Positions 1 to 44,641 of a DNA stretch of 44,641 nt are shown here, in pieces; within the stretch, counting starts at the first letter, position 1; every line of letters begins with the position of its first letter. The translations under genes were made by a program, and so were the position numbers. The notes beneath the pieces are model-generated. The model was not told the origin of the DNA. It did no database searches and saw only the letters and a list, made by a program, of their open reading frames with translations. Source of the DNA: Propioniciclava tarda (GTDB lineage Bacteria > Actinomycetota > Actinomycetes > Propionibacteriales > Propionibacteriaceae); contig NZ_FXTL01000022.1 of NCBI RefSeq assembly GCF_900182665.1, forward strand, positions 1 through 44,641, in the 5' to 3' direction.

Positions 1-95
1 CCCTCGGCTTCCGGAACCTCACCCACTACATCGCCAGATCACTACTCGAAACCGGCGGCTTCAGACCCCACCTACACCCTGGATTGTGAAGAGCC
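1..95 (+). mobile_element. Right end of an ISL3-family insertion sequence
   Basis: The window opens inside the last codons of an ISL3-type transposase. Just past its stop codon lies GAAGAGCC (about 88-95), the inverse of the GGCTCTTC that commonly begins ISL3 terminal repeats. I place the element's right edge at about 95. The left end lies outside the window, so neither the partner inverted repeat nor a target duplication can be checked. Family identity comes from the protein tail; the edge is inference. Confidence 0.5.
3..89 (+). CDS. ISL3-family transposase, C-terminal fragment (runs off left edge)
   Basis: Only 28 codons are visible, ending in TGA at 87-89. The reading begins LGFRNLTHYIARSLLE and ends with a short basic, His/Pro-rich tail. 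GFRNxxxYxxR is the usual C-terminus of actinobacterial ISL3 DDE transposases. Whether the gene is intact cannot be judged because the catalytic residues lie outside the window. It sits beyond the sodA terminator and appears unrelated to its neighbours. Confidence 0.6.
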   Translation, partial: LGFRNLTHYIARSLLETGGFRPHLHPGL

Positions 96-250
96 GGGAA
101 TCTCCTGCCTGGTGATGGATATTGGTCTTGCTGACTCAAATGTACGTGAATCCTGAGAGTTTCTCAACTCTAACCTGAAAAGCCTCAGGATGTCGCGTCC
201 TCAGTGATCGTGACCGGTTCCGCACCCGGCAGCTACGCCGACAACGACAC

Positions 251-278
251 GGGCGCGGCACCCGAAGGTGCCGCGCCC
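251..278 (-). terminator. Terminator hairpin downstream of sodA
   Basis: A perfect 12-bp stem, GGGCGCGGCACC (251-262) with GGTGCCGCGCCC (267-278), has a 4-nt loop and lies 22 bp past the sodA stop. There is no strong T-run, as is common for actinobacterial terminators. The rest of 96-300 shows only short weak hairpins (for example around 174-189) and no gene. Confidence 0.75.
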
Positions 279-300
279 GAGAGCGTGGGAAGAGACCCGA

Positions 301-915
301 TCAGTACGCGATGTTCGCGGCCTTGGCGGCGGTGAAGCGCTCGATCACGTCGGCCCAGTTGACGATGTTCCACCAGGACTTCACGAAGTCGCCCTTGACG
401 TTCTTGTACTGCAGGTAGAAGGCGTGCTCCCACATGTCGAGCTGCAGCAGGGCGAGCTGGCCGGCCGGCAGGTTGCTCTGGTGGTCGTACACCTGGTTGA
501 TGTTGAGCCGCTTGCCCAGGGTGTCCCAGACCAGGACGGACCAGCCGGAGCCCTGGATGCCCATGGCCACCTCGTTGAACTGCTTCGCGAAGTTGCCGAA
601 GCCGCCGAAGAACTCGTCGATCGCCGCGCCCAGCTCGCCGTCCGGCTCGCCGCCGCCGTTGGGGGACATGTTCTTCCAGAACATCGTGTGGTTCAGGTGG
701 CCACCGAGGTGGAAGGCCAGGTCTTTCTCCAGCTTGTTGATGTTCGCGAAGTCGCCGGCCTCGCGGGCCGCGGCGAGCTTGTCCAGCGCGGTGTTGGCGC
801 CGGCCACGTAGGCCGCGTGGTGCTTGTCATGGTGCAGCGCCATGATCTCCGCGGAGATGTAGGGCTCGAGCGCCGCGTAGTCGTAGGGCAGATCCGGAAG
901 GCTGTAGGTCGCCAT
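301..915 (-). CDS. sodA: Superoxide dismutase (Fe/Mn family)
   Basis: This cytoplasmic enzyme dismutates superoxide to hydrogen peroxide and oxygen. The 204-residue protein has the full Fe/Mn-SOD pattern: N-terminal YTLPDLPY-like segment (here [10 protein letters not shown]), HHDKHH at 28-33 holding the first metal ligand, [10 protein letters not shown] with the second His, and DMWEHAFY near the C-terminus with the last Asp and His. The second-shell segment reads YDHQSN; the His there resembles the mycobacterial Fe-type arrangement, but metal use cannot be settled from sequence and some propionibacterial enzymes work with either metal. ATG at 915 is preferred over an in-frame start at 963 because it follows GAGAGGA at good spacing and begins MATYSLPDL. 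The gene lies 63 bp after the corrinoid operon in the same direction. Confidence 0.95.
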
Positions 916-978
916 GGTGTCCTCTCTTGCGTGTTCTTCAGGGGAATGATGCCACCCCATCACTACTGAGCTCCGAGC

Positions 979-2097
979 TCAAGGGGTGTTCGTCGTCGGC
1001 GGATCCGGCACGGCGTCCGGCTTCGGCTTCTTCTTTCGGGTGGGCCTGATGAACAGGTAGTAGCCCGTGGCGGCCAGCAGGCCAAGCAGGACGACGGGCT
1101 GCAGGATCCACAGCCAGCTGTCGCCGACCAGGGGCCGCATCGGGTTGGGCGCCGGCTCCGGCGCCGCGGTCACGATGGCGCCCGGGGACGCCGTCGTGGA
1201 CGGTCCCGAGGTCGCGTTGGTCGGGGCCGACGAGACGCCGGCGTAGGAGGTGTCAGCCAGCGCCAGGGCGCCGACCGCGGTGGCGGTCAGGTCGCCCTTG
1301 CCCTGCTCGGCGAGGGACCCGTCGGCCAGCTGCTGGCTGGCGAGGTACGAGACTGCGCGCGGCTGGGCCAGCCCCGCGGCCTGCAGGGCGGACGCCATCA
1401 ACGCGGTCGTCCTGATCGTGCTGCCGCCCCGCCAGGACCCGTCCGCGTGCTGCTGGGCGGACGCCCACGCCGCCCCGTTGAGGAGGGCGGCCCTCGCCGA
1501 GATCGAGTCGGTCTGGGTGCCGAGCGCCAGCAGCGCCCAGGCCGTGCTTTCGGCGTCCGCAGAGGCAGCCGGCGCTGAGCCGAAGCCGCCGTCGCTGCCC
1601 GCGAGCCGGACGACGTAGCGCAGCATCGACGTCGGCACCTGTTCGTTGGCCCTGGCGAGCGCGATCATGCCCAGCGCGGACGCCCCCGCGCCCGGCACCG
1701 AGCCGAACGAGCCGTCCGGACGTAGGCCGGCCTTGACGGAGCCGACGAGGTCGAGGCCGGCGAAGTTGCGAGGGTCCTCACCCAGCGCGGACGCCAGGAT
1801 GGCCAGTTTGGCGGCAGCCTCGGGGCCCTTGGCGGCGTACGCCTGGGCGCCACCCTTCACGGTCGACGTCAAGGCGGAGGTCTGGGTGGTCATCGTCGCG
1901 TCTCCGGTGGCCAGCAGGCCGAGGAGGACGTCCGCGGCCAGGCCGACCTCGGTGACGGTCGCCGACTGGCTGGCGAGATAGGACGCCGACTTGCGGGCCG
2001 CCTCGGCATTGCCCACCGCGTGCGCCGGGAGCGTCCACCCCAGCAGCATGACGAGGCAGGCCAACAGTGCCGCTGGCAGGCGTGTCATGCGACGCAT
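979..2097 (-). CDS. Secreted, membrane-anchored alpha/alpha-barrel protein (transcobalamin alpha-domain-like), copy 2
   Basis: A 372-residue protein with an N-terminal signal peptide ending near PAHA, then roughly 240 residues of prenyltransferase/squalene-cyclase-type repeats with QQ-x-x-DGSW motifs (QQHADGSW, QQLADGSL, GSDGGFG, RPDGSFGS). A Thr/Pro/Ala-rich linker, one transmembrane helix (WLWILQPVVLLGLLAATGYY) and a basic Lys-rich tail follow. The fold is that of the N-terminal domain of intrinsic factor and transcobalamin, which cradles one face of cobalamin. As last gene of the riboswitch operon, after the ECF S component, it is inferred to be a surface corrinoid binder. ATG at 2097 is chosen because GGAAGGA precedes it at 6 nt; an in-frame TTG at 2115 lacks such support. 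A polysaccharide- or terpene-related role is possible but the context disfavours it. Confidence 0.75.
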   Translation of the reverse strand: MRRMTRLPAALLACLVMLLGWTLPAHAVGNAEAARKSASYLASQSATVTEVGLAADVLLGLLATGDATMTTQTSALTSTVKGGAQAYAAKGPEAAAKLAILASALGEDPRNFAGLDLVGSVKAGLRPDGSFGSVPGAGASALGMIALARANEQVPTSMLRYVVRLAGSDGGFGSAPAASADAESTAWALLALGTQTDSISARAALLNGAAWASAQQHADGSWRGGSTIRTTALMASALQAAGLAQPRAVSYLASQQLADGSLAEQGKGDLTATAVGALALADTSYAGVSSAPTNATSGPSTTASPGAIVTAAPEPAPNPMRPLVGDSWLWILQPVVLLGLLAATGYYLFIRPTRKKKPKPDAVPDPPTTNTP

Positions 2098-2148
2098 GGT
2101 GGATCCTTCCCGCAACGCAGCCGCTGCGACCGTCCGGAGGGACTGCGT

Positions 2149-2970
2149 TCAGCCTAGTCCGGACGCGTCCGGCCCGACCACCCTGCCACGCGACGCGGAC
2201 GCCCACGCGGCCCGGCGCGAGGCCCGGCGCAGGATGTGGAGCAAGCCCGGTCCGAGCAGGACGATGAGAACGATCGACGTCAGGGCTCGGCCGAGGTTCC
2301 AGCCCATGGACGTGACCAGGTTGTAGAGGGCGAACCGGTGCAGGTTTGCGAGCGGTCCGGCGTCCGGGTCGAAGGAGAACTGGGTGCCCGGACCGATGCC
2401 GAACGGCCAGAAGGCGAAGTCCATGAGCCAGCCGAAGGCGAAGGCCGACACCAGCCCGTAGCCGCACAGCATGGCGATCTCGGCGCCTCCGGTCGGGCGC
2501 CGGGGCAGCAGGCCGGCGCCGAGTCCCAGGAGTCCGGCGGCGATCATCTGGTAGGGCAGCCAGGCCCCGACGCCGCCCGTCAGCAGCGCGGATGCCCCCA
2601 GCGTGATCGCCCCCTGCGCGAAGCCGAAGCCGGGGCCGAAGACGCGTCCGCCGAGGATCATCAGGAAGAAGATCGGCTCCATGCCGGCGCTGCCGGCCCC
2701 GAGCGGCCGCAGGATCGCCCCAACCGCCGCGAGGACACCGAGCATCGCCAGGCCTTTGACGTCGAGGGAGTCGGAGGTCAGCTCGGCCACGACGACCGCC
2801 AGCACCAGGGGCAGGACGAGCGCGAAGACGAACGTTGCCGTCGTGGCCGAGCTTGCGTCCAGGCGGGCGAACAGCGGCCAGGCGAACGCGGTCAGGCCCG
2901 CCACGGCGGCCACGGCCAGCATGGCGACCGACCTTGGGGCGAGCGGTGCGGCGTCCGCTGTGGGCGTCAT
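2149..2970 (-). CDS. ECF transporter S component, predicted corrinoid-specific
   Basis: A 273-residue hydrophobic protein with about six to eight membrane segments. The central PxFFLMILGGRVFGPGFGFAQGAITLGASAL stretch (about residues 100-130) and an Ala/Gly-rich YQMIAAGLLGLGAG helix are typical of long S components of the CbrT-like type. S components bind the vitamin and confer specificity, while the T and A subunits supply energy. Its ATG overlaps the TGA of the ATPase gene by 4 bp (ATGA at 2967-2970). Cobalamin or a precursor is assigned from the riboswitch and the flanking transcobalamin-like proteins, not from residues in the protein. A different corrinoid (cobinamide) or dimethylbenzimidazole cannot be excluded. 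Confidence 0.85.
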   Translation of the reverse strand: MTPTADAAPLAPRSVAMLAVAAVAGLTAFAWPLFARLDASSATTATFVFALVLPLVLAVVVAELTSDSLDVKGLAMLGVLAAVGAILRPLGAGSAGMEPIFFLMILGGRVFGPGFGFAQGAITLGASALLTGGVGAWLPYQMIAAGLLGLGAGLLPRRPTGGAEIAMLCGYGLVSAFAFGWLMDFAFWPFGIGPGTQFSFDPDAGPLANLHRFALYNLVTSMGWNLGRALTSIVLIVLLGPGLLHILRRASRRAAWASASRGRVVGPDASGLG

Positions 2971-4544
2971 CTGGACGCCTCCGCCGCGGTCAACACCGGG
3001 ACCGGGGCGAACACCTTGGAGACCTGGGGGGCGAACGACGGCGACGAGGTCGCCACCTGGCGGGTCGGGCCGTCCGCGATGATCTCGCCGTCGGCCATCA
3101 CCACGAGCCGGTCGGTCGCGGCGGCCGCGAACTCGACGTCGTGGGTGCTGATGATCACGGTCTGGCCGGCGGCGACCAACTGGGCGACGATGTCGCGCAG
3201 CCGGTGCTTCATGTCGTAGTCGAGACCGCGGGTCGGCTCGTCCAGGCAGACGACACTCGGGGACGCCGTGAGCTGGATCGCCAGCACCAGTGCCAGCCTC
3301 TGGCCCTCGGACAGGTCGTGGGGATCGGCGTCCAGTGGCAGGTCAGCGCCCAAGAGTCGGAGCTGTCCGAGGGCCGTGCCGGGGGCGGCCGAGGACTCGG
3401 CGTCCGCCCGGGCCAGCTCCGCGCTGACGGTAGGCAGGTAGAGCAGGTCGGACGCCGTCTGCGGCACGAGGGCTACCGCGCGCCGGGCGTCCGCGGGGCG
3501 CAGCCGCCGGGGATCGACGCCCGCGGCGTCCACCTCGCCCGTGCTGGGGACACCGCCCTGAACAGCCCACAGCAGGCTCGACTTGCCCGCCCCGTTGCGG
3601 CCCATGAGCCCGGTGGTGGTCCCGGCGGCGAAGTCGAGGCTGACGCCGTCGACGGCCCGAAGGCGTCCGTAATCGACGGTAAGCCCCCGCACCGACAGTC
3701 CGACCGGTGCCGTCGGCAGGGCCTTCGGGGGCGGCGCCGACACCGTGATGGCGTCGCACTGGACGAGGCGTCGGGCGTCCCGGACCGAGGTCGGGACGCC
3801 GGGCCAACGCAGCGCTCGCGCCAACTCGGCCAGCGGGGGGACCACGTCGCAGCCGGCCAGGACGTCGCCGGGGCGTCCGTACTCGACGGTGCCGTCCGTG
3901 CGGACCCAGGCGACGGTGTCGGCGTAATGCAGGACGCGCTCGAGCCGGTGCTCGGCGAGGACGACCGTCAGGCCGACCTCGTGGACCAGGGTGGTGATCG
4001 CCGCCAGCACGTCCGCGGCGGCGTTCGGGTCGAGGGCAGACGTCGGCTCGTCGAGGACCAGGATGCGCGGCTGGGCGGCCAGCACGGACGCGATCGCGAC
4101 GCGCTGCTGTTGGCCGCCCGAGAGATCGGCCAGGGGGCGATCCCGCAGGGCGACGATGTTCATCAGGTCGAGCGTCTCCTCGACCCGCTTGCGCATGGTG
4201 GCGGGCGGCAGGCCGAGCTGCTCCATGCCGTAGGCGATCTCGTCCTCGACGCGATCGGTGACGAAGCCGTGCAGGGGGTTCTGGCCGACGTAGCCGACGA
4301 GGTCGGCGAGATCGCGGGGCCGCTCGTGGTGGGTCGAGCGTCCGGCGACGCGGACGCGTCCGGTGAGGCGTCCGCCGGTGAAGTGCGGGACGAGGCCGTT
4401 GACGAGGCCCAGCAGCGTCGACTTACCGGTGCCGGTGAGGCCCACGACCACGCAGAGGTCGCCGTCGGCCACGGTGAAGGACACGTCGCGCAGGGTCGGC
4501 TCGGCGCCGGAATAGGCGAAGGTGACGTCATCGAACTCGATCAT
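2967..4544 (-). CDS. ECF transporter ATPase, two fused ABC domains (A-A')
   Basis: This 525-residue protein hydrolyses ATP to drive the T/S pair. Domain 1 has Walker A GLTGTGKST (35-43), a Q-loop in YVGQNP, signature LSGGQQQR, Walker B ILVLDEPTSALD and a switch His in AEHRLE. Domain 2 has Walker A GRNGAGKSS, Q-loop VPQTA, a variant signature LSEGQR, Walker B VVCLDEPTRGLD and switch His in STHDVEF. Both sites look catalytically complete. Fusion of the two ATPases in one chain resembles the CbrU arrangement of predicted cobalamin ECF systems. The start is the ATG at 4544, overlapping the T-component stop by 4 bp; the longer in-frame reading upstream is an antisense-free shadow of the T gene. 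Confidence 0.92.
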   Translation of the reverse strand: MIEFDDVTFAYSGAEPTLRDVSFTVADGDLCVVVGLTGTGKSTLLGLVNGLVPHFTGGRLTGRVRVAGRSTHHERPRDLADLVGYVGQNPLHGFVTDRVEDEIAYGMEQLGLPPATMRKRVEETLDLMNIVALRDRPLADLSGGQQQRVAIASVLAAQPRILVLDEPTSALDPNAAADVLAAITTLVHEVGLTVVLAEHRLERVLHYADTVAWVRTDGTVEYGRPGDVLAGCDVVPPLAELARALRWPGVPTSVRDARRLVQCDAITVSAPPPKALPTAPVGLSVRGLTVDYGRLRAVDGVSLDFAAGTTTGLMGRNGAGKSSLLWAVQGGVPSTGEVDAAGVDPRRLRPADARRAVALVPQTASDLLYLPTVSAELARADAESSAAPGTALGQLRLLGADLPLDADPHDLSEGQRLALVLAIQLTASPSVVCLDEPTRGLDYDMKHRLRDIVAQLVAAGQTVIISTHDVEFAAAATDRLVVMADGEIIADGPTRQVATSSPSFAPQVSKVFAPVPVLTAAEASR

Positions 4545-5647
4545 GGGCGGCCAGCCGCAGTGGGCGCGGACGTGACGGCGAGCGGCACGAGCGCGCCGAC
4601 GAGGATCAGCGCCATCGCGGGGTGCAACTGCGGCCACACCAGGGGGTCGGTGGACGGGTGCATCGTGGCGTAGGCCGCCGGCCACAGCGTGCTGCCGAGC
4701 AGGGCGGCCGTGCCGAACGCCAGGACGCCGCCGCCGACGAGCGCCGTGTCGCGGGGCGTCCAGGGATCCGGGCGATAGCGGGTGACCCGCAGGCGGCGTC
4801 CGGCAGCGCGCAGCCCCACCGCGACGCCGGCAGCGCCGACGACGAGGCACGCCGCGGCCGCGGCCCGCTCTTGCGTCCCGGACGCCGCCAGCAGCAGGAA
4901 GCCGCCGAACGTCGCCAGCAGCATCGCCCCGAGCAGCGCGATCGTCGCTGCCGAGGACGGACGCGTGGCGACGCGCGTCCGGGCAAAGCCGCGGGCCTCC
5001 ATGCCGGCCGCGAGGCCGAGCGAGCGATCGACCGCGTCCGCGAGGACCGGCAGGACGACGGCGGACACCGCGCGCCAGCCCCGCGGCGCGCCGCCGCGCA
5101 GCCGCTGCGCTCGTCTGATGCGCTGCGTGCTCTCCACCAGCTGCGGGGCCACCGACAGCGCGATGACGACCGCAACGGACGCCTCGTACAGCGCGCCGGG
5201 CACTGACTTGAGGGCCCGCTTCGGGTTGGCCAGGGCATTGGCCGCACCGAGGCACAGGAGCATGAGCCCGAGGCGCAGCGAGTCGTAGGCGGTGTAGGCG
5301 AGGGGCTCGGCCGTCACCGGACCGCCCAGCCTGATACCCGCGGCCCACTCGGGGAACTCTAGGTGCGGCAGGGTGAACAGGACGGTTGATCCGACCCCGG
5401 CGCCGGCCACGGCGGCGAAGACCACCCTGATCGCCAGCACGATGCCGGCCAGCGCGAAGTACGCCCCCACCGAGCGCGCCCAGGGGTCGTCCGTGCGGCG
5501 GGCGACGACCACGGCCGTGACCGCCAGTCCGAGCAGGACGCTGAGCAGCGGATTGGTCCCGAACGACGACGCACCGGCCACGGCCAGCGCCCAGCCCCAC
5601 CACGCCCACGGGTGGGCCTGGCGGGGACGGGGCGGTCTGGCGCTCAC
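4541..5647 (-). CDS. ECF transporter T component (EcfT-type permease)
   Basis: A 368-residue membrane protein with about six to seven hydrophobic segments. It carries the two Ala-Arg-Gly-type coupling motifs that contact the ATPases: RAQRLRG near residue 185 and MEARGF near residue 220, spaced as in EcfT. A C-terminal pair of extra helices makes it longer than a minimal EcfT. The start is GTG at 5647, overlapping the stop of the DUF4430 gene (GTGA), and its own stop overlaps the ATPase start, so the three ECF genes and the binder gene appear translationally coupled. The role is to transmit ATP-driven movement to the S component. Confidence 0.9.
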   Translation of the reverse strand: MSARPPRPRQAHPWAWWGWALAVAGASSFGTNPLLSVLLGLAVTAVVVARRTDDPWARSVGAYFALAGIVLAIRVVFAAVAGAGVGSTVLFTLPHLEFPEWAAGIRLGGPVTAEPLAYTAYDSLRLGLMLLCLGAANALANPKRALKSVPGALYEASVAVVIALSVAPQLVESTQRIRRAQRLRGGAPRGWRAVSAVVLPVLADAVDRSLGLAAGMEARGFARTRVATRPSSAATIALLGAMLLATFGGFLLLAASGTQERAAAAACLVVGAAGVAVGLRAAGRRLRVTRYRPDPWTPRDTALVGGGVLAFGTAALLGSTLWPAAYATMHPSTDPLVWPQLHPAMALILVGALVPLAVTSAPTAAGRP

Positions 5648-6507
5648 GTGCGGCGGCGCCTCCTCGTGCCGAGAACCCAGGCGCCGAGGCCCGCGCCCCC
5701 GAGCACCACGGCGCCTGCCGTCGCGATCGTCGCCGTGGGTGCCCCCTGGCTGCTCGGTGCGGACGCCGCCGTCGGCTCGGCCGGGACGGTCGGCATGGCG
5801 GTGGCGGTCTCGGACGCCGTTGGCGCCGCGCCTGCGGGGACCGGAGCGGCCGAGGCGGTGGGCGTCGAAGGTGCCTCGGACGTCGGGGCAGGCGTGGCCG
5901 GCGTGGTCGTCGACGCGGGTCGGGTGGACGCCGTCGCGCTCGCCTTCGTCGTGGACGCCGCGCTGGACGCCTTGGACGTGGCCGGGCTGGACGCCTTCTG
6001 CGTCGGCTGCGTCGTCGCCGGGACCGTGGTCGCGGGCGCCGTCGTGGCCGGAGGCGTGGTGGTCGGCGGGGCAGTGGTCGCGACCGGGGTGACCGGAGGG
6101 CGGCCCGAGGGCGGCGCCCCGTTACCGAAGGCCCAGCCCTCCGCGTCCCCCTGCGCGGGCACGTAGCTGCCAGCGCCCTTCGATGAATAGCCCCACGCGC
6201 CGTAGGAGCCGTCCGCGTTGCGCTTGGCGTGCCAGTAGGACCAGTACGGCGTCGCCATCGAGCAGGTGTCCGGCTTGCCGCCGATCTGGCAGACGAAGGA
6301 GCCTCCGGTGAGTTGGACGTCGAAGCCGGCCCCCCGCAGGGCCGCCAGGCCGCTGCCGTAGCTGGTCGAGCACCGGACGGATGACTCCACCACGACCCAG
6401 ACCCCCGAGCAGGACGCCGCCTGCGCGGCCGGGGCGGGGACGGCTCCGAGCACCCCCACGATGCCGAGGGCCAGCCCCAGCAGCGTGGCTCTCAGTGAGC
6501 GAAGCAT
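5644..6507 (-). CDS. Membrane-anchored DUF4430 protein (transcobalamin beta-domain-like)
   Basis: A 287-residue protein: signal peptide ending near PAAQA, a domain of about 95 residues, a roughly 120-residue Thr/Ser/Ala/Pro-rich linker, one C-terminal transmembrane helix and a basic tail (TRRRRRT). The domain shows the DUF4430 hallmarks YWSYWHAKRN and GWAFGNG, with four Cys residues that could pair outside the cell. DUF4430 matches the C-terminal beta domain of transcobalamin and intrinsic factor, which closes over cobalamin bound to the alpha barrel. The ATG at 6507 lies two bases past the upstream stop and lacks a strong ribosome site, implying coupling. Placed between the barrel protein and the ECF T gene, it is inferred to complete a two-chain corrinoid binder. 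There is no LPXTG sorting signal. Confidence 0.8.
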   Translation of the reverse strand: MLRSLRATLLGLALGIVGVLGAVPAPAAQAASCSGVWVVVESSVRCSTSYGSGLAALRGAGFDVQLTGGSFVCQIGGKPDTCSMATPYWSYWHAKRNADGSYGAWGYSSKGAGSYVPAQGDAEGWAFGNGAPPSGRPPVTPVATTAPPTTTPPATTAPATTVPATTQPTQKASSPATSKASSAASTTKASATASTRPASTTTPATPAPTSEAPSTPTASAAPVPAGAAPTASETATAMPTVPAEPTAASAPSSQGAPTATIATAGAVVLGGAGLGAWVLGTRRRRRT

Positions 6508-6509
6508 GG

Positions 6510-7559
6510 TCAGGCTGTCCGACGAACCACGATCGCGGACGCGACCACGAGCGCCACGAGGACGGCGAACGGAGCGGCGGACGGCTCCGGATCGGCCGAG
6601 GTCTTGGCCGGAACTCCGCGGCTCGGCGCGGGAGTGGTGGTGGGCGTGGTCGCCGTCGTCGGCGAGGGCGAAGAGGTGACGGTCTTGGTCGGCGTCCACA
6701 CCACATTCAGGTACGACACGCCTCCGAGGAGGGGCAGGCACTGCGCGGTGGCGAACACGTCGCCGGATCCGTCGACCCCGATGGCCCCGTTGGCCAGTTG
6801 CTGGGTCTTGACCCAGGCCAGAGCCTTCGTCGGTGCGACCCCGGCGCTCTCCAGTGCCGATGCCAGGACGCACGTCGAGTTGACCGGCACGTAGCCGGTC
6901 CAAGATCCGTTCGCCTGCTGAGCGCCCTGGGCCCACGCGACGGCCTTTGCGAGGGCGGCCTGCCCGGCCGGGGTCGTGTCCGTGAGGAGTCCGATGATGG
7001 CGAGGGCGGTGTTGTCGGCGTCCGACGGCGCCCCCACCGCATACCCGAAGCCGCCGTCGGCGTTCTGCTGCGAGAGCAGCCAGGTGGACAGGGCGGCAGG
7101 GCCGGTCGCGCCGGCACGCTTGAAGCCCGCCATGGTGAGCCCCGAGCTGAAGGCGGACGGCCAGCTACCGACGGAGCCGTCGGCCGCGGTATCCGCCGTC
7201 ATGGATGTGACGAGGTTCACCCCGCCGAAGCTGGTGGGACTCAGGCCGTAGGCGTCCGCGATGATGGCGAGCTTGCCGGGGGCCCCGCCGCCGGCAGCGG
7301 CGTACGTGGGCGCGCCGGATTTCACCTGCGCCAGCAGGGCGTCAATCGTCGGCTGGAGGGCGGGGTCGGTGGCCGATGCCAGACCGATCAGAATTTCGCC
7401 CGCCATGCCGGTCGTGGGGGCGGGGGAGACCTGGGTGGTGAGCCAGGTGGCAGCCGCGTTGGCAGCGGCGGTATCGGCAGCGTGGGCGGGCGAGACCGCG
7501 GCGACGCTGACCAGGGCGGACAGGGAGAGAGCGGCGAAAAGCCGGCGCATGATCGTCAT
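6510..7559 (-). CDS. Secreted, membrane-anchored alpha/alpha-barrel protein (transcobalamin alpha-domain-like), copy 1
   Basis: First gene of the riboswitch operon, 349 residues. It has a signal peptide ending near PAHA, about 250 residues of alpha/alpha-barrel repeats with QQNADGGFG, QQANGSW and QQLANGAIG motifs, a Thr/Pro-rich linker, and a C-terminal transmembrane helix with a short basic end (VVRRTA). It shares its plan with the last gene of the operon but the two have clearly diverged. It is proposed to bind the lower or alpha face of a corrinoid outside the cell and cooperate with the DUF4430 protein encoded immediately downstream. ATG at 7559 is preceded by AAGGA at 5 nt; a second Met three codons in is less well placed. 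Expression should fall when cobalamin occupies the leader riboswitch. Confidence 0.8.
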   Translation of the reverse strand: MTIMRRLFAALSLSALVSVAAVSPAHAADTAAANAAATWLTTQVSPAPTTGMAGEILIGLASATDPALQPTIDALLAQVKSGAPTYAAAGGGAPGKLAIIADAYGLSPTSFGGVNLVTSMTADTAADGSVGSWPSAFSSGLTMAGFKRAGATGPAALSTWLLSQQNADGGFGYAVGAPSDADNTALAIIGLLTDTTPAGQAALAKAVAWAQGAQQANGSWTGYVPVNSTCVLASALESAGVAPTKALAWVKTQQLANGAIGVDGSGDVFATAQCLPLLGGVSYLNVVWTPTKTVTSSPSPTTATTPTTTPAPSRGVPAKTSADPEPSAAPFAVLVALVVASAIVVRRTA

Positions 7560-7644
7560 GACGTTCCTTTTTCCGGCTCACGACGAATGGGTCCGGAAGC
7601 GATGAGGCGCCGGCTCCACCCCCGCAAACCTCGACGGGTTGGGT

Positions 7645-7746
7645 GGTCGGTCCCGGCGGGCATTCCGGCTCTGCCTCACGGGCATCACGGCTGCGGGTCA
7701 GCCTCGGTCTCTCACCGAGTTCCCCCACAGGGTCCGGGGTCGAACC
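7645..7746 (-). promoter_or_regulatory. Cobalamin riboswitch aptamer
   Basis: Read on the minus strand, the leader shows the conserved cobalamin aptamer core. GGGAACTCGGTGAGA (7724-7710) is followed by a paired GACCGAGGCTGACCCGCAG element, then GCCGTGA, a short TGCC/GGCA hairpin and the B12 box GAGCCGGAATGCCCGCC (7671-7655). Flanking CCCGG/CCGGG pairs can form the closing helix. The aptamer is compact, about 100 nt. The remaining 85 nt to the start codon (7560-7644) can form a CCACCC/GGGTGG hairpin and a TTCCGG/CCGGAA hairpin next to the ribosome site, so control may act on translation initiation. Cobalamin riboswitches normally turn genes off when the vitamin is plentiful. Confidence 0.92.
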
Positions 7747-7769
7747 TATCAGGCCGGACGCGGCATCAA
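7743..7769 (-). promoter_or_regulatory. Possible promoter for the corrinoid operon
   Basis: On the minus strand TTGATG (7769-7764) and TAGGTT (7748-7743) are 15 nt apart, which would start transcription near 7735 at the 5' edge of the riboswitch. The spacer is short and other positions upstream to 7930 cannot be excluded. The stretch 7770-7935 holds no gene I can support. Confidence 0.25.
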
Positions 7770-7937
7770 CTCGTCGGCGTCCACGAACCTCGCTCCCGGT
7801 CCCTGCTGGGATCAGGACGGGCTCATCCGCTGACGAATCCAACACCCGGGACGCCGCAGGTGCGACCCGGCGCGTCGGCGTCCTTCACCCTGCGTTCGGA
7901 CCGCGCACCCCGACCGTCGCGTCACCTTCCGGACAAA

Positions 7938-7973
7938 CAACAGGGGACGCCGCAGGTGCGGCGTCCCCTGTTG
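7938..7973 (-). terminator. Terminator of the LEA-like gene
   Basis: A perfect 16-bp stem, CAACAGGGGACGCCGC (7938-7953) with its complement at 7958-7973, has a 4-nt loop. It lies 16 bp past the stop of the LEA-like gene. On the minus strand the hairpin is followed by TTTGTCC. It also separates that gene from the riboswitch operon. Confidence 0.85.
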
Positions 7974-7989
7974 GGATGTGTCGAAAGGC

Positions 7990-8340
7990 TCAGGCCTCGA
8001 GGTCGTCCTTGACTTCCTCGACCTTCTCGGCCGCGGCGTCCTTGACGTCTTCGACCTTGGCGGCGGCGTCGTCGGCGGCGGCCTGCGCATCGCCCGTGAC
8101 CTGACCGATGAAGCCAGCAGCCTTCTCCTGAGCGTCGCCGATGAAGCCAGCGGCCTTCTCCTGCGCGCCCTCAGCGAAGTCCTTGGCCTTGCCGGCCGCG
8201 TCGATCACCGCGTCGTCGATGCCCTTGGCCTTCTCGGCCACGCCGTCGAGGAAGTCAGCAGCGTGCTCGTTGCCGGTCACGTCGCCGACGACCTTCTTGA
8301 CCGCGCTGACCGCGTTGTCGATGAAATCATCAATGCCCAT
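7990..8340 (-). CDS. Small LEA-like / apolipoprotein-like stress protein
   Basis: A 116-residue, highly charged, Ala/Lys/Glu/Asp-rich protein without signal peptide or membrane helix. Two near-identical copies of QEKAAGFIG (about residues 60-80) sit in a region of 11-residue-like amphipathic periodicity ending in EKVEEVKDDLEA, as in LEA-type or YtxH/CsbD-like stress proteins. A protective role in desiccation or envelope stress is inference only. ATG at 8340 is preceded by GGGAG at a normal distance and is preferred over the in-frame start at 8370. A weak promoter-like TAGACT lies at 8398-8393 (minus strand). The gene stands alone with its own strong terminator. Confidence 0.75.
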   Translation of the reverse strand: MGIDDFIDNAVSAVKKVVGDVTGNEHAADFLDGVAEKAKGIDDAVIDAAGKAKDFAEGAQEKAAGFIGDAQEKAAGFIGQVTGDAQAAADDAAAKVEDVKDAAAEKVEEVKDDLEA

Positions 8341-8450
8341 GGAGAGCTCCCTTGCTGCTTGGGGGCGCACTCTGCGCGCCCGTGCGTCCTCAAGTCTAGG
8401 GCCCTTGCCACGGGGTCACCAGACGAGCCGTCCCCGGCCGGGTGTGCCGC

Positions 8451-9053
8451 TCAGCTGGGCGTTGGCCGGGTGACCTCGAAGACGCGGAAGCCCTTGGCGC
8501 TGGCGGTGCGCTCGCAGGACCAGCCCTGGTCGATGAGCCAGCGTTGCAAGGAGTCCGCGCCGAGGTTGCGGCCGACGACGAGCCGCGCGACGCCGGTCGG
8601 GGTGAGCCTGGCCAGCCAGGCCAGCAAGAGGTCGTGCAGCGCCTCCTTGCCGATTCGGATCGGCGGATTTGACCAGATCTCGTCGTAGCGGACGCCCGGA
8701 TCGACCTCGTCCGGGAGCAGCGCGTTGACGCGTCCGCCAACGCCGTGGGCGTCCGCGTTGGTGCGCGTCAGGTCGAGCGCGCGCGTGTTGACGTCGACGG
8801 CGTCCACCTGGGCCTCGGGACACGCGACGGCGAGTCCGACGGCGATGGGCCCGTACCCGCAGCCGAGGTCCAGCAGTCGTCGGGCGCCGGGGGCGGGGGA
8901 GTGGGTGCGTAGCAGCACGCCCGTCCCGAGATCCAGGCCGTCGCCGGAGAAGACTCCGTTGGCCGTCGTGAAGGTCCAGTCCGTTTCCCAGAAGCGGACG
9001 CCGACGCTGCGGCGTTGCTCAGGGCCGGTCGGTGTCTCGAAGTAGTGGCTCAT
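8451..9053 (-). CDS. Class I methyltransferase, RsmC-like (16S rRNA G1207 type)
   Basis: A 200-residue SAM-dependent methyltransferase with the glycine-rich motif LLDLGCGYGP (61-69), an acidic VDAVDVNTRAL motif II and a SNPPIRIG motif (128-135), characteristic of N2-guanine rRNA methyltransferases of the RsmC/RsmD group. Only the catalytic MTS domain is present, as in actinobacterial single-domain relatives of RsmC. Activity on G1207 of 16S rRNA is a family-level prediction. Its ATG (9053) overlaps the truA stop by 4 bp, so trmB-truA-rsmC form one translationally coupled RNA-modification operon. Confidence 0.85.
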   Translation of the reverse strand: MSHYFETPTGPEQRRSVGVRFWETDWTFTTANGVFSGDGLDLGTGVLLRTHSPAPGARRLLDLGCGYGPIAVGLAVACPEAQVDAVDVNTRALDLTRTNADAHGVGGRVNALLPDEVDPGVRYDEIWSNPPIRIGKEALHDLLLAWLARLTPTGVARLVVGRNLGADSLQRWLIDQGWSCERTASAKGFRVFEVTRPTPS

Positions 9054-9886
9054 GCGTCCTCCTGGCAGTCCGGGCAGTCGTCGCGGCGGGCTCGGGCCTC
9101 GATCGCCCGCGCGGCCAGCTGATCGTCGGGCGGGTAGCCGACTTCTTCGAGCACCAAGCCGTCGGGCGGCAGCACCGGGACGCTGCCGACGCGTCCGCTC
9201 GAGCCGAGCAGGGAGGCCGGCCAGTCGACGCCCTGGCGGCCCTGGCCCACCCGCAGCAGCGCGCCCGTCAGCGAGCGCACCATCGAATGGCAGAACGCGT
9301 CGGCGCGGACCTCGACCTCGACGACGCCGGAGAGCAGGCCTTCGGGGACCCTCCGGACGCCGCAGCCCAGCAGCGTGCGAATCGTGGACGCGCCCTCGCG
9401 CCGCTTGCAGAACGCGGCGAAGTCGTGCAGTCCGAGCAGGGCCGCGCCCGCGGCGTCCATCGCGTCGACATCGAGCTCGCCCTGGACGGGCAGCACCCAG
9501 CCTCGCAGCAGGGGGTCCGGGGCGGAGGCGTCCGAGAGGCGGTAGACGTAGCGGCGCCAGACGGCGGCGAAGCGGGCGTCGAAGCCGTCTGGAGCGAGGC
9601 TGACGCGGCGCACGGCCAGGTCGTCGGGCAGGGCCCGGGCGAGTCGCCGCTGGAGTTCGGCGGCGGACGCGTCCGGGTCGTCGGACTCGACGTCGAGGTG
9701 CGCCACCTGGCCGCGGGCGTGGACGCCGGCGTCCGTGCGGCCGGCGCAGGTCAGCGGCGTCGGGCATCCGAGGAAGCGCTCGAGCCACAGCTCGAGCTCG
9801 CCCTGGACGGTCCGCAGGCCGCTCTGGGCGGCCCAGCCGTGGAACGCGGAGCCGTCGTAGCCGATGTCGAGGCGCAGTCGCGTCAC
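9050..9886 (-). CDS. truA: tRNA pseudouridine(38-40) synthase TruA
   Basis: It converts uridines 38-40 of tRNA anticodon arms to pseudouridine. The 278-residue protein begins VTRLRLDIGYDGSAFHGW and has the catalytic GRTDAGVHA motif with Asp52, plus downstream YRYxxx-like (WRRYVYRL) and FxxFCK-like (DFAAFCKRR) signatures. A C-terminal Cys pair (DCPDCQEDA) is unusual but unexplained. The start is GTG at 9886, overlapping the trmB stop (GTGA). Many actinobacteria have truA beside rplQ in the ribosomal cluster; here it is with tRNA and rRNA methyltransferases. Confidence 0.93.
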   Translation of the reverse strand: MTRLRLDIGYDGSAFHGWAAQSGLRTVQGELELWLERFLGCPTPLTCAGRTDAGVHARGQVAHLDVESDDPDASAAELQRRLARALPDDLAVRRVSLAPDGFDARFAAVWRRYVYRLSDASAPDPLLRGWVLPVQGELDVDAMDAAGAALLGLHDFAAFCKRREGASTIRTLLGCGVRRVPEGLLSGVVEVEVRADAFCHSMVRSLTGALLRVGQGRQGVDWPASLLGSSGRVGSVPVLPPDGLVLEEVGYPPDDQLAARAIEARARRDDCPDCQEDA

Positions 9887-10599
9887 GGACGCCGCCGGTA
9901 CGTCAGGTCGTGGATCTCGCGTCCGGCGGCGACGCCCCGCGCCTCGTACTTCGTGACCGGACGCTCGTCCCAGCGCGGCGCCCAGCCGCCGTGCAGGTTC
10001 TCGAAGGCCGGATGGGCGTCGAGGGTCTCGCGCATCCAGTCGGCGTAGTCGGACCAGTCCGTCGCCAAGCGCCAGAGTCCGCCGGGTTCGAGCCTGGACG
10101 CCGCCAGGTCGGCCAGTTCGGTGGAAACCAGGCGGCGCTTGTGGTGCCGGGCCTTGTGCCAGGGGTCCGGGAAGAAGGTCCACAGCTCGTGCAGGCCCGC
10201 GGGCGGCACCAAGAGGGCGAGTCCCTCTTCCCCGTTCGCCACGACGATGCGGACGTTGTCGACGCCGTGCCGGGCGATCCGCGACAGCGTGGACGCGACA
10301 GCCGGCACGAAGACCTCGAAGGCGACGATGTTGCAGTCGGGACGCCGCTCGGCGAGGGCCACCAGTGATTCCCCGCGGCCGGGTCCGATCTCGACGATCA
10401 GGGGCGCCTCGCGTCCGAAGGTCGACGTCCAATCGACGGACGCCTCGGCCGCGATGGAGGTGGACGTCTCGCGGGCGGGCACCTCGACGACCCAGCGCTG
10501 GGCGTAGGTGTCCCACGCCTTGGTCTGGCTGGCGTTCATGCGGGCCGAGCGGCGGACGTAGCTGACCACCTCGCGCTGGACACGGTCGGGCTTGGGCAC
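9883..10599 (-). CDS. trmB: tRNA (guanine-N7-)-methyltransferase TrmB
   Basis: It methylates G46 of tRNA at N7 using SAM. The 238-residue protein has the SAM motif EIGPGRGES (70-78), an acidic AFEVF loop and the family hallmark FFPDPWHKARHHKRR, which holds catalytic Asp and tRNA-contacting basic residues. The GTG start at 10599 has no ribosome site but is preceded on the minus strand by TAGCCT and 6 nt, a leaderless-type -10 box (10611-10606). First gene of the trmB-truA-rsmC operon. Confidence 0.93.
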   Translation of the reverse strand: MPKPDRVQREVVSYVRRSARMNASQTKAWDTYAQRWVVEVPARETSTSIAAEASVDWTSTFGREAPLIVEIGPGRGESLVALAERRPDCNIVAFEVFVPAVASTLSRIARHGVDNVRIVVANGEEGLALLVPPAGLHELWTFFPDPWHKARHHKRRLVSTELADLAASRLEPGGLWRLATDWSDYADWMRETLDAHPAFENLHGGWAPRWDERPVTKYEARGVAAGREIHDLTYRRRP

Positions 10600-10771
10600 G
10601 GCAGAAGGCTAGCGAGTTGGGGCGTCCGTCCCGGGCTCGGGAGAGTCCATGCACCTTGTGACGCACTGGCGGTGGCTGCCAGATCTGGCGTCTCTTTGGC
10701 CCTCTGCGCAAAATCTGGTCGCATCGACAGCGATTGGCGATAACTTCAGGCGTTGATCTAAGATTTCACGC

Positions 10772-11383
10772 GTGGATCTGTACCTGTTCACCTCGACGCT
10801 GCTCACCCTGCTGGTCATCCTCGACCCGCCAGGGCTGCTGCCGGTGTTCCTGGGGCTGACCCGGAGGATGGACGTCGCCGAGCGCCATCGGTCGGCGGCC
10901 AGCGCCTGCTTGGTCGCGTTCGGGGTGATCGCAGGCTTCGCGCTGTTCGGGCAGCAGATCCTGGACTACCTCCACGTGTCGATCCCGGCACTGCAGGTCG
11001 CCGGTGGGCTGCTCCTGCTGCTCATCTCGCTGGAGCTGCTGCAGGGCAAGTCCAACGGGGATGTGTCGGAGGAGGGCACCAACGTCGCCATCGTGCCGCT
11101 GGGCATTCCGCTGCTGGCCGGTCCGGGGTCGATCGTGGCGATCATGCTGGCGGTGCGGCACGCCGACGGCCTGGCCGATGTCGTGGCCGTCGGGTCCGCG
11201 CTGGCGGCCGCGATGGTGCTGGTGTACGTCTCGCTGCGCTTCGCCGGGCAGATCAGCCGCGTGCTGCGCAGGTCTGGCACCACGCTGGCGTCCCGGGTCG
11301 CGGGACTGTTGCTGGCCGGAATCTCGGTTCAGATGGCGGCCGACGGTGTGTTCGGCTTCCTGCGCACCCAGCCCCTCGGCTGA
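10772..11383 (+). CDS. MarC family integral membrane protein (UPF0056)
   Basis: A 203-residue, six-helix membrane protein. It starts LYLFTSTLLTLLVILDPPGLLPVF and contains PLGIPLLAGPGSI, both diagnostic of the MarC family, whose transport function is not established. It stands alone on the plus strand between the trmB operon and the EF-G-like gene. The GTG at 10772 lacks a ribosome site but follows TAAGAT (10759-10764) by 7 nt, as expected of a leaderless transcript; a TTGGCG at 10734 could be its -35 with a long spacer. Confidence 0.88.
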   Translation: MDLYLFTSTLLTLLVILDPPGLLPVFLGLTRRMDVAERHRSAASACLVAFGVIAGFALFGQQILDYLHVSIPALQVAGGLLLLLISLELLQGKSNGDVSEEGTNVAIVPLGIPLLAGPGSIVAIMLAVRHADGLADVVAVGSALAAAMVLVYVSLRFAGQISRVLRRSGTTLASRVAGLLLAGISVQMAADGVFGFLRTQPLG

Positions 11384-11542
11384 CGCCTTCGGGTGCCGGC
11401 GTCCCAGCGGACGTGAGCGTCGGCGTCCGAGCGGACGCGCGCCCCGGCGTCGAGAGATGACGGACGCCCCCGGGAAAGGTCCGCTGACGAACAGGCGGGA
11501 CAGACCTGAGCCAGCTCGCGGCGTCCAGAGCCCGAGGCGGCC

Positions 11543-11592
11543 AGCACCACGCGTGGCCCCGGACGAGTTCGCCCGGGGCCACGCGTGGTGCT
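11543..11592. terminator. Bidirectional terminator between marC-like and EF-G-like genes
   Basis: A perfect 20-bp inverted repeat, arms 11543-11562 and 11573-11592 with a 10-nt loop, lies one base from the stop of the EF-G-like gene and 160 bp past the MarC gene. Its position between convergent genes suits termination of both. The 11384-11542 stretch before it shows no gene. Confidence 0.88.
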
Positions 11593-11593
11593 C

Positions 11594-13693
11594 TTACTTC
11601 TCCTTGTCCGGCTTCTTGAACTTGTCGACCAGGTTGGCCGGCAGCAGTTCGTAGCCGTGGAACTCGCGGCTGAAGGTGCCGGTGCCGTGCGCCAGGCCGC
11701 GCAGGTCGATGGCGTACCGCGCCAGTTCAACCTGCGGGATGTTCGCCCGGATGGTCACCTTATGGTTGTCCGAGTCCGTGCCGAGCATCTGGCCGCGGCG
11801 TCCCGAAATATCGGTCATCACCGCGCCCATGTACTCCTCGCCGACAACGATCGTGACGAGATCGATCGGCTCGAGCAGGGCGACAATCGCCTTGTTCGTG
11901 GCCGCCTCCTTGAGCGCGTTGGCGCCCGCGAGCTGGAAGGCCATGTCGGAGGAGTCCACCGAGTGGGCCTTGCCGTCGAAGAGCGTGACCCTGACGTCGA
12001 CCATCGGGAACCCGGCGATGACGCCGCGCTCCATCTGGGACTTGACGCCCTTCTCGACCGACGGAATGAACTGGCGCGGGACCGCACCGCCCACCACCTT
12101 GTCGACGAACTCGAAGCCGGCGCCGCGCTCCAGCGGCTCGACCTCGACGTTGCAGACCGCGTACTGGCCGTGACCGCCCGACTGCTTGACGTGGCGGCCC
12201 TGCGCGGTGGCCTTGCCGATGAAGGTCTCCCGTAGGGCGATCTTGACGTCCTCTTGGGCGACGTTCACGCCGTAGCGGTCCTTGAGGCGGTTGAGCAGCA
12301 GGTCGGCGTGGGCCTGGCCGGTCGTCCACAGGACGAGCTGGTCTTCCGCACCGTGAGCGAGACGCACGGTGGTGTCCTCGACGGCCAGCCGTTGCAGGGC
12401 GCCCGACAGCTTGTCCTCGTCGTTGCGCGTCGCGGCCTTGATGGCCAGCGGGAGCAGCGGCTCGGGCATCTGCCAGTTGGGCACGACGCCGGACGCCTCG
12501 CGCGACGAGATGGTGTCGCCGGTTTCCGCGGTGGCCAACTTGGGCAGCATGACGATCTCGCCGGCGATGGCGGCCGTCTTCGGCTTCAGCTCGGTGCCGA
12601 CAGCCTGCTGGATGAGGCCGACACGCTCGTCGTGGTCGTGGTCCGGGTGGGCCTCGTCGGCCTTGCCGAAGTGCGACCGATGACCGGAGACGTGCACCAT
12701 GTCGTCGGTCTTCACGGTGCCCGAGAAGATCCGGACCATGGAGAGGCGTCCGGCGAACGGGTCGGTCGTCGTCCGGATCACCTGCGCGATCAGCGGCGCC
12801 GAAGGATCGGTGGGCGCCGGGCCGGTCGACTCGCCGTTGAGGCGGGTGAACTCGGGGTTCGGGTGCAGGCTCGGCGTCGGGAAGCCCTGCTCCATGAGGG
12901 AGAGCAGTTCCTCGGTGCCAAGACCGTTGGACGCCACGACCGGGATCACCGGGAACAGGTTGGCGTTCGCCGTGGCCTTCATCAGGTCGTTGAGCAGGTA
13001 GTCGCGACCCGGGTCCACGCCCTCGAGGTAGGAGTCCATCAGGTCGGCGTCGTCGGCCTCCTGGATGAGCCCCTCGATGAGCGGTCCACGGTGCAGTTCG
13101 ATCAGATCGTCGTGCGAGGTGTCGTCGTCGACGACCGAAGGCTCGCCGCCACCGGTGTAGTCGCGGAAGCGGCGGGTGAGCACGCTGACCGTGCCGTTCA
13201 TGCCGGTGCCGGACCCCACAGGAACGTGGGTGGGCAGGACGCCCTCGCCGAACGAGTCCTTCAACTGCTCGACCACGGTGTCGAAGTCGATGTGGCCGGC
13301 GTCCAACTTGGTCACGGCGATGACGCGGGGCAGGTTGGCCTCGCGGCACTCCTCCCATAGGGCCTGGGCCATGCCGTCCACGCCGTCGGCGGCGACCACG
13401 AAGATGGCGGCGTCCGCTGCCCGGATGCCCGCGCGAAGCTCTCCCACGAAATCGGGGTGGCCCGGGGCGTCCAGGAGGTTCACCTTCACGTTGCCCGTCA
13501 CCAGCGAGGCCAGGTAGAGCTGGGAAAGGCGCTCGGGATCGTCCTTCTCGCCTCTATAGCCAGCGACGCGCGCGCGCAGCAACTGCTCGAACAACGAGGT
13601 CTTGCCAGACCCGGCGTTGCCGATCAGCACCACGTTGCGCACATCGTCTGGGCTGTTCACCTGAATCTGTGCGTTGTTCACCTTCGAACTCAT
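11594..13693 (-). CDS. Elongation factor G-like GTPase (EF-G2 type)
   Basis: A 699-residue, five-domain EF-G relative. The P-loop is GNAGSGKTS where true EF-G has AHIDAGKTT, the G3 motif is DAPGHPDF (His retained) and G4 is TKLD instead of NKMD. Domain IV (GGHGQYAVCNVEVEP) and domain V (GRRGQMLG) are complete. Actinobacteria often carry such a second copy; the mycobacterial one is reported not to be a normal ribosome-dependent translocase, so the role is uncertain. ATG at 13693 (MSSKVNN) is chosen over an upstream in-frame start at 13729. The gene is divergent from rplM and ends at the 20-bp terminator. Confidence 0.9.
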   Translation of the reverse strand: MSSKVNNAQIQVNSPDDVRNVVLIGNAGSGKTSLFEQLLRARVAGYRGEKDDPERLSQLYLASLVTGNVKVNLLDAPGHPDFVGELRAGIRAADAAIFVVAADGVDGMAQALWEECREANLPRVIAVTKLDAGHIDFDTVVEQLKDSFGEGVLPTHVPVGSGTGMNGTVSVLTRRFRDYTGGGEPSVVDDDTSHDDLIELHRGPLIEGLIQEADDADLMDSYLEGVDPGRDYLLNDLMKATANANLFPVIPVVASNGLGTEELLSLMEQGFPTPSLHPNPEFTRLNGESTGPAPTDPSAPLIAQVIRTTTDPFAGRLSMVRIFSGTVKTDDMVHVSGHRSHFGKADEAHPDHDHDERVGLIQQAVGTELKPKTAAIAGEIVMLPKLATAETGDTISSREASGVVPNWQMPEPLLPLAIKAATRNDEDKLSGALQRLAVEDTTVRLAHGAEDQLVLWTTGQAHADLLLNRLKDRYGVNVAQEDVKIALRETFIGKATAQGRHVKQSGGHGQYAVCNVEVEPLERGAGFEFVDKVVGGAVPRQFIPSVEKGVKSQMERGVIAGFPMVDVRVTLFDGKAHSVDSSDMAFQLAGANALKEAATNKAIVALLEPIDLVTIVVGEEYMGAVMTDISGRRGQMLGTDSDNHKVTIRANIPQVELARYAIDLRGLAHGTGTFSREFHGYELLPANLVDKFKKPDKEK

Positions 13694-13834
13694 GGGGTAC
13701 ACCCTGCACCCCGCATTAGGGGCCTGCAACGGAATCGAAAGATTCGCCCGCGAGGCGGTGGACCACTCGCCGGGGCGTCCGAACGGGCATAGCGTTGGGT
13801 GGTCGGATGTCCTCAGCGCCGGGTTCCGGGCGTT

Positions 13835-13863
13835 TTGACCCGTCCCGACGCGACCGGTAATCT
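13835..13863 (+). promoter_or_regulatory. Promoter of rplM-rpsI
   Basis: TTGACC (13835-13840) and TAATCT (13858-13863) are separated by 17 nt, a near-consensus vegetative promoter. Transcription would start near 13870, giving a leader of about 80 nt to the rplM start. That leader holds several GGGC/GCCC pairs that could form a hairpin, possibly a ribosomal-protein autoregulatory site. Confidence 0.75.
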
Positions 13864-13950
13864 AACTCGCTGTTGCGCTTGGGCACGCCCGTCACCGGGC
13901 CGCCGCGCACGCCCGAAGTCAGCTCAATCTATGGAAGATGGTCCACGACC

Positions 13951-14394
13951 GTGTCTACGTACAGCCCCAAGCCTGGCGAGATCACCAGGAACTGGCATGT
14001 CATCGACGCCGAGGGTCTCGTCCTCGGCAAGCTCGCGGTGGCTTGCGCCACGCTCCTGCGCGGCAAGCACAAGGCGACGTTCGCCCCGCATGTCGACGGG
14101 GGCGACTTCGTGATCGTCGTGAATGCCTCCAAGATCGCCCTGACGGGCAACAAGGCCACCACCAAGATGGCCTACCGCCACTCCGGCACGCCGGGCGGCC
14201 TCCGCGCCGTTCCGTACGGCGAGCTGCTCGCCAAGGATCCCCGCAAGGCCGTCGAGCGCGCGGTCTGGGGCATGCTGCCCAAGAACCGCCTCAGCCGTCA
14301 GCTGATCGGCAAGCTCAAGGTGTACGCCGGCCCCGAGCATCCCCACGCCGCGCAGACGCCGCAGGCGTACGAGATCACCCAGATCGCCCAGTAA
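13951..14394 (+). CDS. rplM: 50S ribosomal protein L13
   Basis: A 147-residue L13 with the conserved [16 protein letters not shown]-terminus and the central [21 protein letters not shown] and AVWGMLPKN segments. The GTG at 13951 gives [14 protein letters not shown], the normal actinobacterial start; the longer in-frame opening from 13873 is upstream leader. A GGAAG lies 13 nt before the start, somewhat distant. Co-transcribed with rpsI 12 bp downstream. Confidence 0.96.
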
Positions 14395-14406
14395 GTAGGA
14401 ATGAAC

Positions 14407-14931
14407 GTGACTGAGACTCCTGATACGACCGACCTCGCTGACGACGCGGTGACCTCCTTCGTCGACGAGCAGGATCGCGAGATCGCCTACCGCTCCGAGG
14501 CGGTTCCGTCCTCGGCCACCCCGGGCGCTCGTCCGGCGGTCGTCGCCCCCGGCGCCGCGACCGGACGCCGCAAGGAGGCCATCGCTCGCGTGCGCCTCGC
14601 TCCCGGCTCCGGCAAGTTCAGCATCAACGGCCGCTCGCTCGAGGAGTACTTCCCGAACAAGCTGCACCAGCAGACGATCAACGAGCCCTTCGAGACGGCC
14701 GCGGTCGTCGGCTCGTACGACGTCATCGCCAAGATCATCGGTGGCGGCGTCACCGGCCAGGCCGGCGCGCTGCGGTTGGCCATCGCCCGTGCGCTCAACG
14801 CCGTGGACGCCGAGGCGTCCCGTCCGGCCCTGAAGAAGGCTGGCCTGCTCACCCGCGACGCTCGCGTCAAGGAGCGCAAGAAGGCTGGTCTCAAGAAGGC
14901 CCGCAAGGCGCCGCAGTACAGCAAGCGCTGA
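14407..14931 (+). CDS. rpsI: 30S ribosomal protein S9
   Basis: A 174-residue S9 with an acidic, disordered N-terminal extension of about 50 residues, common in actinobacteria. The canonical body follows: [33 protein letters not shown], and the C-terminal [12 protein letters not shown] that reaches the P-site tRNA. I start it at GTG 14407, which is 6 nt after AGTAGGA; an in-frame ATG at 14401 abuts the same ribosome site with no spacing and is less likely. Second gene of the rplM operon. In related genomes glmM normally follows; here it does not. Confidence 0.94.
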
Positions 14932-14943
14932 TTCTCAGCTCCT

Positions 14944-14977
14944 ACGAGGGCCGTCCGCTGGTGCGGGCGGCCCTCGT
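14944..14977 (+). terminator. Terminator after rpsI
   Basis: A 15-bp stem (14944-14958 with 14963-14977, one G-T wobble) and 4-nt loop sits 12 bp past the rpsI stop. No long T-run follows. Confidence 0.8.
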
Positions 14978-15033
14978 GGTCTGTCCTGGGTGGATGAGCG
15001 GTTCGCTGCACGCTCGGCGGGGGGTGGGTGCGC

Positions 15034-15087
15034 GGCATGCCCCTGGCGACCGGCATGCCCCTGGCGACCGGCATGCCCCTCGCGACC
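15034..15087. repeat. Three tandem copies of an 18-bp unit
   Basis: GGCATGCCCCTGGCGACC occurs at 15034-15051, 15052-15069 and 15070-15087; only the third differs, by one base (CTCG for CTGG). It lies in the non-coding gap between rpsI and coaA. No expressed frame is supported. It may be replication slippage. Confidence 0.9.
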
Positions 15088-15190
15088 GAGCGGGCGCGTA
15101 CCCGACGTGGTGGCTGTTCGACCCGAATCTCCCTGTGAGGGGGTGGTGGTCGCTCCCGGTGCTGGTGCTGGCACCGGTGACCCACGGGGG

Positions 15191-15238
15191 ATCTCTGTGC
15201 GCAACCGGGTGCTCTGGCGCCGGATTGCGCACAGAGAT
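15191..15238. repeat. Long inverted repeat around ATCTCTGTGCGCAA
   Basis: ATCTCTGTGCGCAACCGG (15191-15208) faces CCGG-A-TTGCGCACAGAGAT (15220-15238): 18 paired bases with a single bulged A around an 11-nt loop. It lies directly at the decayed end of the GNAT pseudogene. It has no T-run. It could be a small repetitive hairpin element or the trace of a mobile sequence. A separate 7-bp CCGGTGC/GCACCGG hairpin is at 15156-15177. Confidence 0.7.
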
Positions 15239-15239
15239 G

Positions 15240-15586
15240 GTGCGACCCGTCTGCGGCGTCCATGAGAGCGCTACCCACGCCGCGACGTTGCGCCCGCGGC
15301 AGGACCCCGAGCGGTCCCAAGACTGCAACCGGGGACAGTCGCTCGCCGTCGACAACGTGTCCGCGGTGCTCATCATGCAGCCGACCAGCTCGTCACAGAC
15401 GAAGGACTGCCCTGGCAGCAGGTCGGGATGGTCGGCGTGTGCTCGCCGCCAGATCGCGTGCTCGATGCATCCGGGCCGGTGAACGTCCCAGAACGACTGC
15501 CGGATCACGCTCAGGCAGACGTCAAGGTCCTCGTTCCGGTAGGGGCGCACGATCAGGGACTCGGTCCTCGACCGCTGGGACGGCAT
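15240..15586 (-). pseudogene. Decayed GNAT-family N-acetyltransferase
   Basis: From ATG at 15586 the reading gives LIVRPYRNEDLDVCLSVIRQ and a plausible GNAT N-terminal half through FVCDELVGCMMS. It then loses similarity while an adjacent minus-strand frame, from about 15320, reads GPLGVLPRAQRRGVGSALMD, the acetyl-CoA-binding motif A (consensus Q/RxxGxG/A). So one frameshift separates the two halves. After motif A the rest of the fold (beta5-beta7) is missing and the sequence runs into the inverted repeat and tandem repeats. It is a truncated, frameshifted relic; the intact substrate is unknown. Confidence 0.7.
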
Positions 15587-15617
15587 GACTGGGAGCGTAG
15601 GGCTCGGTTCGGCGTCT

Positions 15618-16577
15618 TCACACCTTGCGGATGCGGATCCATTCGATGTCGTGGTTGGCGTCCTTGCGGAGGATGACCGTCGCGCGACCCCGGGTGGGCG
15701 CGATGTTCGACTCGAGGTTGGGGCCGTTGATCATGTCCCAGATGTTGCCGGCGGTGGCGACCGCTTCGGCGTCGTCGAGCTCGGCAAACCGGCGGAAAAA
15801 GGAGTCCGGGTCCGCGAAGGCCGTCCGGCGCAGGGTCATGAAGCGCTCGATGTACCAGGTGCGCAGGTTCGCGACGGAGGCGTCCACGTAGACGGAGAAG
15901 TCGAAGAAGTCCGAGACGGCCAGCGGCAGGACGCCGTCGCGGCGGCGCCGCGGTGGCTGCAGGACGTTCAGTCCCTCGACAATGAGGATCTGGGGACGCC
16001 GGACCACCACGTGCTCGTCCGGGACGATGTCGTAGATCAGGTGGCTGTAGACAGGCGCGGTGACCTCGGCCGCCCCCGACTTGACGTCCATGACGAACCG
16101 CAGCAGAGCGGCCCGGTCGTACGACTCAGGGAAGCCCTTGCGGGACATCAGCCCGCGCTCCTCGAGGACGGCGTTCGGGTAGAGGAAGCCGTCGGTGGTC
16201 ACCAGGTCGACGTGCGGATGGCCCGGCGTCTGGGCCAGCAGCTCCTTCAGCAGCCGCGATGTCGTGGACTTGCCCACCGAAACCGAGCCGGCGACGCCGA
16301 TGACGAACGGCGTCCGCTGTTCCTGAAGGTCGAGGAAGTCGTGGGTGGTCGAGTAGAGGTCGCCGGTGTGGCGGACGTACAGGCTGATCAACTCGGTCAG
16401 CGGCGCGTAGACCTGCAGCACCTGGTCGACATCGATGGTGTCCTGGCTGGACCTGGCCGCGCGGACCATCTCCTCGGTGACCTGAACCGGCAGCGACTGG
16501 GACAGGCGCGCCCACTCGCCGCGCGTCCGGCTGACGTAGGGACCGTACGGGTCGCTCGCCCGGAGCGGTTCTGCCAT
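15618..16577 (-). CDS. coaA: Type I pantothenate kinase
   Basis: It phosphorylates pantothenate, the first committed step of coenzyme A synthesis. The 319-residue length and motifs match the prokaryotic type I family: P-loop GVAGSVSVGKST (94-105), VTTDGFLYPN, RKGFPESYD, YSHLIYDIVP and a C-terminal RATVILRKDANH. The start is ATG 16577. On the minus strand TAGGAT (16590-16585) lies 7 nt before it, a leaderless-type signal, while AGGAT could also serve as a ribosome site. It is divergent from glmS with an 84-bp gap. Confidence 0.95.
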   Translation of the reverse strand: MAEPLRASDPYGPYVSRTRGEWARLSQSLPVQVTEEMVRAARSSQDTIDVDQVLQVYAPLTELISLYVRHTGDLYSTTHDFLDLQEQRTPFVIGVAGSVSVGKSTTSRLLKELLAQTPGHPHVDLVTTDGFLYPNAVLEERGLMSRKGFPESYDRAALLRFVMDVKSGAAEVTAPVYSHLIYDIVPDEHVVVRRPQILIVEGLNVLQPPRRRRDGVLPLAVSDFFDFSVYVDASVANLRTWYIERFMTLRRTAFADPDSFFRRFAELDDAEAVATAGNIWDMINGPNLESNIAPTRGRATVILRKDANHDIEWIRIRKV

Positions 16578-16661
16578 GGCGGCGATCCTAGCCGCGCCGA
16601 GGATCGCCGCGCGGCCGAGCCACATCACGGGCTGTCGGCCTCGACCGATAGGCTGACCGGC

Positions 16662-18506
16662 ATGTGCGGAATCATCGGCTACGTCGGACCCCGGAGCGCA
16701 GAGTCAGTCGTTATCGACGGCCTGCGGCGGATGGAGTATCGAGGCTACGACTCGGCGGGCATCGCCGTGTTGGAGGCTGGGGGGATCGCCCTGCGGAAGA
16801 AGGCGGGCAAGCTCGTCAACCTCGAGACCGAGTTGGAGATCGATCCGATCCCCGAGTCCCACGTCGGAATCGGGCACACGCGTTGGGCAACCCACGGCGC
16901 CCCGAACGACGCCAACGCTCACCCGCACGTGTCCACCAACGGACGCGTCGCGCTGGTCCACAACGGCATCATCGAGAACTTCGCGTCTCTGCGCGCCGAG
17001 GCGATCGCCAAGGGTGCGGTGTTTGCCTCCGAGACCGACAGCGAGGCTGCGGCCCAGTTGCTGGGCCTCGAAGTTGCCGCGGGCGCCGGCCTGGCCGACG
17101 CCATGCGGACGATCTGCCGACGCCTTGAGGGCGCGTTCACCCTGGTCGCCATCGATACCGCCAGCCCCGACCGGATCGTCGCCGCGCGCCGCAACTCGCC
17201 GCTCGTGGTGGGCGTCGGCGACGGCGAAATGTTCGTGGCGTCCGACGTGGCCGCCTTCATCGAGTTCACCCGGGACGCCGTGGAGATGGGCCAGGACGAG
17301 GTCGTCGAGGTCACCAGCGACGGCTACACGGTCACGGACTTCGCCGGCACGGTCGTCGCCGGCAAGCCGTTCCACGTCGACTGGGACCTCTCGGCCGCCG
17401 AGAAGGCCGGCTACGACTGGTTCATGCGCAAGGAGATCTACGAGCAGCCCAAGGCCGTGCTCGACACGCTGCTGGGCCGCTACAACGAGGCTCGTGAGCT
17501 GACCCTGGACGAGGTGCGCATCGCCGACTCCGAGCTCAAGCGCATCAACAAGATCATCATCGTGGCTTGTGGCACGGCGTTCTACTCGGGCCTGGTCGCC
17601 AAGTACGCGATCGAGCACTGGTGCCGCATCCCGTGCGAGGTCGAGATCGCGTCCGAGTTCCGCTACCGCGACCCGATCATCACCTCTGAGACGCTGCTGG
17701 TGACGATCTCGCAGTCAGGCGAGACGGCCGACACGCTGATGGCCGTCCGGCACGCCCGCGAGCAGGGTGCCAAGGTCATCGCGATCTGCAACACCAACGG
17801 CGCGACGATCCCGCGCGAGTCGGACGCCGTCATCTACACCCACGCCGGACCCGAGATCGGGGTGGCGTCCACGAAGGGCTTCACGACCCAGATCGCAGCC
17901 GCGTACCTGCTGGGGCTCTACCTGGCGCAGGTCCGGGGCACGAAGTTCGGCGACGAGATCGCCGCCGTGATGACCGAGTTGGAGTCGATGCCGGAGAAGA
18001 TTCAGCGGGTGCTCGACAACACCGATCAGTTCCACGCGTTGGCGACGCGGCTGTCGGACAAGCGGTCCGTGCTGTTCCTCGGTCGCCACGTCGGCTACCC
18101 GATCGCCCTCGAGGGTGCGCTCAAGCTGAAGGAGATCGCGTACCTGCACGCGGAGGGCTTCCCGGCGGGCGAGCTCAAGCACGGCCCGATCGCGCTGGTC
18201 GAGCCGGGCATCCCGATCTTCGTCGTCGTCCCGCCCCACGGGCGCGATCAGCTGCACGACAAGGTGATCTCCAACATCCAGGAGGTGCGGGCCCGTGGCG
18301 CGCAGACGATCGTCCTGGTCGAAGAGGGCGACACCGAGGTCGAGCCGTACGCCGACGAGGTGATCTGGCTGCCGAAGGCGTCCACGCTGCTGCAGCCCCT
18401 GCTGGCCATCGTGCCGCTGCAGATCTTCGCCTGCGAGGTCGCGACCCGGCTGGGCCACGACGTCGATCAGCCGCGCAACCTGGCCAAGTCGGTCACGGTC
18501 GAGTGA
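16662..18506 (+). CDS. glmS: Glutamine-fructose-6-phosphate aminotransferase (isomerizing)
   Basis: It makes glucosamine-6-phosphate from fructose-6-phosphate and glutamine, feeding UDP-GlcNAc for peptidoglycan and for the amino sugars of the polysaccharide locus downstream. The 614-residue protein starts MCGIIGYVG, so Cys2 is the glutaminase nucleophile. [16 protein letters not shown] and HNGIIENF follow, then two SIS domains ([12 protein letters not shown], and [28 protein letters not shown]). It ends with the isomerase tail [14 protein letters not shown] 16662 is preceded by TAGGCT (16649-16654) at 7 nt, with no ribosome site, a leaderless layout. No glmS ribozyme is seen. It overlaps acpS by 4 bp. 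Confidence 0.97.
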
Positions 18507-18859
18507 TCGTCGGCATCGGCGTCGACGTCTGCTCCCTGGAGCGGTTCGCGGCGGCGTCCGGACGCCCCGGCGTCCTGGATCGCCTGCTGACGCCGGCCGA
18601 GCAGGATGGGCGTCCGGAGACACTCGCAGGACGCTTCGCCGCGAAGGAAGCCCTCGCCAAGGCCCTCGGAGCGCCGTCCGGCCTGGTCTGGACCGACTGC
18701 GTCGTCACCTCGGACGCCGACGGTCGCCCCGCGCTCGTGCTCAGCGGAACGGTCGCGGCGCGAGCGTCCGAACTGGGTGTCACGCGGACGCACGTCTCGA
18801 TCAGCCACGACGCTGGGGTCGCCGTGGCCATGGTGATCTGCGAGGCCGGCGAGCGATGA
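18503..18859 (+). CDS. acpS: Holo-[acyl-carrier-protein] synthase
   Basis: It transfers 4'-phosphopantetheine from CoA to apo-ACP. The 118-residue AcpS-type transferase has the metal ligand Asp8 in [12 protein letters not shown] and [12 protein letters not shown] (45-56) with the second acidic ligand, then a typical HVSISHD motif. The GTG at 18503 overlaps the glmS stop (GTGA), so the two are coupled. Confidence 0.94.
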
Positions 18860-18873
18860 GGACGACCGGCCGA

Positions 18874-18911
18874 GGCGTCCGGTCTGGGTCTTCGACGGTC
18901 GACCGGACGCC
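18874..18911. terminator. Convergent terminator between acpS and the quinone oxidoreductase
   Basis: An 11-bp inverted repeat, GGCGTCCGGTC (18874-18884) with GACCGGACGCC (18901-18911), fills the 63-bp gap between convergent genes. The 16-nt loop has some internal pairing. The arms are built from the frequent GGCGTCC word. Confidence 0.65.
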
Positions 18912-18922
18912 GCGAGCGCGCG

Positions 18923-19885
18923 TCAGCCGATGGTCAGCACGACCTTGCCGAGCGCCTTGGACGTCATGACGTAGTCCTGGGCCGCGGCGGCCTCGGCGAG
19001 CGGGAACTCGCGTCCGACGCGGGGGACCAGCGAGCCGTCCGCCAGCTTGGCGGCCAGGTCACCCAGCGCGGTCGCCCGCGCGGCCGGTGAGGCGTTCCAG
19101 TTCGCGACGCCGCGGATGTCGGCGTCCTTGCCCATGACCAGGCGGGGGTTGAACTCGAGGGCGCCGCGGTTGCCGACGACGACGATGCGTCCGAACGTCG
19201 CCAGGCAGGTGAAGTCGTCGACGAGGTTCTCGTTGGCGAGCATCTCGACGATCAGGTCGACGCCGTGCCCGCCGGTGAGGGCCTTGATCTGGTCGTACTG
19301 GTCGGGTGCGCGGTGGTCGACGACCGGGACCCCGAGGTCACGAACGGCCGCCAGGCCCTCGTCGCTGCCGGCCGTTCCGATGACGGACGCCCCCGCCGCG
19401 CGCGCCAGCTGGACCGCCAGGTAGCCGACCGCGCCGGACGCCCCGTGCACCAGCACCTGCTCGCCCGCCTTGAGCCCGCCGCGCTCGAACAGGGCGCGGT
19501 GCGCCGCCAGTCCGGGGATGCCGAGGGAGGCGCCCTGGGCGAACGAGACGCCGGCCGGCAGCGGCCAGACCGACGAGGCGTCCGCCACGACGTACTCGGC
19601 GTAGGTGCCCGTGTCGCGGGAGGCGACGAAGACCCGGTCGCCGACCGCGCAGTCGACGCCGGCGCCGACGGCGTCCACGACGCCCGCGGCGTCGAAGCCG
19701 GGCACGTAGGGCAGGCCCGGATCGTAGGCCGCGTAGCCGCCGTTGCGGATGTAGACCTCGACCGGGTTCACCCCTGCGGCGTGGACGCGGACGCGGATCT
19801 CGCCCGGGCCGGGCTCGGACGACGGGAGCTCGACCAGGGACAGCACGCTCGAATCGCCGAACGCGCTCGCCTGAACAGCCTTCAT
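18923..19885 (-). CDS. NADPH:quinone oxidoreductase-like protein (zeta-crystallin family MDR)
   Basis: A 320-residue medium-chain reductase. The N-terminal GroES-like domain has RVHAAGVNPVEVYIRNG and GFDAAGVVDAVG. The nucleotide-binding motif is HGASGAVGYLAVQLARAAGA, and no zinc-binding Cys set is present, which fits quinone oxidoreductases. The physiological substrate is unknown. The ATG at 19885 follows AAGGAG at 7 nt, one of the best ribosome sites in the window. It is divergent from nnr with a 63-bp shared promoter gap. Confidence 0.87.
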   Translation of the reverse strand: MKAVQASAFGDSSVLSLVELPSSEPGPGEIRVRVHAAGVNPVEVYIRNGGYAAYDPGLPYVPGFDAAGVVDAVGAGVDCAVGDRVFVASRDTGTYAEYVVADASSVWPLPAGVSFAQGASLGIPGLAAHRALFERGGLKAGEQVLVHGASGAVGYLAVQLARAAGASVIGTAGSDEGLAAVRDLGVPVVDHRAPDQYDQIKALTGGHGVDLIVEMLANENLVDDFTCLATFGRIVVVGNRGALEFNPRLVMGKDADIRGVANWNASPAARATALGDLAAKLADGSLVPRVGREFPLAEAAAAQDYVMTSKALGKVVLTIG

Positions 19886-19948
19886 GGTGGTCTCCTTCGA
19901 TCGTGACGCGGGCCCTGTCACGGTTACCTCCCACCTTAGAGTGAGCCC

Positions 19949-21361
19949 ATGGATTCGGTGTTCACGGTGGCCGAGATTCGACGGGCCGAAGAGGCCACGG
20001 GCGACCTGCTGGCGTCCGGCGAGTTGATGCAGCGGGCGGCGTCCGCGCTGGCTTCGGTGGTGCTCGATGAGCTGGGCGATCGTCCGCGCGGACGCCGGGT
20101 GCTGCTGGCCGTCGGGTCCGGGAACAACGGCGGAGACGCACTCTGGGCCGGCGTGCGGCTGCTGCGCAGGGGCGTCCGGGTGGACGCCTGGCGGACGGCC
20201 GACGCGGTTCACGAGGAGGGCTGGGCGGCGTTCGTCGCCGCTGGCGGCCGTGAAGTGGACGCGATGAGCGCGCTGGAGGCGCTGGTGGACGCCGACCTGG
20301 TCGTGGACGGCGTCCTCGGCATCGGGGGCCGGGGCGGGCTCCGCGGCGCAGCGGCCGTGTTCGCCCAGGCGTGCGCGGACACTCAGACCCCCGTGATCGC
20401 CGTCGACCTGCCGTCCGGTCTCGAGGGCGACTCGTGCGTCGCGCTCCCCAGTTTCGCTGCGGACGTCACCGTGACCTTCGGCGGACGCAAGGCGTGCCAG
20501 GTGTTGCAGCCGGCGGCGTCGCGCTGCGGACGCGTCGTCGTGGTCGACATCGGCCTCGACCTCGGCGAGCCGGAGCTCTGGACCTGGTCTGCGGCCGATG
20601 TGGCGGCGCATTACCCCTGGCCGGGGCCGGATTCCGACAAGTACGCCCGCGGCGTCGTCGGCGTCGACACCGGCTCGGCGACCTACCCCGGCGCGGCGGT
20701 GCTTGCGACGATGGGTGCCGTCTACGGGGGAGCGGGCATGGTGCGCTACCTCGGTGCCGCCCGCGATGCCGTGGTCGCCGCGCTGCCCAATGTGGTGACC
20801 GCGGCCGGACGGGTCCAGGCGTGGCTCGTGGGCAGCGGCTGGGGATCGCGGCCGGACGCCTCCGCGATCGTCGCCTGGTGCCTGGGCGAGGGGCTGCCGA
20901 CGGTCGTGGACGCCGACGCGCTGTTCGCGCTGGGGGACGCGACGCTCGGCGGCCACGTGCTGCTGACGCCCCACGCGGGAGAGCTCGCGCGGCTGCTCAG
21001 CGTGGAGCGGTCGGCGGTCGAGGCTGACCCCGCCGGGCATGCGCGGCGGGCGGCGTCCGAGACGGGGGCGGTGGTGCTGTTGAAGGGGGCGAGCCAGTAC
21101 GTGGCGGAGCCGTCCGGACGGGTCACCCTGGCCGTCGGTGGCCCCGCCTGGACCGCCCAGGCCGGGTCGGGGGACACCTTGGCGGGGCTCTGCGCGGCGA
21201 TGCTCGCGGCCGGACGCCCCGCGGGCGAGGCGGCGCTGTTGGGGGCGTCCCTGCAGGCGATCGCGGCGCGGAACTTCCCGGGTCCGCGTCCGCCGCAGGA
21301 CCTGGTCCGGCACGTCGCGGACGTCATCCCCATGCTGCGTTCCCCGGGCCTGGATCGATAG
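19949..21361 (+). CDS. nnr: Bifunctional NAD(P)H-hydrate epimerase / dehydratase
   Basis: It repairs damaged NAD(P)H hydrate: an N-terminal YjeF_N epimerase domain and a C-terminal carbohydrate-kinase-like ADP/ATP-dependent dehydratase. In 470 residues the epimerase shows VGSGNNGGDALWAGVRLL (about 51-68) and AVDLPSGLEGD. The dehydratase shows LTPHAGELARLL, LLKGASQYV and the catalytic AGSGDTLAG motif. The ATG at 19949 follows TAGAGT (19937-19942) by 6 nt without a ribosome site, a leaderless pattern. In many actinobacteria alr follows; here tsaE does. Confidence 0.93.
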   Translation: MDSVFTVAEIRRAEEATGDLLASGELMQRAASALASVVLDELGDRPRGRRVLLAVGSGNNGGDALWAGVRLLRRGVRVDAWRTADAVHEEGWAAFVAAGGREVDAMSALEALVDADLVVDGVLGIGGRGGLRGAAAVFAQACADTQTPVIAVDLPSGLEGDSCVALPSFAADVTVTFGGRKACQVLQPAASRCGRVVVVDIGLDLGEPELWTWSAADVAAHYPWPGPDSDKYARGVVGVDTGSATYPGAAVLATMGAVYGGAGMVRYLGAARDAVVAALPNVVTAAGRVQAWLVGSGWGSRPDASAIVAWCLGEGLPTVVDADALFALGDATLGGHVLLTPHAGELARLLSVERSAVEADPAGHARRAASETGAVVLLKGASQYVAEPSGRVTLAVGGPAWTAQAGSGDTLAGLCAAMLAAGRPAGEAALLGASLQAIAARNFPGPRPPQDLVRHVADVIPMLRSPGLDR

Positions 21362-21493
21362 GGGTCACCCGCGCATGACAGCACGGTCATAGGCCACGCA
21401 CGGACGCGACTGCGGTCCAGGGGCCAGCGCTCGATTTCGAGGGCTCCGTGGCCGATTGGTAGGCTTCGCGGGTTGTCGACCGCAGAGGTGAGC

Positions 21494-22525
21494 ATGTCCC
21501 ACGCCCAGCGTGACCGACTCGAAGACGAGACCCCCATCGAACAGCTGGCCGAGGCCACGCTGTCGGACGGCCGCGTCCTCACGCTGCGGCTGGCCGTCGA
21601 GGCGGACGCCCCCGGCATCGTGGACGTGGTCCACGCCGCCTTCCGCGCGCGGCGTCCGGTGGAGCCTCCGCCCACCGCGCTGCTCGAATCGGCCGAGACG
21701 ATCGCGGCCACCGTCTCCGAGGGTGAGGCTGTGGTCGCGGTCCTCGACGGACGCATCGTCGGCACGATCATGATCGACTACTCGAACTCGCAGTTGCCCC
21801 CCGGCGAGCCCGCGGCGGCTCTGCTAGAGCGCGTCTCCACCGACCCCGCCACCCAGGGCCTCGGCATCGCCTCGTTGATGGTCGGCGTCACCATGAACCT
21901 GCTCGCCATGCGCGGTGTGACGTCGGCGTGCCTGTTCGTGCGGCGCGAGTTCCCCGAGATCCGGCACTGGTGGGAGCGGCACGAGTTCGTCTTTGCGTCC
22001 AGCTTCGAGAACAGCTGGTTCCTGCGGCGTCCCGTACCCGTCCTGGCCGTCGCGCCGGACGCCGACGCGATGCGCACGCTCGGCCGCGCGCTGGCGTCCG
22101 TGCTGGCCCCCGGCGACCTGATCGTCGCGTCCGGGGACCTCGGTGCCGGCAAGACCACCCTCACCCAGGGCATCGGCGAGGGCCTCGGCGTCGAGGGCCC
22201 GATCACCTCGCCCACGTTCGTGCTGGCCCGCGTCCACAAGTCGCTGGTCGACGGCCCGGCGCTCGTCCACGCGGACGCGTACCGCCTTGGCGGCTTCGCC
22301 GAACTCGAGGACCTCGACCTCGAAGAATCGCTGGCGGACTCGGTCACGCTCATCGAGTGGGGAGCCGGTGTCTCGGAGGCCCTCTCGCCCGGCCACCTCG
22401 ACATCCAGATCGTCCGTGGGCTCGACCCGTCCGACGAGACCCGGTGGGTCTTCTTCACGCCCGTCGGAGAACGCTGGCAGGACGCCCCGCTCGCGGCCGC
22501 CTTGACCCCCGTGGAGGCGTCGTGA
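21494..22525 (+). CDS. tsaE: GNAT acetyltransferase fused to TsaE (tRNA t6A ATPase)
   Basis: A 343-residue two-domain protein. Residues 1 to about 180 form a GNAT acetyltransferase with the CoA-loop variant ERVSTDPATQGLGIASLMVG. Residues from about 190 form TsaE with Walker A SGDLGAGKTTLTQGI, SPTFVL and ADAYRLG motifs and LIEWGAG near the end. TsaE is the ATPase that assists TsaB/TsaD in making threonylcarbamoyladenosine on tRNA. ATG 21494 follows GAGGTG closely. Upstream TAGGCT (21460-21465) stands 7 nt before an in-frame TTG at 21473, which would add seven residues if the mRNA is leaderless. The fused GNAT domain's substrate is unknown. First gene of tsaE-tsaB-rimI-tsaD. Confidence 0.9.
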   Translation: MSHAQRDRLEDETPIEQLAEATLSDGRVLTLRLAVEADAPGIVDVVHAAFRARRPVEPPPTALLESAETIAATVSEGEAVVAVLDGRIVGTIMIDYSNSQLPPGEPAAALLERVSTDPATQGLGIASLMVGVTMNLLAMRGVTSACLFVRREFPEIRHWWERHEFVFASSFENSWFLRRPVPVLAVAPDADAMRTLGRALASVLAPGDLIVASGDLGAGKTTLTQGIGEGLGVEGPITSPTFVLARVHKSLVDGPALVHADAYRLGGFAELEDLDLEESLADSVTLIEWGAGVSEALSPGHLDIQIVRGLDPSDETRWVFFTPVGERWQDAPLAAALTPVEAS

Positions 22526-23160
22526 TCACGCTCGCCGTCGACACCTCGACCGACGTCCGGGTGGGCATCGCGCGCGACGGCGTCGTGCTGGCGTCCGGGT
22601 CGGTCGAGAACCCCCGCGCGCACGCCGAACAGCTCATGCCGCTGGTCGAGTCGACGCTTGCCTCGGTCGGCCTGGCGCTCGGCGATGTGGACGCGATCGT
22701 CGCCGGCGTCGGTCCCGGTCCCTTCACCGGACTGCGCGTCGGCGTCGTCACCGCGACCACGCTGGGGCTGGTGCTGCGGCGTCCGGTCAAGGGCGTTTGC
22801 AGCCTGGACGCCGTCGCCGCGGCCTGGTCGGACGCGCCCGAGCGCTTCGTCGCCGTCTCGGACGCCCGCCGCCGCGAGGTGTACTGGGCGGTGTACGCGG
22901 GAGGCGTCCGGGTGGAAGGTCCGTTCGTGACGGCCCCGTCCGAGGTGCCCGACCTGCCGTTGGCCGGCCCAGGCGCCGAGCTGGTCCGGCCCACCAGCGG
23001 GCCGACGATCCTGGACGCCGGCGTCTTCGCGGCGACGGCGTCCGAGATGCCGGACGCGGGGCTGGAGCCGCTGTACCTGAGGCGTCCGGACGCCGAACTG
23101 CCGACCGCGAAGAAGACGACGATCCCGCAGCCACGGGTCTCGATCCGGAAGCGGCCATGA
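22522..23160 (+). CDS. tsaB: tRNA threonylcarbamoyladenosine biosynthesis protein TsaB
   Basis: A 212-residue ASKHA-fold protein that dimerises with TsaD and is needed for t6A37 synthesis. It has LAVDTSTDVRVGI at the N-terminus, GVGPGPFTGLRVGV (typical PGSFTGLR region) and SDARRREVYWAVY. The GTG start at 22522 overlaps the tsaE stop, and its stop overlaps the rimI ATG, both by 4 bp. Confidence 0.93.
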   Translation: MITLAVDTSTDVRVGIARDGVVLASGSVENPRAHAEQLMPLVESTLASVGLALGDVDAIVAGVGPGPFTGLRVGVVTATTLGLVLRRPVKGVCSLDAVAAAWSDAPERFVAVSDARRREVYWAVYAGGVRVEGPFVTAPSEVPDLPLAGPGAELVRPTSGPTILDAGVFAATASEMPDAGLEPLYLRRPDAELPTAKKTTIPQPRVSIRKRP

Positions 23161-23609
23161 TCATCGACGCGGCCACGCTCGACGACCTGGACGCGATCAT
23201 GGCCCTGGAAGCCGAGGGCTTCGACCACGGCCACTGGAGCGCGGACGCCTGGCGCAGCGAACTGCTGGGGGCGGATCGGTGCGTCCTGGTGGCCCGCGAC
23301 GCGTCCGTCATCGGCGTCGCGACCTTCCAACTCGTCGCAGACACGGCCGACCTGCACCGCGTGATCGTGGCCGCCGAGCGCCGCCGGCAGGGGGTCGGAC
23401 GCCAGTTGGTGCAGGGGGGCATCGAGTGGGCGAGCGGGCACGGCGCCACCGAGATGGTCCTGGAGGTCGACGAGACCAACGCGCCTGCGCTGCATGCCTA
23501 CGAGGGGCTGGGTTTCCGGACGCTGGCAAGGCGCGACGACTACTACGGAACAGGGCTGCACGCGCTGGTGATGGCGCTCGAGCTGGCTAAGACAAGGAGT
23601 GGGGCATGA
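23157..23609 (+). CDS. rimI: Ribosomal protein S18 alanine N-acetyltransferase
   Basis: A 150-residue GNAT enzyme predicted to acetylate the N-terminal Ala of S18, although actinobacterial RimI proteins can have other protein targets. Motif A reads [19 protein letters not shown] (the RRxGxG acetyl-CoA loop), followed by [28 protein letters not shown], a standard RimI end. It overlaps tsaB and tsaD by 4 bp at either end. Confidence 0.92.
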
Positions 23610-24649
23610 CGGGTCCGCTGATCTTGGGGATCGAGTCGTCCTGCGACGAGACGGGCGTGGGCATCGTTCGCGGACGAGAGCTGTTGGCCAACGAGGTCGC
23701 CTCGTCGGTCGACCAGCATGCGCGTTGGGGCGGCGTCGTGCCGGAGGTGGCGTCGAGGGCGCACCTGCAGGCGATGGTCCCCGCGCTGGAGCGCGCGCTG
23801 GCCAAGGCCGACGTCGACCTCACCGAGATCGACGCCATCGCCGTGACCGCCGGGCCGGGCCTGATGGGGGCGTTGGTGATCGGGCTCGCGTCCGCGAAAG
23901 CCCTAGCCGCGTCCCTCAACAAGCCGCTGTACGGGGTCAATCACCTGGTGGGCCACGTGGCTGTCGACATCTTGGAACACGGCCCCTTGGACATGCCCTG
24001 CGGCGCCTTGCTCGTGTCCGGCGGACACACCAACCTACTCAAGGTCGACGACCTCACCTCCTCGATCACCGAGGTCGGCACGACCATCGACGACGCGGCT
24101 GGGGAGGCGTACGACAAGGTCGCGCGGCTGCTCGGGCTCGGCTACCCGGGCGGTCCGATCGTCGACAAGGCGGCGGCATCCGGCGACCCGAAGGCGATCG
24201 CCTTCCCGCGCGGGCTCACCGCACGACACGACCTGGCCAAGCACCGCTTCGACTTCTCGTTCTCGGGGCTGAAGACCGCCGTGGCCCGCTGGGTCGAGAC
24301 GGCGCGGCTGGAGGGACGCGAGGTACCGATCGACGACGTCTGCGCGTCCTTCCAGGAGGCCGTCGCCGACGTCCTGACCGCCAAGGCCGTCGACATGTGC
24401 GACCACTACGGCTTGAAGCAGTTCGTCATCGGCGGGGGCGTCGCGGCGAACTCGCGCCTGCGCACCCTGCTCGAGGAGCGACTCGCCGCGCGGGGAGTCG
24501 CGCTGAGGCGTCCCAGGCCCGGACTGTGCACCGACAACGGCGCCATGATCGCCATCCTCGGCTCGGAGGTCGTGACGGCCGGGCTGCCGCCGTCGGCGTC
24601 CGATATCGGCGCGGACTCCGGCATGCCGATCTCGAAGGTCCTGGCCTAG
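23606..24649 (+). CDS. tsaD: tRNA N6-adenosine threonylcarbamoyltransferase TsaD
   Basis: The catalytic subunit that transfers threonylcarbamoyl to A37 of ANN-decoding tRNAs. At 347 residues it has [12 protein letters not shown], metal-binding His113 and His117 in [42 protein letters not shown] and [11 protein letters not shown]. It usually precedes groES directly in actinobacteria; here 17.7 kb intervene. Its TAG shares one base with the GTG of the next gene. Confidence 0.95.
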
Positions 24650-25587
24650 TGACCCGTCGCGCCCGAGCCAATGTGATGCTGCTGTGTGGCTCGGCGATTT
24701 GGGGCTTTGCGTTCGCGTTCCAGGTCATGGGGGCGCACGTGGGTGCCTTCTCGTTCAACTCGAGCCGCTTCCTGTTGGGCGCGGTGTCGCTGCTGCCGCT
24801 GATCGCCTGGGTGGATCGTCGCTCAGGCGTCGATCGGGCCGTGGGACGCCGCCGCTGGCGGTCGGTCCTGGGTCCGGGCGCACTGTGTGGGGTCTTCCTG
24901 TTCGGGGGAGCGTCCTTCCAGCAGATCGCCCTGGCCGACACGACCGCCGGGAACGCGGCATTCGTGACCGGCCTTTACGTGGTGCTGGTGCCCCTCGTCG
25001 GCATCCTGCTGGGCCACCGAGCCACCCTCAACATCTGGATCGGGGCACTCGTCGCGGTCGCCGGCCTCTACCTCCTGACCATGACCGGCGGCATCGCTCA
25101 GATGAACCCTGGCGACCTGCTGTGCCTCGTCAGCACGCTGTTCTGGACGGCGCACATCCTCAGCATCGGGTACTTCGCCCGGCGGATCGATCCGCTGCGG
25201 CTGGCCGTCGCCCAGTTCGTCGCGATGAGCCTGTACGGAGTGCCGTTCGCGTTCGCGACCGAGGCGCGTCCTTTCGCCGACCTCGGCACCGCGATCATCC
25301 CGATCCTGTACGCCGGTGTCGCGAGCGTCGGGCTCGGCTACACCCTGCAGGTGCTCGCGCAGCGGGACGCCCTCGAGTCGCACGCCGCGCTGATCATGAG
25401 CCTCGAGTCCGTGTTCGGCGCGATCGGTGGCGCGCTCTTGCTGGGCGAGCGCATGTCAGGGGTTGGCTACGTCGGTGCTGCGCTGATGCTGGTCGGGATC
25501 GTTGTGTCACAGCTGCCGCGCCGCGGGCAGCCACACGGACCCGCGATCCCCGTTCCCGAGCCACCGTCGACCGCGCTGGAGCTGTGA
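24649..25587 (+). CDS. EamA/DMT-family transporter
   Basis: A 312-residue protein with ten hydrophobic segments arranged as two EamA repeats (first AIWGFAFAFQ, second LLCLVSTLFWTAHILS), the plan of drug/metabolite exporters. LESVFGAIGGALLLGERMSGVGYVGAALMLVGI is the typical last helix pair. The substrate is unknown. The GTG at 24649 overlaps the tsaD stop by one base, so it is translated from the tsa transcript. Confidence 0.88.
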   Translation: MTRRARANVMLLCGSAIWGFAFAFQVMGAHVGAFSFNSSRFLLGAVSLLPLIAWVDRRSGVDRAVGRRRWRSVLGPGALCGVFLFGGASFQQIALADTTAGNAAFVTGLYVVLVPLVGILLGHRATLNIWIGALVAVAGLYLLTMTGGIAQMNPGDLLCLVSTLFWTAHILSIGYFARRIDPLRLAVAQFVAMSLYGVPFAFATEARPFADLGTAIIPILYAGVASVGLGYTLQVLAQRDALESHAALIMSLESVFGAIGGALLLGERMSGVGYVGAALMLVGIVVSQLPRRGQPHGPAIPVPEPPSTALEL

Positions 25588-26072
25588 TGCCGTACCAGCC
25601 CATCCTCGGCACCCTGGCGTACGTCCTCCGCGGCGACGACGTGTTGATGGTGCACCGGTCCGCGCGTGCCGACGATCAGCACCTCGGCAAGTTCAACGGC
25701 CTCGGCGGCAAGCTGGAACCGGGCGAAGACATCGTCGCCGGCATGCGCCGCGAACTGCGCGAGGAGGCGTCCATCGAGGCCACGTCGCTGCGCCTGCGCG
25801 GCACGATCAACTGGCCCGGCTTCGGACCGGGCGGCGAGGACTGGCTCGGCTTCATCTTCGTCGTGGACGCCTTCACCGGCATTGTCCCGGACGCCAACGC
25901 CGAGGGCACCCTGCACTGGGTGCCCCGCTCTGACGTGATGAGTTTGCCCTTGTGGGAGGGCGATTACACCTGGCTCCCGCTCGTCTTCGACGAGTCGGTG
26001 GGTCAGTTCCACGGGGTCATGCCCTACGCGGACGGCCGTCCGTGCGGTTGGTCGGTGACGATCCTTCCGTAG
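25587..26072 (+). CDS. Nudix hydrolase, 8-oxo-dGTP diphosphatase-like
   Basis: A 161-residue Nudix protein with the box GGKLEPGEDIVAGMRRELREEASI; the last position of the EExG pattern is Ser instead of Gly. KFNGLGGKLEPGE and an aromatic-rich C-terminus resemble MutT/MTH1-like sanitising enzymes, but the substrate is a family guess. Its ATG overlaps the transporter stop (TGATG). It is convergent with the aminotransferase, 13 bp apart. Confidence 0.85.
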   Translation: MPYQPILGTLAYVLRGDDVLMVHRSARADDQHLGKFNGLGGKLEPGEDIVAGMRRELREEASIEATSLRLRGTINWPGFGPGGEDWLGFIFVVDAFTGIVPDANAEGTLHWVPRSDVMSLPLWEGDYTWLPLVFDESVGQFHGVMPYADGRPCGWSVTILP

Positions 26073-26085
26073 GGACGCCGCCGGC

Positions 26086-26973
26086 TCAGCTCCGCGCGAG
26101 CAGGTGGTCGTTCCACTCGGCGGTGAGGGCGGCGTCGACCGCCATGGGACGCCCGTCGAGCGACTTGACCGGAGCGCAGAGGCGTCCGGACGAGGTGAGC
26201 CACAGCGCATCGGCCGCAGCTAGTTCGTCGGTGAGCACGGGGCGGGTCTCGGTCCGGAAACCCACTTCCTCGGCGTAGGCGAACACGTCGGCCTGAGTGG
26301 TACCAGCCAGGACGCCCTCGTCGGGATGCGGCGTCACCAGGACGCCGTTGATCCGCGCGATCAGGGAGGAGGACGGTCCTTCCAGCGCGTGACCGTCCGT
26401 GCTGACGAACAGCACATCGTCGGCGCCGCGCCGCTTGGCCTCGCGCAGCGCCGCCTTGTTGGCGGCGTACGACAGGGTCTTCGCGCCGCCGAGCAGCCAC
26501 GGCGTGGTGCGCATGATGTCTGAGCGGACGCCGCGGTCCAGGGTCACGACGTCGATGCCCGAACGATCGTGGGCGAAGTCCGGGCACGGGTAGGCGATCG
26601 CCCAGCCCGCAGGACCACCCGTCCCGCCCATCTCCTGGCCGCGGGTCAGGACGAACTTGACGAGAACCTCCTGGCCCGGGCGCTGTGCGCACAGGGGTGC
26701 GATCGCGCGCCGGACGGCCTCGGCGTAGGCGTCCGAGTTCGGCTTCGGCAGATCGAGCATGGACGCCGATCGCGCGAAGCGGCGCAGGTGGGCGTCCAGT
26801 GCGTGCACTCGGCCGTCGACGCAGCCGGCGACCTCGAAGATGCCGTCGCCCCGGTTCACCCCGAAGTCTGTGGCGAGCACCGTGGCCTGCAGCGGATCGG
26901 CGTCCACGATGCTCACCGACTCACCCGGCGGGGCAGTCGGACGGTCGATCAGGCACAGCGTGAGGTCGGACAT
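26086..26973 (-). CDS. Class IV PLP aminotransferase, aminodeoxychorismate lyase-like
   Basis: A 295-residue fold-type IV PLP enzyme: FGVNRGDGIFEV near residue 40, the Schiff-base Lys region GGAKTLSYAANKAALREAKRRGADDVLF, and GHALEGPSSSLI, the EGxxxN-like phosphate loop. The closest role is 4-amino-4-deoxychorismate lyase (folate), but branched-chain or D-amino acid transaminases share the fold. ATG 26973 gives MSDLTLCLIDRP; a second in-frame ATG at 26982 is possible. Neither has a strong ribosome site. The 60 bp to the HAD gene hold GC-rich complementary segments only. Confidence 0.8.
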   Translation of the reverse strand: MSDLTLCLIDRPTAPPGESVSIVDADPLQATVLATDFGVNRGDGIFEVAGCVDGRVHALDAHLRRFARSASMLDLPKPNSDAYAEAVRRAIAPLCAQRPGQEVLVKFVLTRGQEMGGTGGPAGWAIAYPCPDFAHDRSGIDVVTLDRGVRSDIMRTTPWLLGGAKTLSYAANKAALREAKRRGADDVLFVSTDGHALEGPSSSLIARINGVLVTPHPDEGVLAGTTQADVFAYAEEVGFRTETRPVLTDELAAADALWLTSSGRLCAPVKSLDGRPMAVDAALTAEWNDHLLARS

Positions 26974-27032
26974 GCCGACCATTGTTATGCACGGTCGCGG
27001 GCCGCCGGCACAGCCGACCGGCCGCGGACGAG

Positions 27033-27707
27033 TTAAGGCAGTTGGAGGAACCGCGCCAACGCCCCCGCGTCTTTGACGCTCTGCACCCCGGGCGAAGCAA
27101 CGGCGGCGTGCAGCTGACCGTCCCGGACGAGCCTGACCGCGTCCCAGCCGCGCGCCAGTGGGGCCAGGAAGTCCTTGGCTGGGTTGTCTCCGATGTAGAT
27201 GCAGTCCTCTGGTTGGACGCCAAACCTCTCTTCGACTTCCGCGAACGCCCTCGGGTGGGGCTTCCAGAAGCCGCGCCCCCAGACGTCGGTGAAGACGATG
27301 TGGTCGACCAGGTCGGCCAGGCCCACGGCCGCGGCCTTGGCCCGTTGTCCGGTCAAGGCGCCATCTGTGATGACGGCCTGGCTGATCCCCGCGCGCCTGA
27401 GTTCGCCCAGGAGTCGCAGCAGGCCGTCTTCGATGCGGATCTTGGGCTGGTGTGAGCGATACCACTCGACGAGCGTCTCGATGGGCACCGCCCCCGCCAG
27501 CCCAAGGCTGGTGAGCAGCCTGTCGAAGGCGTCTCCCCGCGTGCCGGCCAGGAAGCCGTCCCAGAGGGTAGAGAACGCCACCTGTGGGTCGGCGCCATAC
27601 GCTTCGAGACGTCCAGCCACCGCTTCGAACCCGCTGCGGACGTAGTCACGCTCCAGGATCAGCGTGTCGTCCAGATCCCAGACGACGACCGGCCAGCGGA
27701 AGCTCAC
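27033..27707 (-). CDS. HAD-superfamily hydrolase
   Basis: Last gene of the polysaccharide operon, 224 residues. HAD motif I is VWDLDDTL with nucleophile and acid/base Asp; a four-helix cap follows; motif II is in AVITDGA, motif III Lys in WKPHPRAF and motif IV YIGDNPAKDF. It is probably a phosphatase for a sugar phosphate or acyl phosphate. The GTG at 27707 overlaps the ATP-grasp stop (GTGA); a GTG one codon upstream is equally readable. Its constant partnership with the ATP-grasp gene suggests they act in one step. Confidence 0.82.
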   Translation of the reverse strand: MSFRWPVVVWDLDDTLILERDYVRSGFEAVAGRLEAYGADPQVAFSTLWDGFLAGTRGDAFDRLLTSLGLAGAVPIETLVEWYRSHQPKIRIEDGLLRLLGELRRAGISQAVITDGALTGQRAKAAAVGLADLVDHIVFTDVWGRGFWKPHPRAFAEVEERFGVQPEDCIYIGDNPAKDFLAPLARGWDAVRLVRDGQLHAAVASPGVQSVKDAGALARFLQLP

Positions 27708-28666
27708 CACGGAAGTTCGGTGACGAAGAGTTCTGAGTGGTAGCGGGTCATGTAGAGGCCGACCTGGTAGTCGCCGAGTCTGCTCGGCAGGTCCACCCCG
27801 GACGCCTCGTCCACCAGCCACGCCGGGTAGTGTCCGCCGGCGGCGTCCGCGAGGGGGAAACCACCGCCGAGACGCGGGTTGACCTCGAACAAGACCGGTC
27901 CGTCGGGGGTCAGGAATGCCTGGAGCGTGATCGGGCCCCGAGCGCCCAGTCGGCCACAGGTGGCGAGCACCGACTCCAGCCAGCCCCTGAGCGGCTCGTA
28001 CGCGACCGTGACCCCCTGAACGGACTCGCCACCGATCGTGTAGCGACGTTCGCGCGGCACGGCGTGCAGCGGTCGACCGTCCCGACTCAGGAAAGCGTCG
28101 ATGGTCAGCTCGGTGCCTCCGACGAACTCCTGAATGATGGGATCTTCAGCATTGGGGGGCAGGTTTCCGGCCCTCGCGTCCTCGACCGTCAAGGCGCTGA
28201 TCCCCTTGCTGGCGCTCCCGCGTCGTGGCTTCACGAAGAGTCTCCGCGGCAGGTCGTCCGGCAGCTCGGCCGGCAGCCAGGAGCGAGGCGTCCGGACGCC
28301 TTCGGCCGCGAACGCGGCGTGGAACAGCCACTTGTCGGAGCAGGTCGCGACGAAGTCCGGCGTCGAGATCACCGCCCGGGTGCCGACCGCCGCGAGATCG
28401 TCCGCCAGGAGTGCCAGGACCGGCAACTCCGGATCGATCGTCGGGACGACCAGGTCGATGCGGTGTTCGGACGCCGCGGCGAGCAGGGCCGGACCGTAGC
28501 CGTCGGCGGTCACCGGTGGAAGCCGCAGGATAGGAGCGAACTGGAGCGTTGGAGCTCCCGGGTCGATGTCGGAGACGAACACGCGTCCACCGGACGCCTC
28601 GGCGGCCAGCTGGAAGAGGCGAAGCAGCGATACACGCCGCCCCGCGCTCGTCAGCAGTACGTTCAC
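27704..28666 (-). CDS. ATP-grasp ligase (carbamoyl-phosphate-synthase-like)
   Basis: A 320-residue protein with an N-terminal Rossmann-like preATP-grasp part (MNVLLTSAGRRVSLLRLF), a central ATP-grasp with FVKPRRGSASKGI (phosphate loop), IIQEFVGGTELTIDAF, and LFEVNPRLGGGFPLADAAGG with Mg-binding Glu and Asn. Such enzymes form amide or ester bonds through an acyl phosphate. Between a PglC-like transferase and a HAD phosphatase, it may acylate the 4-amino group of a sugar nucleotide or decorate the glycan; this is inference. GTG start at 28666 overlaps the preceding gene by 4 bp. Confidence 0.8.
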   Translation of the reverse strand: MNVLLTSAGRRVSLLRLFQLAAEASGGRVFVSDIDPGAPTLQFAPILRLPPVTADGYGPALLAAASEHRIDLVVPTIDPELPVLALLADDLAAVGTRAVISTPDFVATCSDKWLFHAAFAAEGVRTPRSWLPAELPDDLPRRLFVKPRRGSASKGISALTVEDARAGNLPPNAEDPIIQEFVGGTELTIDAFLSRDGRPLHAVPRERRYTIGGESVQGVTVAYEPLRGWLESVLATCGRLGARGPITLQAFLTPDGPVLFEVNPRLGGGFPLADAAGGHYPAWLVDEASGVDLPSRLGDYQVGLYMTRYHSELFVTELPW

Positions 28667-29271
28667 GAAGGCGTTCCCTCAAAGGCCGGCATGGTGGCCG
28701 AGCCTTGTGCACTGATCCCGTCCCGCTTGATCACTTTGGCCAGCGTCGCGGCCAGGATCCGCAGGTCGAGGGCGAGGGAGCGGCTGTCCACGTACTCCAC
28801 GTCGCGGGCGAACTTCTCCTCCCAGCTGATGGCATTGCGGCCACTCACTTGGGCCAGGCCGGTGATGCCCGGGCGAACCTCGTGGCGGCGCGCCTGCTCG
28901 GGGGAGTACAGGGGCAGGTAGGACATCAGCAACGGCCTCGGACCCACCAGGGACATATCGCCGCGCAGGACGTTGATCAGGCTCGGCAGCTCATCAAGGG
29001 ACGTCGCACGCAGGATCTTGCCGACGCGTCCCAGCCGTTCCTCGTCGGTGACGTGCGTGGCGTCCGGCTCCCGCATCGTGCGGAACTTCAACAGCGTGAA
29101 CGGCTCGCCATGCAGGCCGGGTCGCTGCTGCTTGAACAAGACGGGGGAGCCGAGCTTGCTCCGCACCACGGCGGCCACCCCCACCTGCAGCGGGAGGCTC
29201 ACGACCAGTCCGACGCCAGCGACGGCGACGTCAAGGCACCGCTTGACGGCGTCCGACCTCCTCTGGTTCAC
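28663..29271 (-). CDS. Initiating phosphosugar transferase, PglC-like (sugar transferase)
   Basis: It transfers a sugar-1-phosphate to undecaprenyl phosphate, starting repeat-unit assembly on the membrane's inner face. The 202-residue, short (PglC-size) form has one re-entrant hydrophobic segment (about 12-34), KFRTMR, the catalytic Asp-Glu in SLDELPSLINVLRGDMSLVGPRP and PGITGLAQVSGRN. The small size and the neighbouring PglE-like aminotransferase suggest a 4-amino-4,6-dideoxy-GlcNAc derivative as donor. The GTG at 29271 overlaps the aminotransferase stop; the longer in-frame reading upstream is a shadow. Confidence 0.9.
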   Translation of the reverse strand: MNQRRSDAVKRCLDVAVAGVGLVVSLPLQVGVAAVVRSKLGSPVLFKQQRPGLHGEPFTLLKFRTMREPDATHVTDEERLGRVGKILRATSLDELPSLINVLRGDMSLVGPRPLLMSYLPLYSPEQARRHEVRPGITGLAQVSGRNAISWEEKFARDVEYVDSRSLALDLRILAATLAKVIKRDGISAQGSATMPAFEGTPS

Positions 29272-30422
29272 CGGACGCGCTCCTGGATGAAGGTCCGGAT
29301 GGACTCCATGACGCGATCGAGCTGGGACTCGGTCAGGCTCGAGCCACTGGGCAGCGACAGTCCCGTGTTGAACAGTCGCTCCGAGGTGCCGTCCACATAG
29401 CGGGGGGCGTCCGCGAAGACCGGCTGCAGGTGCATGGGCTTCCAGATCGGCCGCGACTCGATGCTCTGACCGGCGAGGTGATTCATCAGATCCGCGGACG
29501 CCCACCCGGCTTCGGCGGGATCGACCAGGATCGACGTGAGCCAGAAGTTGTCGCGGGTCGTCGCGTCCGCGCTCTCGTCCGGTTGACCGAACAGCTTCAC
29601 TCCGGGCACGTCGGCGAAGAGCTCGCGGTACAGGCCGCGAATCATGCGGCGCCGCTCGATCATCGCGTCGAGCCTGGACAGCTGGGCAAGGCCGAGGCCA
29701 GCGAGGACGTTCGAAAGCCGGTAGTTGTAGCCGATGTCCACGTGCTCGTACCAGATGACCGGCTGGCGCGCCTGGGTCGCGAGATAGCGGGCGCGGTCGG
29801 CCAGGGCCTTGTCATCGGTCAGGAGCGCACCACCACCCGAGGTGGTCATGATCTTGTTCCCGTTGAACGAGATGGCCGCCGCGACTCCGAACTTGCCCGA
29901 GGGCAGACCATGGCGCCGGGCGCCGAGGGACTCGGCGGCGTCCGCGAGGACGGGGATGCCCTGCTCCTCAGCGATGTGTGCCAGCGCCTCCTGATCGACC
30001 ACCTTCCCGAGCAGGTCGACCGGAAGAAGGCAGGACACGTCGTGGCCAGCGCGCTTCTCGGAGGCGATGGCCTCGGCGACCAGGTCTGGATTGATCGATC
30101 CGGACTCGTCGCTGTCCACGAAGACCGGCTGGGCACCCGTGTAGTTCACGGCGTTCGCCGTCGCGGCGAAGGTCAACGACGACGTCACGACACGCTGACC
30201 GGCACCGATCCCCAGGCAGAGCAGGCCGAGGTGTAGAGCGGCCGTTCCGGACGACAGCACCACACAGTGGGCGCGGTCGTTGCGGGCGGCCAGCTCGGCC
30301 TCGAACCGATCCACGTTGGGGCCGAGGGGGGCGACCCAGCCGGAGCGCATGGCGTCCAGAACCGCGTTCTCTTCGATCTCGGTGATGTCCGCCAGGGACA
30401 TGTGGATGCGATCGTGGGTCAT
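29268..30422 (-). CDS. DegT/DnrJ/EryC1 aminotransferase, PglE-like
   Basis: A 384-residue PLP enzyme that should aminate a UDP-4-keto-6-deoxy-HexNAc at C4. GWVAPLGPNVDRFE at the N-terminus, SGTAALHLGL, ADAAESLGA and SFNGNKIMTTSGGG (internal aldimine Lys) match the PglE/LegC group. The ATG at 30422 is four bases past the CapG stop with AAGGA at 7 nt. No PglD-type acetyltransferase or PglF-type dehydratase is adjacent, so the fate and source of the sugar are open. Confidence 0.88.
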   Translation of the reverse strand: MTHDRIHMSLADITEIEENAVLDAMRSGWVAPLGPNVDRFEAELAARNDRAHCVVLSSGTAALHLGLLCLGIGAGQRVVTSSLTFAATANAVNYTGAQPVFVDSDESGSINPDLVAEAIASEKRAGHDVSCLLPVDLLGKVVDQEALAHIAEEQGIPVLADAAESLGARRHGLPSGKFGVAAAISFNGNKIMTTSGGGALLTDDKALADRARYLATQARQPVIWYEHVDIGYNYRLSNVLAGLGLAQLSRLDAMIERRRMIRGLYRELFADVPGVKLFGQPDESADATTRDNFWLTSILVDPAEAGWASADLMNHLAGQSIESRPIWKPMHLQPVFADAPRYVDGTSERLFNTGLSLPSGSSLTESQLDRVMESIRTFIQERVR

Positions 30423-30426
30423 TCGT

Positions 30427-31554
30427 TCATCCTTCGCTAGGGATACGCAGCCCGGACCACTGAGCGTGCCGCTTTGCCGTCGACACGATGAAGTTGACCG
30501 CGCGCTGCGAGCAGTTGTCGATGAGGTAGTCCGCCGGGATCTCCTTCGGGCCCTCGGTGAACTGGGACATCGCGAGCCGGACCGCCTCCACCACGTTGGC
30601 CGGATCGAGTCCGGTCATGACGATGCCGCCCGTGTCCAACGCCTCGGGCCTCTCGATCGAATCGCGGAGCGTGATGGCCGGGAAGTTGAGGATCGTCGAC
30701 TCCTCGGAGATGGTCCCGGAGTCCGAGAGGCAACACGCGGCGTTCATCTGCAGCTTGTTGTAGTCATGGAAGCCGAGTGGCTCGTGGAAGGACACGCCTT
30801 CGACGGAACGACCGAGGGCGTCGAGGCGCTTGCGGGTGCGCGGGTGCGTCGACACGATCACGGGCAGATTGAAGGTTGTCTGGACGGCCTCCAGGCAATC
30901 GAGGAGCGCGCCCAGTCGCTCGGGCGAGTCGACGTTCTCCTCGCGGTGCGCGGACACGAGAAAGTAGCCGCGCGGCGAGAGTTCCAGTCGGTCCAGAACA
31001 TCCGAGGCCTCGATCTGGGGGAGGTACTGCATCAGGACTTCGCGCATGGGCGAGCCCGTCTTGAGGATGCGCCGCGGGTGCAGGCCCTCTCCGAGGAGGT
31101 TCCGCCGTGCGTGCTCGGTGTAGACGAGATTGAAGTCGGCAACGTGGTCCACCAGGCGACGGTTCGTCTCCTCGGGGACGTTCTCGTCGAAACAACGGTT
31201 GCCCGCCTCCATGTGGTACACCGGGATCCGCATGCGCTTCGCCATGACGGCGGCGATGCACGAGTTGGTGTCGCCCAGCACCAGGAGGGCGTCCGGCTTG
31301 ACCTCGCGGAGCACACGCTCGGTGCCGATCAGGACGCCTCCGAGCACGGCTCCGAGGCTCGAGGTGTCCACGCCGAGGTAGTGATCGGGCGCCCGCAGCC
31401 CGAGGTCACTGAAGAACACCTCGTTCAACGTGTAGTCGTAGTTCTGTCCGGTGTGCACGAGCACGTGGTCGACGCTGTCGTCCAAACGCTGGATGACGCA
31501 GGCCAGGCGGATGATCTCGGGCCTGGTGCCCACGACGGTCATGACTTTGGTCAC
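30427..31554 (-). CDS. capG: UDP-GlcNAc 2-epimerase family, CapG/FnlC-like (UDP-L-FucNAc 2-epimerase)
   Basis: Last step of UDP-N-acetyl-L-fucosamine synthesis: C2 epimerisation of the L-talose form. The 375-residue non-hydrolysing epimerase has VVGTRPEIIRL, LVLGDTNSCIA, HMEAGNRCFDENVPEETNRR (EETNR is typical of the CapG/FnlC/WbjD branch), SAHREENVD and SDSGTISEES. The GTG at 31554 overlaps the capF stop. The function assignment leans on the intact CapE-CapF-CapG order. Confidence 0.9.
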   Translation of the reverse strand: MTKVMTVVGTRPEIIRLACVIQRLDDSVDHVLVHTGQNYDYTLNEVFFSDLGLRAPDHYLGVDTSSLGAVLGGVLIGTERVLREVKPDALLVLGDTNSCIAAVMAKRMRIPVYHMEAGNRCFDENVPEETNRRLVDHVADFNLVYTEHARRNLLGEGLHPRRILKTGSPMREVLMQYLPQIEASDVLDRLELSPRGYFLVSAHREENVDSPERLGALLDCLEAVQTTFNLPVIVSTHPRTRKRLDALGRSVEGVSFHEPLGFHDYNKLQMNAACCLSDSGTISEESTILNFPAITLRDSIERPEALDTGGIVMTGLDPANVVEAVRLAMSQFTEGPKEIPADYLIDNCSQRAVNFIVSTAKRHAQWSGLRIPSEG

Positions 31555-32678
31555 TTCTGGCCCTCCGAGGCAGCTTCGTTGGCGGGACGCACCTTCGTCC
31601 AATAGGTATCCGGAGCTTCGGGGTCGAAGAGGCTGTCGGTCCAGAACTGGGTCGTGATCGTGCGGTCCCCGGTCGCAGTGATGTTGTGGGTCCAGCCGAC
31701 GGGCATGTCGACGGCCACCGGCTCATCGCCCGTGACGTTGAAGGCCACGACCTCGTCGGTGAACATCTTCCGCAGCGCGATCTCGGCCGAGCCGTCGAGG
31801 ACGACGAAGCGCTCCACCTTGTGCAGGTGGTAGTGCTCGCCGCGGGTGATGCCGGGATGGGTCGTGGAAACGAACGTCTGACCGCCGGAGCCGTGGCAGC
31901 GGACCGTCTCGACGAGGCGTCCGCGATCGTCGGAGCGGGGCTGGAGACGAACCGGGTAGTGAGCCGGGAACAGGGCCGCGCGGTACGTGTTGAACAGGTC
32001 GCGCGTGAAGGGCTCCGCCAAATCGGGGAGGTCGCCGGACGGCACGTAGAGGCGGTGGAACCCCTGCAGCAGGTTCCAGACCTCCACGACGGAGGTCTGA
32101 TGCCCCTCGGGGAACACGACGCCGGGGTCACCGGCTGCCGCGTCCAGAATGGCCTGCGCCGCCCCCTGCGCATGCAGGAGCGAGATCGGCCGATCCTGGA
32201 TCTCGGGTGATTCGCCCGCAATCACCTTGTCGACGAAGGTCGCGACGAAGGAGTTGTAGTTCGGGCGTCCGTGCTCGCCGAAGAGATTCGGCAGACGCAC
32301 ATCCACGACAGAAATGCCGTGCTCGGCGAGGGTCGAGGTCAGCAGCTCGGCCGCCGCCAGCTTGCCGGTCCCGTACGGGGTGCCGTTGCCGGCCTGGACT
32401 GAGTTCGCGTAGACGACGCGTTTGACCGAGCCGGACGCCGCAGCCGCAGTTGCCACCTCGCGAGCGAGAGAGACGTTGCCGTCTTCCAGTTCGGCGTCCG
32501 CCGCCCGGTTGATGCCGGCCAGGTGCAGGACGACGTCAGCGCCCGCGACCAGTTCGGCGAGGCGGGGCCAGTCGTCCAGGCCGATCGCCGCAACAGAGTC
32601 GTCCGGGCGCAACGCGGCTAAACGGATGCGGAGGTGCCAGCCCAGGAAGCCGTCCGCACCGGTGATGGCGAGCCTCAT
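31551..32678 (-). CDS. capF: CapF/FnlB-like bifunctional reductase with cupin domain
   Basis: The 375-residue protein combines an N-terminal short-chain dehydrogenase (TGADGFLGWHL, catalytic YGTGK) with a C-terminal cupin (HPGITRGEHYHLHKVERF, zinc-binding His/Glu set), exactly the plan of CapF/WbjC. In the FucNAc pathway the cupin epimerises the CapE product at C3 and the reductase domain reduces the C4 ketone. ATG at 32678 overlaps the capE stop by 4 bp. Confidence 0.92.
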   Translation of the reverse strand: MRLAITGADGFLGWHLRIRLAALRPDDSVAAIGLDDWPRLAELVAGADVVLHLAGINRAADAELEDGNVSLAREVATAAAASGSVKRVVYANSVQAGNGTPYGTGKLAAAELLTSTLAEHGISVVDVRLPNLFGEHGRPNYNSFVATFVDKVIAGESPEIQDRPISLLHAQGAAQAILDAAAGDPGVVFPEGHQTSVVEVWNLLQGFHRLYVPSGDLPDLAEPFTRDLFNTYRAALFPAHYPVRLQPRSDDRGRLVETVRCHGSGGQTFVSTTHPGITRGEHYHLHKVERFVVLDGSAEIALRKMFTDEVVAFNVTGDEPVAVDMPVGWTHNITATGDRTITTQFWTDSLFDPEAPDTYWTKVRPANEAASEGQK

Positions 32679-33715
32679 GCGGCCCCCACCCGTGCGCGGA
32701 TCTCGGGAAGCCGCATGAGCGTGGCCACCGTCTCCTGCAGGTCCAGCTGGTGGGTGTTGGCCGAGTTGTAGTCCGTGTCGCGCGGAATGCCGGCGTCACC
32801 CTCTTCGACGTAGACCTCGTACTGCAGGCCGCGCGCGTCCAGCGGAACCCGGAAGTAATCGCCCTGGTCGACGGCCTTGACCATCTCTTCGGCGCTCAGC
32901 AATGTCTCGTGCATCTTCTCGCCGTGGCGCATGCCGATGCGCTGGATCGTCGGATCCTCGATGTCGCACAGCTTCGCCACGGCGCGCGCCAGAGTCTCGA
33001 CGGTGCAGGCCGGGGCCTTCTTTACGAAGAGATCGCCGGGCTGGGCGTGGGTGAACGCGTGCCACACCAGGTCCACGGACTCGTCCAGGCTCATCAGGAA
33101 CCGCGTCATGAGCGGCTCTGTGACGGTGAGCGGGCGTCCGGAGTCGATCTGCTGAAGGAACAGGGGGATGACCGAGCCGCGCGAGTACATCACGTTGCCG
33201 TACCGCGTGATGGAGACTGTCAGCCCCGAGTCGGGATTGTTGCGGGCGAAGGCCTGGGCGGTCTTCTCCATCAGTCCCTTGGACATGCCCATCGCATTCA
33301 CGGGGTACACGGCCTTGTCGGTGGACAGCACCACCAGCGACTGGACGCCGGCGCGAGCCGCAGCCTGGATGACGTTGTTTGAGCCGTCAACGTTCGTGAG
33401 GACCGCCTGCCGTGGGAAGAACTCGCACGACGGCACCTGCTTGAGCGCCGCAGCATGGAAGACGTAGTCGGCTCCCGTCAGGGGCGCCTCGATGCTGTGG
33501 GGGTCACGGACGTCGCCGAGGTAGAACCGGAGCCGCTCGTCGTTCAACGTGCGACGCATGGCGTCCTGCTTGGCCTCGTCTCGGCTGAAGATGTTCACCT
33601 GAGCTGCGCCGTTGGCAAGGAGGTGGCGCGCCATGGTCGAGCCGAACGAGCCCGTCCCGCCCGTGATCGCGATGGTCTTGCCGGCGACGACGCTGGCGCG
33701 ATCGCTCGGATTCAT
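32675..33715 (-). CDS. capE: CapE/FnlA-like UDP-GlcNAc 4,6-dehydratase/5-epimerase
   Basis: First enzyme of UDP-L-FucNAc synthesis, 346 residues. It has the Rossmann motif TGGTGSFGSTMA (about 18-29), HAAALKQVP, STDKAVYPVNAMGMSKGLMEK and TRYGNVMYSRGSVIPLF. The catalytic position reads MGMSK, Met in place of the usual SDR Tyr, as described for CapE. The rest of the FlaA1-like signature is intact. The ATG at 33715 overlaps the glycosyltransferase stop by 4 bp. Confidence 0.93.
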   Translation of the reverse strand: MNPSDRASVVAGKTIAITGGTGSFGSTMARHLLANGAAQVNIFSRDEAKQDAMRRTLNDERLRFYLGDVRDPHSIEAPLTGADYVFHAAALKQVPSCEFFPRQAVLTNVDGSNNVIQAAARAGVQSLVVLSTDKAVYPVNAMGMSKGLMEKTAQAFARNNPDSGLTVSITRYGNVMYSRGSVIPLFLQQIDSGRPLTVTEPLMTRFLMSLDESVDLVWHAFTHAQPGDLFVKKAPACTVETLARAVAKLCDIEDPTIQRIGMRHGEKMHETLLSAEEMVKAVDQGDYFRVPLDARGLQYEVYVEEGDAGIPRDTDYNSANTHQLDLQETVATLMRLPEIRARVGAA

Positions 33716-34989
33716 TGAGTCTCTCCCTCGTGCGCTTCTTCGGAGAGCGATCGTGTGATCACGTCGCTGAGAAGTTTGGCTCCAACGCGGCTCGCCATCT
33801 GGTCAAAATAAGCCTGCCGGCCAGCGTCGCCCATCGCGGCCATCGTAGCCGAGTCCTGCTTGGACGCGCTTTGCAGTGCGGCGCTGACAGAGGCTGCGTC
33901 GTTGGGATCAGCGCTCCAGCCAGCGCCAGCCGCGTCCACGACGTGGGCCGGGTCGCCCGCCATGACGGCGAGCAAGGGCTGACCGAGAGCCAGGACGGTC
34001 TGGATCTTGCTCGGCATGTTGACCCTGAATAGCTCCGTGTCCTTCAGGCAGGCGACTTGGATGTCCGCGGCCGCCATCATCGACGGCATTCTGTCCTGGG
34101 GCACCCGTCCGACGAAGTGCACCTTGTTGTCCAGTCCCAGGGCCGTCGCGCGCGCCTTCAGGCGCGGAGCGTCGATCCCGTCGCCTACCATCACGAGGTG
34201 GATTCTGCTGTCCGTCGGTACCAGAGCCATGGCGTCCAAGAGCACGTCGAGCCCTTGAGCAGGGCCGTGAGCCCCGGCGTACATCGCGACGAAGTCGTCG
34301 GGTGAGATTCCCAGGGATTCCCGGAGTTCGGGGTCGGCAGGGGCGGGCGCCAGGGCGTTCTCATCGATCCAGTTGTATACGAGCGTGATCTTGTCCGCAG
34401 GGACGCCCCTCGTGATCAGCAGGGCCTTCATCGACGGGGACAGCACCGTGATGTGGGCGGCCCACGCATAGGACCGAGCGACGAAGCGCCCCACCGTGGC
34501 GTCCAGGACCCGTCGTGCCCGCTTCGACGCCAGGAAGCCGGACGAGTAGATCGAATCGGGCCACAGGTCCTGGATCATCAGCACATAGGGGCGCTTGAAC
34601 AGGAGACGTGCGGCCATCGCGGGCAAGGCTGCCGTCGCGGGGGACGAGTGCACGATCGCGATGTCCGATCGCCTCAGGTCGTTGAGTCCGAAGAAAGTTG
34701 CGGACAGCGCCCACGAGGCGTAGTTCAGAAAGCGACGGACGGCGGACGAGTCATGGCTGGGGTAGAGAGGCGTTCGACGGACACGGAGCCCGTTGACCAG
34801 TTCCCTCATCGGCTTCCATGCCTGGTAGCCAGCCGCGACCTCGCCGGTCGGCCAGTTAGGGATGCCGGTCAGCACCCGGACCTCGAGACCTGCGGTCGCC
34901 AACTTTTCTGGAATCCAGTGGGAGGGCCCAACAGGTTCCGGCGGGTACCACTGGGTGATGTAGCACACGGCCACCGGCTTGTGGTTCAC
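33712..34989 (-). CDS. GT4 glycosyltransferase, WbuB-like (probable L-FucNAc transferase)
   Basis: A 425-residue GT-B enzyme. The N-terminal ITQWYPPEPVG and GIPNWPTGEV and the middle IQDLWPDSIYSSGF are typical of WbuB, the transferase paired with fnlABC in E. coli O26. A C-terminal GT4 domain has the donor-binding KIQTVLALGQPLLAV stretch. It lies directly before capE, so transfer of L-FucNAc is likely but not proven. GTG at 34989 follows AGGA at 8 nt in a 38-bp gap that also holds a GGGCAGCTGCCC palindrome. Confidence 0.87.
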   Translation of the reverse strand: MNHKPVAVCYITQWYPPEPVGPSHWIPEKLATAGLEVRVLTGIPNWPTGEVAAGYQAWKPMRELVNGLRVRRTPLYPSHDSSAVRRFLNYASWALSATFFGLNDLRRSDIAIVHSSPATAALPAMAARLLFKRPYVLMIQDLWPDSIYSSGFLASKRARRVLDATVGRFVARSYAWAAHITVLSPSMKALLITRGVPADKITLVYNWIDENALAPAPADPELRESLGISPDDFVAMYAGAHGPAQGLDVLLDAMALVPTDSRIHLVMVGDGIDAPRLKARATALGLDNKVHFVGRVPQDRMPSMMAAADIQVACLKDTELFRVNMPSKIQTVLALGQPLLAVMAGDPAHVVDAAGAGWSADPNDAASVSAALQSASKQDSATMAAMGDAGRQAYFDQMASRVGAKLLSDVITRSLSEEAHEGETQ

Positions 34990-35027
34990 TGTTGAATCCT
35001 AACGTCGCTGGGCAGCTGCCCGGCGGG

Positions 35028-36983
35028 CTACGCGGCGGAGCGCTTGATGCGTCGCCTCGAGAACGCCTCGTGAACGAGGCCGCCGATTACCGCTGTGACG
35101 AGGCCGACGATGACGGCTAGAGGCAACGTCAGCGAGCGCCCCGCCTTGGCAGTGGGAGTGGGAGTGTCAGAGGTAGCTGGAAAGATCGGCTCGATGGTGA
35201 CCAGGTTGGCCGCGTTGGACTGAAGTCCCTTGGCCTTGATGGCGTCGGTCGTGGCCTTGACCCACGCGTTGACGAAGCTCTCCGCGCCCTGCCGATCGAT
35301 GTCCGTTGCCGACAACTCCAACACCGAGTCGGCAACGATCTCGAGCTTCTTCGCCTTGTCGGTCCGGTCTTTGTCCCACGTGGTGCCGGACGACTTCAGT
35401 GCCTGAGCCACCACCTCTTGAGTCTGTGCCAACTGAGTCCAGTAGCCCATCTGCCCCTTGATGAAGTCCGCCGAGGCGGACAGGGCAACCGAGTCGGCGC
35501 CGTGCGGGAGGAACACGACGCGGCTGTATGCCTTGACGGGCACGGCCGTCGTGTTCTGGTTGGCGCCCATGGAGCCAAGCCCGAAGGCGGCTCCGAAGGC
35601 GACCAGGCCGGTCAACAAGACGGTGACCCAACGGCGCAGGATGACGTCAACGAATGACTTGAGTTCCACGGCGAATCCCTTTCTGGGTTTCAAGAGCGAG
35701 GCGTCCGGCGCCGGAAGCGACTCGCGGACTTTCGTGGACAGCGCCACGAAGAGAGACAGATAGACCAGCGATGCGCCGGAAGGCTGGTAGAGCATCCCGT
35801 TGGCCTGGAGGCCGTTGCCGAGCAACAGCACGAAAGACGCACCCACAACGGCGAAGAGCGGGTGTTGCGTTGACCGCCAGGCGAGGTAGAGCAGCAGCGC
35901 CGCGAGCAGAAGAATGGCCCACTGAACCGTCCCACCGAACAACCCGAACACGGCCATGGACTCGATCAACTGGTTGTGGGCCATGATGGTGATCGCGTCC
36001 GACTCGGTCACGAGCGCGGTGTCGCCCATTCCGTACCCGCCGCCGGTAAGGTATACTAATGGGTTGCCGAAGTTCTGCATGGCTGCCCACGTGTTTCCCG
36101 GGAGTTCGGTCAGGCGATCCAACACGGACTGACCCAGCGAGACGTCGTAGTTCTGCGAGCCGACTTCGGTCTGCACCCCGAAGCTGCCGAGAACAGTCTC
36201 GACTCGTCTCGCCAGGGCTGGAACCGCCATGTAGACGACGCCTCCGACCAGGGGCAAGCCGACCAGGGTGCCTAGAACGGCCGCGCGATGCCGGCGGTGG
36301 AACCACAAGATGATCAAGGAGGCGATCGCAATGTTCGCGATGGCTGCCTTGGACAGTGAGAGCGCGGCAGGGACCGCGATGAGTCCGATCAGGGCCCATT
36401 TCCAGTGCGAGCGGACGAGCAGGGTGAGGAGCAGGTAGCAGCCCACGACGACGCCGATGGACGTGAGGCTCCCAACGAGCGAGGCATAGCGCACCTCGTC
36501 ACCCCGGATAGAGGCGGCCGGGAACCAGGACACCGGTCCGATGACGAACTGGAGGGGCAGGGTCCACGACGCTACGAGGAAGAAGGTCACCACCGTCACG
36601 AGATGGCGGCGTAGGTCGTTGAGGCTGTCGGTGAAGACCACCAGGGCGCACCACACGGGCAGGGCGAACAGGAAGCGCAGCGTTCCGTAGGCAGCCCCGC
36701 TAGCGGAGATTGTGGCTAGAGAGGAGGCAGTCCCCAGTAACGCAACCCCAACCCAAATCCAGAAGAAGGCTCCTCTGTCTGCGAGGCGGGGGGCCTTGGG
36801 TGCGCGCAAATACAGCCACCCCACCCACAAAGCGACCAGCCCATAGATTCCCAAGTAGATGGGCTGGTTCCAGTTGCGAAGGGTGTGGAGGTTGACGACG
36901 ACAAAGACGATCGCAAAGCCAACAGCGTTTCTCCAAGAGTCACCCGACACGGTCGGGGCAGCAGCGACACGCGCTGAGGTCAT
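35028..36983 (-). CDS. Fused O-antigen polymerase-like (Wzy) and chain-length (Wzz-like) protein
   Basis: A continuous 651-codon gene. Residues 1 to about 430 are a polytopic Wzy/O-antigen-ligase-like protein with about eleven helices and the large periplasmic loop typical of the family (about 255-340, ending MAHNQLIESMAVFG). Residues from about 445 form a second module: a membrane helix (RRWVTVLLTGLVAFGAAFGLG), an extracytoplasmic helical domain of about 130 residues, and a second helix (LPLAVIVGLVTAVIGGLVHEAF) with a basic tail, the plan of Wzz polysaccharide co-polymerases without the kinase domain. The fusion would tie polymerisation and length control. ATG 36983 overlaps the wzx stop; the in-frame start at 37052 would intrude into wzx. 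Confidence 0.82.
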   Translation of the reverse strand: MTSARVAAAPTVSGDSWRNAVGFAIVFVVVNLHTLRNWNQPIYLGIYGLVALWVGWLYLRAPKAPRLADRGAFFWIWVGVALLGTASSLATISASGAAYGTLRFLFALPVWCALVVFTDSLNDLRRHLVTVVTFFLVASWTLPLQFVIGPVSWFPAASIRGDEVRYASLVGSLTSIGVVVGCYLLLTLLVRSHWKWALIGLIAVPAALSLSKAAIANIAIASLIILWFHRRHRAAVLGTLVGLPLVGGVVYMAVPALARRVETVLGSFGVQTEVGSQNYDVSLGQSVLDRLTELPGNTWAAMQNFGNPLVYLTGGGYGMGDTALVTESDAITIMAHNQLIESMAVFGLFGGTVQWAILLLAALLLYLAWRSTQHPLFAVVGASFVLLLGNGLQANGMLYQPSGASLVYLSLFVALSTKVRESLPAPDASLLKPRKGFAVELKSFVDVILRRWVTVLLTGLVAFGAAFGLGSMGANQNTTAVPVKAYSRVVFLPHGADSVALSASADFIKGQMGYWTQLAQTQEVVAQALKSSGTTWDKDRTDKAKKLEIVADSVLELSATDIDRQGAESFVNAWVKATTDAIKAKGLQSNAANLVTIEPIFPATSDTPTPTAKAGRSLTLPLAVIVGLVTAVIGGLVHEAFSRRRIKRSAA

Positions 36984-38308
36984 GCTGCATCCTTGGGCCG
37001 GGGGGTGGGGAAGACACTCGATGATATCCCATGCCGCCACAGAGCCAGGCAACCAACCACTGCGAAACCGGTGGGGGCCACCGTCGCAGCGAGAGTGACC
37101 AGGTCTGCGCTTACTCGTGTGGCGACCATCATCAGCACGGCACCCGCGGGAAGCAGGACGAGAATCGCCCGGCTCGCCTCCTTCTCTAGGCCAGTCGTCG
37201 TCATGAGCGCATAGATCGGTCCGAGAGCGGCCTGAACAAGCATGGCACTCGCGAGGATGCGCAGAATCGTCGCTGCGTGCACATAAGAGGGGCCGAAGAC
37301 TAGAAGCAGGATCTGGCCGGGAATGATGAGTAAAGGCAAGGCCACGAGAGCACCGAGGAGTGTCGCGTTTCGTGTCGCAGTGCGCACGGTGGCATTCAGA
37401 TCCACCAGCAGACCGAGCTGAAACAGCTTCGCGAACGTCGGCGTGAGATAGCTGGTTTGCATGGCAGGCAGGAGCCCGACGAACGTGGCGAGGGTCAGGG
37501 AGTTGCGGAAGTCCGCTGCGCCGGAGTCGTCATGGACGAAGCCGAAAACGAGCACCGGTAGGTAGTTGAAGAGATAGAAGCCCAGAGCTGTGAGCATGTA
37601 CGCCGTGAGGCTTCGGCCATGGTCCGCGAGATACCGTCGGATCGGGGTGGGTGTGAGCCGACCGGAGGCTCGGTGCAACTCCAGCAGACCCCAGCCCAGA
37701 GTCGCGGCTGCATTGAGCCACAGTGCTGTGCAGAAGATCGCGAGGAAGGCGGTCAGCGAGACTTCCCCGCGCAGGCTCAGCAGCGCCACGCCAGCGATCG
37801 TTGCCATCGGGGTCGTGCCCAACTCGAGGAGAGCCCCCATCGCAATGTGACCCAAGGACCTCAGCCACGCACCGCCCAGGATGGCCAGGTTGAGCGGAAC
37901 GACAGACAGGCCGACGGCCACCGATAACCCCGCCCGAATCGGGAGGAGGCTCAAGGCGTCCCTGGTGTAGGTGACCCAGAACAAGACGATCGCACCAAGA
38001 AGCCCAGCACCAATCGTGACCAGGATGCTCGGTCGCGCCAACGGCCTGCCGAGCCGCGCGTCAGCAGAGGTCAGCTTGAGAGCAAGGTTCTCTGCGCCCA
38101 GCCGGGCCACGGTTGCGATGGCGTACAGAGCCGTGAAGATGACACTCCAAGCCCCGATATCGGATTTCGAGTCAACACGCGTGAGCAGCCTTGACGCGAT
38201 CCACATCAGCAGAACGCTCGCCATCAAAGCGATGACCCGGGCACCGATCCCCCTCAGCGCCAGGAGACGCCCAGGCGTGTTAGCTGCCGACATAGCTGGG
38301 GAAGACAT
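36980..38308 (-). CDS. Wzx-like polysaccharide flippase
   Basis: A 442-residue MOP-superfamily protein with twelve to fourteen hydrophobic segments (polysaccharide biosynthesis protein fold), expected to flip the undecaprenyl-linked repeat unit across the membrane. It has no diagnostic catalytic residue; the call rests on topology and operon position between the GT2 and Wzy genes. ATG 38308 overlaps the upstream gene by 29 bp and is preceded by GCGAGGG; ATG 38293 is an alternative. Confidence 0.83.
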   Translation of the reverse strand: MSSPAMSAANTPGRLLALRGIGARVIALMASVLLMWIASRLLTRVDSKSDIGAWSVIFTALYAIATVARLGAENLALKLTSADARLGRPLARPSILVTIGAGLLGAIVLFWVTYTRDALSLLPIRAGLSVAVGLSVVPLNLAILGGAWLRSLGHIAMGALLELGTTPMATIAGVALLSLRGEVSLTAFLAIFCTALWLNAAATLGWGLLELHRASGRLTPTPIRRYLADHGRSLTAYMLTALGFYLFNYLPVLVFGFVHDDSGAADFRNSLTLATFVGLLPAMQTSYLTPTFAKLFQLGLLVDLNATVRTATRNATLLGALVALPLLIIPGQILLLVFGPSYVHAATILRILASAMLVQAALGPIYALMTTTGLEKEASRAILVLLPAGAVLMMVATRVSADLVTLAATVAPTGFAVVGCLALWRHGISSSVFPTPRPKDAA

Positions 38309-39275
38309 CCCTCGCTCGGTCGGATCGTCCAGCGACCCGGTCGCGGACTCCGAGATGAGTGGCGAGGAGCGTCAGGGCCTTGTAGGCCAAGGGCAGGTAC
38401 AGACGGGGATTCTCATCGTGCTTTCTGAGCCACTGCGCGAGGCGGCCGACGAGTGCCGGATGCGAGAGCAAGACGAGCAGGGAATGCATCCCGCGATCCG
38501 TCCAGGTCTGCGCGTACCCAGGCTCGGTCCAGCGGAGGGTCGGGACGGTCGCCGCCTCGGGAGCCTTGTCCAGGACGCTTCGTCCGGCGGTGTAGGCGGC
38601 CACGTACAGCTTGCGGGCGAAGACCACGACATCCAATCGGTCCTCATGGTGGTAGGCCAACGCTCGTGCGACGTACCGCAGTCGCCCACCACTCCTCTTG
38701 AATCGGAACCCGAACTCGACATCCTCCCCGCCGTAGCGGGTGAAGTCCTCGCACGACCCGCCCGTGGCGAGGTAGAGGCTCTTGGGCATGGACATGTTCA
38801 TGACCACCACGTGATTGCCAGTGACATCGCAGTCGTGCGGGGCGGTGTCAGGATTGAGGTGCCGGGTGTTCTTGTAGCGGTAGTAGTTGCTGCTCGCGAT
38901 CCAATCGGCGGGAAACGCCACTGCCCCGGAGACCCACGTGTCCGCATACTCCCGCTGCGCAGAGAGGTGGTTGGCCACCCAGTCGTTCGGTAGCCGCATA
39001 TCGTCGTCAGCGAATATCAGCACATCGGCCGTTGAGGCCTCGGCGCCACGATTCCGCTTGCCCGCCAGATTGTTCTCCGTCAGCAAGTACGTTACGTCAA
39101 GGCCCAACTTGCGGAAGTCTTCGACCACGTCAGAGACGTCCTCGGCAACAGGCGAGTCAACCACGAACACTTCAATCGGCGCTGGTAACCCTTCCTGGTG
39201 GAGTAGGTCGTCGAGCATCTTGGTCAGCCCAGGTCGCCTGTTGTGAGTGGGAATGATGACGCTGGCAGAGGGCAT
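38280..39275 (-). CDS. GT2 family glycosyltransferase
   Basis: A 331-residue GT-A transferase: SVIIPTHNRRPGLTKML, a DXD-type motif in IFADDDMRLPNDW (about 90-102), YGGEDVEFGFRFKRSGG (the ED acid/base region) and a C-terminal hydrophobic tail. Donor and acceptor are unknown. It is the first gene of the polysaccharide operon. ATG 39275 follows AAGGAA at 7 nt. A TAGACT at 39318-39313 (minus) is a weak -10 candidate; the 204-bp gap upstream (39276-39479) holds no gene. Confidence 0.88.
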   Translation of the reverse strand: MPSASVIIPTHNRRPGLTKMLDDLLHQEGLPAPIEVFVVDSPVAEDVSDVVEDFRKLGLDVTYLLTENNLAGKRNRGAEASTADVLIFADDDMRLPNDWVANHLSAQREYADTWVSGAVAFPADWIASSNYYRYKNTRHLNPDTAPHDCDVTGNHVVVMNMSMPKSLYLATGGSCEDFTRYGGEDVEFGFRFKRSGGRLRYVARALAYHHEDRLDVVVFARKLYVAAYTAGRSVLDKAPEAATVPTLRWTEPGYAQTWTDRGMHSLLVLLSHPALVGRLAQWLRKHDENPRLYLPLAYKALTLLATHLGVRDRVAGRSDRARDVFPSYVGS

Positions 39276-39479
39276 GTTCGATTCCTTGTTGCTCCGAGGG
39301 ATGCGTTGGCCGAGTCTACCGTCGCGGAGAGCGACCACGGTTCGCGACGGTGGCGGCTACGCGTTGGGCGTCCCGCAAGGAGGTTTGCGTCCGAGCGGAT
39401 CGTCCCATTGGCTGGGCGGCGGGGTGTTCGCCAGCACCGCCGCCTCCTCCCACGGACCGTCCTTCGGCAGAAGGTGGAC

Positions 39480-39749
39480 CTAGCGGATGATCGTGGTTCC
39501 GTCAGGCTTCTTGACGTCCGGCTTGGGGACGCCCCGGTGCAGGCTGAGGCCGAAGAGGAAGGCGCCGACCGCGATGACGAGCGTGCCCAGTAGAGAGGTG
39601 GGCAGGGGGTTCACGAACTCCTTGCTGCGGTCGGCCGAGATGGCCAAGTACTGCTGCCAGATCTGGAACGTGCCGTAGCCGAGGACGCCGATGCCGACGA
39701 TCAGGACGAGGAGGCCGATGATGGTTCCGACGCGGGAGACGATGCGCAT
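39480..39749 (-). CDS. Small two-helix membrane protein, unknown function
   Basis: An 89-residue protein with two hydrophobic helices (GTIIGLLVLIVGIGVLGYGTF and LLGTLVIAVGAFLFGLSL) joined by a 25-residue extracytoplasmic loop and a short basic, Pro/Lys tail. No family is recognised. ATG 39749 is selected because TATGCT lies 7 nt upstream on the minus strand (39762-39757) and no ribosome site precedes any of the possible starts. It stands between the polysaccharide operon and the methyltransferase and is transcribed toward the former. Confidence 0.7.
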   Translation of the reverse strand: MRIVSRVGTIIGLLVLIVGIGVLGYGTFQIWQQYLAISADRSKEFVNPLPTSLLGTLVIAVGAFLFGLSLHRGVPKPDVKKPDGTTIIR

Positions 39750-39832
39750 GGGTCTCAGCATAGGGATCACCCGATGAACTCCTCGTAGGCAGGGGTCCCG
39801 GGCGCGCAGAGTACGGGAGGAAGGAGGCAGGA

Positions 39833-41032
39833 GTGGAGCTCACTGTCGCATCCTGGCTCGTCTCTGAGGAGGCGTCCCCGGCCAGACGCCTGGCCAGCTC
39901 AGAGGCGGATCCGGGCTCGCTGGCTGCTGCCACCCGGATGCGCGCATACGTCAGCCCCGACAGGGCCGCCGCAGTCCTCGAGCACGAGACGTTGCGGCGC
40001 CGCGCTGCTCGCAAGTTCGGCGCGGAGTTGTCGGGGTGGTTTTGGACGCCACAGGGCCTGGAACAGGCCACTCGGCCCGCTGTCTCCCGGCGTCGCGCGG
40101 ACCGATTTGTCGCCTTGGGCGCGACGGCGGTCGTCGACTTGGGCTGCGGCTGCGGCGCGGACGCCGTGGCGTTGTCGCGGGCCGGGCTTCAGGTCAGCGG
40201 CGTCGAACTGGACGAGGTGACCGCGATCTTCGCCCAAGCCAACGTGGGCGACGGCGTCCGGATTCACTGCGGGGACGCAGAACAACTGGCGCCGAGCCTG
40301 CTGACTCCCGGAACCGCGGTCTTCTGCGACCCCGCACGCCGCACGGCGTCCGGGCGGACGTGGCGGGTGGACGACTTCACGCCCAGTTGGGGCTTCGTGG
40401 AGTCGCTCCTGGACGGGTCGCGCGTCGCCTGCCTCAAGCTCGGACCCGGCCTGCCGCACGCGCTCATCCCCGACGGGGTCGAAGCGGAGTGGATCTCCGA
40501 TCACGGGACGGTCGTGGAGGTCGCCCTCTGGGCGGGACCGGGCACGGTCGCCGGACGGCGGCGCGCCGTCGTGGATGGTCTCGAACTGAGCCGCGAGGAG
40601 GCCCTCATCGCCCCGGAGGTCGGCGAACTGGGCGAGTACCTGTACGAGCCGAACGGGGCGGTCATCAGGGCCGGCCTGGTGCCGGCGGTCGCCGAGCTGA
40701 TCGGCGGCTGGCGCATCCACGACGGGGTGGCGTACCTGTCGGCGTCCCGGCTGGTTCGGACGCCGTGGGCGGAGGCATTCCGGGTCGACGAGGTGCTGCC
40801 CTACTCCGAGAAGCGGTTGCGCGCCTGGGTCCGGGAGCGGCGCGTCGGCGTCCTCGAGATCAAGAAGCGGGGGGTGGACGCCGACCCGGCAGAGCTCCGG
40901 AAGCGCCTACGCCCCCAAGGCCCGAACGCCGCCACCCTGGTGCTGACGCCGACGGCGTCCGGTGCGGTCGCGCTCGTCGTCAGCAGGTGTCGTCCGGACG
41001 CCGATCAGCCGGCCAGCATCGTGGTCACGTAG
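39833..41032 (+). CDS. Class I SAM methyltransferase with C-terminal THUMP-like domain
   Basis: A 399-residue protein. An N-terminal helical segment is followed by a Rossmann methyltransferase core with VVDLGCGCGADAVAL (SAM motif I, about 97-111), VSGVELDEVT (motif II) and FCDPARRTASGR. A C-terminal region of about 120 residues with YLYEPNGAVIRAGLV and RLRPQGPNAATLVLTP matches the THUMP-like domain of actinobacterial putative RNA methyltransferases. The substrate is unknown, RNA likely. The GTG start has an ideal AAGGAGG at 5 nt. Its last 28 bp overlap the end of the convergent LCP gene. Confidence 0.85.
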   Translation: MELTVASWLVSEEASPARRLASSEADPGSLAAATRMRAYVSPDRAAAVLEHETLRRRAARKFGAELSGWFWTPQGLEQATRPAVSRRRADRFVALGATAVVDLGCGCGADAVALSRAGLQVSGVELDEVTAIFAQANVGDGVRIHCGDAEQLAPSLLTPGTAVFCDPARRTASGRTWRVDDFTPSWGFVESLLDGSRVACLKLGPGLPHALIPDGVEAEWISDHGTVVEVALWAGPGTVAGRRRAVVDGLELSREEALIAPEVGELGEYLYEPNGAVIRAGLVPAVAELIGGWRIHDGVAYLSASRLVRTPWAEAFRVDEVLPYSEKRLRAWVRERRVGVLEIKKRGVDADPAELRKRLRPQGPNAATLVLTPTASGAVALVVSRCRPDADQPASIVVT

Positions 41033-42075
41033 CTCTGGATGGCCGTGTAGTCGAAGATCCCCGCCTTCGGCACCAGCGCATCGCCGGCGCCGTTGGAGTT
41101 GTAGTCGGTGAGCAGGCTGGCGTTGCGCGGGCCCCGAATGGTGAACGTCACCGGGTTGCCCGACTTGACCAGCTGGTCGTAGAGCGGCCTGATCTGACTC
41201 GCCGTCAGGTCGGTCTTCATGCTGTCGGAGAGCTTCTCGAACAGCGTTGTGACCGTTAGGGGGTTGGCCAGGGTCGGCGTCGACTTGATCTTGGCGATGA
41301 TGCCCAACAGGATCAGCCGCTGGCTCTGCTGACGGCTGTAGTCGGAGTCGGGCAGCCCGTAGGCCTCCTTGCCGGGGATCGGGTCGTTACGCGCCCGGGC
41401 CAGCGTCAGCGCCGTCTTGCCGTCCAGGTGCTGGAGCCCGTTCGGGAGGAAGAGTCCGTTCGGGTCGCGGATGCCGCGAGGGTCGGGGCTGTTGATGGTG
41501 ATGTCGATTCCGCCAACGGCGTCCACCATGCCCTTGAAGGCGGTCACGCCGACCAAGACGTGCTGGTCGATGTGCAGCCCGGTGACCGTCTCGACGACCT
41601 GGCCGAGCGCGTTCAGGCCGGCCTGGCCGCGGCCCGCGGACACGTACACGGCGTTGATCTTCATGTTTTTGCCGTTGTGCGTGACCCAGAGGTCACGCGG
41701 GACGCTCACGAGGCCCGTCTTGTTCGTGACCGAGTCGAAGGTGGCGATCAGGATGCCGTCGGTGAGGTCGCCGCCGGGGTGCCCGGGGTCGTCGTAGGAG
41801 TTGCCAGCGATGAGGATGCTCGTGCGTGAGGACTGGGCCGGCTGCGCCGGTCCGGGGAACATCACCTGAATGACCGACCCGCCCTTGCCGTCGGTCGCCT
41901 TGTCCAGGGCCTTCTGGGCGCTATAGACCACGAAGCCGACCGACGCGATCACGCCGGCGAAGATGAGGCCGAGCAGCAGGCCGAGCACCGCGAGGGCCCG
42001 GCGAGCGCGGCGCCGCTCCTCGCGCTTGGCGGTCCTGCGGGGGGCCGTGGGGGATGGTCCGGGTCCGGTCTCCAT
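41005..42075 (-). CDS. LytR-CpsA-Psr (LCP) family cell-wall glycopolymer ligase
   Basis: A 356-residue type II membrane protein: a basic cytoplasmic head (KREERRRARR), one helix (about 27-50) and an LCP domain with SILIAGNS, DGILIATFD, LVSVPRDLWV, INAVYVSAG, VDAVGGIDI and ALTLARARND, the Arg/Asp set that holds the polyprenyl pyrophosphate. LCP enzymes move glycopolymers from undecaprenyl pyrophosphate onto peptidoglycan or other wall acceptors. Placement next to the polysaccharide operon suggests it handles that product. ATG 42075 is 7 nt after TAGCCT (minus 42088-42083), so leaderless; longer in-frame starts are rejected. Confidence 0.9.
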   Translation of the reverse strand: METGPGPSPTAPRRTAKREERRRARRALAVLGLLLGLIFAGVIASVGFVVYSAQKALDKATDGKGGSVIQVMFPGPAQPAQSSRTSILIAGNSYDDPGHPGGDLTDGILIATFDSVTNKTGLVSVPRDLWVTHNGKNMKINAVYVSAGRGQAGLNALGQVVETVTGLHIDQHVLVGVTAFKGMVDAVGGIDITINSPDPRGIRDPNGLFLPNGLQHLDGKTALTLARARNDPIPGKEAYGLPDSDYSRQQSQRLILLGIIAKIKSTPTLANPLTVTTLFEKLSDSMKTDLTASQIRPLYDQLVKSGNPVTFTIRGPRNASLLTDYNSNGAGDALVPKAGIFDYTAIQSYVTTMLAG

Positions 42076-42161
42076 GACCGTCAGGCTAGCCGTCGGCGTC
42101 CGTGCCCCCAAGCCATCCGAAGAGGGGACGCCGGCGACCGCCCGAGGCGTCCGGACACGCC

Positions 42162-42188
42162 TTAGCACTCGAGTTGCCCGAGTGCTAG
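42162..42188. promoter_or_regulatory. CIRCE operator (HrcA site) before groES
   Basis: TTAGCACTC-N9-GAGTGCTAG (42162-42170 and 42180-42188) matches the CIRCE consensus TTAGCACTC-N9-GAGTGCTAA at all but the last base. HrcA bound here would repress groES-groEL until heat shock. Its spacer includes TTGCCC, a possible -35 element. Confidence 0.95.
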
Positions 42189-42194
42189 CCCGGG

Positions 42195-42200
42195 TATAAC
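42195..42200 (+). promoter_or_regulatory. -10 box of the groES-groEL promoter
   Basis: TATAAC lies between the two CIRCE-like repeats. A -35 such as TTGCCC (42174-42179, 15-nt spacer) falls inside the first operator, so bound HrcA would block the polymerase. Confidence 0.6.
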
Positions 42201-42207
42201 CTCGCAG

Positions 42208-42232
42208 TTAGCACTCAACCAACGAGTGTGCC
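42208..42232. promoter_or_regulatory. Second, degenerate CIRCE-like element
   Basis: TTAGCACTC (42208-42216) is an exact left half-site, but the right half GAGTGTGCC (42224-42232) is degenerate and the spacer is 7 nt instead of 9. Paired CIRCE sites are known upstream of actinobacterial groES. It lies just downstream of the expected transcription start. Confidence 0.7.
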
Positions 42233-42329
42233 AACCCATGGCGGCACCCGCGACGACGCCTGGGCGACGCATCTTCGTAGTCCACCTGGACGCCGTCGGC
42301 GTCCGCACCCGAATAGGAAGGGCACATCA

Positions 42330-44250
<1,921 letters not shown>

Positions 44251-44267
44251 CCGGAGGGCAACACACC

Positions 44268-44297
44268 AGGACGGGGTCCCCACGGGGGCCCCGTCCT
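44268..44297 (+). terminator. Terminator after groEL
   Basis: AGGACGGGG pairs with CCCCGTCCT, extended by TCCC/GGG, 17 bp past the groEL stop; TCGTTG follows. The arms are GC-only apart from the closing pairs. Confidence 0.82.
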
Positions 44298-44433
44298 TCG
44301 TTGTCCAGCCTGTCGGAACCGAGCCTGTCACCGCGCCAGGTGGGGTCAAGGGGGTCGAGCTGAGTCAACCCGGGCCTTCCGAGGCCGATGCTGTTTGGTT
44401 ACGCTGACAGTCATCTCTCCCGACGGAGGAGCA

Positions 44434-44559
44434 CTGACCGAAAGCAGCACCCCCAAGGAGCCCCGGCGCCAGATCCTCGGGATCGATCCCGGGATGGCCA
44501 CGTTGATCGCGGCCGTGCTGGCCTTGGTCGGCACCGCCCTATCCGACAGACTCGTGTGA
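44434..44559 (+). CDS. Possible small membrane-associated ORF (41 codons), unknown
   Basis: After GGAGGA (44425-44430) an open frame reads TESSTPKEPRRQILGIDPGMATLIAAVLALVGTALSDRLV to TGA 44557. A charged head followed by one hydrophobic helix would suit a tiny membrane protein, but the only start near the ribosome site is CTG, or an internal ATG at 44494 giving 21 residues. TACGCT at 44400 is a possible -10. I consider it uncertain. The rest of 44298-44433 shows no gene. Confidence 0.3.
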   Translation: MTESSTPKEPRRQILGIDPGMATLIAAVLALVGTALSDRLV

Positions 44560-44613
44560 GACGCCCGAGTTGATCGGAACTTGGCTGGGGCGGGGACAGG
44601 AGAATCGGATCCC

Positions 44614-44641
44614 ATGACCAGCGCCATGGCAACACCCGCAG
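44614..44641 (+). CDS. Start of a further gene, cut by the right edge
   Basis: AGGAGA followed by ATG at 44614 opens a frame MTSAMATPA that continues past the window. Nine residues do not allow identification. In many actinobacteria guaB or a regulatory gene follows groEL, but nothing here confirms that. Confidence 0.4.

Follow-up and report, generated by a model that had tools for sequence, protein, structure and literature searches.

In a 2007 study by Burroughs et al. (PMC1796856), B12 scavenging was predicted for toroid/SLBB proteins that are encoded beside CbiO/CbiQ. According to the portions of that paper used here, these systems are operons in which genes for a CbiO-like ATPase and a CbiQ-like protein accompany toroid and SLBB domains that are secreted or exposed at the surface, either as separate proteins or fused, with either domain first; a further SLBB protein, a paralogue of the other, is often present, and the bearers, usually without B12 synthesis, are found chiefly among low-GC Gram-positives, among planctomycetes and, less often, among euryarchaea. 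A split pair of barrel and beta protein was not found described in those portions, and the terms "riboswitch", "S component", "Streptomyces" and "Propionibacter" do not occur in the main text, where actinobacteria are mentioned for ComEA alone (PMC1796856). An ECF-type cobalamin importer, like the role proposed here, is ECF-CbrT of Lactobacillus delbrueckii, in which CbrT itself binds the vitamin and the ECF module is common to other S components; it was examined by complementation of an E. coli strain without btuF, btuC and metE, and the consulted sections mention no outer binding proteins, for which the operon described here encodes three candidates (PMC5997447). Dedicated surface proteins that catch B12 before the transporter, as proposed here, are BtuG and BtuH of Bacteroides, going by partial accounts. 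They belong to other protein families and to an outer-membrane setting. The BtuCD-type B12 importer has a FecCD permease, of which none was found in the genome analysed here (0 matches of BtuC/FecCD, PF01032; control positive in 13 of 14). A characterised bacterial member of a split-binder system was not found in the open-access literature searched. The initial annotation of the locus knew of no characterised Gram-positive system of this layout, but the layout is common in actinobacteria and a related prediction dates from 2007. B12 scavenging by toroid/SLBB proteins had thus already been predicted; new are the genome-scale support and the form itself, which is split, actinobacterial, two-barrelled and under riboswitch control.

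The operon was found in a stretch of 44,641 nucleotides of Propioniciclava tarda (contig NZ_FXTL01000022.1), which as a whole is called the window here. It comprises six genes on the minus strand in the order toroid 1, DUF4430-like protein, EcfT, fused EcfA-A', EcfS and toroid 2, with a riboswitch at its head:

7638..7768, minus strand: cobalamin riboswitch aptamer, short form, about 130 nt (RF00174)
6510..7559, minus strand: toroid 1, with signal peptide, alpha/alpha-barrel (aa 28-287), linker of about 40 aa and C-terminal hydrophobic stretch (aa 327-345); PF13249 at 1.2e-5, under cut-off
5644..6507, minus strand: DUF4430-like protein (by predicted fold), with signal peptide, beta-grasp-type domain (aa 28-130) and C-terminal hydrophobic stretch (aa 261-279)
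4541..5647, minus strand: EcfT (CbiQ-type) membrane component; PF02361, 33.9 bits against a cut-off of 25
2967..4544, minus strand: EcfA-EcfA' tandem ATPase, one chain of 525 aa; two stretches of PF00005 (ABC_tran), 164.3 bits
2149..2970, minus strand: EcfS substrate-binding membrane component; PF12822 in aligned relatives
979..2115, minus strand: toroid 2, a second anchored alpha/alpha-barrel, with C-terminal hydrophobic stretch (aa 337-355); PF00432 at 9.2e-6, under cut-off

The likelier start of toroid 2 is the ATG at 2097, behind GGAAGGA. Three junctions (DUF4430-like/EcfT, EcfT/EcfA-A' and EcfA-A'/EcfS) overlap by 4 bases, which suggests that these genes are translationally coupled. Gene calls and overlaps bear out the coupled operon of six genes in the initial annotation, and the cobalamin riboswitch that it had placed in front also held up: RF00174 scored 51.4 bits at 7768-7638 on the minus strand (gathering score 31.5, E 4.7e-10), and the 5' edge lies 22 bases beyond position 7746, where that annotation had ended. 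No other RF00174 match was found in the genome of 2.97 Mb, where 150 of 168 candidates were scored, and a short-form riboswitch model gave the same single match (150 of 2988 candidates scored). Among 16 relatives both sides had changed in 12 of the 27 consensus pairs, a value reached by 0 of 500 shuffles, with the consensus structure derived from the very alignment tested. The fold of the leader was not clearly stabler than that of shuffled sequences (z -1.14; 29 of 200 equally stable), and neither an intrinsic terminator nor a sigma-70-like promoter was found at 7500-8050. The operon holds two barrel genes per one gene for a beta-like protein.

We interpret the operon, with a probability of roughly 0.78, as an uptake system for B12 (corrinoids) in which the beta-like protein and a toroid are paired by the ligand. 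It keeps the core of the original interpretation, a transcobalamin-like split binder coupled to a B12-controlled ECF importer, which is favoured by the fusions, folds, riboswitches and auxotrophy reported below. At low intracellular B12 the riboswitch would be unbound and the operon on, which is the usual behaviour of the cobalamin riboswitch family. The three secreted proteins would be held outside the membrane by their C-terminal helices and a corrinoid would be bound between a toroid and the beta-like domain, whose linker is long and flexible, as between the two domains of transcobalamin, with the ligand itself acting as the glue. The captured corrinoid would be presented to EcfS, and EcfT and the EcfA-A' ATPase would bring about its import. 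We infer the corrinoid nature of the ligand, the ligand-dependent pairing and the hand-over to EcfS. The alpha and beta domains of human transcobalamin (TC), when expressed separately, co-eluted only after addition of cobalamin, according to the consulted part of the report (PMC5599065).

The domain called DUF4430 in the initial annotation had no Pfam match to that family (PF14478) in the window. Within its 41 homologues PF14478 was matched by 6 (best E 0.0041, below Pfam level) and the unrelated GWxTD by 2 (best 0.0039), and a profile of the domain gave apparent chance matches alone against PDB sequences (antibodies, Grainyhead; best E 0.01). The label DUF4430-like is taken from the predicted fold and not from Pfam: in a search with the model of the domain (pLDDT 93.3), the 15 best of 141 PDB matches were transcobalamin or haptocorrin (HC), with 5no0 on top (probability 1.00, TM 0.61), at modest E-values (best 0.011, none below 0.001). 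By predicted fold, its best match is the beta domain of transcobalamin. The linker of this protein comprises about 130 aa (Thr/Ser/Pro/Ala) and fits the long disordered linkers proposed at first, but those of both barrels, with about 40 aa, do not. All three secreted proteins have C-terminal hydrophobic stretches and no lipobox was seen by eye in their signal peptides, in agreement with the proposal of membrane-tethered, lipidless proteins.

In 19 ORFs, each from a different genome, both halves of the putative binder were joined in a single chain, with the barrel first in 12 and the beta-like domain first in 7; the sample was taken partly by long frames (first batch) and so favours fusions. 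Fold models, predicted without ligand, cover one of these fusions, from the relative L064, and the beta-like domain of the window. The L064 model (pLDDT 93.3, pTM 0.89) had TC, intrinsic factor (IF) or HC as the 15 best of 745 PDB matches (E 3.6e-12 to 2.7e-8). With both domains laid together on the carriers, rmsd was 16.6-18.0 A and TM 0.44-0.50 (15 best), so the model, predicted without ligand, does not show the closed clamp of transcobalamin. By the models of the L064 fusion and the window domain the toroid and beta-domain fold pair of the transcobalamin family is present; an alpha/alpha-toroid and a beta-grasp-type domain are thus predicted to be common to this system and to animal TC, IF and HC. 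Unlike the one-chain animal carriers, the window encodes the two domains in separate genes, as membrane-tethered bacterial proteins with two barrels and together with an importer; identity to the animal carriers was 13-18% in the fold matches and the PF01122 cut-off was not reached by the window barrels. Two other mergers were set aside as evidence. The fusion of the DUF4430-like protein to EcfT in L061 (G093, one ORF of 554 aa) was rejected as a frameshift artefact or decay because its linker is Arg-rich, apparently out of frame and without a membrane helix, and because EcfS is spread over three ORFs; a merger of EcfA and EcfS in L063 was treated likewise.

The distribution of the genes was followed in 40 regions of the host family (L032-L071; 36 of 78 matching genomes out of 147 searched, chosen by score) and in 20 regions of the class (L129-L148; 20 of 103 matching genomes out of 394 searched, nearly all top-ranked), and the fusion and riboswitch counts apply to these sampled regions, not to all genomes. 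Loci L072-L094, of which 13 of 23 repeat regions already counted, stand outside the counts. A cobalamin riboswitch was located just upstream of 42 of the 43 importer clusters, within 800 nt, counted from the riboswitch to where the next domain match downstream on that strand starts, whether this match is in the cluster or ahead of it; the sole exception is cut by a contig end. The riboswitch model behind this number includes the own riboswitches of 12 of the 43 clusters; at Rfam's own threshold a riboswitch was present in 28 of 41 clusters scanned. Cobalamin riboswitches are common in the host family as such (142 of 147 genomes). Since importer clusters with a riboswitch recur among the relatives, the layout of split binder and ECF importer is widespread in actinobacteria. 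The same genes without B12 regulation, which would have spoken against the initial annotation, are not common among importer clusters, but this does not extend to all relatives: beta-like domains that stand alone in the family, without ECF genes or barrel, had a nearby riboswitch in 5 of 10 clusters and lacked one in the other half, and a riboswitch was missing in 1 of 9 clusters of barrel and beta-like genes without ECF genes (L044). Some members may therefore do something else.

In 5 of the 43 importer clusters (L043, L045, L050, L129, on a 3.9 kb contig, and L142) no barrel was visible, so a neighbouring barrel may not be a strict requirement. This would fit a beta-like protein that is by itself the corrinoid receptor for EcfS, with the barrels as separate corrinoid stores or scavengers and no joint clamp. 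Likewise, some beta-like genes or barrels are preceded by a riboswitch of their own (L130, 8136-8271; L139, 1502-1632; L134, 12236-12378, where it is a barrel), and the isolated beta domain of human TC binds cobalamin according to the consulted part of the report (structure 5np4; PMC5599065). Against a beta-like protein acting alone stand the 19 natural fusions of both halves in either order and the barrel that is clustered with beta-like and ECF genes in the other 38 of 43 cases, and we consider it rather improbable.

Regarding the transporter and the need of the host for its substrate, EcfT and EcfA-A' were identified by their own Pfam scores, so that the ECF T and A-A' components of the initial annotation were recovered, and the S component is a probable one, assigned via its aligned relatives. 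The window EcfS itself matched 0 Pfam families. It is 49-72% identical to the other 18 EcfS in the family alignment (n=19), in which PF12822 (ECF_trnsprt, the ECF substrate component) was matched by 13 of 19 proteins (best 7.7e-11) and PF07155 (riboflavin type) by 8 of 19. A profile of the 19 proteins retrieved no solved S component from all PDB chains, only two chance matches (E 0.85 and 0.91), and no sequence relation to CbrT (6FNP) was seen. The genome encodes MetH (1372 bits) and a methylmalonyl-CoA mutase (1279 bits) and has no MetE domain (control positive in 10 of 14). Its only TP methylases, a siroheme-type SUMT and RsmI, make the host seemingly unable to build the corrin ring. P. tarda is predicted to be a B12 auxotroph because MetH and the mutase are present, and these searches found no MetE and no corrin-type methylase beyond that of siroheme. 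These data bear on the idea of a B12-controlled CbiMNQO-type importer for cobalt (or nickel), whose extracellular proteins would catch metal chelates. It is in line with the affiliation of EcfT to the CbiQ cobalt family and with the bacterial "putative metal binding protein" 3u7z at rank 23 of the fold matches of the beta-like domain, but CbiM and CbiN had no match among the operon proteins at E 0.1. The EcfS relatives match substrate components, corrin ring building is seemingly impossible in the host, and the beta-like domain and the fusion of a relative resemble transcobalamin. A metal importer is thus highly unlikely.

The two barrels, which are 38% identical to each other, scored just under the Pfam cut-offs (25.1 against 26.2 and 25.7 against 26.5). 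In a tree of 32 barrels toroid 1 was nearest to L063 and toroid 2 to L055, with forks below the support mark. By sequence, squalene-hopene cyclases are the nearest relatives: they were matched at 5.7e-36 by a profile of toroid 1 (32 homologues), which also gave a weak match to Transcobalamin-1 over nearly the whole length (E 0.13). PF01122 (Eukaryotic cobalamin-binding protein) did not match the window barrels at E 0.1; it was matched by 3 of 24 rows among barrel relatives (best 0.011) and by the same-genus barrel L071 (2.3e-4, 20.7 bits, under the cut-off of 25). DXDD is the defining motif of class II terpene cyclases (squalene-hopene type). At the aligned place it was present in 0 of 32 barrels, which have D-x-D/E-x-T/S/G there (DADNT in toroid 1, DAEST in toroid 2), and a DxDD string anywhere in the chain was carried by one of the 34 family barrels (L054, off the aligned place) and one of the 21 class barrels (L131). 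That the barrels are secreted terpene-cyclase-like enzymes that have no B12 role and are merely co-operonic, as the top cyclase match and the two DxDD strings might suggest, is hardly credible in view of the missing motif, the natural fusion of a barrel to a beta-like domain, the fold search with this fusion that ranked TC before every cyclase (best terpene cyclase 2.2e-6), the L134 barrel under its own cobalamin riboswitch and the PF01122 match of L071.

For ECF importers as a class, the vitamin is known to be caught by the membrane S component alone; in the B12 uptake system proposed here, an outer receptor would be added. More tentatively, this may be a dedicated receptor of separate, tethered proteins that is glued by the vitamin and serves the ECF importer. 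In it the two barrels, with DADNT and DAEST motifs, would differ in the corrinoid they prefer and possibly share the one beta-like protein, so that it would amount to a naturally occurring transcobalamin split in a reversible way.

With its clear gene set, its regulation and the need of its host, the operon is a specific, testable candidate for B12 uptake in actinobacteria. If the proposal is true, it would be a present-day bacterial equivalent of the B12 carriers of animals, with the two domains as separate proteins, and ligand-driven assembly, known for the human transcobalamin domains, would be open to study as a natural mechanism. The bacterial origin of the animal carriers, which was proposed in 2007 in the consulted part of the paper by Burroughs et al. 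(PMC1796856), could be re-examined on a much larger set of sequences.

The window contains, at 979-7768 on the minus strand, a cobalamin riboswitch and six closely packed genes; the riboswitch-headed operon of anchored barrels, a DUF4430-like (transcobalamin beta-domain-like, hereafter beta-like) protein and ECF T, A and S components described in the initial annotation is thus real. The features ahead of and behind the importer genes are:

7768-7638, minus strand: cobalamin riboswitch (Rfam RF00174, 51.4 bits)
7559-6510, minus strand: toroid 1, anchored alpha/alpha-barrel protein; weak toroid match just under the Pfam cut-off
6507-5644, minus strand: beta-like protein, between toroid 1 and EcfT
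2115-979, minus strand: toroid 2, anchored alpha/alpha-barrel protein; weak toroid match just under the Pfam cut-off

Between the beta-like protein and toroid 2 lie EcfT, a tandem EcfA-A' and EcfS, in this order and joined by 4-base overlaps. A Pfam search of the 6507-5644 protein gave no match. The window EcfS itself has no PF12822 match, and its putative identity was assigned through relatives since 13 of 19 aligned members of its family match PF12822. A profile of 32 barrel homologues gave strong matches to squalene-hopene cyclases and a weak one to Transcobalamin-1 (E 0.13), the latter covering almost the full length. Toroid 2 reads DAEST at the aligned place where toroid 1 reads DADNT; D-x-D-x-T/S was present in 29 of 30 other aligned barrels, the remaining one (family region L044) being DIDSG. 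Both window barrels (979-2115 and 6510-7559) also gave weak partial matches, far under the cut-off, to the NCBIfam 'SCO2321 family membrane protein', which point to a Streptomyces coelicolor relative.

The natural barrel/beta-like fusion of family region L064 (391 aa), to whose barrel the window barrels are 35% and 34% identical, was modelled with AlphaFold2 from an alignment of 24 rows (pLDDT 93.3, pTM 0.89). The 15 best of 745 PDB matches were the animal B12 carriers transcobalamin (TC), intrinsic factor and haptocorrin, with both domains aligned and E-values from 3.6e-12 to 2.7e-8; terpene cyclases started at 2.2e-6. Against these 15 carriers the rmsd was 16.6-18.0 Å and the TM-score 0.44-0.50, therefore the domains of this ligand-free prediction are modelled in a placement different from that in the cobalamin-bound carriers. 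The window beta-like domain was likewise predicted with a pLDDT of 93.3. The 15 best of its 141 matches were transcobalamin and haptocorrin, headed by the human TC beta domain in isolation (E 0.011, TM 0.61), and none of the 141 reached 0.001.

All three outer proteins of the window have a hydrophobic C-terminal stretch, and inspection by eye revealed no lipobox in their signal peptides. Anchoring differs among relatives: of 73 beta-like ORFs, 50 have a hydrophobic tail and 8 an LPxTG-like string; the corresponding counts are 21 and 11 for 32 barrels, and 7 and 11 for 21 fusions. Another anchoring mode was seen in the same genus, where a barrel protein (L071, 2934-4385, minus strand) carries S-layer homology repeats in three stretches; its PF01122 match (2.3e-4) is below threshold.

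In the 2,974,143-base genome RF00174 matched nowhere but at 7768-7638, with 150 of 168 candidates scored; a second model, made from 16 short riboswitches of this type, again matched only there, with 150 of 2988 candidates scored. Their consensus structure is supported, with 94.6% of cells pairing and both-sided changes in 12 of 27 pairs, which 0 of 500 shuffles reached, as tested on the alignment from which it was derived. At the Rfam gathering score a cobalamin-class riboswitch lay upstream of 28 of 41 scanned importer clusters (window 1/1, family 18/23, class 9/17), a set that leaves out class regions L129 and L147. A looser Rfam scan of four misses gave correctly placed sub-threshold matches in all four (weakest E 0.057). 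Taking Rfam, looser and short-form matches together, the last from a model with sequences from 12 of the 43 clusters, all twelve first found by Rfam, 42 of 43 importer clusters have a riboswitch within 800 nt; the exception, L129, lies on a contig with just 213 bases ahead of the cluster. Such riboswitches are frequent in the family (at least one in 142 of 147 genomes), but we infer that, with a few in each genome of about 3 Mb, one would rarely precede a given operon by chance. The refuting case named in the initial annotation, the same genes commonly lacking B12 regulation, is not seen for importer clusters; it is seen in part for the beta-like domain alone, which has a riboswitch in only 5 of 10 family clusters, a point against a general B12 link. 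Two very large ORFs of about 1,400-1,500 aa with beta-like domains (L035, 6048-10559; L040, 5558-9745) lack a riboswitch within 800 nt of that domain and show weak short-form matches near the ORF starts, some 3.2 kb before it; perhaps they represent a different use of the domain. Some single genes also have riboswitches of their own, as found before a barrel in L134 and before beta-like genes in L130 and L139. The L134 barrel, located after EcfS, seems to be under its own B12 control because a second short cobalamin riboswitch (12236-12378, plus strand) directly precedes it.

The beta-like domain is encoded in 78 of 147 family genomes. The 40 family regions, from 36 of these 78 genomes, and the window together gave 34 barrel and 72 beta-like match segments; both halves lie in one ORF in 19 cases, one per genome (12 barrel-first, 7 beta-first), some of the regions having been chosen for long frames. 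At class level 103 of 394 genomes matched at 1e-6, and in 19 of 20 regions, from 20 of these 103 genomes, the beta-like gene is beside EcfT and EcfA. Twelve of the 19 have the order barrel, beta-like, T, A, S; L136 repeats the arrangement of the window, in which another barrel follows S, and L134, L135 and L141 have a barrel solely after S. Fusions occur in 2 of 17 barrel-bearing class clusters (L144, L147) but in 12 of 20 family clusters with barrel and ECF genes; therefore, the split form is usual in the class and fusion is common in the family. In L144 (6868-9927) and L147 (7366-10203) a single chain combines one beta-like domain with two barrels in tandem, which may be relevant to the presence of two barrels in the window. 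In a genome of the same genus (L061, G093:C1:568000-583000) the beta-like gene continues into EcfT in one frame, across a linker that appears to be frameshifted, and EcfS is spread over three ORFs; this probably reflects sequencing errors or operon decay.

The host genome (completeness 100, 40 contigs) encodes MetH and methylmalonyl-CoA mutase, and searches for MetE and a FecCD/BtuC permease found neither. The only two TP methylases that the searches found were identified as a siroheme-type uroporphyrinogen-III methyltransferase and RsmI. From this gene content the host is probably a B12 auxotroph, with the operon as its one recognised import candidate in a search for other importers that covered the FecCD/BtuC type.

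Human TC alpha and beta domains, expressed separately, are reported to co-elute only with cyanocobalamin added, and the same dependence is reported for intrinsic factor (PMC5599065); by analogy, a receptor in two parts is therefore plausible on physical grounds. Barrel and tethered beta-like protein could close around a corrinoid and open again at EcfS. The fusions in both orders seen in relatives fit domains that have to come together around a ligand. The core reading, a split transcobalamin-like binder with an ECF importer, has good support from genomics and predicted folds, with corrinoid binding, clamping and hand-over to EcfS as its predicted steps.

According to the main text of Burroughs et al. 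2007 (PMC1796856), a transcobalamin-like SLBB clade of low-GC Gram-positives, planctomycetes and some euryarchaea is fused to toroids in either order, its operons include CbiO-like and CbiQ-like genes, its bacterial hosts usually lack B12 synthesis, and a role in B12 scavenging was predicted; the terms 'riboswitch' and 'S component' are absent from that text. Because such fusions and operons were described and scavenging predicted there, the window operon is a variant of a kind already predicted in 2007. The open literature searched yielded no characterised bacterial member. What is added here is the range in actinobacteria, a riboswitch at nearly every importer cluster, the S component, the finding that at class level the two halves are usually split, and a host genome in which the searches made showed no other B12 route.
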